Shown one piece after another: positions 1 through 64,000 of a stretch of DNA of 64,000 nucleotides (the stretch's first letter is position 1; every line of letters begins with the position of its first letter). The translations under genes and the position numbers were made by a program. Under the pieces are notes generated by a model, which was not told where the DNA came from, did not search any database, and saw nothing but the letters and a program-made list of their open reading frames with translations. The stretch covers positions 23,616,367 to 23,680,366 of the forward strand of contig CM056580.1 of NCBI GenBank assembly GCA_029721435.1, in the 5' to 3' direction. Source of the stretch: Gymnothorax reevesii. Lineage: Eukaryota > Chordata > Actinopteri > Anguilliformes > Muraenidae.

Positions 1-51
1 GTTTCCACTTGGCATGGAACGACCCCTTATTTTCTTTGGTATTATCTGGGG

Positions 52-253
52 CAGGGGTGTCAAACTGACCCGTAAACGGGCCAAGTGGTTGCAGGTCTTC
101 AATCCTACCAAGCAGAAGCTCACCTGAAAGCACTGATTTAATCAACTGATCTAGGCCTGCACAACTGATTAGTTGTATCAGCTGCGCTTCTGCATTGTTG
201 GAGTGAAAACCTGCAGCCTCTTGGCCCGTTTATGGGTCAGTTTGACACCCCTG
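52..253. mobile_element. hAT-type palindromic MITE, 202 bp
   Basis: The first 34 bases (starting CAGGGGTGTCAAACTGACCC) are the reverse complement of the last 34 with one mismatch. The similarity continues inward, so nearly the whole element is one inverted repeat. It is flanked by a perfect 8-bp direct repeat ATCTGGGG (44-51 and 254-261). CAGGGGTG-type termini and 8-bp duplications are hallmarks of hAT elements. No coding capacity, so it must have been mobilised in trans. It lies upstream of the first visible gtf2h2 exon. Confidence 0.88.
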
Positions 254-557
254 ATCTGGGGTGTGTGCCTCCTGGTAAACTGTCTCTGTTTACATTCATG
301 GAAGCGTCTCTGATTATAAACTTTGATCATGATACACCTACCTACCTCCCACCATTGACCTGGCTGGATGTTGTGAAGGGGTTTTTCTTCAACAAGGAAG
401 GAATTCTGTGATCATCCACTTTAGTCGTCTTCTGTGGTCTTCCAGGCCTTTTGTTTTTGCTGAGCTCGACAGTGCATTCCTTCTTTTCAAGAATGTTCCA
501 GATTGTTGATTTGGCCTCTCCTGAGGTTTCTCTAATATGTCTGATCAGATAGTTTTA

Positions 558-790
558 TTATCCCCCCGGCAAATAATGCGGGGGGATATAGCGATCAGTG
601 TGTCCGTCCATCCGTCTGTAATAAAATTGTTTCCGAACCAGAACTCGAAAAATATACCACTTACAAACACCAAATTTGGTATGGAGCTTCTCCTTATGGT
701 CTAGTTGTGCCTTTTGGGGGTTTCGGTCAGTCCGTCTGTCCACACAACCTGTAGGTTACACAACCTACAGCCAAGGGGATCCGCCATTGC
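558..790. repeat. Dispersed-repeat fragment with CCCCCCGC / GCGGGGGG start
   Basis: A short palindrome around 562-586 (TATCCCCCCGGC with GCGGGGGGATA) leads into GTCCGTCCATCCGTCTG-type sequence. Similar vocabulary occurs at 21489-21712 and 59480-59880, which suggests related non-coding dispersed repeats. The family is not recognised. The small ORFs here look incidental. The rest of 254-1273 shows no gene. Confidence 0.4.
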
Positions 791-1273
791 CAGATGGCTC
801 CTGTTTTTTTCAGTTGCTGATGGACTCCTTCACCAGCCTCCTCTCCTCTTCGGCCCACATGTTGAGAGTTCCCATGGTCTGCTGTCAAATGCAAATTCAG
901 CCCTTGGAATAAACTTTTGACCTTTTATCTGCTTAATTTATAATGAAGTGATGAAGGAACATCTGATTAACGGTGAATTGTCCAATGATGTTTCAGCATC
1001 TTAAAATGGGAAACTACATGTAAAAATGACTGCAACTCCCAACGGTTGATGCAAAATTGTTGTGAAACCTTTTAAATTAAAGCTGAAAGTCCACACTTCA
1101 ATCACATCTTGATTATTTTGTTTCATATCCATTGCACAGAGGCAGAGTAAAGAAAATTGTGTCACTTTCCTAATACTTCTGAACCTTAACTGCGATTGAC
1201 TTCCAAAGTGCCATTTTCTTAGTGCTTGGTTGTTGGTGATTGTCGTCCCACAGTATTTATTTCTGTTATGTAG

Positions 1274-4200
1274 GGAGGTTTTGAAGGAAGATGAGTCTGG
1301 GTCACTCAGGGCCACTGTGGAGGACATTCTCTTCGAAACCAAGAGGAAGAGGTAAGAACTGGGCTGAAATTTGCGCATAAAATGAAATGAAAAATAAACA
1401 TGGTCTTGATTTCATACCATCAGTTGATGGGTCTGCTTATGCTAAGTATGTAAGTGAGTTTAAAATGCAGTGAAAAAAAATTAGTGCGGTGAAGCCTATC
1501 TTGTTGTGAAGAGTAGTGCCTTGACGAGTCTGTAATTACCTGATAGTGCAGACTCAGAATTTCTTATGTCCATTTGGAAAGTGGTAGTGAAGCACAATAA
1601 TGTTTCTGAATTAACTCTAGAGTATCAGGAGCTCAGATCATCCAGACTGTACCTCTGGATTTAATGTGTCTGACTAAAATGCTTGTATGGTGGCACCTCT
1701 CATTCATAACTTCCCTCTCCAGAGTGTTTGAAAGCCATGGACGAGTCCGGCTTGGCATGGTGAGTGGCAGAGCATGCTCTCTTGAGTTCACCCAGGACTG
1801 TAGAAGGGAATATCTGCCATTTGGCAAACCAGAGAAACATTCAAATGACATTCTTGTTAGAAGTCTGTATGAAGTTAGTTTTTGTGAATTGAGATCTTTT
1901 ATGACAGATTTGTTTTAAGCTGTTAAAATGCAGTTTTCTGCTTCAGTAATCTAAACCCTGCTGTTCCTCTCCAATTCAGTGTTCGATTAAAGGGATTTCA
2001 GTTACCGAATGAGTAAGACGTGCTGGTGTAGGCTGTTTTCAGCATGGACTTGTTGGTACACTGGGTATTTTGTGTTGCAGATGCGCCACATGTTTGTGGT
2101 GATTGACTGCTCCAGGACAATGGAAGACCAGGACCTGAAGCCTAGCAGGCTGGCCTGCATTCTGAAGGTAGGGTACAAGTCATTTCCGGTCTATAATTTC
2201 TGTCATTGAGCATACAATTTGGGGAACACATTTTGCATTGTGTGCCTTTATCTTCATGCTCTTTATTTGCTGTAGCTGATGGAATTTTTCGTGGAGGAGT
2301 ACTTTGACCAGAATCCCATCAGCCAGGTGAGTGAATCCATCAAGGTTTCTTTCCAAGTAGTTCTTGGACAAACTAAATTTAATCAGTTTACATGTCATCT
2401 CACTCCGCATATTTTTATTCAAGTTTTCTTGTCTTTTTCCTTAGATTGGACTCATAACCACTAAGAACAAGAGGGCAGAGAAACTCACAGATTTGGCTGG
2501 TAAGTGATTAGCCCCTAAGACAAATTTGGTTAGACAGTGGCCCATATACTGCTCGTAAGAGGCTGTGATATTGTAGCCCCCTGATGAAGTCGGGCGGCTA
2601 CTATGGATTCGTGCTTGTCATCTTCGCCGCCCCATCCATAGACACTTCCTTGTGGACACTGTACAGGCTTTAATTTTCAACTGATTGCTTTCATATTTGG
2701 TATTGACATGTCTTATGCTTCAGTGATGACACCTATCAATTTCGGTTGACTTGGTGACAGCATTGGCCGAATAATGTGCAAAAAAAGGGGAGAAGCAGGC
2801 TTTCAGGGGCTTCACCCATACGGTTGTCTAGTTGTATGATGGTTCTAAATGCAGCATGTGACATCACAGGGAACCCAAAGAAGCATGTGGCTGCGCTGAA
2901 GAAAACTGTGGACTGTACGTGCATCGGGGAACCCTCCCTGTACAACTCTCTCTACATGGCAATGCAGACACTCAAGTACGTCTCAGAGAATGCAGTTATC
3001 CTCAGCCTGGATGTTCAGTGTACTGATGTATATTTTGTCGTTCTTGATGGGATATGGTAGTTTCTTTTTCCTAGATGACCTTTGAACTTTTGGCCCTCGT
3101 ACCTACAGACACATGCCTGCCCACACCAGCAGGGAAATCCTGATTATTTTCAGCAGCCTCACCACCTGTGACCCTTCCAACATCTATGACCTCATCAAGG
3201 TAAAGGTCAATGGTCAACTCGTATTTCAACACTCCAGACAGATCGACTGGGTGGCTCTGGAGGTGGACGTCATGGGTTTTCCTACCCTTTAGGAGTTAAA
3301 TTATGTACATTTTAGTAAAACCTGGCTAAATGTACTGTATATAAAGTATGAATACTCCCACTTTGTTAGCTGACTGAGCTTTGTCCATATCTTTGTGTAC
3401 GTGTGTGCGTCTGTCTGTCTGTCTGTGGTAATGGTACTGTATCTCAGACTCTGAAAGAGAAGAAGATTCGGGTGTCAGTGATTGGGCTGTCTGCAGAGGT
3501 GCGGGTTTGCACAGTGCTGACCCGAGACACTGGAGGTGAGGAGCGTAGAATCGATACTGCAAGTACAGAATAAAAAAAAAAAAAAAACAAAAACATGCCA
3601 TCAGTAAATTTTTAGCCAAAACTAAACTGGGGTTGGCTACCTCTCAATTCTCTTAAATTGCATCCAGGTCTCCCTAATTGGCATCTTCTCCTTGTGTCTT
3701 AGTCCCTCCCTCCAGAGATGCGTACAGAGACTCAAGGAAAACACGGGAGCAGAGGAAAAAAAAGGAAATATGTTTCTTGAGAAATTAGGTGGCTTTTTTT
3801 CTGAAGCGTCATGTGAGGCGAAGTTTGTTGGTGATGACGCCGCACAGCTGGATCCGCTGTCTGCGTCTTGTGTACTGAGTCATATCACAGCTTTCAGCTG
3901 GAAGTCCTCCAGGAACGTTGCTATTGTATACCCTCCCTTTTGGCTCCTCAGAGCTCCCTCCTAACTCCTCACAACAGAAATAAGAGCTTTGAGACGGCCT
4001 GAACTTCTGGTTCAAGCAAAGATTGAGGAGCTAGGAAATGCCAAATAAAAGAATAGAGATGTACCCGGCCTCAGTCATGTGAAGCTCTTTGAGTCCTTTT
4101 GGTTCCCTCTTGTGGAGAATCTTTAGCCTGCTAGACATGTTTGTAAGTGCAGGTGAGCAAGTAAGGTGCCCATGGCTGCTTGCATGAGTTCTGAGCTCCA

Positions 4201-7200
4201 GTAGGCTCGCTTTGAATGTGAGATATATATTTCTTAAACTATCAATTCTTTGTTTGGGCCATGACACGTGTTCCTGCCGCCTTTACAGGAACCTACCACG
4301 TAATCCTGGATGAGAGCCACCTGCGAGAGCTGCTAATGTACCACGTGAAGCCTCCTCCAGCCAGCTCTTCTTCTGAGTGCTCCCTCATACGTATGGGTGA
4401 GTGTGGGGCTATAGCACAGAGCGTGCTCACAGGCCCCTGTCCACCCTGCTGGTCCTAACACATACAGTCATGTAGCAGTGAGATAGACCGCACTGCCACA
4501 GTCAGGGTCTACCTTTATTACTTTCTGATTTAACAGTTTCTCTGTGTTGTGGTTGTAAGTTAAATTAAATGCAGTTATATAACCATTTCCTCACACTCAA
4601 AGTGCTCTGTTGGCATATATATAGTATTTCATATTGGAATATTATTAACATGATATAGTTTGTGCTTTTTTGTGTAATTCTGTGCATTTGTTTATCTGTT
4701 CAATGAATTGTTTTCTTTTTATTGGATTTTAACAACACACAACACACAACACAACACAACACAACACGAGTGGCGAGAACAGGCCACTCAGCCCAACTGG
4801 GCTCGCCAGTTTTTTTTTTTTTGTTTTGTTTTTCTATTTTGAATATATCACTTCAGATACTGAAGGACTCAATGGTATCTAGCTTCAAAGCAAGCCTGCT
4901 CTTGAAAATTCCCAAGGTTTCTGCCTCAACAATATGGTCAGGGAAGCTATTCCACATTGAAATTACTCTTTGGGTGAAAAAATATTTCCTCCTATCAGAG
5001 CTAGATTTACCCATTTGTGACCCCAAGTTCTACTAACAGAACTTGGCCGATGGAATCCAACATAATTCACTTTGTTAATCCCTTTAACATATTTAAAGAC
5101 CTCAATCAGATCATCCCTAAGTCTCCTTTTCCTAAGACTAAAAAGATTAAGGATCTTCAGCCTCTTCTCACAGCTTTCATCTTTTATGCCTGGAATTGGC
5201 TTAGTGGCTCTTCTCTGAACTTTTTCTTGAGCATCTATATCTTTCTTAAAGTATGGACCCCAGAACTGTGCACAATACTCCAGATGTGGTCTGATGAATG
5301 TGTTGTACAAGAGAAGTATGACTTCCTTGGATTTGTACTCTATACTTCTGGCAGTGTATCCCAGCATCCGATTGGCTTTTTTTAATTGCCACTGCACAAT
5401 TGCTAGAACCTCTGAGGATTTGGTCAACAATCACTCCCTGATCTTTCTCTTGTGGAGCACATTCCAGTTTTAACCCTACCATGAAGTAATCCTGTCTTAT
5501 GTTTTTATTACCTACATGTACAACTTCACATTTCGCTACATTAAATTTCATTTGCCACATTTCTGCCCAAATCTGGTTTCTATCCAAATCATCCTGAATC
5601 ACTCTAGTGGACTCTAAACTATTTGCCAAACCTCCCAATTCAACATCATCTGCAAATTTAACCAATTTGCTCCAGTATTCCTATCAAGGTCATTAATGTA
5701 GATGAGGAACAGCAGGGGTCCCAACACCGATCCCTGGGGGACGCCACTCCCCACCATACCTAGCTCAGATGAGGTTCCACTGACCACTGTTTGTGTTCTG
5801 TCCTGTAACCAGTTTTGAATCCACTCCAGAATACCTCCTGTATCTCCAGTGGAGCTCATTTTAAAATATGTAGTATATGGCAATGGCCAGAGTCAACTGA
5901 AACAAACTCATTATATGTAACACCTCCAGCCATTTTTCTTTCATGTTTCAGTGAAATATAAGCAGTATTAACTTGTGCAAATAATGTTAATCACCAGGCA
6001 AGATGTGATTAGAGTGAAGTGCAAAAGAATCTGTTATTTTACTGGGTAGTTACTGAAATGTTTTTTTTTTTTGGACAAAATAAACAGGTAAGCTTACTTT
6101 TTTCGGGCCTTCAGAGGGCTCACAGCTAAGATGTTCATGAGCCCTGTGGTCAGCTGGGTTGAATCCCAGCCACTCCATTACCCATTATGGCTGGAGGTCT
6201 GCATGGGCGAGGCAACCATTCGCACAGCCCTGCTGAGTATAATTAAGCTGGGTAAAATTGTGGTCGACCAGTGGCACGCAGCTTTACGAACTAAATTATA
6301 CAAGGGACTATGTGATCCTCTGACCGCATAGGTAGTGTGTAATTAGTTGTGCGACTGCATAGTATAAAGAAGCGAGGGCTTGTCCTCATGTAAGGTGGAG
6401 GAATCGCGTGAGACGGCATCCTCCTCCTGAGTCGATGGGAGCAGGTCACTTTGTGGTGGGCTATACAGTTCGGCTGTGTTCAGGGTGAGAAAAAGGGGAA
6501 AAATCCCTTATTTCTTAATTTCCATTTCCATTATTCAACCAAGGATACAAAATTACACTAGATTAGCGCTAACTGGGAGGAAAAATTAGGGAGCGTGCTA
6601 CAAGGTGAGCGCTTGAGAACATGAAATGGTGAGTGGGAAGCAGTCCCCTGATTATTGCCTTGGTTGCAGAACAGTTTTCACCCAGTTTAACTTGCAGCAT
6701 GATGAGGTGGAATGTTGAGAGCCTTAGGTTGGGAATATACTCCACATGCGTGGGCGTCTCCTGCTTGTTGGTGGGAGTGTTGTGGAATTTTTAATGACCG
6801 CAGTGTTTTGAGTGTGACAGTACTTCCTTTTTCTACAGGCTTCCCCCAGCACACCATTGCTTCGGTTTCTGATCCAAACTCTAGGCCTTCCTTCAGCATG
6901 GCGTAAGTGACTTAATCACCCTGAAGGCCTGCAATTCATTTCTTTCTCCTGTAGAGGACATGAGCCTGGGTTAAATCACAAGCAACATGTAGTATATTGT
7001 ATTATGTTAAATCCTATGCTATTTATTATTATGGCCATGGATGATCTTAAAAGGGTTGTGAACCATTTTTCTGTGCTGTGTCTATATGTTTGGAGAAATT
7101 GCTCTTTTTGAACCTTGGGGGGACCAGCCACTGCTAGGGAATCTTTCTGACTGACTGACAGACTGATATATCTTCATAAAATGCATGTGTGGTACAATAC

Positions 7201-10200
7201 CTGCTTGCACCACTGGGGGCATTGCTGAGCATGCATACTCTTAAAAGTGTTTTTAAACGAATGTTTGAGACTGGTACATTCACAAAAACACCCTAGGTTG
7301 CATTTTGGTGACAGTTTGGCTTTAATAGCCTATCCCAGCGTCTACTTGCCTTAAATATCTTAAATTAACCTGTAAAATACAGAACTTTGCGTAGTCTCCC
7401 TCTCTCCTCTGTCTCCCGTCTCCATCTATCGCCGAAAAAAGGTTGAAATTACTCAGAAAAATTATAATTACTCAGAGATTGTGAAAATTAAACTAGTCTT
7501 ACTGTTACTTACTGTTGGTGTGATCATTAGTAAACCCTATCCATAATGTAAGACGTTACATGATTCTGATTAAAATTACAGGTCCTACATAAGATAGCAA
7601 TCCTCTGTCTGGAAAGTGGAAAACATTTTGTGACGCGTATCAAACGTGAATGTGAGAGAAATTATTTTTGCTCTCTTGAAATGGTCAAAAGCACCAAAAA
7701 CCTTGGCAAACTGGTTCAGGCAAATCTCTGCCCGTTTTTTTAATTTGATAATTGAAAAAGACAATAAAATAATTCATACCTCTTGATATTGGTTACCTTT
7801 GGGCATCTAAATAGCCTACAGCGAAGGTAGAAAACATTGTCTTTATGCGTATTGTAGCTGTCCCATGGCATCAAAGTTCCACTTGAATTGACATGGTTCA
7901 TTTCCTTTTTCACCAGAATTAAAAACTTCATCTTACAGCACTGATGTGACTTGTGTTAGATCTATGAGTAAAAATGTTGTTGTTTAGTTCATATTATTGA
8001 TCATTTACCCTGCGATCCACTGGTAGGCTTGCTGGATATTCCGCAAAGAAGTAGATTGCGGCACATGTCACCTTTCAAAAATATCCAGTCTGAATCTGCA
8101 CTCACATTTATTCACAGCCCATCTAAGTACTATGGTTTTGGGTCTGAATGAGTGGGACAAGGCTAGTTTTAAATGAGCCAATCAGTAACGAACTCAGTAC
8201 CTGGACTATTTTGTCTTAACTTCATCATTCAGTGTCACATGTAGCGTATGTTTAGACCCTAGATAGACGTAGTTGACTGGTTGTTCATTAGTTGTCAATA
8301 ACGTCATAGCGAGCTGGCTCATTGTGCAGTTTTGTTCCCAAGTTTCTGACTCAATATTCTCTGGGTGGCCATAATTCATGAACTTGGCTGTTTTTGAATA
8401 TCCCTCTATCCCAATGAAAGTGAACCAATTTGGCTATGGATGACAATTCTTACTAGCTATGATTTTGACATTTTCCCCTGATTAGCTTAACCTTAGGATT
8501 TTGCTAAACCAGGTGCTCCTGGGCTCTTTTTCTTATGCTGGTCCTCCACTGCTCTACAGACATTTGGACAGTGCTAACGGTCCAGGTTTGACTATGGGGG
8601 GATACTACTGCCCACAATGTCGTGCAAAGTACACTGAACTACCTGTAGAATGCAAAGTCTGTGGTAAGTCTGCCTTCAGTCACTTGTGTTTATGACCACT
8701 TCCTGTCAGGAAGACTCATTTTGTAACGGAGTTTTCAAAGCATTGCTTAAAGGCAAAGAAAATATTTGTTTCAGCTCTAAAGCAATAAAAGTTTTTTTTT
8801 CATTCTGTGAATATTTTTCATGAATATTAGCGATTTTTATGCAGAGTTATCAACCGTGAAACCTCTGAAAAATAACTCATTCGCGCAAGTTCATAAATGC
8901 TGCCATTCCGTCTATTTTAGCCAATCAAACACTACTTCTTGTGGCAATGTCCCAGATGTTATGACACGTGGACACCAGGAAATCAGCTGATCTACATAAG
9001 GTGTATTCAAATTAGTCTCGATAGTCACTTGTGCTGCAGCTTAATTTTACACAGGAAGATCAAGATTCGATATTACCTATCATTATTTTTGAAAGATTAC
9101 GCAGGACCAGCAGATTTCAGTCACCGGCAAGCTCCAAAACCCAAGCGCCTGTCAACTTTAGCCAGGCCGGAGAAACAACAGCATTAGTTACAGATAGAAC
9201 CAATCTGTACCTCTAAATTTTATGTCAACTTATAATTTGTCGTTGTTTATGTATTGATTACTATCATATAGGCCATTCCTGTCAGAATGTAGAAACCAGT
9301 ACTGGTAGAACACTACAGTGTTAAAAGCAATATTAATTGTAAACATTATGTATTTATAAACATTATGCATTCTGGTATGACAGGTCTCAACAGTCATTGT
9401 ATTTTTAACCTCCGTACACTCAAGAGGTTCAGTATCTGGATGAAGTGGCGAGTTACCCCGATTCCAACTAACATGGCGCACCACCAACAACGTATATATT
9501 TCTGATCTTCATAAGCTGATTTAGTTGTTGACGTTTTTTTCAATAATTACCCGAGAAAATATTTGAATAGTGGGGCAAAGTACTTTTATGAGGTGTCTGC
9601 TGAGCCAGCCGTTTTCTTTGCCTTGAAGGCGAATTGTTGCTGCTTCATGAGAATTTCACATTCACTTTCAAATTTTAGGCACTGTTTTAAAAACTGATAG
9701 TCATTCATTGCCACTTATTACTGTAATGCCATTCCCTTTACAAGCTGACACTGCAATATGTTTTGTGAAATATTGAGTATATTGCTAATAGCAAGGCAAT
9801 TTTATTGGAATAAATCGGAGCCTATGCTCAGGGCTTTCGGTGTATTATGGTGCATGAGCGGGCCTGAAGTTAATCAGATAGACTCTGGTTTCTGCCATTG
9901 GACGAACGCTGATTCCAGTGTTCATCACTGCTTTAACACTGACTTCGGTCCGTCTCTCCTGTGTGCAGGACTAACACTGGTGTCTGCTCCACACCTGGCC
10001 CGATCCTTCCATCACCTCTTCCCTCTGGATGCGTTTCGGGAGACACCCTTGGAGGACTATGAGGGGGAGAGGTGTGCAGTCTTGTACCTTCATCCATTTT
10101 ATTGCGTTTACAAACACAGTTATTACCAGTGTATTCTGGTTGTATGTTCCTCTACTTTGCAGATGAAATCTTCAATGATTACTCTCTCTTTGCAGATTTT

Positions 10201-10433
10201 GCCAAGCTTGTCAAGGGGAACTAAAAGAAAAAAGTGTAATTATTTTCCCTTTTTATCACCATATTTTACTACGAGATATTTTATGAAAAATACATTGAGT
10301 TTTCTTATTTTGTGCCCGCCAGGTGTTCATTTGTCCAGTGTGCAGCTGTGCGTTCTGTGTGGAGTGTGATCTTTTCATACACGAGACCCTGCACTGTTGC
10401 CCCTGTTGTATTCACACCCAGAGTGCCCCCTGA
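1274..10433 (+). CDS. gtf2h2: General transcription factor IIH subunit 2 (p44), 5' partial
   Basis: p44 (yeast Ssl1) is a core TFIIH subunit in the nucleus. It binds and stimulates the XPD helicase in nucleotide excision repair and RNA polymerase II initiation. Exons by splice sites and phase: 1274-1351, 1723-1759, 2081-2167, 2276-2326, 2445-2499, 2870-2975, 3109-3199, 3448-3535, 4289-4396, 6839-6902, 8560-8663, 9969-10071, 10196-10235, 10323-10433 (stop TGA). These give 373 codons; the human protein has about 395, so only the first coding exon (about 20 residues) is missing, probably off the left edge. The vWA domain starts at [14 protein letters not shown] and includes [18 protein letters not shown]4 zinc finger ([10 protein letters not shown]...CKVCG, 8590-8663) and a C-terminal RING-like Cys/His cluster ([23 protein letters not shown]) follow. 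The 10235/10236 donor (AGT|GTAATT) is weak but is the only one that keeps frame. Confidence 0.96.
4735..5883 (-). mobile_element. 5'-truncated non-LTR retrotransposon (CR1/L2/Rex-like LINE)
   Basis: Minus-strand reading gives the C-terminal half of a LINE reverse transcriptase. The conserved block [19 protein letters not shown] is at about 5690-5755, FADD at about 5650, and the usual tail [14 protein letters not shown] at about 5255-5300. Frames change at about 5650 and 5430, so it is not functional. The 3' end is at the low-coordinate side: a TTTTTTGTTTTG stretch, GCGAGCCCAGTTGGGC, and a (GTTGT)n tail at 4735-4768. It sits in the gtf2h2 intron 4397-6838. The clade cannot be settled by eye. 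Confidence 0.85.
6105..6485 (+). mobile_element. Probable tRNA-derived SINE
   Basis: Intronic GC-richer island of about 380 bp. It begins with a tRNA-like head (GGGCCTTCAGAGGGCTCACAG...) followed by a good B-box-like stretch, GGGTTGAATCCCAGC, at about 6158-6172. The body and tail are unrelated to tRNA and have no ORF. The A box is poor, so the assignment rests mainly on the B box, length and placement. It could instead be another GC-rich dispersed repeat. Confidence 0.45.
6903..8559. other. gtf2h2 intron with no recognisable gene
   Basis: AT-rich intronic sequence between the exons ending at 6902 and starting at 8560. I see no coding exon, no clear transposon termini and no convincing RNA gene here. 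The same holds for the intron 8664-9968. Confidence 0.6.
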
Positions 10434-10787
10434 GGCCTGGAGGAATTACTGCAGTGCACTGATCAGTCACCGTCTGTGTCCAGACTGGGCTCATAAGAGT
10501 GCCAATACTGGCTGTTCTTCATGAGTGATCCTGTTGAAGATGGACAATGAGGAGACCTGCATTAAAAGTGCTGCTTTCAGACTGATCCTCATTCAGCTGT
10601 GGCTAAAGCTGGACGTGGACAAACAGTATTACAGCATGTTGGTTGGTTCTCTTGAGGGGAACTGTGAGGTATTATGGCTGCAGGCTGTAAGGAGCCCTGT
10701 GAGAAAGGTGAAGCACTGCACCTGCTGCTGAACTGATATTGTTATTGACTTTCTAACTGATGACAGGACCAAAACTTAATGAATTTC

Positions 10788-10793
10788 AATAAA
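10788..10793 (+). terminator. gtf2h2: Poly(A) signal of gtf2h2
   Basis: Canonical AATAAA, 355 bases after the stop codon, followed by a T-rich stretch (TGTTTTTTGCTTTGTAG). Fits a 3' UTR of about 380 bases, 10434 to about 10815. The opposite-strand TTTATT at 10893-10898 (AATAAA on the minus strand) could serve a long erap1 transcript, but this is speculative. Confidence 0.7.
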
Positions 10794-11828
10794 TGTTTTT
10801 TGCTTTGTAGTTTCTGTTCCGTTTCCCCCCCATTATCTCAAATATATGTATCTAATATAGTTTGAGGGTCTTACAACTATAAAGTTCCCACATTTATTGT
10901 TTCAATCAATTTACAACCACAGCACCATCATACCTTGCATTAAGCGTAGAAAAAACAAAACCAAACACACAAACATCCAGTCGTCTCCTCAACATGTACT
11001 CTCCAAATTCAGATGATGCCAATTCTGGGCAGGGCATGGGTTGTTATTTGGCTTTTTGCACTTTGGAAAGGACAATACCATTTTTCACGTCTAGGGTTTT
11101 GGGATAATACACCTGCCTTTGACCAAATTCTGATTGCTGGCATTTTTATCAGAGGCTGCCTGCAATGCTGCAGGTCAGGGAAAGAGCTGGGCATCTTTAG
11201 TATGACTTGCACAACAGGGTCCCCTATTATTGAGAGGGTACCTGCAGTGTGTTTGCCCCAGTTGTGTAAGCCACACACTGGCGCAGTGCAGTGACTGCAG
11301 CACAAAGTGGAGTGCAGTAGTTTCGAAGGTTGAGCACCAGCCTGCACTCCAAAATGGACCAAAGAAGATCCTGAAGTAATGACAATGCCTTTGTAAATTA
11401 AACATCCGAATGTCTGAAGAAGAAAGTACACTTACATGTAGCAGACGGTCAATACTAACAAAACTAAGATTAAAAAAATTTTAACAAGAATGATGTACTC
11501 ACAGTTCCACTTCAGCACAAAAGAATAAATACACTGAGCAAAAATATAAACACAACCGTTTACTCCTTTCAGTATTTCGCTTAATTATTTCTGAGGTTGG
11601 GTTTATTTATGTGACTAAGGTGGTCTGCCACTGGTCTGTGTGCATTTCAGTCACCTTCTCAACATCATTGTCAAGTTCATGCCCTTTGTCAAAATTGGCC
11701 TGTCACACAGGTGGGGCATGATCCAGAGCTACTGAAATCAGGTACAGTCAGCCCAGGCACATCCTGTACTCTGGTCAATAAAAGGCCACCCCAAAGTCCT
11801 AGTTCTGCCATTGTTCAAAATGCCATAG

Positions 11829-12760
11829 ATGCCTCGAGCCATCAGGAAGCGTGCCATTGGCATGCTCAATGCAGGAATGTTTCTCAGGGCTGTCCCACGG
11901 GCCCTTAATGACCAAGTTGCAAAAAACACCTTTTTGAGGAATTGGGCGGGAGAGCAGACCATCCACATGCATGACGATCCCCGCCCAAGACTGCCATATC
12001 TGGACTCTCCATCTCTGTGACCATCTGAGACCAGCGACTGCCACTGCAGATGAGACCGCCGATCCCCACAATCACCACATTTTTTCCCTAAACCGTGAAA
12101 AATCATCTCCAGGAAGTCCATATCTTTGCACGTTTTGCTCTTTGTGCATTGGACCTCACCTCAGCTCGATGAAATAATCGTATCGAATAAGTGAATAGAC
12201 ACATTTGACGGCCAATGGCACAAAGAAGGACTGTTTTCTTAACAGACGACCAGCTTCACAGAGCAGATGAACAGGGGATTGTTACGCTGGCATCGTGGTG
12301 GTGCACACGGTGGCACATGGTGTTGGAACACTGGTTTGGGTGGGAGTATCCCATGGACACTGCATTCAACTCCATTTCATTAACAGCAACTCGAATGCGT
12401 TGTGATATCACGATGAGATTCTGTCGTCCATCGTCCTTCCATTCGTCCATCAAGACGACAACCATCCAGCATGACCATGCCAGACCCATGTCAACTGCGT
12501 TCCTTGAGCCTGAAAACATTTGTGTGCTTGAATGGTTGGCTTATTCCTCTGATTTGTCCCCCATCCAGCATCTTTGGGATGTTCTCAACCAAGGAGTTTG
12601 TCAATGGTTCATATTTCCAGGAAATTTCCACCTACTCCGCACAGCTCTTGAAGAGGAGTGGGAACATGTCCCCCAGGTCACCATTGACCATTTCTTTTGG
12701 TCCATACAGCAGAAATGTGTAGCAGTGCAGCAGGCCAAAGGCGGACAGACCCAATATTGA
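11829..12760 (+). pseudogene. Tc1-family transposase, frameshifted
   Basis: Cut-and-paste DDE transposase remnant. The N-terminal helix-turn-helix segment (MPRAIRKRAIGMLNAGMFLRA, from 11829) is in one frame. The middle (RPATATADET, about 12025-12055) is in another, and the C-terminal catalytic part (12215-12760) in a third. The C-terminal part keeps the Tc1 landmark YSSDLSPIQHLWDVL, close to the usual SPDLNPIEHLWD that carries the catalytic acidic residue. Frame changes and stops between the parts show it cannot make active enzyme. Confidence 0.88.
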
Positions 12761-12938
12761 TTTGTGAAATTTGGACAATAAACCCCATCCCCTTTATCAT
12801 CACACCGCCGCGAGATTCTTGTTTGTCTGTTTCAATCATTGATCGAAATGTACTGAAATAAGGTCATACAATCTGTCAACACTCAATGGAAGTGCAGTTA
12901 GTTTCTGAACATGGTCATATTTCTCACAATAGGTAGTG

Positions 12939-13100
12939 AAATGAGAAAAAAGGTCGCACTTTGTATAAACACATTTTTCTCCGCGGAGACGCTTGGTACA
13001 ATAAATGTGTTTATGCAAAGTGCGACCTTTTTTCTCATTTCATTATTGTTGTTTTTGGTCTTGCACTCTTAAAGTTTGGGAGTGAAGCCCGTTTGTGCTT
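12939..13100. mobile_element. Nested 162-bp insertion with hairpin, inside the Tc1 element
   Basis: The 15-mer TCACAATAGGTAGTG occurs at 12924-12938 and again at 13101-13115, directly flanking this segment. The segment starts with a near-perfect inverted repeat: AATGAGAAAAAAGGTCGCAC (from 12939) pairs with GTGCGACCTTTTTTCTCATT (ending about 13041), loop about 30 bases. The rest is unique. A long direct repeat around a short segment resembles an insertion with target duplication, but a duplication within the Tc1 end is also possible. Confidence 0.5.
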
Positions 13101-13141
13101 TCACAATAGGTAGTGTTGCGTTTATATTTTTGTTCAGTGTA

Positions 13142-14016
13142 TATATTACTGCAAATAACAGAATGAGCAAAAATGACCCTTCAATGAAAGGATTTAAAAT
13201 GCATTATGTATGTTCTGCAGTCAAGAGTTTTAGTAGGGGGGCAATGTGAGAAACTGAAGGGGTCTTTGAGAATAAATTTCAGTGCCATAGCATCAGTAAA
13301 AACTGAACATACAAATAGAAAGAAGAGGGCAAGCGCAGTATTCAACAAGTCTCCAAGTAATTCACATCTCTACACAACTCCCAGCAGTCTATCAACTTCT
13401 TAACAACAGACTACCAGCTTTCACAACCCTGTCAAGGGCTACAGATGATCTAAGAGGCAGGGGGTATATTCAAGTATACCATTATCATGATGGTCAGTGT
13501 CATAAATATAAAAACTTCCAAATAATCCAAAAGAAAATTCACAAAAACTCTAAAAAATCCCAGAAACCCCCCCCCCCAATCGTAGCAGAAACTCAGCAGA
13601 TCAGAAATGTTTCTGTAGGTCCAAATTAGACAAATTACTGTCATTTGCCAATGCAATAATATAAAGGATGTTTACATGGACAACAATTTCACTCCCATTC
13701 CTTATTCTCACTGCTTAAATCTCTCGTGTGTACATTCCCCAGCATTTTGTTTCACTCAAAAAGGATCTGAGGAAGAGATGCGAGGAGTGACAAGAGGGTG
13801 CAGGAAGTAAGGCAGCATGTTGGAGGTGCAAACGCCCTTGTTCAGAGAAGTGTCAGTGTGAACCAACGTGAATTACAGACATCTCTGCCGTGAAGAGGTG
13901 TGGACAGATGGGTCCAAAGGTTCATTTTACTTCTCGCATGTTGGACCTCAATAAAAGCTGCCAGACTTCCATAGAAGCTGCCCATGGAATTAATTGCTGA
14001 ATTTAATTAACTGGAA
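13142..14016. other. Intergenic spacer, nothing recognised
   Basis: Sequence between the Tc1 element and the palindromic element in the erap1 3' flank. I see no coding exon or repeat family. A C9 run (13567-13575) and short purine-rich stretches are the only low-complexity features. It may include distal erap1 3' UTR. Confidence 0.5.
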
Positions 14017-14022
14017 CATTTG

Positions 14023-14370
14023 GGCCAGATCAAGCAGGAATGGAGTTACAAAATTGGTGTATTTTGTTTCATAGCTCCAAAACTAAGTCAGATAGAGTTA
14101 CAATTTGAATTACTTTCTGTAGGTCTTCCCTAGTACTTTCAACAACAAAGTTATAAATTCGTAACTCCGTTACTGACCAGTTTTTTTGCTGTTTTCGGCA
14201 AAAATAAATCAAATAAACAAAATAGCTTATTTTGTTGTTTGAAGTACCGGGGAAGACCTACACAAAGCCATTTAAATTGCAACTCTATCTCACTATCTCT
14301 CTATCTCAAGTTTTGGAGCTATGATACAAAATTGGTGTATTTTGTAACTCCGTTTCCGCTTGACCAAGCC
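14023..14370. mobile_element. 348-bp palindromic non-autonomous DNA element
   Basis: Long imperfect inverted repeat. GGAATGGAGTTACAAAATTG near the left end pairs with ATACAAAATTGGTGTATTTTGTAACTCCG near the right, and GTAGGTCTTCCC pairs with GGGAAGACCTAC closer to the centre. The perfect 6-bp repeat CATTTG flanks it (14017-14022 and 14371-14376). No coding capacity. It lies about 70 bases past the erap1 stop, so it probably falls in the erap1 3' UTR. Superfamily not assigned. Confidence 0.7.
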
Positions 14371-14436
14371 CATTTGTAAAGACGATATATCCTTCGCGAT
14401 TTCTGGGTCATGACTGAAATGAAACCCGCGTTATGA

Positions 14437-26037
<11,601 letters not shown>

Positions 26038-26053
26038 GGCCTCCGGAAATCAC
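26038..26053 (-). other. erap1: erap1 5' UTR part of first coding exon
   Basis: A 16-base leader follows a good acceptor (GGTTCAG at about 26054-26060 on the minus strand) before the start codon at 26037. A matching donor, CTCAG|GTGAGAG, is at 26484/26483. This suggests an upstream non-coding exon ending at 26484 and a first intron 26054-26483. The transcription start is not determined. Confidence 0.55.
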
Positions 26054-26538
26054 CTGAACCAAAGTGTGTTCCTGCAAATTCGAGACACATTTCAATGGAA
26101 CATCAATGCTGTAGCTCTGAAGTAATATCGACGGACAACGATATGCACCAACCGAGTTTGTCAACATAACTCAGATAAATAAACGGGTTTAATACATTTT
26201 TTTTGTCAATGCAAAGGGGTAGGCAACAGGACATTCATGAAACACGACATACAGTCGTCTTGAGGTTAAGATACTAAAGCTTCAGTCTCATGACAATGCG
26301 TGTTTCACTTCGTTACGATTTTAAGACCTAGCGCTAAAGTTCATGCTGCTGAATACCAATTCAGATATCGCGATCAGCACCGTACTTCAAACACTCACAG
26401 CTTCTAAATGCTACTCTATTCCACTTCGACATGTAGTCAAAATGACTAAGAGAAACTAATTTTAAAGCACTGGAAGCTCTCACCTGAGCGGCACTGGATT
26501 GAAAGTCTCAAGATTTTTTGAATTGCGATTGCGATAGA

Positions 26539-26556
26539 GAAAGTGAAAATGAAACT
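26539..26556. promoter_or_regulatory. erap1: ISRE / IRF-type interferon response element
   Basis: GAAAGTGAAAATGAAACT holds three GAAA repeats in the IRF spacing, and its last 14 bases match the ISRE consensus (GAAANNGAAACT). It lies about 55 bases upstream of the predicted non-coding first exon donor of erap1 at 26484, i.e. at core-promoter distance. ERAP1 is interferon-inducible in mammals, so a functional role is plausible but inferred. Confidence 0.7.
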
Positions 26557-26795
26557 GATGGAGGTTGATCTGCGTGCTGGGATATCAGTTAATGCGGAAA
26601 TTTATAAATACGGTAATTAAAGCGCGATCTAACGACGAAAAACTAAAACAAAAAACTAAAACTGAATATGCGTCAATTTTTTTCCCGATATTATTTTAGT
26701 GGTGCATTTGAAAAGGAAATGACGCGCTTGAAGGTGCCCATGCAGTACACAATATTTGCCACCAAACGACGCTACTGGTCACATATAGTATCGAG

Positions 26796-27000
26796 CATGG
26801 GTGTCCAATATTATCCATTAAGGACCGGTGTGGGTGCAAGTTTCTGCTGTATCCCAGCGCCCCAACGCCTGATTCCACTAATTAACTGATCAGGGGGGTC
26901 AATCAAGACCTCGATGAGTAGAATCAAGTGTGTTAGTGTCGGGGTGTAGCAAAAACCAGCACCCACACCGGCTTTTTGTGGATTAGATTGGACATCCCTG
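26796..27000. mobile_element. hAT-type MITE (intergenic copy 1)
   Basis: The left end CATGGGTGTCCAATATTATC and the complement of the right end (CAGGGATGTCCAATCTAATC) are inverted repeats. CCGGTGTGGGTGC inside the left arm pairs with GCACCCACACCGG. It is flanked by 8-bp near-duplications GTATCGAG (26788-26795) and GTATAGAG (27001-27008). No coding capacity. Confidence 0.78.
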
Positions 27001-27027
27001 GTATAGAGTGAGAACGTTTGCCTAGAT

Positions 27028-27329
27028 CAGGGGTGGGCAATTCCTCTCCTGGAGGTATGCAGGTTTTTATTTCTTCCAATTACATCGACTAATTGAGCAA
27101 AGTGGTTTTATAGAAAAACATGGATTTGCTCATTCAGTAGATCAAAGAAAAATGTTACATTTAGGGAGACAAGTACGGTGTTAGTTGGTCAATCCTGAGA
27201 ATTTAAAGAGATGTAACAGAAACATTAGATTTTCATAAATGCTTTAGCTAATTAAGGTAATTAACTCATTTAAGGCCAGAAGTTGGTGTGAAAAGCAGGG
27301 ACAGATATGGCCCTCGTTGCCCACCACTG
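27028..27329. mobile_element. hAT-type MITE (intergenic copy 2)
   Basis: Starts CAGGGGTGGGCAA and ends TTGCCCACCACTG, inverted copies of each other with one mismatch. Flanks are GCCTAGAT (27020-27027) and GCGTAGAT (27330-27337), an 8-bp duplication with one change. 302 bp, non-coding. Confidence 0.8.
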
Positions 27330-27470
27330 GCGTAGATGGTATTGGTTTCTCATGCTTTGATGCTGCTTGCGTTCCAGGAGCAGCTGCGAGGCCCTCCAGT
27401 AATGCTCACATCTCACCTCAGGCAGAGGCTGTTGAAAGCGCATGGAGCCGAGGTTCTGTCCGGTCATATA

Positions 27471-27634
27471 CAGCGGTGTTTCTTAACGTCGGTCTTGGGG
27501 GCCAACTGTGCTGGCTGATTTATGTTCCAACCTCAGTTGCTGTCGTTGGGTGCTAATAGCTTTTAATTCCTCTTAATTGAGCACATTTCGTTGCACATAC
27601 AGTGGGCCCCCAGGGCCGACGTTGAGAACCACTG
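27471..27634. mobile_element. hAT-type MITE (intergenic copy 3)
   Basis: The left end CAGCGGTGTTTCTTAACGTC and the complement of the right end (CAGTGGTTCTCAACGTCGGC) match well, and GGGGGCC pairs with GGCCCCC-type sequence inside. The target duplication is poor (CATATA versus CATGTA), so it may be older than the other two. Confidence 0.65.
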
Positions 27635-28123
27635 CATGTAGTATTTAGCTTCCCTTGCAAATTTGCTCAGTTTTTCAGCCAGGAGGTGGAACTGATTTTT
27701 GATAAAACCCGCACTCTGTGGAGACTCATGGCAGAACCTTTTCTTTATGACCCCTGGTCATTTTGTAGCGTAGATATATTAAGCTACTAAAAATTTCTAT
27801 TGCATTGGCAAGCTGAAGGCACTTGCGAAATTAAAATAAGAGTAATGTTGCAAGCTTTATGCCTGAAATTTAGTTTGCAATCCCTCTCCTATGTTCTCCT
27901 TTTCCCCGATCGAAATCTGAAGGTATAATTGCTCTGACAATCATTAATCAGTAAACTTTATTGTAGAAGGAGCTCCTCTCAGTCAGGGTTAGGTTTATGG
28001 GCATGCTTTGACAGCTGACTTACACGCAGTAAAACACTGAAGCACAATGAAAAAACATTGTGACAGCTCAGAATAGGATCAGACGTGTTCCACAGCTGCT
28101 GAGTCACGAAGCCTGTGGGAATT

Positions 28124-31100
28124 ATGCTGAAAAAGATTCTGCTGTTTGGGCTTCTAGGTGCTGGTGTCCTGACTGTGGGGATCCTACTCGGTCATTTTGG
28201 AATAGAGAAAGATGGGCCATCCGTCCCACGGTGGGTGGAGGAGGTCTCCCGGGACATGGATGAGGCTTTAATCGAGCGCTTCATCAAGGAGGTGGACAAC
28301 ATTCAGATTCAGGAGAACCTCAGGTGACTGCGTGGGCAGTTTTCACTGGATGCGGTTAACAGTCTGACTGATTCTCTTAAATGAGATGCCCTGCAATTTA
28401 AAAATGTGTAAATATGTGTACCTAACATTTTGAAAATATCACAATGCCTTGTGTTTCACATTCGGGCAAAAAACTTCAATAGTTTAAAATGAGACTGTCC
28501 ATTTCATAAGCACTAGGACAGAGGCACAAGTTTAAAGGGTAGTAATTACTGAGCAGTTCTCTGGCGGTGGATATAAATAGCCTCAGCGCTGGTGGTTGGA
28601 CTGCATTTTATTTCAGTACTTAAGTTATTAATGTGAGAATTACAGCCACTCAAAAATTACTCTCATTCCAAGTGCTAATTGACTTATTCTTAAAGTATAT
28701 TTCATTATTATTTTATGATATTCAATACTTTTATACTATTATGGTCTGTCACTGCACCGTTTTAGTTGGGAATTTGAGTGTCTCATGGTGCTCCCTGGTA
28801 ATAATCCTCCTCCATGTGAAGGGTCCTGACCAGCGTTCCCCACATGGCAACCACAGCAGGGGATGAGCAGACTGTCCAGTACATGCTGCAGAGGTGGAAG
28901 GATCCCAAAACTGGACTAGATGATGCCTGGAGGGAGGAGTACAATGTGCACCTGTCCTTCCCAAACCCAAAATCTCCCAATAAAGTTTCTGTGGGTGAGT
29001 CTCTGTCTTCTGTATGGCTCTATCATGCTGTCTCGTAGACTGTAAATGTGTGTCAAAAGCACATTTATAATGCAAAATAGGCTGTACTGAGAGACACCAC
29101 CAGTCCTTATATATGTGGCTTTGATTGCGTCAGTGTGATGTTACAGTTTCACTGGGTGAAAATACTTTTTTCCATGTAATGTCTGTTAAAGTGTCACCCA
29201 CAAACAAGGTCCTATTTACCGCAAGAGAAAAGGAGTATGCGTATGAACCTGCCCAGAATGACACAGATGTGGTGCAACCATATGCAGCCTACTCTCCTGC
29301 TGGGCATCCACAGGTGAGATACTTCTCAAACAAGACCTCAGTCAAGGTTGGATTCAGATTATTTTTGATCACGATTCCTGAAGAAAATTTCATGTGAATA
29401 TTATTACAGATTGATTGTGGATTGGACACCTTAAATAGTAGAACTGCAATCAGTGGGAATTTGTGATTGAATTGGAACAGAGGAAATTTAGGTCTTTGAA
29501 AGTGGACATTGATTGGAATTTAACATTTCTTTTTACGAAATTAATGCAAATGAGCCCAATGCGAACTCGTGTGAGGCTTTGCACAATGTCACAGAATTAT
29601 TTTTACGTTGTGTTCAAGCCCTGAACCACTGGCATTATCTCTAACACTGCATCCAAGTAACTTCCTTGATCCTTCTTCTTGTCAATTGGCATTACTTAAA
29701 GTGATTGTGTTTCATGTCCACAACAATAACATATACTCTTTATGTTCTATCAGTTCTATAATGTCTAATCTTATCATTATCAGGGGTCTAACAGTACTCC
29801 TTTGAAATGACGGCTGATGGCAGACTTTTATAATGGTGGTGCCATATATCTGGCAGTAAATGGTCTTATAAAAGCAGAAATGAATTTTCAAAAGGAAATA
29901 ACACCATGGCTGTAAACTGGGCAATTCAATTAACTGTGGCCTTTATCTCACAGATAAAGACTGATATTCCCTCAGATAAAGAATACCCATATAATTTTGA
30001 GTATCATGAGACATTATGCAGGTATCCTTTTGTGCAGAGTCTTGTAAAATATTGAAATAGATGTTCAAATCTGATTTCAATAAAGAAGATTTTTTTTAAT
30101 GTTCCATTGCTGTTTTTATGTTGAAGGTGAATGGTGCTCTCTTTTATCCTTTGCTTGGGATGTCATCCCTTATGTGTTTGTTTGCCTCATCATGTCCAGG
30201 GGAAACTTGTATATGCCAACCAGGGGAAAGTCAGTGATTATGAGTACCTGAATAGAACCTTGGATCTGAATGGGACCATTGCAATCGTGAGATATGGAGG
30301 AGCGGGAAGAGGAGCTAAAGTAAGTTTACTGGTTATCTGCAAGTAATACCTGTGATATCACTGCTTTGGCCTGCCTATGATGCTTGAACTAGCATAACAT
30401 CTGCTTGCATTTTTATGATTTGTCGAGAGTAATAAAGGACTGAAAGGTTCAAGGCTCATCTGCCACTTCCATGAGCATTCAGTTGCATATAGAACAAGTG
30501 ATCGCTGCCTGTGCCTTTGTCCGATTTCTCTGATAAGAGCCTAAGAGGGGGCTGTACTTATTGCTAATATTCATTGTCTGTCCAGGCAATCAATGCCTTA
30601 CCGTTCGGTGTCGCCGGAGTGCTGGTTTACACCGACCCCAAGGACATAAACGATGGCTTGATGTCGGACAAAAATGAGACCTACCCCCACTCATGGTACC
30701 TGCCCCCCTCCGGAGTTGAGAGAGGGTCTTTCGGCAGCCAGTTTGGTGACTTGAGGACCCCCTATCTAGCTGCTAAAGGTGAGCATTCAACACATCACTT
30801 ACATCAGTATTCTCTCAACTGTGTATCACGATTTTTTTGTGAATGATAAAGTACATTTAGATTTTAATTTCTTATGGATTTAAAATTAATTATATCTCTT
30901 TTGGATATACTTCACTGTTTCATGTCATTGCACCAGCAATGGTTTTGTAGATTTGTACATGGTGCAATAACAAAGAAATAATCCTTCTCAAAACCACACA
31001 ATGGATTTTGTGCCCAGTCATCTTGATGAGCCTGAAAAACTGTCCAGTGGATTCAATCAAAACTGCATTACCTTCAGTTTACCACTCTGGAGGGATTATT

Positions 31101-34100
31101 GAAATATTTTTTCCCTTATTTACATGTGTCTCAGAGCATACATACAGAATTCCAGAAGCAGACATAAAAGGGATCCCGCCCATTCCTATCCAGCCAATCG
31201 GATTTGAGGATGCCTATGCCCTGATCTGGTCAGTGGATTACTGAAAATGTAGCAGTTGTTTCCATATTGCTTATAACAGGCCTAAAAGTGCTGTTTGGTC
31301 AATGCAGTGATGAATCATGTAGAGCTTCCTGTCAAAAGTGGATTATTTTGTGTGCAATTGGGCCTTTAGAATTTTATCGGGCTTTGCAGTGAACTTGGTG
31401 GGCAGGCAGCCCCAGCTGATTGGCACGGTGCCTTCAACTGCTCGTATAACGTGGGAGGGCCAGGATTCAGACTCTCGTCCCCATATAAGAACAGGTAGAA
31501 CACAGGCCTGTACACCCCTTTTTACCTTCGACACTTACACTCTGACTTATGGATTTACCAAACATCATCATGTGAATTATTGCCAGACTGACTGTTGGAG
31601 TCTGAAGGCTGCCAGATTCAAAGCAACATTTCTGTTCTCCTTTTAAATTTGGCATCTCCAATTCCACACAAATCTTGAATGTCAAACTATGCTTTCAAAA
31701 ATAAGATGTACCTGTATTTATCCAGATTAGGCTGTCTGCTATATAATATGAAAAAAAATATTAAGAGGAATATAATGAATAAAAACTTAAAAATGAATAC
31801 TGGGACTCTCCTAACCTTTGCTGTCATCAAGTGATGTGAAGATGGATATTTACAATGAAGCCCTACTGAAGAATTCATCCAATGTGATGGGAGTAATCCG
31901 TGGCAGTGTGGAGCCTGGTGAGTTGCCAGCAGCTTTGCCCTTAGTAACCATACGGTGTTCAAATTTGTGAGCAAGGATTTTAATCGCAGCTATGCAACAA
32001 TGCTCAAGCGGCCTGTTCGTGAGTGCAGAAATGATGTAGAAAGCCATTCTGCAAAGGTATATTTTAAATTTTTTTATTTTGTGTGCATGCATGAGTGACA
32101 ACTCAAGTAATGTTCCATACAGCTCATCACAGTACATCATTTTTTGTCTGTCTGTGCATGTGTGTGAGTGTGTGTGAGTGTGAGTGTGTGTGTGAGTGTG
32201 TGAGTGTGAGTGCGCCTGGTGCATATATGCATCCTCACCTGCATGCACACCTGTGTGTTCAGACAGGTACATTATTTACGGGAACCACCGAGACAGTTGG
32301 GTCCATGGCGCCATTGATCCTAGCAGTGGAACATCTGTCATGCTGGAGATCACAAGGGTGTTGGGCCAGATGGTGAAGAAAGGTGAGACCCAGACTCTGG
32401 GAGTGAGAGCAGGGACTGAGAGAATTCTAGAGACCGCAGAGACTGAGTGAGCCCTCACGGGGGGCATCGCACACCACCCCACCTGAGCCCTCACAGGGGG
32501 CATCGCACACCACCCCACCTCCCCAGATCGGTCTATTGTCATAAGCGAGACTTGATCAAATGCATTCCTCTATCGCCTGTTGTGCACCTCACCCTGGGTC
32601 TTCAGGAGGAAATTTCAGAGAAGAACCAGCTGGGCCTGTACTGATAAAGCATCTGAGATTTTATCTGCTTTTCTCAGAGCAGTTTCCCAGGTTTGCCCAA
32701 AATGGATAAGGTTAGGGTAGAGTATTGGGAAACCTGACTTCAGATCAGCACTCCCGGTTTGAGATGGTTTACGTGTGCAAAATTAGCAATTTATTATTAC
32801 AGCAACGTAAGATTGTAATTTTTTTAATGAACTATCTTCCGTAAAAAAAATAAGCTCATTAAAGTCATTTGTTATCAAAGAAAAGAGACCGTGTGGGTTT
32901 AGGTAATTTGAATGTCTGGGCTCTCCCAGGGGTCCATTTAAAATTGCAGTAATCCTTTAATTGTGTTACCGCGAGGAGGGGTCTTTATGCACAGGCTGCT
33001 GTTTGTTCCAGGGGAATGGAGGCCTCGTAGATCCATCATCTTTGGCAGCTGGGGTGCGGAGGAGTTTGGACTGATTGGGTCCACCGAATATGCTGAGGTG
33101 TCTTAGTGGATATGTATAAAAAAAGCAGAAATATATATTTTTTCAAGTTTCCATACTGCTCACAGTCCTGATCAAATGGAACCCTGATGGCTGAACCCTG
33201 ATTCTCAGTTCTTTACGCACTGTTTCTCCCCAGGATTACTACAGCAAACTGAGGGACCGTACCATTGTGTATATTAATGTGGACATCTCTGTTTTTGGTG
33301 AGCACGTCTAATGTGTACAGCTGTATACTGCAGTCCCATGGTTCAGCGGGAATCGCTTTGCATACATTTGTATCATTTGCCATTGACACAGACTGAGAGA
33401 ACCTATCCTTTAGAAGCAAACTATAACAACAGCATCAAAAGTAGAGAGCACTTGCTTAACAGTTTCATGCAATGCATGTGCTTCATATGAACCAACCAAC
33501 CATTGCAATATTAGGGAATGTTATATTCTACATTATTCACCAGAAGTCTTTATACTTTAATTTACACATATGTACCATCATTTATATAAGATAATTTTTC
33601 TGTCTCCTCTTGCCTAAAGCAAAAGCACATGTGCAGTGTGATTACAGCACGGCAATGATGGCAGTGATGCACAGAGTAACCAATCTGTTCCTCCAATGCC
33701 CTTGTTCTCGGTTTCAGCCAATGCCACCCTGAGGGTGCTGGGATCCCCTGCTGTCCAGAGTGTGGTCTTCACTGCCACCAAGCAGGCAAGCACACAAATA
33801 CACTGCCATTATTCATTCATCCCTCATAAATGCTATTTACACGGCAGGGAGAAATGCTTTTCAAGCTAAATGCTAAATGCTCAACTGTCAATCAGCTTTC
33901 AGGTATAGCATGCTGCTGACGACTATTATAAAGAATGAGATTTCATCACTGATGCATTTGTATTTGAATGAATGAAAAGGGTTTTCCTCTTTAAAGCCGT
34001 TCCTAATGGTCGGTCTAAACAGATAATGATCGTATATGGCAGGACAGCTATATACGGTTGTGGTTTAATGAATCCATGCTCATTAAACTGGAGAAATGAG

Positions 34101-37100
34101 CATACGCAGGAAATGCATGAATGTTTTTGTGTCTCCAGGTAAAAATACCCGGATCAGACTCGACCTCGGTCTATGATAATTGGATACGCTTCTTCAACCG
34201 GACGAGCCCCACCCGTGGTTTGGTGCCTAAGTCTGTCTTTTCATACTGCTACTGAATACCATTCCCGTCATTTCCCTCTCTGAGTCCGTCTAGACCACGA
34301 TCTGATTGGTTAATTTTTTGGCTTTTTTCCCCTACAGTGTGGCCTTCATCACGGGGGCAGGAAGTGACTATGCTCCCTTCTTCCACTTCCTGGGCATCAC
34401 CTCCATGGATATTGCATACACTTATGACAGGGTATAAAGAGCATGCTGTCTAACCACGAATATAGGGAACCACATAAGGCAAATTTTAGATGAAATTTCC
34501 AATGAAGTATTAAGGCATAATATTCCCTCAGTTCACAGATTATTTAAAGAAACATTGTTTCTATTATATTATTTATTTTATTATGTTATATATGCAATAA
34601 TTCATACAATGGCTACAGTTGGCCTGCATACTTTGCTAATCATTCTCAGGCATGTACCGAAAGTCAGTTGAATACATATTTAACTTGAGTCCCCGGTACC
34701 TTTTTCAATTCTAGAGTAAAACCAATGCTCGGATCTACCCTGCGTACCACACAGCCTATGACACCTTTGACTACTGTTCCAAATACATAGATCCAGGTAA
34801 GGTTTCTTTGCCAGGTGATGGTTTTGATAATCTTGAGGGGACTCCCTATTCAAATAGAATACGAGGACAAATGCAAAGTTTTTCTTCTAAGTCTCCTAGT
34901 GGTGGGACCCTAGCATCCCAAAAAGTGAGAGATCATTTTGAATTAATGCAAGCACAATCAGTGTGTGCAGATTTGTGCTCCCTTTCGCAAAACTAGAGTG
35001 TATACATGGCAAAAACACTGCCATCTGACACAGGCCCTCTCAACTTCTACCTAGCGCACAAGCAACTACATAATTTTTGTGCAAATTTTTTAATTATTGC
35101 ATATATCAGCATGAAAAGCACATTTTTCTTTGAGTTGTGAATGTGTTTAGATTTACACATCCTTCTGAAGCCCAGCATAAAAAAGCTTAAGTATTTTAGT
35201 TTTCTGTGCATAATAAATGTGTCATGGGTGACAAAAACAGTCTGCAATGAAATATTTTCAAAAATGTATTGCATTTTTGCATTATTTTGCTATTTTGATT
35301 TATGAATCTAAGACTACATTTTATGTACTTTTGAAAAAAAGTAAGTTTTTGTTCTTCTGGTTGAAGTATGCAGCTTGTCATTTGCAGGCTGTAAATATGT
35401 TGGTTGATTTACTCAATGAAGGGAAACCAGAGGTTAAGCCTGAATAGAACTATCCTGTTGAATGAATGCTAATGTTATGTGCATTTGTAACATGGATGAA
35501 CAACTTAACACAAATACTTACTTAAAGCTCCGGTCCAAAAAAAAAAAAAAAAAAACACACCTTACTCAAGCATTGAAATCCAGTATTTGGACTTCATAAC
35601 ATTTATTTATGTTTATTTATTTTATATTAAAAAATAAAAATACTGCCATTCATGTAAGGCAATTTTGACTCCTTTGTAGATTTGTCTCTTCGGTAAGGAA
35701 GTCACTTAAGCCTTGGACAAATCTAGAAATGAGGATCGTAGAGATTAGTGTTTTAAATCCAAATGGAAGATTTAAATACTTGGAAAGTTTTTTTTTTTTT
35801 TTTGCCGTGCAATCACTCTCTCCATTTCTGTCACTTTTTCCCTCTCCTGCCCTCCCTCTCTATCCCCATGTCCTTCTTTCCATCTGTTCCTCTCTCTTCC
35901 TCTTTGTCTTAGGATTCACCAGTCACCAGACTGTTGCGCGGACAGCGGGGAACGTGCTTCTGCGATTGGCCGATAGCCTCTTGGTTCCCTTCAACAGCAG
36001 TGACTATGCGGAGGGCCTGGAGCAGTACCTTAACACTGCCCTCGAGAGCTTCAGCGATAGGCTGACGCAGAGGGGAATCTCCTTGGGTGAGAAGTGATTG
36101 GGAGGGGAGTGGACTGGGAGAAAAGACACTGAGGGTGTTAAGTGTTTTGAAAGGAAAAAGGTTAAAGGAGGGAAGAGAAAGTGGATGAAATCCTGCCCAT
36201 AATGGTGAATTTGTGGCTTCTTAATTTTGGTTTTAAAAACCGATTTAACATGGGGCGCTATTACATTTTTATCTTCTGATTACAACATTTTGTTTACATG
36301 CATTTGCTGTAAAATGCCACGATTCTACTGTTATTGGGGTAACTATTTCAATACTGGAAACTAATGCTAACCAAAGCCTCACATTTCGCATTGCAGAGCC
36401 GTTGAAGAACGCTGTGGTAACGTTCCGCTCTGCTGCCACCAGCCTGAGCAAAACGATCCAGGAATCGGCCCTGGCCAAGGAGACGTGAGTGACACCCAAT
36501 AGCTGTGTTCAGACCTGACTGCTGCCAGCAATAGTTGGTAAAACACAAGCTCTAACATCTCACAGCTCACCTACACCAACCTCCCGGCTCTCTTTCAGGC
36601 CCCTGAAAGTGCGAAGGATCAATGACCAGCTCATGCTGCTGGAGAGGGCTTTCCTGAACCCGCTGGCTTTCCCTGAAAAATATGGCTACAGGTTCAGTGC
36701 CTCCATTTTATGCTTCATTGTTCTTTTCTCTTCATCTGCTCCCAATTTTACGTCGTACAAACCAGCAATGAGCAACATGAAAGGCAGAACATCTTTTTAC
36801 CTGGAGAAATGAAAATATCATGTTTTCTTCCTTCTTCCTTTTCATTCTTTACCTCCATTTCCTCATTTCTTTTCTGTTAAATTTACATGCTAATTTTGGA
36901 TAAGCTTTATTTGATTGACCTCACATCAGCATAGTATTTCCAGTATGACTATTCAGATCTAATATGGTTCGTCTCTTCTCCCCCCCCCCCCCATTTCTCT
37001 CCCTACTCTTACACTCTCACACCTCCTCTCAGGCATGTAATATGGGCCTCCAAATCCTCGCCGGTTCCCACCTTCCCTGGACTGGCTGACGCCTTTGCCC

Positions 37101-37210
37101 GAGCGGATGAGAGCGACCTCCCTGAGGACTGGAGCCAGGTGCACAAACACCTGTCCATCATCACACAGGCCATTGAGGGCGCCGCCCACACCCTAGAGGA
37201 CGTCATCTAA
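28124..37210 (+). CDS. naaladl1: N-acetylated alpha-linked acidic dipeptidase-like 1 (M28B metallopeptidase)
   Basis: Type II membrane ectopeptidase of the GCPII/PSMA group; the mammalian protein is an intestinal aminopeptidase. Nineteen coding exons fit in phase: 28124-28323, 28822-28994, 29192-29313, 30200-30319, 30586-30778, 31135-31228, 31390-31494, 31832-31917, 32263-32382, 33012-33097, 33234-33297, 33718-33785, 34139-34230, 34338-34431, 34715-34796, 35913-36086, 36397-36484, 36599-36691, 37033-37210. This gives 743 residues; human has 740. The signal anchor is residues 1-25. A PA-type apical domain includes [10 protein letters not shown]. Di-zinc ligands by alignment to GCPII are His373, Asp383, the Glu421/Glu422 pair, Asp450 and His551. 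The transferrin-receptor-like dimerisation domain is at the C-terminus. [10 protein letters not shown] and [18 protein letters not shown] point to NAALADL1 rather than FOLH1 or NAALAD2. One intron uses a GC donor (33786). ATG at 28124 is chosen because the anchor follows at once. Confidence 0.96.
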
Positions 37211-38450
37211 GCGGGGGGGAAGAGATATGCCATTTTATACACCTGTTAATGTACACACACAGTCTGAGCCTCAATCCATCATCAAAATGGTTGCGATGAA
37301 TACATTTTTTTCCTCTCAAACTGCTTGGTAATGACCTATAATTGCAATATATTTTTCTGTAGTTCAACAGAGCTATCTCCCATGTAAATATTATATCTGT
37401 TGTACTTCACTATTTTTTCCCTGAACCATGTTTCTTAATTACTTGTACAATACCCCAGAAAACCAAAGCTGGCTTTAAATACTGTAATACTTTTGCTCAC
37501 TCTTTATGTCAAAGAAATGCTGATTGAACAAGTAATGTTATTTTCTCTCTACATCTGTGAGGTGGCTTTGCGCAAATGGATACAATGAAAGAGATGAATG
37601 GAAAAAATATTAATGAAAGATCAGTATCTTGGTCTCACACAATAAGCTAGCGTATAAACTAAAGACGCTATGCTAGTCATTCAAGATCGGCAAATGTATG
37701 TTGATCTGGCCTCCATCTCAGGACAGGCGTACCACTCGCTGGAACCCATGTAAACAACTGTGCTTAATTATTATTTACTGAAATATTAATCAATCATTCA
37801 GCGGCGCTTTTTATATCCAGCCTTTTTCTTACCAATAACAATAGAATAGTTAGCTTGAAGCACCATTTCTGCCTATTGTTGCCCATATAGATTAGTGATC
37901 ACAAGTGTTCTTCAGTCATCATAGAGTTTTATGATTCTTTGTGGTGAGCTGGCATGTATTTCCGACATTTGGCAGTCTAAACAGGGAATTAAACAGTAAA
38001 TCCTGATAAGACATCTGTCTCTTCCCGTAACTCCCCCAATCCGCCTATGATGAGATCGCGGTCAACCGATCTTTGAGCGCGGTGGCATTTTTTCCTGCCG
38101 TTTTAAGGCATTGCTGGTCAGCTGTGGGGAGGAGTGAAGGAGAGGGGATGGCGGATTATATTCGCGGTAATGTAGATGTGGGGAGCCACCTTAAACATGG
38201 CTTTTGAGCGGGAGGGAGAGAGCCAGGGAGCTCTCCTAATCACATTCACATGTATATAGGCCTATGTGCATGCCTCATCAAAATATGAGTGCCTGTGGAC
38301 TAACCAGCTGACTACCTAAGTAAGAGCTAGAGTCAAGGCTGGTTTCCCACCGTATCAGTTTGATGATTTAAAGCCACTAATCTTCATTGTTCAAGCAAAA
38401 TATAACTTACTTGTGAAAGGTTATGTTGTCCACTTTCCCACTCGAGTGAC
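37211..38450. other. naaladl1 3' UTR and intergenic DNA
   Basis: No gene is seen. The first part is presumably naaladl1 3' UTR, but no convincing AATAAA is placed close to the stop. The remainder is AT-rich with no recognised repeat. Confidence 0.5.
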
Positions 38451-38733
38451 CAGACTTGTAACAAATTCCTTTTTGTCAATTCCAATTCCAATTCCAAAAT
38501 ATTCTTCAATTCCAATTCCTTTTGGTCAATTCCAATTCCAATTCCTCAATTCCCTTTCCAATTCCTTTTACCTCGAAAAGTTAAATTCCAATTCCATTTT
38601 TTTAAATTGAACTTTTCAAGGTAAAAAGAATTGGGAAAGGAATTGGAATTGGAATTGACCAAAAGGAATTGGAATTGGAGAATATTTTTAAAAAGGAATT
38701 GGAATTGACGAAAATGAATTTGTCACAAGTCTG
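38451..38733. mobile_element. Palindromic element built of AATTCC/GGAATT repeats
   Basis: Large inverted repeat of about 283 bp centred near 38595. The left arm is rich in (CAATTCCAATTC)n and the right arm in the complementary (GGAATTGGAATTG)n. The ends CAGACTTGTAACAAATTC and GAATTTGTCACAAGTCTG are inverted copies. Flanking octamers CGAGTGAC and CCTGTGAC match at 6 of 8 positions, compatible with a decayed hAT-type duplication. Confidence 0.65.
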
Positions 38734-39975
38734 CCTGTGACTGTAATTGACAGCGACACAGTGGTAAGGCATTTCTAGGAAAATTTGTGAATAGAAACAT
38801 ACTCCTTCTTTCAAGAACGCCCGTCCTAAGGTGGTGGCAAAGACTTGCAAGACTTGCAAGACTTGCAAATTGAAATCGCAACGTAGCGCCTCTAGTTTAC
38901 ATAGCTCGTAAGAATTTGGTTCTGTGCCATCAGTGATGGCAATGTGATTTTGTTCCAAACTGATTGGGAGTAGAATTTCTCATATACATCCCTCTTAGAA
39001 CCACCGTCATGGAAAAGGCTACATTGTTTTCTCGCTACCCTTGAGAAAAATGTACTTACACAGCCAATATGCTCTCAGTGGTGACTTCTTGTTCACCTTG
39101 TTTATGCAAAATATTTCTAACCAATTTATCAGATGGAAGCAACATACTGCATAAAGGTGTATATATACAGTTCAAAAGGTTTTTGTTCAGACCAAAGTTC
39201 AGAGTGGGGAAAAAAATGTGATCGTACGAACACTGACTGTGAAATGACTGTTGGCACCAGGCGGGGTGGTTTGAGGATCTCAGGAACTGCTGATCTCCCG
39301 TAATATTCTCCCATGACAGTCTCTACAGTCTAGGGAAAATGGCGCAAAAAAAAAAAAACAAACAAACAAAAACATAAAGCATCCAGGAAGAAGCAGTTCC
39401 ATAACCTAAAATGTCTTATTAGTGAGAAAGATCAGTGCAGAAAGGCCAGACTGATTCAAGCTGACAAGAGTGAGACAGGAACACAAATAACCACGCTTAC
39501 AGAGGAGCATCTCTGATGGTTCAGTTCCGCAAACCTTCAAGTAAATGAGCTACATTAGCTGAGGACCACAGCAAATTCCTGGCTGTTAAGAACAGAAAAC
39601 TGAGGTTATCCCTCTATTAACCACCGCAGCATATCTGCGACTTAAAGTGAAAGGGTTAACAGCCTGGACACAGTCAAGTTAAAATTTTAAAATAAAAAAA
39701 AAAAAAATAAAAAATATAAATAAAAAAAAAATTATAATTATCATTATTATTTTTTTTTTACTATTTTTCCAAATATTGGCCCATAATCAACATATTTGCC
39801 TTGTGAAATGATTTTTACACAATTGGAAATGGGTTTTGTTAATAGGGGTTAAAGTGGGTAAACGCTCAACAAAAATGGACATTAGAAAATTAGAAAAACA
39901 TCACCTGGCCTGAGGAATTTCTATATCTGCTGTGACATGCAGATGGTAGGGTCAGAATTTGACGTGAATAGCATG

Positions 39976-40435
39976 TGTTATGGCCCCAATTTATGGCATT
40001 GCCGACAGCAAGGGATGACAGATTAAATTTCAAAACTTAAACAGATTTAATAACACAAAGACTGACAACTAACCTACAATGTATACTACTGACCAAGATT
40101 GATATTTACAAGAAAAAAAATATTTACAGTCCCTTGAGATGGGGCTGCTTGGTGATGTCCAGGGACAGCAAAATGCTCCAACACAGGCAAAAATCCACAA
40201 AAAAGCTTCACTGGTGTTGAAAAGAGTGACAGGTCTGGTCAAATGTATCCTTCTCCATGCAATTTCTCCTACTACTTTACTCTCTCAGTTTCTCTCCTTA
40301 TATTATTCTCTCCTCTCACCTTTTAGACTTTTTTCAATTCTCTGGGACTTTCCCCTCTCAGACATGCCCAAACCTAGCTCCAGACTGGGCTTTACAAAAA
40401 AAAAAAAGTCAAAGTCAATGCGTTTTCCACATTCC
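39976..40435 (-). mobile_element. Solo LTR related to the Gmr1-like element at 50 kb
   Basis: 460 bp that aligns along its length, in reverse orientation, with the 488-bp LTRs at 50077 and 55624. Examples are TGTTATGGCCCCAATTT at the LTR 3' end, AGCAAGGGATGACA, and GGCTGCTTGGTGATGTCC. It is clearly diverged from them. TG...CA termini are kept, and CATG is duplicated on both sides (39972-39975 and 40436-40439). No internal region remains, so it is the product of LTR-LTR recombination. Confidence 0.85.
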
Positions 40436-40548
40436 ACATGAATCCACCCTGCCCTGAGTCAGTGGGTCTATTATGCGGTGGTGGCGAGATAAAGCAGGAA
40501 ATATCTTCTTGTACATCAAGCCAATACCAATTGAGCATCAGACTGTGT

Positions 40549-40549
<1 letters not shown>

Positions 40550-40596
<47 letters not shown>

Positions 40597-40678
40597 ATAC
40601 ATACATATATATATATATACACACACACATACACACACACACACACTATATGTGTATTTGTACACACACACATACACG
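40550..40678. repeat. (TA)n/(CA)n compound microsatellite
   Basis: An (AT)18-like run from 40551 to about 40586 is followed by ACATACATAC and CACACA-rich blocks to about 40678. It lies inside the Tc1 remnant, interrupting its transposase-like sequence. Confidence 0.9.
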
Positions 40679-41092
40679 CACATGCAAGCACCAAAGCCTA
40701 CCTGTATATTGTTGCTGACCATGTGCATCACTTTATAGCCACAGGCTACCCATCGTCTTATTGCTACTTCTACTAGGATAACACATCAAGTCACAAAGCA
40801 GACATAATCTCAAGCTGGTTCCATGAACATCAAATTCAGTCCTCTGTACTCCAATGGCCTGAGCTGTCATTAGATCTAAATCCAGTGTAGTGCCTTTGGG
40901 TAGATGGTGTAAGAGGAGATTAACAGCATGAATGTACAGCTGCCAACTCCATAATGCCATCATGTCAGCATGGAGCAGAACCTTTCAAGAATGTTACAGT
41001 ACTTGGTTGAATCCATGTCACAAAGCATTCATGCTGTTCTGGACGAAAAGGGAGAGCCATCATGAAGGTGTACCTAATAATGTGGACACTTA

Positions 41093-42365
41093 ATATATTA
41101 ATTTTACCATATAATGTCACAGATAATGTATTTTTAAGGTGTTGATGGCTTATTTTTAAAAATAAATATGTAATTTTTTTTTTTTTTGTGCTGCTCTATA
41201 AGGCAAAGGTGCTTTGAAAAATAATGAAATTAATAGTTTCTAATTGTAGAAAAACATACTACAAAGAGGTGTAAACAGATGAAAATCAAAGTCTAATACA
41301 TATTCGGAGTGCTACCTGTTGCCTAAAATGTAGGCTCACAGCCCTGTTGTTAAGTGGTTTTATGAGATCTGATTGTTCGCTCTGAGCTGACTGGGGAACA
41401 TGCCTCAGTTTTCCCACAGACAACCTGTCTCACTTCTTTCTCTCTAGGTAATCCCAGACAGCATTGATGATGTTCATATCAGGGCTCTGCCAAGGCTAAA
41501 ACATCTGTATCAACCGTCTTTAATTAACTTTGGTTAAATTATTTGCACTTTTTTTTAACATTTGTTTTTGGTATCTCAAATCTGCTTTTTAGCTGCAGCA
41601 ACACTAATGTGGAAAACATTAAATAAACATCTATGGCCAAATTTAAGGGTGCCTTTTGCCAAGTACCATACATGGAAAAGAATTAATCGTCAAAATATGT
41701 CATGGAATACTCCTGTTCTGTAACACTTTCAAGGAGTTGGGAAATTTTGACAATTTAAAGCAATTATTTCAACTCTGCAGACAAACAGAGATATACTGCA
41801 CTGCAAAGGAAATCAATGCTTTAAGTATTTTTTTCTCTGAAGTGCAGCATTCCACAATATTCTGCAACACCAAATCAGTACCAGTAGGTTATTTTTCACA
41901 TACTGAACAGACTACATTCTTTTCAAACTTGATTGCAATTTGTATTCCTAGCTCTGTGTGTGTGTGTCTTCGGGGGAGGGGGGGGGGGGTAATTCAGTTG
42001 GCAGTCAAATGAATAATTAATCAGGAAGGTTTTGATGCGTCACCAGGGCTTCTCTCTGACCCTGGTTGTGTATGGGCCATAAATACACCAGTCTGTTGAT
42101 GAGCCCTCCAGGGGAAATCATCTTGCTTTCAATATCTGGCAACAATGTTTTCTGCATCTACGCAACAGTGAGTAAATGCATTGACTTCACCTAGATCTGG
42201 CTCCAAACATGCTAATCTCATCGCCGAGGGCCGCACCTATCTGTGCTGGCCCCATCTGTCAGGTTTGAGAACCCCAATGTTCTTGACTGCAGGAGAAATT
42301 ATAAACCTTGAATATGACTGAGATATCTATTCCTCAATAAAATATTGCTATAGTATATACATCGA
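41093..42365. other. Intergenic, nothing recognised
   Basis: AT-rich sequence without a supported exon. It contains a short GT-rich and G-run tract (41950-41990) only. The 118-residue ORF at 41656-42012 has no family features. Confidence 0.5.
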
Positions 42366-43636
42366 AAGGGACATATGATGAAAAGTTTTTTTTCCAGTTT
42401 TTCAGACCTTGTGCATAAACATTTTAGTATCTGGAGTGTTTGCAAACCCACTAACTATAAAGTAAACCACCCAGTCATTTTTTTGTGGGCTGCCTTTTTC
42501 ATAAAACAGGGCATTTGGCATGACATTCATATTTTGCTCCCTTTCCTATATCACATGCAGACTTGTGAGAATTGTTCCGCCCCTCATCTGAATATCTCCA
42601 CCCATGGATTATTATTTATGGTAATATCCCAGACTCTATTGGCAAAAGCCAGTAACCAGCTTTAGCCTGCATGTGTGTTCCATTTTTTTTTTGTCTGACT
42701 GCTATATACAACTAGCCTGCATTAGTACAACACAGGACAGGCAACAAAATTAATATTCAAGGAGACCAATTATGCATTTCGGAAGATACGAAGAAGTGGT
42801 TGCTTTGGTTTGGTTTTCAAAAGTCTGTAGCTAGCTGGTGAGGTAATCGTCTCCAATTTCTGTTAATTCAAAACTGAATTTCAGGAGTAAGCTTGGTAAA
42901 ATGAATATGGCTTGGTTGTCGACAAAACTAGCTTGCTAGCAAGCTAAGTGCTACTCTCAAAGCTAACTTAATAAGCATCCATCCATTGCCTCTCTATAAT
43001 CATTGTGTGGTTTATAAGCCAGCTAGCTAGCTAGCAACCTAGCTAGCAACTAATTGTAAATTTAAAACCATTGCTTCTTCAGTTAGAAGCAATGTACGAG
43101 ACACTTTTATAGGATCAGAAATAATGGGTCTGGGAGTAGATAGTGCAGAAAATGGAATGTTTGCTAAATGTAGCCAGTATACTGATGCTAACTACGGATC
43201 ATTCTTAACTTTCGAGACTCAATTGAAAGTGTTGTAAAACTATTATGGTGCTTAGCCTGCAGATGTTGGCTACCTTTCCATACTTGTTGTGAAGTTCAAC
43301 AAGTTTAACGTATAGCTAACTAAAGACTTCTTCAGTCATCTGTATTTAGAGACCGGCCAGTAGCTGGGAGATTATGAAATTGCTGCTCTCCGTTTACGCG
43401 GTGGCTCTGTTCGCTGGCCAATTAGAAGGAGACTCATACCATAGAGGGGATGCATACCCAGAACAGCATGTTTTTCAAAGGTATAAAAATTGCTGGAAGC
43501 AAATTAGTTTGAACTAATAGGGGTTTAACTTCTTTTTTTTATTTTTGCTAAAAGGTGTATAAACTTCCCTTTTATGCATCCAAGAATAGGCCTATTCTAA
43601 CATGGAAAAAAAAACTAGCATAATATGTCCCCTTAA
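42366..43636. mobile_element. Possible 1.3-kb non-autonomous DNA element
   Basis: AAAGGGACATATGATGAAAA at the left and the complement of TAGCATAATATGTCCCCTTAA at the right form short inverted ends. A related motif (AAAGGTCCCATATTATGCCC) occurs alone at 16678-16697, so the end sequence is dispersed. The interior is non-coding with GCTAGCTAGC-rich palindromes (42930-43050). No clear target duplication was found. Confidence 0.35.
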
Positions 43637-46600
43637 AATCTGGATCGATTTGTGTAAATATTGTATAATGGTAACAAGACTGTGCTTTGTATTACCTAAT
43701 CGACAGCAAGCAATTCACCTATAATTTCTTAGCAAACAACAACAAGCATTTTAAAATGCTGTTTTATATTCAGGTTTGCTCAACCAATATATTTTCCGAA
43801 GATGCAACAAAAGTGTCCAGAGTCAAGTTCAGAATCAAAAGTTCAACTTTTGGGTTCAAATCCCAGTCAGTGAGATTTGATTGGGGTATAAGGCTAGTCG
43901 TGCCTCAATGACTCATGAAATCACTGGATACCAGGATGTGGTCTTGGAAAACTTGGCCCACTATTACAGTGTAAATAAACTCAAAGGAGATGAATACAGA
44001 TTTGTAAAAACTTTTACTCTTTGTTCAAAGGGACCAGTTCCAGGTGTTTACTCTTGGCAAACTGTGAAGCCAGGGCTGCTAAGAGACACGGGGCTTCCGT
44101 GTTCATCTGGCTGAGGGAAAATTTTCAGATCCCGATTGGCTGATGAGACCCGTATGACCCAGGGGTATTCTGGGTCCTGTCGAGGGGGAGTGCCTCGTTT
44201 GTAATTAAACTGATAACAAATCTCAAGTCTTGCATGAGGTGAGATACCAATAGTTCCTTTGAATATTGCACTGACAATTCTGAGTTGCTCTGGTTACACT
44301 CAGGTAAGATGGGACTTTACCTGCCCAGGTCCCAGACCCTGAAATACAGTTGACAGAGTTAAAATGGAGGATCTCCACAAATGACAATTTGCACTGGTTC
44401 CAAACAATGCAATAAGATTTCACTAATTTCTGGATACTTCAGGAATACCTTCTGATACATTTGTAGAAGCACAGCAACCTATCCACCAATTACCTCTGGA
44501 GTTGTTTAATTGGTAGTTACCATTGTACCTCAGGACTGGTGGAGCAGTTATCCTGCTTCTTCCTATGAAGCAGCAGTTAGGCTGTTGTATGTGTTTTAAC
44601 TACTCCTGGATGTGGACAGCCTATTGTCTTCAGAGCATCAGGAAGGTCGCGATTGTGCGGGAGTTTTAATGAAACGCTCAGAGGGTAAAGAGTGTGATAG
44701 AAGATGTGCACATTTGTGTGCTATGCTAGGCTGTATTCTAAACAACGGTAATACTCAGTGAGCGAAGATAATGCATCAATGACTATTTCTCACCGACATA
44801 CGTTTCCTGTATACTTTAAAATCCCAAAGCAAAATCACTCATAGCTGTACTAAGGCACACATTATGCAATTTTTGATTGAGTAGAAAACATACACTGATA
44901 AACCAGGATGTTAATACATCCAGTACTTTGTAGCCATATTTGTGTCTCATGCGAAAGATGTGTTCAAGGTATTAAATGACAGTTTTGATATGGTGAACAC
45001 ATTGACGTCTTACCACATTATACTCAAGTTTGGAGGCAAAAATCTGTCAATCCTCTCCTAAATAAATGAAAAGAAAATTCTTTAGTCAGCAGTTATGTTT
45101 TCAGAAAGACTTCCTACTGTAAAAAGTAGTGGTAACTAACATTGTACCAGGAGATCTACCCTAGTTTCTTATTACAACCTTTCTCTGGCAGACCTGGCTC
45201 CTGTAATTATCGGCAAAACAAAATGTCCAGCTTGTTTGAGTGGTGTGCTTTGAAAAGGTTGGAGTGAAAAGGAAACCAATAAGATGATGACAATCCAACC
45301 AACATCTGTAGTAATTCATTTTTAGTGGACTAGACTATTCAAAAAACAACAGCTAAACAATGTAAAACTGCCACATCTGCCAAGAGGCAGGAGAAAAATG
45401 TTTCTCCTTAATCGTGAAGTAGCACATGACAAAAACAATGCCCTCATCAGCTAGTAAGCTTGTTCTTCTGATTTAGGTGTGAAGTACAATAAATGCTGGT
45501 CTTTAAAGCAACCTAATTTGTCCCCACAAAAATGTAATGGAAAGAGGTACTGTATGGTTTGCGGCAGTTTGTGCCCTTTTAATTTGACAAAGGTTCCAGA
45601 TTTCGTTGACAAAAAACATGTGCAGTGCACATACATGAGGTAAGGGATGATATTTCCACACCGACTGTAAATAAACAGTGATGAACAGATAAAGAATATA
45701 TAAGGCAAGTGGATGATTGATCAACGGCAGTGTTCCCTGAAGCACTGAAGCCTTTAGTCATACTGCTGGAGACCTTTAAGATTTCTACTGCTTGCTGTGA
45801 ATACTGATCTCTGCCTGTATACATACAAGTACTGATGTTATGATAGAAGCAATATAGCAGAACACCCATTTCTGAGGAGAGAACTTGCATACAAGCAATA
45901 CAGTTAACCAGTTTACCAGCTGTTGCCAAGAACCTGTGTTACCAGCAAGCCATTGAGTTTTTATACTTTAAATATATCTATGTATTTTAATTTAAATACC
46001 CAAACTACCCACCCCTCCCCCTCCCTCCCTCCCTCCCTATCACCGACGTCCCTCTGACATTCCCTCATCCATAACCACGGATTCTACACTGTTCTGCCAA
46101 AATAAGTCACACACAAAATGGTGCACCATGTTGCCTTAAGACATCTGCAAATTAAAGCAAACACCACTGGCCGTCTTCCTGTCATGGAGACGGTTAACAG
46201 AAATACGTAATGCACAGAAAGTTCTTCAGTCTGGCTGCTACAAGGGCTCGGTATGGTATACTTCACAGGCCACAGTCTTCTGGCTCCTGCCACCGCAGCC
46301 GTACAAAGTAGTTGATCCCATCATCAGGCCAGGCTGAGGGGGCATCTTCAAATACTGCAGTCTGACACGGTGTGAAAAATGCTCTCAGCCAAAAAAGCCG
46401 CTGACAGAACAGCTCCCCTTGCAAATTTATCAGGAACCAAGCATGAGCCATGGTCATTTTGGAGTACTCTCCTCTCCCTTGGCTTGTAAGAAAAATAATT
46501 ACATTTCCCACTCACGCCTTAGCAGGAAGTCCAAACATAAGGTCCCTTGATTTGATTGACCACTATATCATGCAGTCCAGATGTTATTGGTCCACTCAGG

Positions 46601-46900
46601 ATAGGGGAGGAGCCTAACTGGGCGTGCAGACAAACTGAAAGGCTATCTTCCCTTTCGCTTATTGTAAAACAGCACTAACGGAGAACTCAAATTTGTAACA
46701 AGGCATGCATATTTAGCTCTGAAACCAAAGAGAGTTGCGTGAATAGTGTGCACCTATGTCGCTGTCTGCATGTGCATGTGTGCACATTTTGTCTTTCGAG
46801 TGTCCTTGGGATTCATTTCATCTTGTCCAGCATGAACAGTCTGGAGTCTGCTCCATGCCATGTCCACAAGAAACCACCAGGGGGCAGCTTCTGCTGAGGG
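43637..46900. other. Intergenic region before atosb, nothing recognised
   Basis: No exon with a recognisable family is seen on either strand. The part adjacent to 46901 should contain the atosb 3' UTR. A C-rich CCCTCCCTCCCTCCC tract is at about 46015-46035. Confidence 0.45.
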
Positions 46901-49900
46901 TCAGACACGGGGCGAGTACATTGGGTTTTTTGGCACCTCGGTGTAGGATTTCAGCTCATAGGGGATCCCCGTATCAACCTCAATGGATTTACGGGAGAAC
47001 AGCAGCCGGATATCATCGTGCAAGTACAACTTTCCAGATTTGGAGCTCTGGAATCTGAACAGAAAACAGACATAGAGAATGCTCCGGATTAGTTTCTTTA
47101 TGCTGAGTCAACTGAATAGGAATACAGCAGTTCAGTCACAGACTCTCTACATCACCTGTGTGTATTCTTAATTATTACTGTAAACCATCCTTAATTCAGG
47201 CTCTTTCTCCCAACTGAAAAGTTAGAATTCAGGGCACCGCGCAACATTTTTGAAATGTAATAAAAGCCGCAAAAAAGCACACCACTGTGAAAGAGGAAAA
47301 CCTTGTATTATAGCTGTGAATTATAGCTATACATATATATGAAATGGACGAAGCTGTGTATCCACTTTATTTGTGAAATCTGTAGAGTTATGTCGGGATT
47401 AAGCAAATAGGTTTTTTGCTGAGAGATCAGGTGAGAGTCAAGTGATATGCGGCCTTAGGTTGACCTCGTGTCTTTTGAAATAAAATACAAATACCTATAG
47501 TAATCCAAAACAGCCAACAGAAAAACAATCAGAAAGGCAGTATCACCTGAGGTGTATCAGGTAGCAGAGGATTTTCTTCCTGTCTGTGACCACACCTTCT
47601 GGCCCCTCCCCTTTCCCCTCCCCCTCCTCCACAGGAACCAGGAAGATGCGATGACGCAGGAAGGTCATATGATTGACAGGCATGTCCCCGAAGTTGTAGG
47701 TCACCAGGAACATCTTCACCACAGTTTTGTTGGGGTTGAATAAGGTCTGTGGGGTGGGGCGAAGGGAGGAGTTTTCACTATGGTACAGTGACTCAGAGAA
47801 AGAGTGAGCACGACAGATAGGTAGAATGAGAAGTGATATAGATACAAGGGAGACTTATGTGGCACATGACTGAAATATAAAAAATCTCACTCGTAAAACA
47901 CACTGAATTTGAACAAACTGAAAATCAGACCATATACTGGAATGAATAGTGTGTTTGTGTCAAAGCAGATCAGCCAGTTAAACAAGACTGAACCATGAAA
48001 AAGTGACAGAGGGGGGACAGGAGAGGAGGTGGGGGTGTGGACGCACCACTTGGATGGTCCCTGACTTAGGTACGCTGTACCCCTTCTTCCCCAGGGCCTC
48101 CAGAAAGATCACCCCCTAAAAGCACAATGAAGTTACACAGGCACATAAACTCACACATAAACTCATACATGCACATAAACTCACACATAAACTCATACAT
48201 GCACATAAACTCACACATAAACTCACACATGCACATAAAATCATATATAAACTCACACAGGCACATAAAATCATATATAAACTCACACGTGCACATAAAC
48301 TCACACACACATTCACACATGCACATAAACTCACATATAAACTCACACAGGCACATAAACTCACATATAAACTCACACAGGCACACATACTCACATATAA
48401 ACTCACTTAAGCACATATGCTAACACAAGTATATAAAGACACACAAACTCAGACAAGCACATAAACACACACAAGCACATAAACACACACATAAACTCAC
48501 ACAAACTCACACATGCACGTGTGCTAACACATGCATGCACACACTAATACGCATGCACACACCGACATGCCCGCAGACTTGAGTGCGTGCACACAGACAG
48601 GCAACACAACAGACTAGCAAACACATACCCACATACACAAGGGACACAGACTCCAACAGGCACACACACACACACACACATTCACACTCACTCTCTCTCG
48701 CTGTCTTTGTCTCACATAAACACACACACGCACACACACACACAATTTCAAGTTTAGCAGGGACATCCTTTGGACATACATTCATTCTTTAACCCCATAC
48801 CCAGACCTTAAGCATAAATACTTCATGCCTAACCTTAAACTCTTACTCTCACCCAAACTTTAGCCCCTATCCATAAAATAGCTCAGTTATCATTAAAAAA
48901 AACATCTTATTTTCATCACTTCTGGGGAAAACTGGTCCCCACACAGGTAGGAATACACAACTCCATACACACACACACACACACAGGCAGGCACGCAGGC
49001 ACACACATATACATACAAACACACACACGCACAAACGCACGCACACACGCACGCACACACTCTTGCACACACGCGCGCGCACACACACGCACACGCACGC
49101 ACAGTAGCAGTACCAGAAAGGGAGAGGGAGCGCTGTGCTCTGAGATGTCGTAGTAGGTGACCTGAACTGGCAGCGTAGCATGTTTGGGGCAGTAGGAGCC
49201 GCTGGCTCCGATCTCCGCAGTAAAGCCCTCAATCTGGCCTGAAGGGGAGAACCGGCCCTTCAAGATGGACTCCTGGAGACACCGTAAGACTCAGTCATAA
49301 TCATATGTGTTTGAGTGTGTGAGAGTGCAATGTTATTGTGCAATTACTGTCTGTGTTATACTAATGAATCTGAGCACGTTTGCTTGAGGGGTGAGCAAGC
49401 GTGTACGAGAGTAGGGAAAAATAAAGGACGGGTTGGGTTAGTTGTACGTGAGTAATGCAGGGTTAGGGTGTGGCTGGGGTTAAGTGGGGTTAGGGTGTTG
49501 ACAGCAATAGTCTGGGGCCAGGCTCTCACCTCAAAGTTGCCGAGGAGTGAGTGGCTGATGGAGGCAGAAGGCCAGCTGGATCGCCCCGAACGATAGGGCT
49601 CTGATCTCCGCCCACTCCGCAGCTGACGTCTGCAGCGAAACAGTTTGATCACACAAAGAACGTGGGAGCCCAGACCACACAAATCCGTCAAAAGCTGGAT
49701 AAACCCTCAAAATATTACTGCGAACACAGGCATATTTACAGTATCTGCCTGAAACTGAGAAGGCATTGAGATTCTTAGGGGGACAAAATTGAGCCAGTGT
49801 TCACCCTCCCATATGGGTCTCGAGGTGCACCCTCCCTTATAGAGTCTGTAATGCTGTAAGAAGGGCAACAATACTCACGATTTCAGCCGACTTGCACAGT

Positions 49901-52900
49901 TCAGTCTTCTTCCCACTCGGACGCCATCTGCAGAACCCTGCGAATAACAAAGCCTGACTGTAAGATCTGCGGAACCTTACAGAGAACAGAACATCATGGC
50001 AAGATAGATGAAACCATAAAGAGACAAGAGTCTCACTGTAACCTTTTGCGGAACCTTAAAGAGACCACAATACAATTGTAATGTGAATATAGGCCACTGG
50101 ATTACCTTTTTTTTTATTCAGCTCAGACTGGAGCTATGTTTAGACATGTCCTGGACATGTCTGGGGCAAGTCCCCTAAAATTAAAAAAAGGAGGTCTGGA
50201 TGTGGGTGGGGTCTGCAAAACAGTGTATAGGGAAGAGAGTTGGGACAGTGAGGTGGTAGGAGAAATTGCAAGAAGATGACCAGACCTGCCATTCTGTTCA
50301 AGACCTGTGACGTTTCTTTTGTGGATTTCTTTGCCTGTGTTTGAGCATTTTCTTCATCCAGGACATCACCAAGCCACCCCACCAAAAAGGGACTGTAATT
50401 ATTTCAGTTTTTTCTTATTTATCAATCTTGGTCTTTAGTTGTAGGTTGTTATTAGTCTTTGTCTTTGTTAAAAATTAAATGTGTTTTAGTTGTTAAAGCT
50501 GTGTTTGTCATCCCTTGCTGTTGCTGTTGTGTTATAAATGTAATAACAAATTGGGGCCATAACAAATTGGGGGCTCAAGGTCCGGGATAGACCATTGTGT
50601 GAGTAATTTATTGAAAATCTAACATTCCAAATTGTGAAATTGTTTTTGTGAATTTTCCTAGATATATATTGACAACAGCAATGGATGATTTCTTGGCATC
50701 ACCAACCGTAGGGGTTTTGAAGTCTTTTAAAAAGACAGAACTGCTAGAAATTTGCAGACAGTTGGAGCTGACAGAGGTAAAACCAGCCATGCGAAAAGCA
50801 AGACTGGCTAGAGAGATAGTTGAATATTACATTGATGAAAATGTGTTTGCACCAGGAGATCTGGAACAGTTTCCAGTGGAAAATCCAAATATAGAAATGG
50901 AACTTAAATTAAAAATGCTAGAGATTGAAAGGGAGGAAAGAGAAAAAGAAAGGGAGGAAAAAGAGAAAGAAAGGGAAGAAAGAGAAAAAGAAAGGGAGGA
51001 AAAAGAGAAACAAAGAGAATTTGAGAGGGAAGAAAAAGAAAAACAAAGGCAGTTTGAGTTAGAAAAATTAGCAAGAGAAGAAAAACAAAGAGAATTTGAG
51101 AGAGAGAAAGAGGAAAGAGCAGAAAGAGAGAGACAGAGACAGAGAGATTTTGAATTAGAGAAATTCGATAGAGAAGAAAGACTCCAAATGGAGCAACTAA
51201 AAATTAAAATAGCAATGAAAAATAAATTTTGTGCTAGTCAGGAGGTAAAACTGGTGCCTCCATTTTCAGAAAAGGATGTTGACAACTATTTCCAGTGTTT
51301 TGAAAAGGTAGCAAAGAGTTGCCAGTGGCCAAAGGAACACTGGCCTCTGATGTTGCAAACTGTCCTCAAGGGTAAAGCTCAACAAGCCTATTCGGCTTTG
51401 TCTGCAGATGATTCCTCTGATTATGAGGTTGTCAAAAAGGTTATTTTGAGAGCTTATGAGTTGGTTCCAGAGGCTTACCGACAGAAATTCAGAGGTCTGA
51501 AGAAATCTGAAAATCAGACTTATGTTGAATTTGCTAATGAGAAGCAGGTTTGCTTTGAGCGCTGGTGTACTTCTATGGAGGTCAAGGATGATTTCAACTC
51601 ACTAAAAGAGATGGTGTTAGTTGAAGAATTCAAGAACTGTGTTAAGGATGATGTTAAGACCTACCTTAATGAGAAGCAAGCACTGAATTTGCAATCAGCT
51701 GCCAAATTTGCAGATGAATATGTTCTCACACATAAGTCCAAATTTCAGTCTAGCAGTAACCATAGATGGTCCCTATTTCAGAAAGAAGGTTACGGTGATA
51801 CCAAAGATTCCTCACCCAAAGACAAAGACAAATCTGGTGATGGTGCTCAGAAATCCAGTAACAGGTCTGATCAAAGTGTGAAAGCTGACAGTGAGAAAAG
51901 TGGTCTAGTTTGCAGTTATTGCAAGAAATCTGGTCATGTTACAACTAAGTGTTGGTTCCTTAAAGCTAAGAAAGAAAAAGAGAAGGATACCAAACCAAAT
52001 GCCTTTGTGAAAACAAGGTTAGAAACCCCTGTAGTAGATTACCGATCTGAGCCTGATACAGCTGACTTCTTGAGGGAGGAATTTCTTCCATTTGTGTCAG
52101 AGGGATTTGTGGCTCTGTATGAGCATACTACTCCTGTCCCCATATATATCTTAAAGGGATACCGGAGCTTCTCAGTCACTTTTGTTGATGGACTCCTTGG
52201 AGTTACGTGATGAGACCGCTTCAGGGGATTTCATACTTGTACAAGGTATTGAAGGGAGGACTGTATCTGTACCCCTGCACTCTATATTCTTGAAGTCAGA
52301 TTTAGTTACAGGACAGGTAAAGGCGGGACTTATGACAAGTCTACCTATAAAGGGTGTTTCTCTGTTGCTAGGCAATGACCTGGCTGGGGGCAAAGTAATT
52401 TCCCCTGTACATCTTACTTCACAGCCGAGCACTGAAGATGGGGATGAGGACCCATCTCTGTATCCTTCTTGCGCAGTGACTCGTGCTATGGCCAAGAAGG
52501 CTAAAGAAGAAGATGTTGTGGTGCAGTCCAGCACATTGAATAGTCAGGACTCAGGTGGTTCGCCTCATGACTTTGATTGGCCTACTATGGTTTCTCCGTT
52601 TGAGAACTTAGCAGACACTTTTATCAGTTCATTGTTCAGCCAGCCAGATGGGTTTGGTGATTCTGATGTGTCTGGAGACTTGTCTCTGTCCAGAAAGCGG
52701 TCGATTGAGGAACAAACTAATGATCCTGAAATTTGTGCACTAAGGAGGAGAGCCCTTCCTGATAAAGAAATAGACGCAGTTCCAGTAGGGTATTATCTCA
52801 GGGCGGTGTGTTGATGCGGAAGTGGCGCCCTCCTGATATCCCTGCCAATGCAGATTGGGCAGTGGTCAGGCAAATTGTTGTTCCGAAGGTCTATAGGAAT

Positions 52901-55900
52901 GAGATCTTAACAATGGCTCATAGTTTTCCTTTAGGAGGTCATCTTGGTGTTAACAAGACTGTTGATAAGATCATGAAACACTTCTTTTGGCCTGGGCTTC
53001 GGAAAGACGTTTCCAACTTTTGCAAAACCTGTCACACTTGTCAGGTAGTTGGAAAACACCAGTTAGACCCACCTGTAGCTCCATTGCAGCCTATCCCAGC
53101 ATTTAGGGAGCCGTTCACTAAGGTCGTTGTTGATTGTGTTGGTCCATTACCCAAGACTAGATCTGGAAATCAGTACTTGTTGACAATCATGTGTGCATCT
53201 ACCAGATTCCCTGAAGCCATACCTCTACGTAACATCAAGGCAACTGCAATCTCGAAGGCTTTGATAAAGTTCTTCACGTCGTTTGGCCTTCCCAGGGAAA
53301 TTCAGTCAGACCAAGGTAGCAATTTCACTTCAGGATTGTTTCAGCAGGTTGTGTATGAACTAGGTGCAAAACAGATTCTTTCTAGTGCCTATCATCCAGA
53401 AAGTCAGGGTGCCTTAGAGCGGTTTCATTCCACTCTCAAGACAATGATGAGGACTTATTGTTATGACCATGAGAAAGACTGGGATGAAGGGGTTCATTTG
53501 CTGTTGTTTGCAGCTAGAGAAGCAGTGCAGGAGTCTACTGGATTCAGTCCATTTGAGCTAGTGTTTGGTCATGAAGTGAGAGGACCTTTGCTATTATTGA
53601 GTGAACAATGGCAAGAGGAAGAGCCGCAAATCAGTCTGTTAGACTATGTTAGCAAGTTCAAGGAAAGATTGCGTGCAGCTTGTGACCTTGCCAAAGAGAA
53701 CTTGAAATCAAGTCAGGGAAAAATGAAAACTTGGTATGATCATAAGGCTAGAAGCCGTGAGTTTAAACCAGGAGACAAGGTCCTTGTGTTGTTTCCCTTG
53801 CAGTCCAATCCATTGCAGGCTAGATTTCATGGTCCTTATGAAATTCTGACAAAACTCAATGATCTCAATTACATTGTGAAGACTCCAGATAGGAGAAAAC
53901 CAAAACAATTGTGTCATATTAACATGCTAAAGCCTTATCATGACAGAAATGCTAGGGTTGCAGCTGTCACTTCAGATTCTCCAATGGTCGAAACGTGTGA
54001 AGATGAGGGGGAGTTTCAAGATGATGAACCAAGAATTAAAGCTGAAGTTCTTTCATGTAAATTGTCAAACACTGAAGTGTTGCAAAATCTTGATGTAAAA
54101 CTCCAGCACTTAGAACCCTCACAGAGAGATCAGTTTGAAAGGCTGATCAAGAAATATGAGGATTTGTTTCCTGATGTTCCAAAGAGAGTTACTATAGCCT
54201 CTCATGATGTAGATGTTGGTGATGCCAAACCAATAAAACAGCATCCATACCGGATGAATCCTGAAAAGAGAAAGATTGCTGAGAAAGAGGTTGAGTACAT
54301 GTTAAAACATGATATTATCAGACCCTCCAACTCCGATTGGAGTTCACCCTGTGTGCTAGTTCCAAAACCTGATGGAAGTACTAGATTCTGTACAGATTAT
54401 CGCAAAGTCAATGCTGTAACTAGAACTGATGTGTTTCCAATACCTAGGATTGATGATTGTATTGATAGTGTAGGGCAAGCAAAGTTTCTGACCAAGATTG
54501 ATTTATTGAAGGGTTATTGGTGTGTGCCTTTAACTGAGAGGGCCAAGAGCATCTCTGCTTTTGCCACACCATCTGGATTGTACCAGTATGAAGTCCTACC
54601 CTTTGGCATGAAAAATGCCCCAGCCACGTTCCAAAGGATGATACAGTCTACAATCGCCGGATTGCCACACACGGGTGCGTACATCGATGACCTGATCACA
54701 CGGAGTGACTCCTGGGAAGAACATCTAAAAGATGTGGAGACGTTGTTCCAGCGCCTGACCCAGGCTAACCTGACTGTTAACCTGAGCAAGAGTGACTTTG
54801 GTTGTGCTACTGTCACCTATCTTGGCTACGTCATAGGCCAGGGTAAGGTGGCACCCATAAATGCTAAAGTCCAAGCCATCATGGACTTTCCAGTTCCTGA
54901 CAACAAAAAAGCTTTGCGCCGCTTCCTTGGAATGATCGGGTACTACCGCAAGTTCTGCAAGAACTTTGCTGAGATTGCTCTCAGTCTAACTAACCAACTG
55001 AAGAAAGGTGAAAAGTTCACCTGGGATGATGCATGCCAGGGAGCCTTCGATCGCCTGAAGTCTCTGCTGTGTCACTTCCCCGTGCTCAAATCTCCTGACT
55101 TCAACAAACCGTTCTCCATCGCGGTCGATGCTAGCGACCAAGCTTGTGGATCTGTGCTCCTACAGAGAAGTGACTCTGATGACATTGAGCATCCCGTGGC
55201 ATACTTCTCCAGGAAGTTCAATCGCCACCAAAGGAACTATTCCACAATAGAGAAGGAACTGTTGGCTCTGGTCCTTTCTTTACAACACTTTGAGGTTTAT
55301 GTTTGTACAGGACAAAAGCCAATGATTGTGTACACTGACCACAATCCGTTAATGTTTTTGAGTAAGATGAAAAACAAGAATCGGAGATTGTTGAATTGGA
55401 GTTTGATTTTACAGGAGTTTGACTTGGAAATTAAGCATGTGAAGGGTACAGACAATGTAATTGCTGATTGCTTATCCCGTGTTTGAATATGTATATATAT
55501 GTCATGTGTTTATTTGAATATTGTATGATATGTATATATAGACAAGTGTTCACTTAACCATTTTGTATTGAAAAGAAAAAATTTGCCTTTATGAGTCAAA
55601 ATTTTTCCCTTTTGGAATGGAGGTGTAATGTGAATATAGGCCACTGGATTACCTTTTTTTTTATTCAGCTCAGACTGGAGCTATGTTTAGACATGTCCTG
55701 GACATGTCTGGGGCAAGTCCCCTAAAATTAAAAAAAGGAGGTCTGGATGTGGGTGGGGTCTGCAAAACAGTGTATAGGGAAGAGAGTTGGGACAGTGAGG
55801 TGGTAGGAGAAATTGCAAGAAGATGACCAGACCTGCCATTCTGTTCAAGACCTGTGACGTTTCTTTTGTGGATTTCTTTGCCTGTGTTTGAGCATTTTCT

Positions 55901-58900
55901 TCATCCAGGACATCACCAAGCCACCCCACCAAAAAGGGACTGTAATTATTTCAGTTTTTTCTTATTTATCAATCTTGGTCTTTAGTTGTAGGTTGTTATT
56001 AGTCTTTGTCTTTGTTAAAAATTAAATGTGTTTTAGTTGTTAAAGCTGTGTTTGTCATCCCTTGCTGTTGCTGTTGTGTTATAAATGTAATAACAAATTG
56101 GGGCCATAACACAATGTCTGCAGAACCCTGGAGTGAACAGAACCACACTTTAATGTCTGCAAAACCCTGTAGAGACCAAAACCTCTCCATAATGTACAGA
56201 TATAGCAGCACTGCTATAATGAACAGCCTCATTCCCTCTCCAGTATATTCAGCCTCCTGTGAGTCAGGATCATTCCCTCATTAGTCCTCACCACTTGCCT
56301 GGGCCAGAATCTCCAAGCATATAAACCGATACCGAGCCAAACTAATCACAACACAACCTTTATTGAAATCCAAGTCAGTATGTAAATTCTGTCCATGTTA
56401 ACATTAAATGAATGTGACATTTTATACAATAAATAAGACAGGAACTCAATTTTCAGATAATGAATAATCTGGTCAGCAATTTACATCAAATTCAAGCATC
56501 GAATTTAATTCCAAAATCATAACCAAATACAAACCAAATCCAAGTCTGATCTGAGATTAGCCTCTCAGGTTCAAAGTGAGTTCTCCTGACATCAGTTTGT
56601 TTGAAAATGGCAGTAAATGTGACGGTCCCATTACACAACTTTAACGTATGGGTACAAAACAGAACAGGGGCCTATAGGGTGGTCAGAACACGTAACATCA
56701 TTTTTCTGTTCTGGAACACAGTGTTATATTATCATCCCATATACAAAAGTAGGTGTCATCAAGAGAGCATTAAAGCCAAGTGAATAGGTTCTATTTCAGT
56801 TCCCACACTGTACTCACTGGAATGAAAAAGCCAAGGGCATTTTTACCCTTTCATCTTTTCTCTCCTAACCACTACCCTCTCATCTCCTTGCACTTCTATT
56901 CCAAGGCATATGAACTGGTCAAAACCACACTGAGGGAGGCTGTCAACTCATGATACTGTCATTGCACAGGATAAAGACCATGATCCCCCCTCTCTGAACC
57001 AACATCCAAACTGGGAGTCACTGCCACACAAATTCATTTCAAACTACCAGTTCATCTCCCCTATTAATTAGGCTACTCATTAATCAGTTAAGACTTTACC
57101 TATGATGTCCAGCTGAGACCAAAAGTTCAACATGTGTACAAAAACGAGTTAAAAACCGGTCATCTGGCTGACCCGCGCTCCACGGCCAAAACTGACAACT
57201 TAAAAGAGGCTTGCAGCATCCAAATAACTACACAGTACCTGAATTTAGTAATTAAGCTGAAGTCTGTCCCTAATTTCTAAATTCTAGGGACTAACCTTGG
57301 GTCTGTTGTGCGTTGCAGGCAGCAGGTGGTTCCAGAAGGGGGCACCCTTGGCGTCCGTGCTGCGGCCAGGAGCAGGAGCCAGCAGGGCGAGGCGGCTCCT
57401 TTTAGAGGTGGAAGGGCCCTCATCTTCGGAGCAGGACTCCCCAGTGTCGCTGGGGGACAGGAGCCGTTTTTTGGCCGGGCAGAAGGGAGCGGGGAACCCC
57501 GCAGGACCAGGACAAAGGCCCGTGGGGCCGGTGGGGGTTTTCTCTGAGGAGGGCAGGCCGTTGCTAGAAGTGGCTGGTACAGCGGTTTGCTCTGGCGGGG
57601 AAGACTCCAGACTGTACATCCAAGTCCTCGCCTCTTCGGGCCCCAGAGGCACCATGGGTGGGGACCCAAGAGGATGGTAGATGGACAATTCGGCTGGCCC
57701 CTCTAGGTCTGAGCCCCCATTGGAGCCATCCACCTTTCCGCCCTGTCCAGGGGAGAGGCCCTGACCCCCGCTTACTGATGATGTCTCAGGCTTGGGCAAC
57801 GCAGCCAGGGCTGTGGGATCCTGGGGCGAGGGGGAACGGGGATCCTCCGGGGGGAGGGATCGAGGGGACAGTGGGGATTGGGGATCACACAGGAGAGAGT
57901 AATTGGGCGACAGGGGGGCCTGAGGATCCACCAGGGGATGGTAGTATTTTGGAGAAAGTGAATACTCAGGGTCAGGCTGGTTCTTTGGAGAGAGGGGGTC
58001 AGGATGGTACTTTGGAGAAACTGGAGAGTGAGGGTCAAGCAGAGGTTGGTACTTAGGAGAGAGGGACTGGGACCTGGGTGACATTGGAACCTGTGGGTCG
58101 GAGAGCGGCAGGTATTTGGGGGAGAGTGCTGGGGGGGAATCAGATTGGACCAGGTATTTTGGGGAGTGAGTGGGATGGGGGTCAGAGAGTGACTGGTATT
58201 TTGGGGAGTGGGTTGGATGAGGGTCGGAGAGGGACTGGTATTTCGGGGAGTGAGTAGGATGGGGATCGGACAGGGACTGGTATTTTGGGGAGTGGGTAGG
58301 GTGAGGGTCCACGAGGGGCTGATATTTAAGGGTGGGCGCAGGATGAACGTCGGAAAGGGGCTGGTATCTGGGGGATAGTGCCGGATGGGGATCGGATATG
58401 GGCTGGTATTTTGGGGACAGAGGAGCCTGTCCATCAGGTAAGGGACGGTAGTGGTTGTGCAGTGCAGGTCGTCTCCCGGGCAGGGAGGTCCTTGCGGATT
58501 GTGGACTGGGGGTGTGGGGGGGTGTACGCTCTCTGTGCTCCATCCCGCTCGTCCCTGCTGAGGAAAATGGTGGCCCAGGACCACAAAGCACCTCGCTATC
58601 CATGTCATCACCTGGCCCTGCCAGGTGGGGGCGCTTGTGAGTTAGCGGTTGCTCGTCTGGGGCCCGCTTAACTCCTGATCTGAGGACCCTGTGACCTTCG
58701 TGGGGGTCGACAACCCCTCTATGTTGAGAGAAGATGGACAGCTGGTAGACCTTCTGCAGCTTGATCTCCTCCTCTCCAAACGGACGAGCAGGTCCTCCCT
58801 CCAGTTCTGCAGTCTCCCCCGCACCTGGTCCAGGTTCTCCACCAGGAAGGGCCCCCTCCTGGGCTGGGAGCTCAGTAGGGGACTCCTTACACAGATGTGT

Positions 58901-58924
58901 GATTTCCATCTGGATGTGCCTCAT
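46901..58924 (-). CDS. atosb: Atos homolog protein B (FAM214B)
   Basis: Nuclear regulatory protein related to Drosophila Atossa; its biochemical role is poorly defined. Coding exons: 57296-58924, 49879-49937, 49530-49629, 49114-49272, 48047-48115, 47547-47746, 46901-47054. This gives 789 residues; human has about 538. The extra length is mainly a Pro/Ser/Tyr repeat block (residues about 167-368). The N-terminus [12 protein letters not shown] and the motif KVYQLSIFS match the family. The conserved Atos domain begins at [15 protein letters not shown] and includes [14 protein letters not shown]. Then come [16 protein letters not shown] and the C-terminal domain [30 protein letters not shown]. 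Exon phases are all consistent. Intron 1 (49938-57295) hosts a 6-kb retrotransposon. ATOSA is the alternative, but the short N-terminus excludes it. Confidence 0.95.
48125..48430. repeat. 30-bp minisatellite in an atosb intron
   Basis: About ten degenerate copies of a unit like CACATAAACTCACACATAAA, period 30 (or a half-period variant). It continues into CA-rich microsatellite sequence up to about 49105. It lies in the intron 48116-49113, very close to the exon at 48047-48115. The long Cys-rich ORFs over it are repeat artefacts. Confidence 0.85.
48660..49105. repeat. CA/CG-alternating simple repeats
   Basis: Two blocks of ACAC/ACGC alternating purine-pyrimidine DNA (about 48660-48745 and 48968-49105), ending only nine bases before the atosb exon 49114-49272. 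Such tracts can adopt Z-DNA; any effect on splicing is inference. Confidence 0.8.
49927..50060. repeat. ~39-bp degenerate tandem repeat overlapping an atosb exon edge
   Basis: Copies of TCTGC(A/G)GAACC(C/T)T begin at 49927, 49966 and 50045, with a weak copy near 50006. They resume after the retrotransposon at 56117 and 56156. The 49927 copy spans the splice acceptor of the exon 49879-49937. The LTR element inserted into this array. Confidence 0.6.
50077..50564 (+). repeat. 5' LTR of the Gmr1-like element
   Basis: 488 bp starting TGTAATGTGAATATAGGCC and ending GGGGCCATAACA. By eye it shows no difference from the 3' LTR, and the antisense 81-codon frames in both are the same. Confidence 0.95.
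50568..50587 (+). other. Primer binding site, proline-tRNA-like
   Basis: TGGGGGCTCAAGGTCCGGGA begins three bases after the LTR. The first nine bases equal the common tRNA-Pro primer site of many retroelements; three bases (AAG) then interrupt the match before GTCCGGGA resumes. It could be a variant tRNA-Pro site or use another tRNA. Confidence 0.55.
50681..52210 (+). CDS. Gag polyprotein of the Gmr1-like element
   Basis: Structural protein for particle assembly; 509 residues from the first ATG (50681). Order: N-terminal region, a highly charged Glu/Lys/Arg coiled coil (about 50905-51190), a capsid segment (about 51260-51740), then one CCHC zinc knuckle ([14 protein letters not shown], about 51910-51951). 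The capsid segment (around [10 protein letters not shown] and [15 protein letters not shown]) resembles the SCAN domain. The frame is open throughout, but the protease lies in another frame starting at 52155. Confidence 0.9.
   Translation: MDDFLASPTVGVLKSFKKTELLEICRQLELTEVKPAMRKARLAREIVEYYIDENVFAPGDLEQFPVENPNIEMELKLKMLEIEREEREKEREEKEKEREEREKEREEKEKQREFEREEKEKQRQFELEKLAREEKQREFEREKEERAERERQRQRDFELEKFDREERLQMEQLKIKIAMKNKFCASQEVKLVPPFSEKDVDNYFQCFEKVAKSCQWPKEHWPLMLQTVLKGKAQQAYSALSADDSSDYEVVKKVILRAYELVPEAYRQKFRGLKKSENQTYVEFANEKQVCFERWCTSMEVKDDFNSLKEMVLVEEFKNCVKDDVKTYLNEKQALNLQSAAKFADEYVLTHKSKFQSSSNHRWSLFQKEGYGDTKDSSPKDKDKSGDGAQKSSNRSDQSVKADSEKSGLVCSYCKKSGHVTTKCWFLKAKKEKEKDTKPNAFVKTRLETPVVDYRSEPDTADFLREEFLPFVSEGFVALYEHTTPVPIYILKGYRSFSVTFVDGLLGVT
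52155..52814 (+). CDS. Aspartic protease region of the Gmr1-like element
   Basis: Open from 52155 in a frame displaced by one base from gag. The retropepsin active-site motif DTGAS sits at its very start (52158-52172), overlapping the last codons of the gag frame, so it has no start codon of its own. It ends at a TGA at 52812-52814, just where the integrase frame opens. Whether the displacement is programmed or an indel in this copy cannot be told here. Confidence 0.8.
   Translation, partial: RDTGASQSLLLMDSLELRDETASGDFILVQGIEGRTVSVPLHSIFLKSDLVTGQVKAGLMTSLPIKGVSLLLGNDLAGGKVISPVHLTSQPSTEDGDEDPSLYPSCAVTRAMAKKAKEEDVVVQSSTLNSQDSGGSPHDFDWPTMVSPFENLADTFISSLFSQPDGFGDSDVSGDLSLSRKRSIEEQTNDPEICALRRRALPDKEIDAVPVGYYLRAVC
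52808..55486 (+). CDS. Pol: integrase - reverse transcriptase - RNase H
   Basis: About 890 codons, intact. Integrase comes first: HHCC zinc motif ([10 protein letters not shown]...CKTCHTC, about 52918-53043), then a D,D,E core with Asp in VVDCVGPL, Asp in QSDQGSN and Glu in [13 protein letters not shown]-type module (FHGPYEI, about 53827) follows. Reverse transcriptase is next (about 54250-54900), with [10 protein letters not shown] and the catalytic YIDD (about 54680). RNase H closes the ORF, with Asp in VDASDQ, Glu in IEKELLAL, Asp in YTDHNP, ending ADCLSRV. The stop lies 137 bases before the 3' LTR, leaving no room for a downstream integrase. Confidence 0.95.
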   Translation: MLMRKWRPPDIPANADWAVVRQIVVPKVYRNEILTMAHSFPLGGHLGVNKTVDKIMKHFFWPGLRKDVSNFCKTCHTCQVVGKHQLDPPVAPLQPIPAFREPFTKVVVDCVGPLPKTRSGNQYLLTIMCASTRFPEAIPLRNIKATAISKALIKFFTSFGLPREIQSDQGSNFTSGLFQQVVYELGAKQILSSAYHPESQGALERFHSTLKTMMRTYCYDHEKDWDEGVHLLLFAAREAVQESTGFSPFELVFGHEVRGPLLLLSEQWQEEEPQISLLDYVSKFKERLRAACDLAKENLKSSQGKMKTWYDHKARSREFKPGDKVLVLFPLQSNPLQARFHGPYEILTKLNDLNYIVKTPDRRKPKQLCHINMLKPYHDRNARVAAVTSDSPMVETCEDEGEFQDDEPRIKAEVLSCKLSNTEVLQNLDVKLQHLEPSQRDQFERLIKKYEDLFPDVPKRVTIASHDVDVGDAKPIKQHPYRMNPEKRKIAEKEVEYMLKHDIIRPSNSDWSSPCVLVPKPDGSTRFCTDYRKVNAVTRTDVFPIPRIDDCIDSVGQAKFLTKIDLLKGYWCVPLTERAKSISAFATPSGLYQYEVLPFGMKNAPATFQRMIQSTIAGLPHTGAYIDDLITRSDSWEEHLKDVETLFQRLTQANLTVNLSKSDFGCATVTYLGYVIGQGKVAPINAKVQAIMDFPVPDNKKALRRFLGMIGYYRKFCKNFAEIALSLTNQLKKGEKFTWDDACQGAFDRLKSLLCHFPVLKSPDFNKPFSIAVDASDQACGSVLLQRSDSDDIEHPVAYFSRKFNRHQRNYSTIEKELLALVLSLQHFEVYVCTGQKPMIVYTDHNPLMFLSKMKNKNRRLLNWSLILQEFDLEIKHVKGTDNVIADCLSRV
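55614..55623 (+). other. Polypurine tract
   Basis: Purine run GGAATGGAGG ends directly at the first base of the 3' LTR, the expected site for plus-strand DNA priming. Confidence 0.75.
55624..56111 (+). repeat. 3' LTR of the Gmr1-like element
   Basis: 488 bp, apparently identical to the 5' LTR, followed by the duplicated CAAT. Confidence 0.95.
56116..57295. other. atosb: Remainder of atosb intron 1
   Basis: Begins with two more copies of the ~39-bp tandem repeat (56117, 56156). The rest has no exon or repeat family that I can recognise. The donor for the first coding exon (AAG|GTTAGT) is at 57295/57294. Confidence 0.6.
57821..58426 (-). repeat. atosb: In-frame SPKY-type coding repeat in atosb
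   Basis: About 200 residues made of 13-15-residue units. The clearest are four nearly identical copies of [14 protein letters not shown] (about 58155-58325), with increasingly diverged units on both sides. The DNA unit is 42 bp and stays in frame. Ser-Pro and Lys-Tyr recur in nearly every unit. Confidence 0.9.
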
Positions 58925-59479
58925 GCTTCACTCAGTTCTGTTCCACTACAATCACGATGTGCGGTGGAGTCACGTAAAAATTGTTTATTTAAAAGTGCAA
59001 AATGAGAGTTGCTCTCATCCCGGAGCATCAGACTAAAGAGTCAGTTCTCGGATGGTAATGTGGAGCGACTGCCTTCCCACAGAGAGCACAGAGGCACAGC
59101 ACCTGAATCAGAGGCAAACACGGACAGAGACAGGAGCTAAGCACTAAAGTTAGCGACAAACACACACCTCTGTTTTTCTGAGAGAGTCATTATACTTTTA
59201 AATTCACATTTTTCAGGGGATCATTCCCAAATTTCATAATTTCCTTAAAGTTCCAGTAAAAAGTGCCTTACAAATAAGACTGAATTGCAATTTATGTAAC
59301 TAACATTGCAACCCTGACTGGTAATTCACAAATAATACAAAAAAATATAAACAATATAATTATAGAGAAATGGAATATACCAACATGCGTGAAAGACTTT
59401 ATTAGCCCCTTGGCGCAGAAGCCAAATATGGCTCTTTATGTGTTGCCCTATTTGAGGCTTATAATTCAAGATTTGAGCT

Positions 59480-59885
59480 TCACGGAGGGGGGGGGTAGTT
59501 TAAATGAAACAAGTTTAAATGAAACAAACGGGACGGGATGGACTGACGGACGGACGGACGGATGGAGCTGAATACTATGTCTTCCACTCCTAATACACCT
59601 TGACACCAAAGATTTATGGAATCGGTCGATCAATTCTTGAGATATCATGTTGACAAGGAATTTGTAAGTGGTCAAATGATCATAATGACCTTGAGAATCA
59701 TGCCAAGGTCACGGAAATCTACTGGGGATGGCGTATCACATCATTATACCTTGACACCAAAGATGAATGGAATCGGTCAAACCGTTCTTGAGATATCGCG
59801 TTCAGAACAAACGGGACATGACGGACAGCCGGACAGAGCTGAATACTATGTCCCCTGCTCCGCTCGCTATTGTGGCGGCGGGGGA
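59480..59885. repeat. Duplicated dispersed-repeat segment
   Basis: Two copies of a block containing CCTTGACACCAAAGAT(T/G)(T/A)ATGGAATCGGTC and AACAAACGGGAC...GACGGAC...GAGCTGAATACTATGTC. They lie at about 59515-59645 and 59745-59865. Non-coding; family unknown. Together with the array that follows it may be one composite repeat. Confidence 0.6.
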
Positions 59886-59972
59886 CAAAAACCACTTTAA
59901 GAGTATGTTGCAGGTATTTATGTGGACCTATTTTGCCAGTGTAATGATTGGACCAACAACTTATGATGTCTA

Positions 59973-60880
59973 GTCTGATTTGGTTTATTTTAGGCTATTT
60001 TGTGCATTTATGGTGCCCCCTACTGGTCAATTTGATTGAAACTTTCAGGCTATGTTTCAGGTTCTTATGTGGACATGTCCTGTGAGTTTTGTAATGATTG
60101 AAAAAACTATTTATGATTTATAGTCTGATTTGTGTTATACCATGTTGCTTTGTTTTGCATTTATAGCGCCCCCTATCAAACAATTTGAATGAAATTTTTG
60201 GGGCATGTTTCAAGTACTTATGTGAATATATTCTGTGAGTTCTATGGCTATAGGAAAAACAACTGCTGATTTATAGTCTGATTTGTGTTATACCATGCTG
60301 CTTTGTTTTGCATTTATAGCGCCCCCTATCAAACAATTTGAATGAAATTTTCAGGCCTGTTTCAAGTACTTATGTGAATAAATTCTGTGAGTTCTATGGC
60401 TGTAGGAAAAACAATTGCTGATTTATAGTCTGATTTGTGTTATACCACGCTGCTTTGTTTTGCATTTATACCGCCCCCATCAGTCAATTTGAATGAAATT
60501 TTCTGGACGTGTTTCAGGTAGTTATATGAATATATCCCGTGAGTTTTATGGCTATAGGACAAATAATTGCTGATTCATAATCTGGTTTGTGTTATACCAC
60601 GCTGCTTTGTTGAGCATTTATAGCGCCCCATCAGTCAATTTGAATAAAATTTTCTGGGTATGTTTCAGGTCCTTATATGAATATAACCTGTGAGTTTTAT
60701 GGCTATTGGACAAATAATTGCTGATTTATAGTGTGATTTGTGTCATGCTACGCCCATTTTTCGCATTTATAGTGCCCCCATAAGCCGATTTGCATGAAAC
60801 TGTCAAGGTATGTTCCCGGTACTTAAATGGACATATTCTGTAAGTTCTGTGATGATTGGCCCTATGGTTGTTGAATTTTG
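59973..60880. repeat. Six-copy ~152-bp tandem array
   Basis: Units start at 59973, 60123, 60276, 60428, 60580 and 60731 (periods 150-153). Each opens with GTCTGATTTG-like sequence and carries GCATTTATAGCGCCCCCTAT, CAATTTGAATGAAATTTT and TGTGAGTTTTATGGCTATAGG. The inner copies are most alike, the outer ones most diverged, typical of a tandem array. Upstream of atosb. Confidence 0.88.
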
Positions 60881-61486
60881 TCCATTTATGTGTTAAGCTA
60901 CGCCCCTGCTGAAGTTCATTGGTCACTATCTTGGAAATGAAAAGAGATTTCAACAAGCCTTATGCAATCTTTGATAAGCTTGGTCCACTGATGATCCACA
61001 GCAAATTTCGAAGGAATCGGACCTATGGCCTAGGAGGAGATGTCAAAAATGTGTTTTTCAAACAATTCAAAATTCCGGAAAATCAGATATGGCTTAGAGG
61101 TCCTTATGGCAAAGTTGTTCAGTTTGGACCAGTACCAAGTTTCTTGTAAATCGGACTTACAGCGTAGGAGTTATGACCTTTAAAGTGAAAAACTGTTTTT
61201 CTTGAATTCTAGCGCCAAGCCGATCGCGTTAAAAATGCCTTGGTCAGCGTTTACACACAACTTCCAACCAATGTGCAAAATTTCAGGTCTCTACCATTTA
61301 CCATCTAATAGGAATTTGCGAAAACATTTCTGAAGAAGAAATAATTATCGTAATAATAAAAATAATAAAAATGAACAAGCACAAAAACAATCGGGTTTCA
61401 GCCCTGTGGGCTTGAACCCCTAATTAATGACTTTCTGGTGGAATTTAGCATGAGTTTATCACTATAGGCACAGATGGACATCATTA

Positions 61487-62073
61487 GGAGCCGATCACAC
61501 TGAATGCGCTTTATCGACGAGGGCCACCCTTTAATATTCTCAATGATTAGATGCGTTCTGGACGCTGCTTTTGAAAACGGGGACCTCAAGTTTAAGCGCC
61601 CCAGGCGCCTCACTGTTTTTTCATGGGCTTCGCATGAAACTCAGTCCTATTTTGAGGCACCTTGATAAAAAGGCGCTTTGCGTCATTATCAGTCTTTTCC
61701 CTGCTGTCCGATCATGGGGTGATGGTATTCCCCCAGCTCAGTTTCGTGGACCAAGATAGATCTCCTTCTGTTGTTTACTTGTCTTTCACTCTCAAAAAGT
61801 GTTAAGGCAGGTGCCCTACGCTAATTCATTGTTTTTTAAAAAAATTTGCCCAGAAAAACCTGAAATACATTCGCTTTTGACAAGTTCGTTGAAACGGTTA
61901 ATTTCAGAATGCTCGCAAAAGATGACGGACAGGAGCGTTACTTAGCAACACAGACAAGATGCGTCCAGTGCCTTTTTACAACACCGGTTTAAAAAAAACA
62001 AAAACAAAAAAACAACAGGTCCGAGGCACCTGGCGTTTCCACACCGAAGAAGCGTATTTGGTGTGATCGGCCC
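61487..62073. mobile_element. Harbinger-like non-autonomous element
   Basis: The left end AGGAGCCGATCACACTGAATGC and the complement of the right end (GGGGCCGATCACACCAAATACG) are inverted repeats about 587 bp apart. Further paired blocks (GCGCTT, GCGCC) lie inside. The interior has no intact ORF. The target duplication is unclear (TTA versus TTT). Confidence 0.55.
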
Positions 62074-62075
62074 CT

Positions 62076-63290
62076 TTGTCACCAGTATATAGTCACCATT
62101 ATAAAGATCAGAGTTTTGTCTATTTCTCTACAAAGCTGCATCAGCCAGCACACATACTCATTAAAGGAACTGCTTACTTTACAGTCAAAATGTTCAAGAT
62201 CCTTCACATTCTTGGGTCTGCATTTATCAACTGCCCTCTTCAACTCAGCCCACAGATTTTCAAATTGGATTTAGGTCTGGCGACTGAGATAGCTATTGCA
62301 GAATGTTGACTTTATTGTCATGGAATCATTTCTGTGTAGATCTTGAGGTACGTTTTGGGTAATTGTCTTGTTGGAAAGTCCACCGACAGCATTGGAAAGT
62401 CCACCGACAGCAAGTCCCAGCCCGCTGACAGAGGCGACAAGATTGTCAGCTGAAATATCCTGATACTTGGTGGAATTCATTATGCCATTAATCTTAACCA
62501 ATGCCCCTGGACCTCTGGAATTAAAACTGCTCCAAAATATGACGAACCCACCATCATATCTCACAGTGGCTATGAGATGCTTCTCCTTGTATTCATCTGT
62601 TTTGACACCAAACATTCCGAAGCTGTATCTGTCTGACATGTGCAAATTTGGTCTCATCTGACCAAAGTACCTTGTTCCGGTCTTAATTTAAATAACGTTT
62701 GACAAACTCCAAGCACTTGTTTCTGTCTTCTAGTCAGAAAAGGCTTTCTACTGGCAACCCTTCCAAAGAGCCTGTGGTTGTGGAGGTGGTGCCTGATGGC
62801 ACTTTTTGACACCTGGTGACCCCAAGATGCTACCAAGGCCTGTAATTCCTTTTCAGTGATTCTTCAGGTTTTTGCTGCTTCTCACACAATCTTCCTCAGT
62901 ATCCTGACGGGCAAAATGCAGTTGCGTCCTCTACCCTTGAGGTTTTCAACAATTCCATATCTACTGAATTTTCAAATCATTGCCCTGACAGTGCTCAGTG
63001 GCAGATTCAATCATTTGTGAATATTGTTGGAGCCATTACCAAATTTATGAAGGTTTATAACCATTTGCCTCTTTTGAAATGACAGTTGTTTTTATCCACT
63101 TGGATAAAACTTAAGTGGAATTTAATACCTGGATTAATTTAAGTAGATTAACAATAATATTTAATGGTGCCATTAATTGTGCAACATGGATTAGGATATG
63201 AATTATTTTTAATTCAATTAATTTGGCTAGTTCCATTGGAACATTAATATTGTACAGTATTTCTCACATTGTTTTTCTATAAATACATTT
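62076..63290 (-). pseudogene. Decayed Tc1-like transposase element
   Basis: On the minus strand a Tc1 transposase is recognisable in fragments. Examples are the HTH-side motif SKSAIRHHLHNHRLFGRVASRKPFL (about 62700-62810, listed only by its outline), KTDEYKEKHL and a FVIFWSSF segment of the catalytic region (about 62530-62600). The part toward 62200 matches the usual downstream segment. Stops and frameshifts are frequent, and an internal 20-bp duplication (AAGTCCACCGACAGC at 62377 and 62397) adds damage. Confidence 0.8.
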
Positions 63291-63488
63291 GAAAATAATT
63301 ATTTAAAGTTTTGTTTGTGCATTGTCAGTCAGGGGTACCTGTAATTTTGAAGCCCACTATTGGTAGAAACTATCATATGACAGGTAACCAGATTAACATT
63401 AGCCCGTTTAATGACAATGAAAAGGTACTGTGACTTTGAAGGTTGTACTTGTGAAATGTAAAAGGTGAGAGAGTTAAGTGAGTGATTA

Positions 63489-63670
63489 CCTCGCTCGCTC
63501 TCCTCTGCCCTCCTGGGAGCTCCACATCTGCCTCGTGCCACAGCTCTGCCCTCCTGTTTCTACCACAGGTGTCCGTCCATTACTGCAGCTGCTCCGGGGA
63601 ACCACGGACACCATCCCCAGGGGTAGGGGAAAAGGAGTTGGCACTGTATTCGGACACTCCACCTGCAAGA
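63489..63670 (-). other. Candidate exon of unknown gene (possible atosb 5' exon)
   Basis: On the minus strand a 182-bp, GC-richer stretch lies between an acceptor (CTCTCTTGCAG, at about 63671) and a donor (GCGAG|GTAATC, at about 63488). It is open in one frame for 60 codons but shows no family similarity that I recognise. Its strand and place upstream of atosb would fit a 5' UTR exon. Base composition and splice-like edges are the only support. Confidence 0.3.
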
Positions 63671-64000
63671 GAGAGTGCAAGTGGAATCACCCCATGGCTC
63701 ATGATCATTTCCATTTATTTCACTTCTGTTGCAACCCATCAGTCTTCTTTTCTTTCAAATTTGGGAAGTCCACTTCTTGCATCAACATTCTCCTTCAATT
63801 CAGAGGAGTACAAACAGCTTTAAGATGACAGACTTAAGCTGTCATTCATGTAAAATAACCTTTGGTGGTTTTGCGGAATATACTTTCATCTGAAGCCTGC
63901 TACCATAGATAAAAATAGATGATAACAGTATTTGACACAAGCTGAAATCCAATTTTTAAGGGTGAAATACAAAGATAGTGCGTCCTCTACAAAATGAGCT

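Follow-up and report, generated by a model that had tools for sequence, protein, structure and literature searches.

Gmr1 of Atlantic cod and the gene order of the Gmr1 clade were reportedly in print in 2001–2002, in the work of Butler et al. in 2001 and of Goodwin and Poulter in 2002. The position of the integrase (INT) upstream of the reverse transcriptase (RT) is stated for this clade in passages of three papers (PMC6238403, PMC8220671 and PMC3587641), and Gmr1-type elements are mentioned from an annelid in a passage of the second and from crustaceans in a passage of the third. In frogs, over half of the Gmr elements have a SCAN-related Gag (PMC4131045). The integrase-first order is, thus, already established for the Gmr1 clade and is not new here.

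The element described here lies in a stretch of 64 000 nucleotides from the moray Gymnothorax reevesii (GenBank contig CM056580.1, positions 23,616,367 to 23,680,366), referred to as the window, in which it occupies positions 50077–56111 (~6.0 kb). We are highly confident that it represents a recent insertion of a Gmr1-type Ty3/gypsy LTR retrotransposon that is present in high copy number and encodes a polyprotein with Gag (SCAN), protease (PR), INT, RT and RNase H in that order, behind an LTR and a primer binding site. The features, in window coordinates, are:

50073–50076, no strand, left target site duplication CAAT (ACAAT, 5 bp, if the LTR is counted one base shorter)
50077–50564, + strand, 5′ LTR, 488 bp, TG...CA, matching the 3′ LTR at all 488 bases
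50568–50588, + strand, primer binding site, with tRNA-Pro complementarity in two 9-nt halves on either side of AAG
50681–52210, + strand, gag from its first ATG to the stop codon, in a frame that is open from 50615
about 51467–51739, + strand, SCAN match inside gag (PF02023, 1.7e-11)
51911–51952, + strand, CCHC knuckle inside gag (motif)
52155–52814, + strand, protease portion and the linker that leads to the integrase, in a different frame (open span; DTGA at 52158)
52808–55486, + strand, 892-aa ORF for integrase, RT and RNase H, in a frame that is open from 52766
52880–53935, + strand, integrase with zinc finger, core and C-terminal GPY module (Pfam; converted from residues 25–376)
54359–54835, + strand, reverse transcriptase RVT_1 (PF00078, converted from residues), YIDD at 54680
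55097–55420, + strand, RNase H (PF17917, converted from residues)
55610–55623, + strand, polypurine tract region TTTTGGAATGGAGG, adjoining the 3′ LTR
55624–56111, + strand, 3′ LTR, without mismatch to the 5′ LTR
56112–56115, no strand, right target site duplication CAAT (comparison of flanks)
51761–53280, no strand, mosaic tract nearest the divergent sublineage L043, with 39 of the 44 window-only differences

The LTRs, primer site and target duplication reported by the sequence-only reading were all found, as the LTR pair is identical, the primer site is of tRNA-Pro type and CAAT is present on both flanks. The duplication is read as 4 bp because, of the 18 sampled sister copies in which both LTRs are complete, 17 show 4 bp; it is absent in the remaining one. 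The 16 bases before the 3′ LTR are identical in 19 of 20 sampled sister copies, these 19 being the copies with bases listed. Though the long ORF was said to end just before the polypurine tract, and the tract does lie downstream, the distance is ~120 bp, with 137 bp between the stop codon and the 3′ LTR. A recent duplication was considered as the origin of the ATAACAAATTGGGG repeat found at the end of the LTR, and was rejected; a 70 %-similar LTR at 40005–40404 ends in the same AAATTGGGGCCATAACA and, hence, the LTR end looks old. Rfam and ARAGORN searches of the window returned no matches.

The Pfam matches in the 892-aa ORF are, in order, the integrase zinc finger (PF17921, 3e-21), core (PF00665, 3.4e-12) and C-terminal module (PF22938, 4.4e-12), followed by RT (PF00078, 2.1e-30) and RNase H (PF17917, 6.5e-35). 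The HHCC motif lies within 52919–53041, the D,D,E triad is formed by residues 109, 168 and 204 with 35 residues between the last two, and GPY is at 53831, which bears out the earlier claim that an integrase precedes the RT and RNase H. Integrase is matched only once in the window, so that there is no second integrase downstream of RNase H. At an E value of 0.01 only Ty3/gypsy-type models, and none of the Ty1/copia type, match the ORF, and yeast Ty3 is the nearest named solved relative of both halves (RT, 5.9e-90; integrase, 3.1e-34). The integrase also precedes the RT in 174 of 174 related proteins with both domains among the 215 listed, and in all 176 rows of a profile scan of relatives, while 118 of 118 matches to a Ty3 query with both domains are RT-first. 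A viral-contig search using the RT piece gave 18 pattern matches, none of which was confirmed.

For the phylogenetic analysis, 108 of the 176 integrase-first and 11 of the 118 RT-first rows were removed as their domains were incomplete, and the remainder were thinned to 31 and 34. Six named rows (P0010, P0031, P0149, P0251, P0266 and P0305) were lost at domain filtering or thinning. In both the RT-RNase H tree and the integrase tree the integrase-first rows fall on one side of a branch with 100/100 support, the RT-first comparators being mostly unnamed and those with names coming from yeasts and flowering plants, and the rows including neither a named Gmr1 reference nor a named animal RT-first clade. 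The window element falls in the same group of seven rows in both trees, paired with P0001 at 97/80 in the RT-RNase H tree and 98/57 in the integrase tree, and no deep split between the two phylogenies was seen. The integrase tree includes six long RT-first branches. The separate phylogenies proposed earlier are, thus, concordant, and Gmr1-type identity is supported by gene order and domain trees rather than by direct comparison to the named Gadus Gmr1. Though the group had been described as one of deuterostomes, this is too narrow, as integrase-first proteins are named for Pinctada and Paramuricea, in addition to the published elements of crustaceans and an annelid.

The integrase-first order could have arisen as a recent chimera, in which the RT of one Ty3/gypsy clade was joined to the integrase of another clade or of Ty1/copia, and the resemblance of the order to Ty1/copia would fit this, as would P0013, which the two trees place differently relative to P0017 and P0018 with starred support. 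However, this conflict is not significant, neither arrangement being rejected in the AU test (p 0.187 and 0.223). The shared 100/100 grouping, the exclusively Ty3/gypsy-type domains and the presence of the order in proteins named for several phyla also argue against a chimera, which we consider very unlikely. The two frame changes that the window copy contains within 0.7 kb might raise the suspicion of an artefact, from assembly or annotation, or of a rearrangement confined to one copy, but the same order is present in 20 of 20 sampled copies from this genome, which rules out an assembly junction between the halves, and other proteins hold it in single frames of 1500–1600 aa. The chance that the order is such an artefact is, hence, negligible.

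Both frame changes lie between gag and integrase, one upstream of and one at the start of the 892-aa ORF, and the protease and linker span (52155–52814) is homologous to part of one unbroken frame in the related protein P0001. In some LTR elements gag and pol are divided by a frameshift, and as one change is just before the protease these could be programmed sites rather than damage. This is also most improbable, as the frame state of the window copy is common to none of 38 fetched copies at the first site and two of 38 at the second, and 45 of 86 scored sister copies, a sample that is not random because the copies were ranked by likeness to the window RT, have one open frame of 1520–1641 aa. 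One fused gag-pol ORF is described for pufferfish Gmr elements in a passage of PMC11117352. The divergent tract of ~1.5 kb, with its 3′ limit inside the integrase, might reflect faster drift of gag, PR and integrase in one old lineage rather than recombination. A slightly higher variability of Gag and PR than of RT is seen in the 20 sister copies as well, and, of the 39 differences in the tract, 10 occur in the window copy alone when 38 copies are compared. However, the window copy is the most divergent of 21 in gagC and in PR plus linker and the most divergent of 20 over the first half of the integrase, yet ranks 18th of 20 in the second half. Moreover, L043 shares 28 of the 39 differences but from 53565 to 55314 is only 94.4–98.4 % identical to the window, against medians of 98.4–100 % for the main copies. 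Drift is therefore considered improbable, if less so than the other alternatives, and recombination is preferred.

With its two frame changes and its mosaic make-up within the family, the window copy is a poor reference, and the earlier view that it would serve as a good one for the group was not borne out. A young-looking copy with perfect LTRs may, thus, be a broken mosaic, and this one should not serve as the basis of a family reference. A non-autonomous subfamily with an internal deletion was also proposed, from 35 of 40 listed matches to 52160–53400 that end at query positions 1093–1100 (~53252 in the window), and was rejected when 12 of 14 such copies fetched were found to extend through the rest of the internal region (in L041 across a gap of ~630 bp); of the others, L032 reaches 53473 and L042 reaches 54799. 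The premature end of the matches is probably due to the search tool skipping very common words.

The window copy is otherwise mostly ordinary, the insert in the primer site being the one unusual detail. The 3′ ends of tRNA-Pro genes of the same genome match both halves of the site, and none of those examined contains the insert. Genome-wide, 4385 of 6318 primer sites carry the AAG, the insert is present in six of seven sampled copies with mismatch-free LTR pairs, and the form of the site goes with the downstream leader. As most sites carry bases that tRNA-Pro does not encode, the site may be inherited with the RNA rather than rewritten from the tRNA in each cycle, a tentative reading, from sequence comparison, to which we give slightly less than an even chance. 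If true, an animal integrase-first element would join yeast Ty1 and Ty3, for which plus-strand recycling, or a very short copy of the tRNA, is known; for Ty3, a passage of PMC5371799 indicates that the primer site is apparently not recopied from the tRNA. A literature search on primer-site inheritance found no paper, which does not show its absence from print for animals.

In the proposed life cycle, which would resemble that of other LTR retrotransposons, the RNA would be packaged by Gag, minus-strand synthesis would be primed by the tRNA-Pro to which the site is complementary, plus-strand synthesis would start from the purine tract, and the DD35E integrase would insert the product with staggered cuts of 4 bp, the length of the duplication observed. 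The window copy, its frame broken between gag and integrase, was presumably moved by proteins that other copies supplied, unless its frame changes postdate insertion, as damage, or are sequencing errors. A decayed relative may be the source of the divergent tract, through template switching or through gene conversion at a later stage. The moray genome of 2.17 Gb contains thousands of these primer sites, and the family is suited to studying how an integrase-first pol replicates and to asking whether the primer site is inherited or recopied, and its natural mix of primer-site forms makes inheritance directly testable.

The element shares with the Gmr1 clade its Ty3/gypsy-type domains and the integrase upstream of RT, but the window copy differs in its two frame changes and mosaic tract. 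Gmr1–Gmr4 of pufferfish, as described in part of PMC11117352, are 6.1–6.5 kb long with LTRs of 337–518 bp and one gag-pol ORF of 1506–1634 aa, and are similar to the 6.0-kb window element with its 488-bp LTRs and to the long open frames of 45 of its 86 scored sisters, though the copy numbers given there are in the tens rather than the thousands indicated by primer sites in the moray. The SCAN match in Gag is shared with over half of the frog Gmr elements. Ty1/copia elements also have integrase before RT, but the RT and integrase found here belong to Ty3/gypsy-type families. Yeast Ty3 is related in both enzymes and perhaps in how its primer site is maintained; however, its RT precedes its integrase and it uses a tRNA-iMet primer, for which the site has its second half in U3, whereas the moray element has two adjacent halves complementary to tRNA-Pro.

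The element carrying the pol open reading frame (ORF) at 52808–55486 was delimited as follows, with three overlapping open spans.

50077–56111: LTR retrotransposon, enclosing the pol ORF
50615–52210: open span of gag
52155–52814: open span of the protease part
52766–55486: open span of integrase and reverse transcriptase (RT)

Gag includes a SCAN domain (Pfam, 1.7e-11), and in the pol ORF the Pfam matches run from the integrase zinc finger, core and C-terminal module to RT and then RNase H, with the HHCC, D,D(35)E, GPY and YIDD motifs all in place. Ty1/copia-type models gave no match (Pfam, E 0.01). The position of integrase ahead of RT and RNase H, proposed in the sequence-only reading, is thus confirmed by the Pfam order, and relatives and sister copies agree. 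That reading had named a second integrase after RNase H, or an assembly junction between the two halves, as evidence against it. There is no second integrase downstream, as the whole window holds a single integrase match and the stop codon is separated from the 3′ LTR by only 137 bp.

Protein searches with ORF residues 1–390 and 440–892 returned 3061 and 4189 hits, and the best 120 listed from each, 215 different proteins, were used to examine domain order. Both domains were detected by BLAST in 174 of the 215, with integrase first in 174/174, and by profile in 176 of 216 rows (window included), all integrase-first, the remainder having integrase alone (26) or RT alone (14). The closest named hits among these best-listed proteins were from Takifugu and Pristis. 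With yeast Ty3 as the query, 118 of the 120 proteins listed had both domains, RT-first in every case, and two had RT only. Within the genome that holds the window (2.17 Gb), integrase precedes RT in 20 of 20 copies, a non-random sample made up of every fourth row of a list of 86 scored matches ranked by likeness to the window RT, which excludes an assembly junction as the origin of this order.

Separate trees for RT–RNase H and integrase, the check suggested earlier, were built from rows in which the domains were complete (68 of the 176 integrase-first rows and 107 of the 118 RT-first rows), reduced to 31 and 34 representatives, respectively. The integrase-first rows fall on one side of a branch in both trees (100/100), and the split from the RT-first rows was present in 100% of 200 bootstrap trees. 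In both, the window's group consists of the same seven rows, the nearest by path being P0001, P0013, P0017, P0012 and P0018 (proteins from the searches), and the window pairs with P0001 (97/80 for RT–RNase H, 98/57 for integrase). The trees differ in that RT–RNase H puts P0013 (Pristis) with this pair (96/86), and integrase puts P0017 and P0018 there (100/92). The alternative arrangement, when forced in each tree, was not rejected (AU p 0.187 and 0.223). The trees thus give no convincing indication of separate clade origins for RT and integrase. The RT-first comparators came from the yeast query, are mostly unnamed (those named are yeasts and flowering plants) and include six on long branches in the integrase tree; neither a named animal RT-first clade nor a named Gmr1 reference was among the rows.

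The LTRs, both 488 bp, start with TG, finish with CA and differ at no base. CAAT is found on either flank, and a fifth base, A, can be counted if the LTR is one base shorter. A 4-bp target duplication is the better reading; among the 18 sampled sister copies in which both LTRs are complete, 17 are flanked by a 4-bp duplication and L013 is not (the other two of the 20 are L026, whose 5′ LTR is truncated, and L010, with a single LTR match). LTR mismatches in these 18 copies range from none (seven copies) to six in approximately 500 bp. A genome-wide count of the primer-site pattern gave 6318 occurrences (3209 on one strand, 3109 on the other; reversed control 0); these are primer sites, not intact elements, and may include related subfamilies.

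The element lies in a short array of a repeat of about 39 bp, with repeat copies to its left and right (49927–50034 and 56113–56195). At 40005–40404 on the minus strand there is a relative of the LTR, 70.6% identical over 435 aligned positions and ending in the same AAATTGGGGCCATAACA; no internal-region match was found near it, and it is probably a solitary LTR from a related family. Elsewhere, the window includes exons of an M1/ERAP-type aminopeptidase (minus strand, 18181–18594 and 25501–26037; PF11838 5.7e-14, PF17900 1.5e-14), a 546-aa ORF (minus strand, 57284–58924) that spans a minisatellite with a 42-bp unit and has no Pfam match at E 0.01, and a tandem array of 5.6 copies of a 152-bp unit (60003–60846). 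Taken with the Takifugu and Pristis hits, the aminopeptidase exons suggest that the host is a fish-like vertebrate.

Though the copy was initially described as structurally complete, this holds for the LTRs and signals but not for the coding region, where the frame changes at each overlap of the open spans (gag/protease part and protease part/integrase–RT). The homologue P0001 is a single frame of 1558 aa, gag through RNase H, and 45 of the 86 scored copies in the same genome have an open frame of 1520–1641 aa. None of 38 fetched copies shares the window's frame state at the first change and two of 38 do at the second; L043 (see below) shares it at neither. Programmed frame changes are therefore unlikely, and the changes are real damage or sequencing errors.

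Set against the 20 sister copies segment by segment, the window ranks first in divergence for gagC and PR+linker (each out of 21) and for the first half of integrase (out of 20), but only 18 of 20 for the second half of integrase. Most window-only differences (39/44) lie within 51761–53280, and over 51200–53400 the window has 39 private sites versus 3 to 17 in the other 20 copies. These 39 include 28 protein-changing and 11 silent differences (15, 11 and 13 by codon position), a spread that a stretch free of coding constraint would be expected to show. Searching the genome with 52160–53400 turned up L043, a 99% match that shares 28 of these differences, whereas 17 further copies fetched share 7 to 15; 10 occur in the window and in none of the 38 copies in total. 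In 250-bp steps over 51565–53314, the window is 98.0–100% identical to L043 versus medians of 92.4–99.2% for the 20 main copies (at step 52815, both 99.2%), over 53565–55314 it is 94.4–98.4% identical versus 98.4–100%, and from 55315 L043 is level again (99.6 versus 99.1). Judged from these identity steps and private-site counts, the window copy appears to be a mosaic, with the tract ending within the integrase core. Template switching between packaged RNAs or later gene conversion would each account for the tract.

The complement of the tRNA-Pro 3′ end plus CCA starts TGGGGGCTCGTCCGGGAT, and the window primer site has both 9-nt halves with AAG in between. A motif, ATAACAAATTGGGG, is repeated across the junction of the LTR end and primer site (50540–50580). 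The tRNA-Pro pattern (TTCAAATCCCGGAC, 0–8 bases, GAGCCC) occurs at seven places in the genome, never with an extra base; of three fetched, two are tRNA-Pro (ARAGORN) with an Rfam tRNA match and the third was not called a tRNA gene. At L049, a copy of the tRNA-Pro 3′ end directly precedes CCA-like letters yet was not called a tRNA gene, and is perhaps a retro-copied tRNA end.

In 35 readable copies (the window and 34 of 38), the primer site has AAG in 19, the exact form without an insert in 10, AA in five and another form in one. Genome-wide, AAG accounts for 4385 of the 6318 sites, and the first 100 listed comprise AAG 76, exact 22 and AA 2. Six of the seven sampled copies with no LTR mismatch have AAG, and L009 has the exact form. 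The form tracks the 100 bp downstream (neighbour agreement 23.3/35, shuffled mean 13.3, 0/2000 shuffles as high), an association to which kinship of the copies may add, and has no clear association with the 250 bp upstream (16.6/35, 335/2000 shuffles). A retrovirus-like cycle recopies the primer site from the tRNA, and an insert should tend to vanish. We infer that here the site is not recopied, as a review reports for Ty1 and Ty3 (PMC5371799), or that only the first 8–9 tRNA bases are copied; biased repair or a different primer are also possible explanations of the AAG form. This mix of forms is the one feature that deserves specialist attention.

The founding papers on Gmr1 reportedly date from 2001 and 2002, and the integrase-first element found here is of an already known kind. 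Several papers place integrase upstream of RT in the Gmr1 clade (PMC6238403, PMC8220671, PMC3587641), and one likens the order to that of Ty1/copia (PMC2774666). The Gmr1-type assignment was correct but needed correction as to coding completeness and the mosaic structure. The order is known as stated, but its restriction to deuterostomes is too narrow, given accounts of crustacean cases, called the first in protostomes (PMC3587641), and of an annelid family (PMC8220671), and the integrase-first Pinctada- and Paramuricea-named proteins among the best-listed relatives, where contamination is possible. An element with integrase then RT is named Copia in a coral genome paper that yet cites a paper on Gmr1-like Ty3/gypsy elements (PMC12314368); this element may be of Gmr1 type but labelled differently. 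Other reports trace SCAN to the Gag of a Gmr1-like element (PMC3424704), record it in more than half of the Gmr elements of frogs (PMC4131045), and describe pufferfish Gmr elements with consensus lengths of 6058–6465 bp and with gag and pol fused in a single ORF (PMC11117352). For both halves of the pol ORF, yeast Ty3 is the nearest named solved relative (integrase 3.1e-34, RT 5.9e-90).
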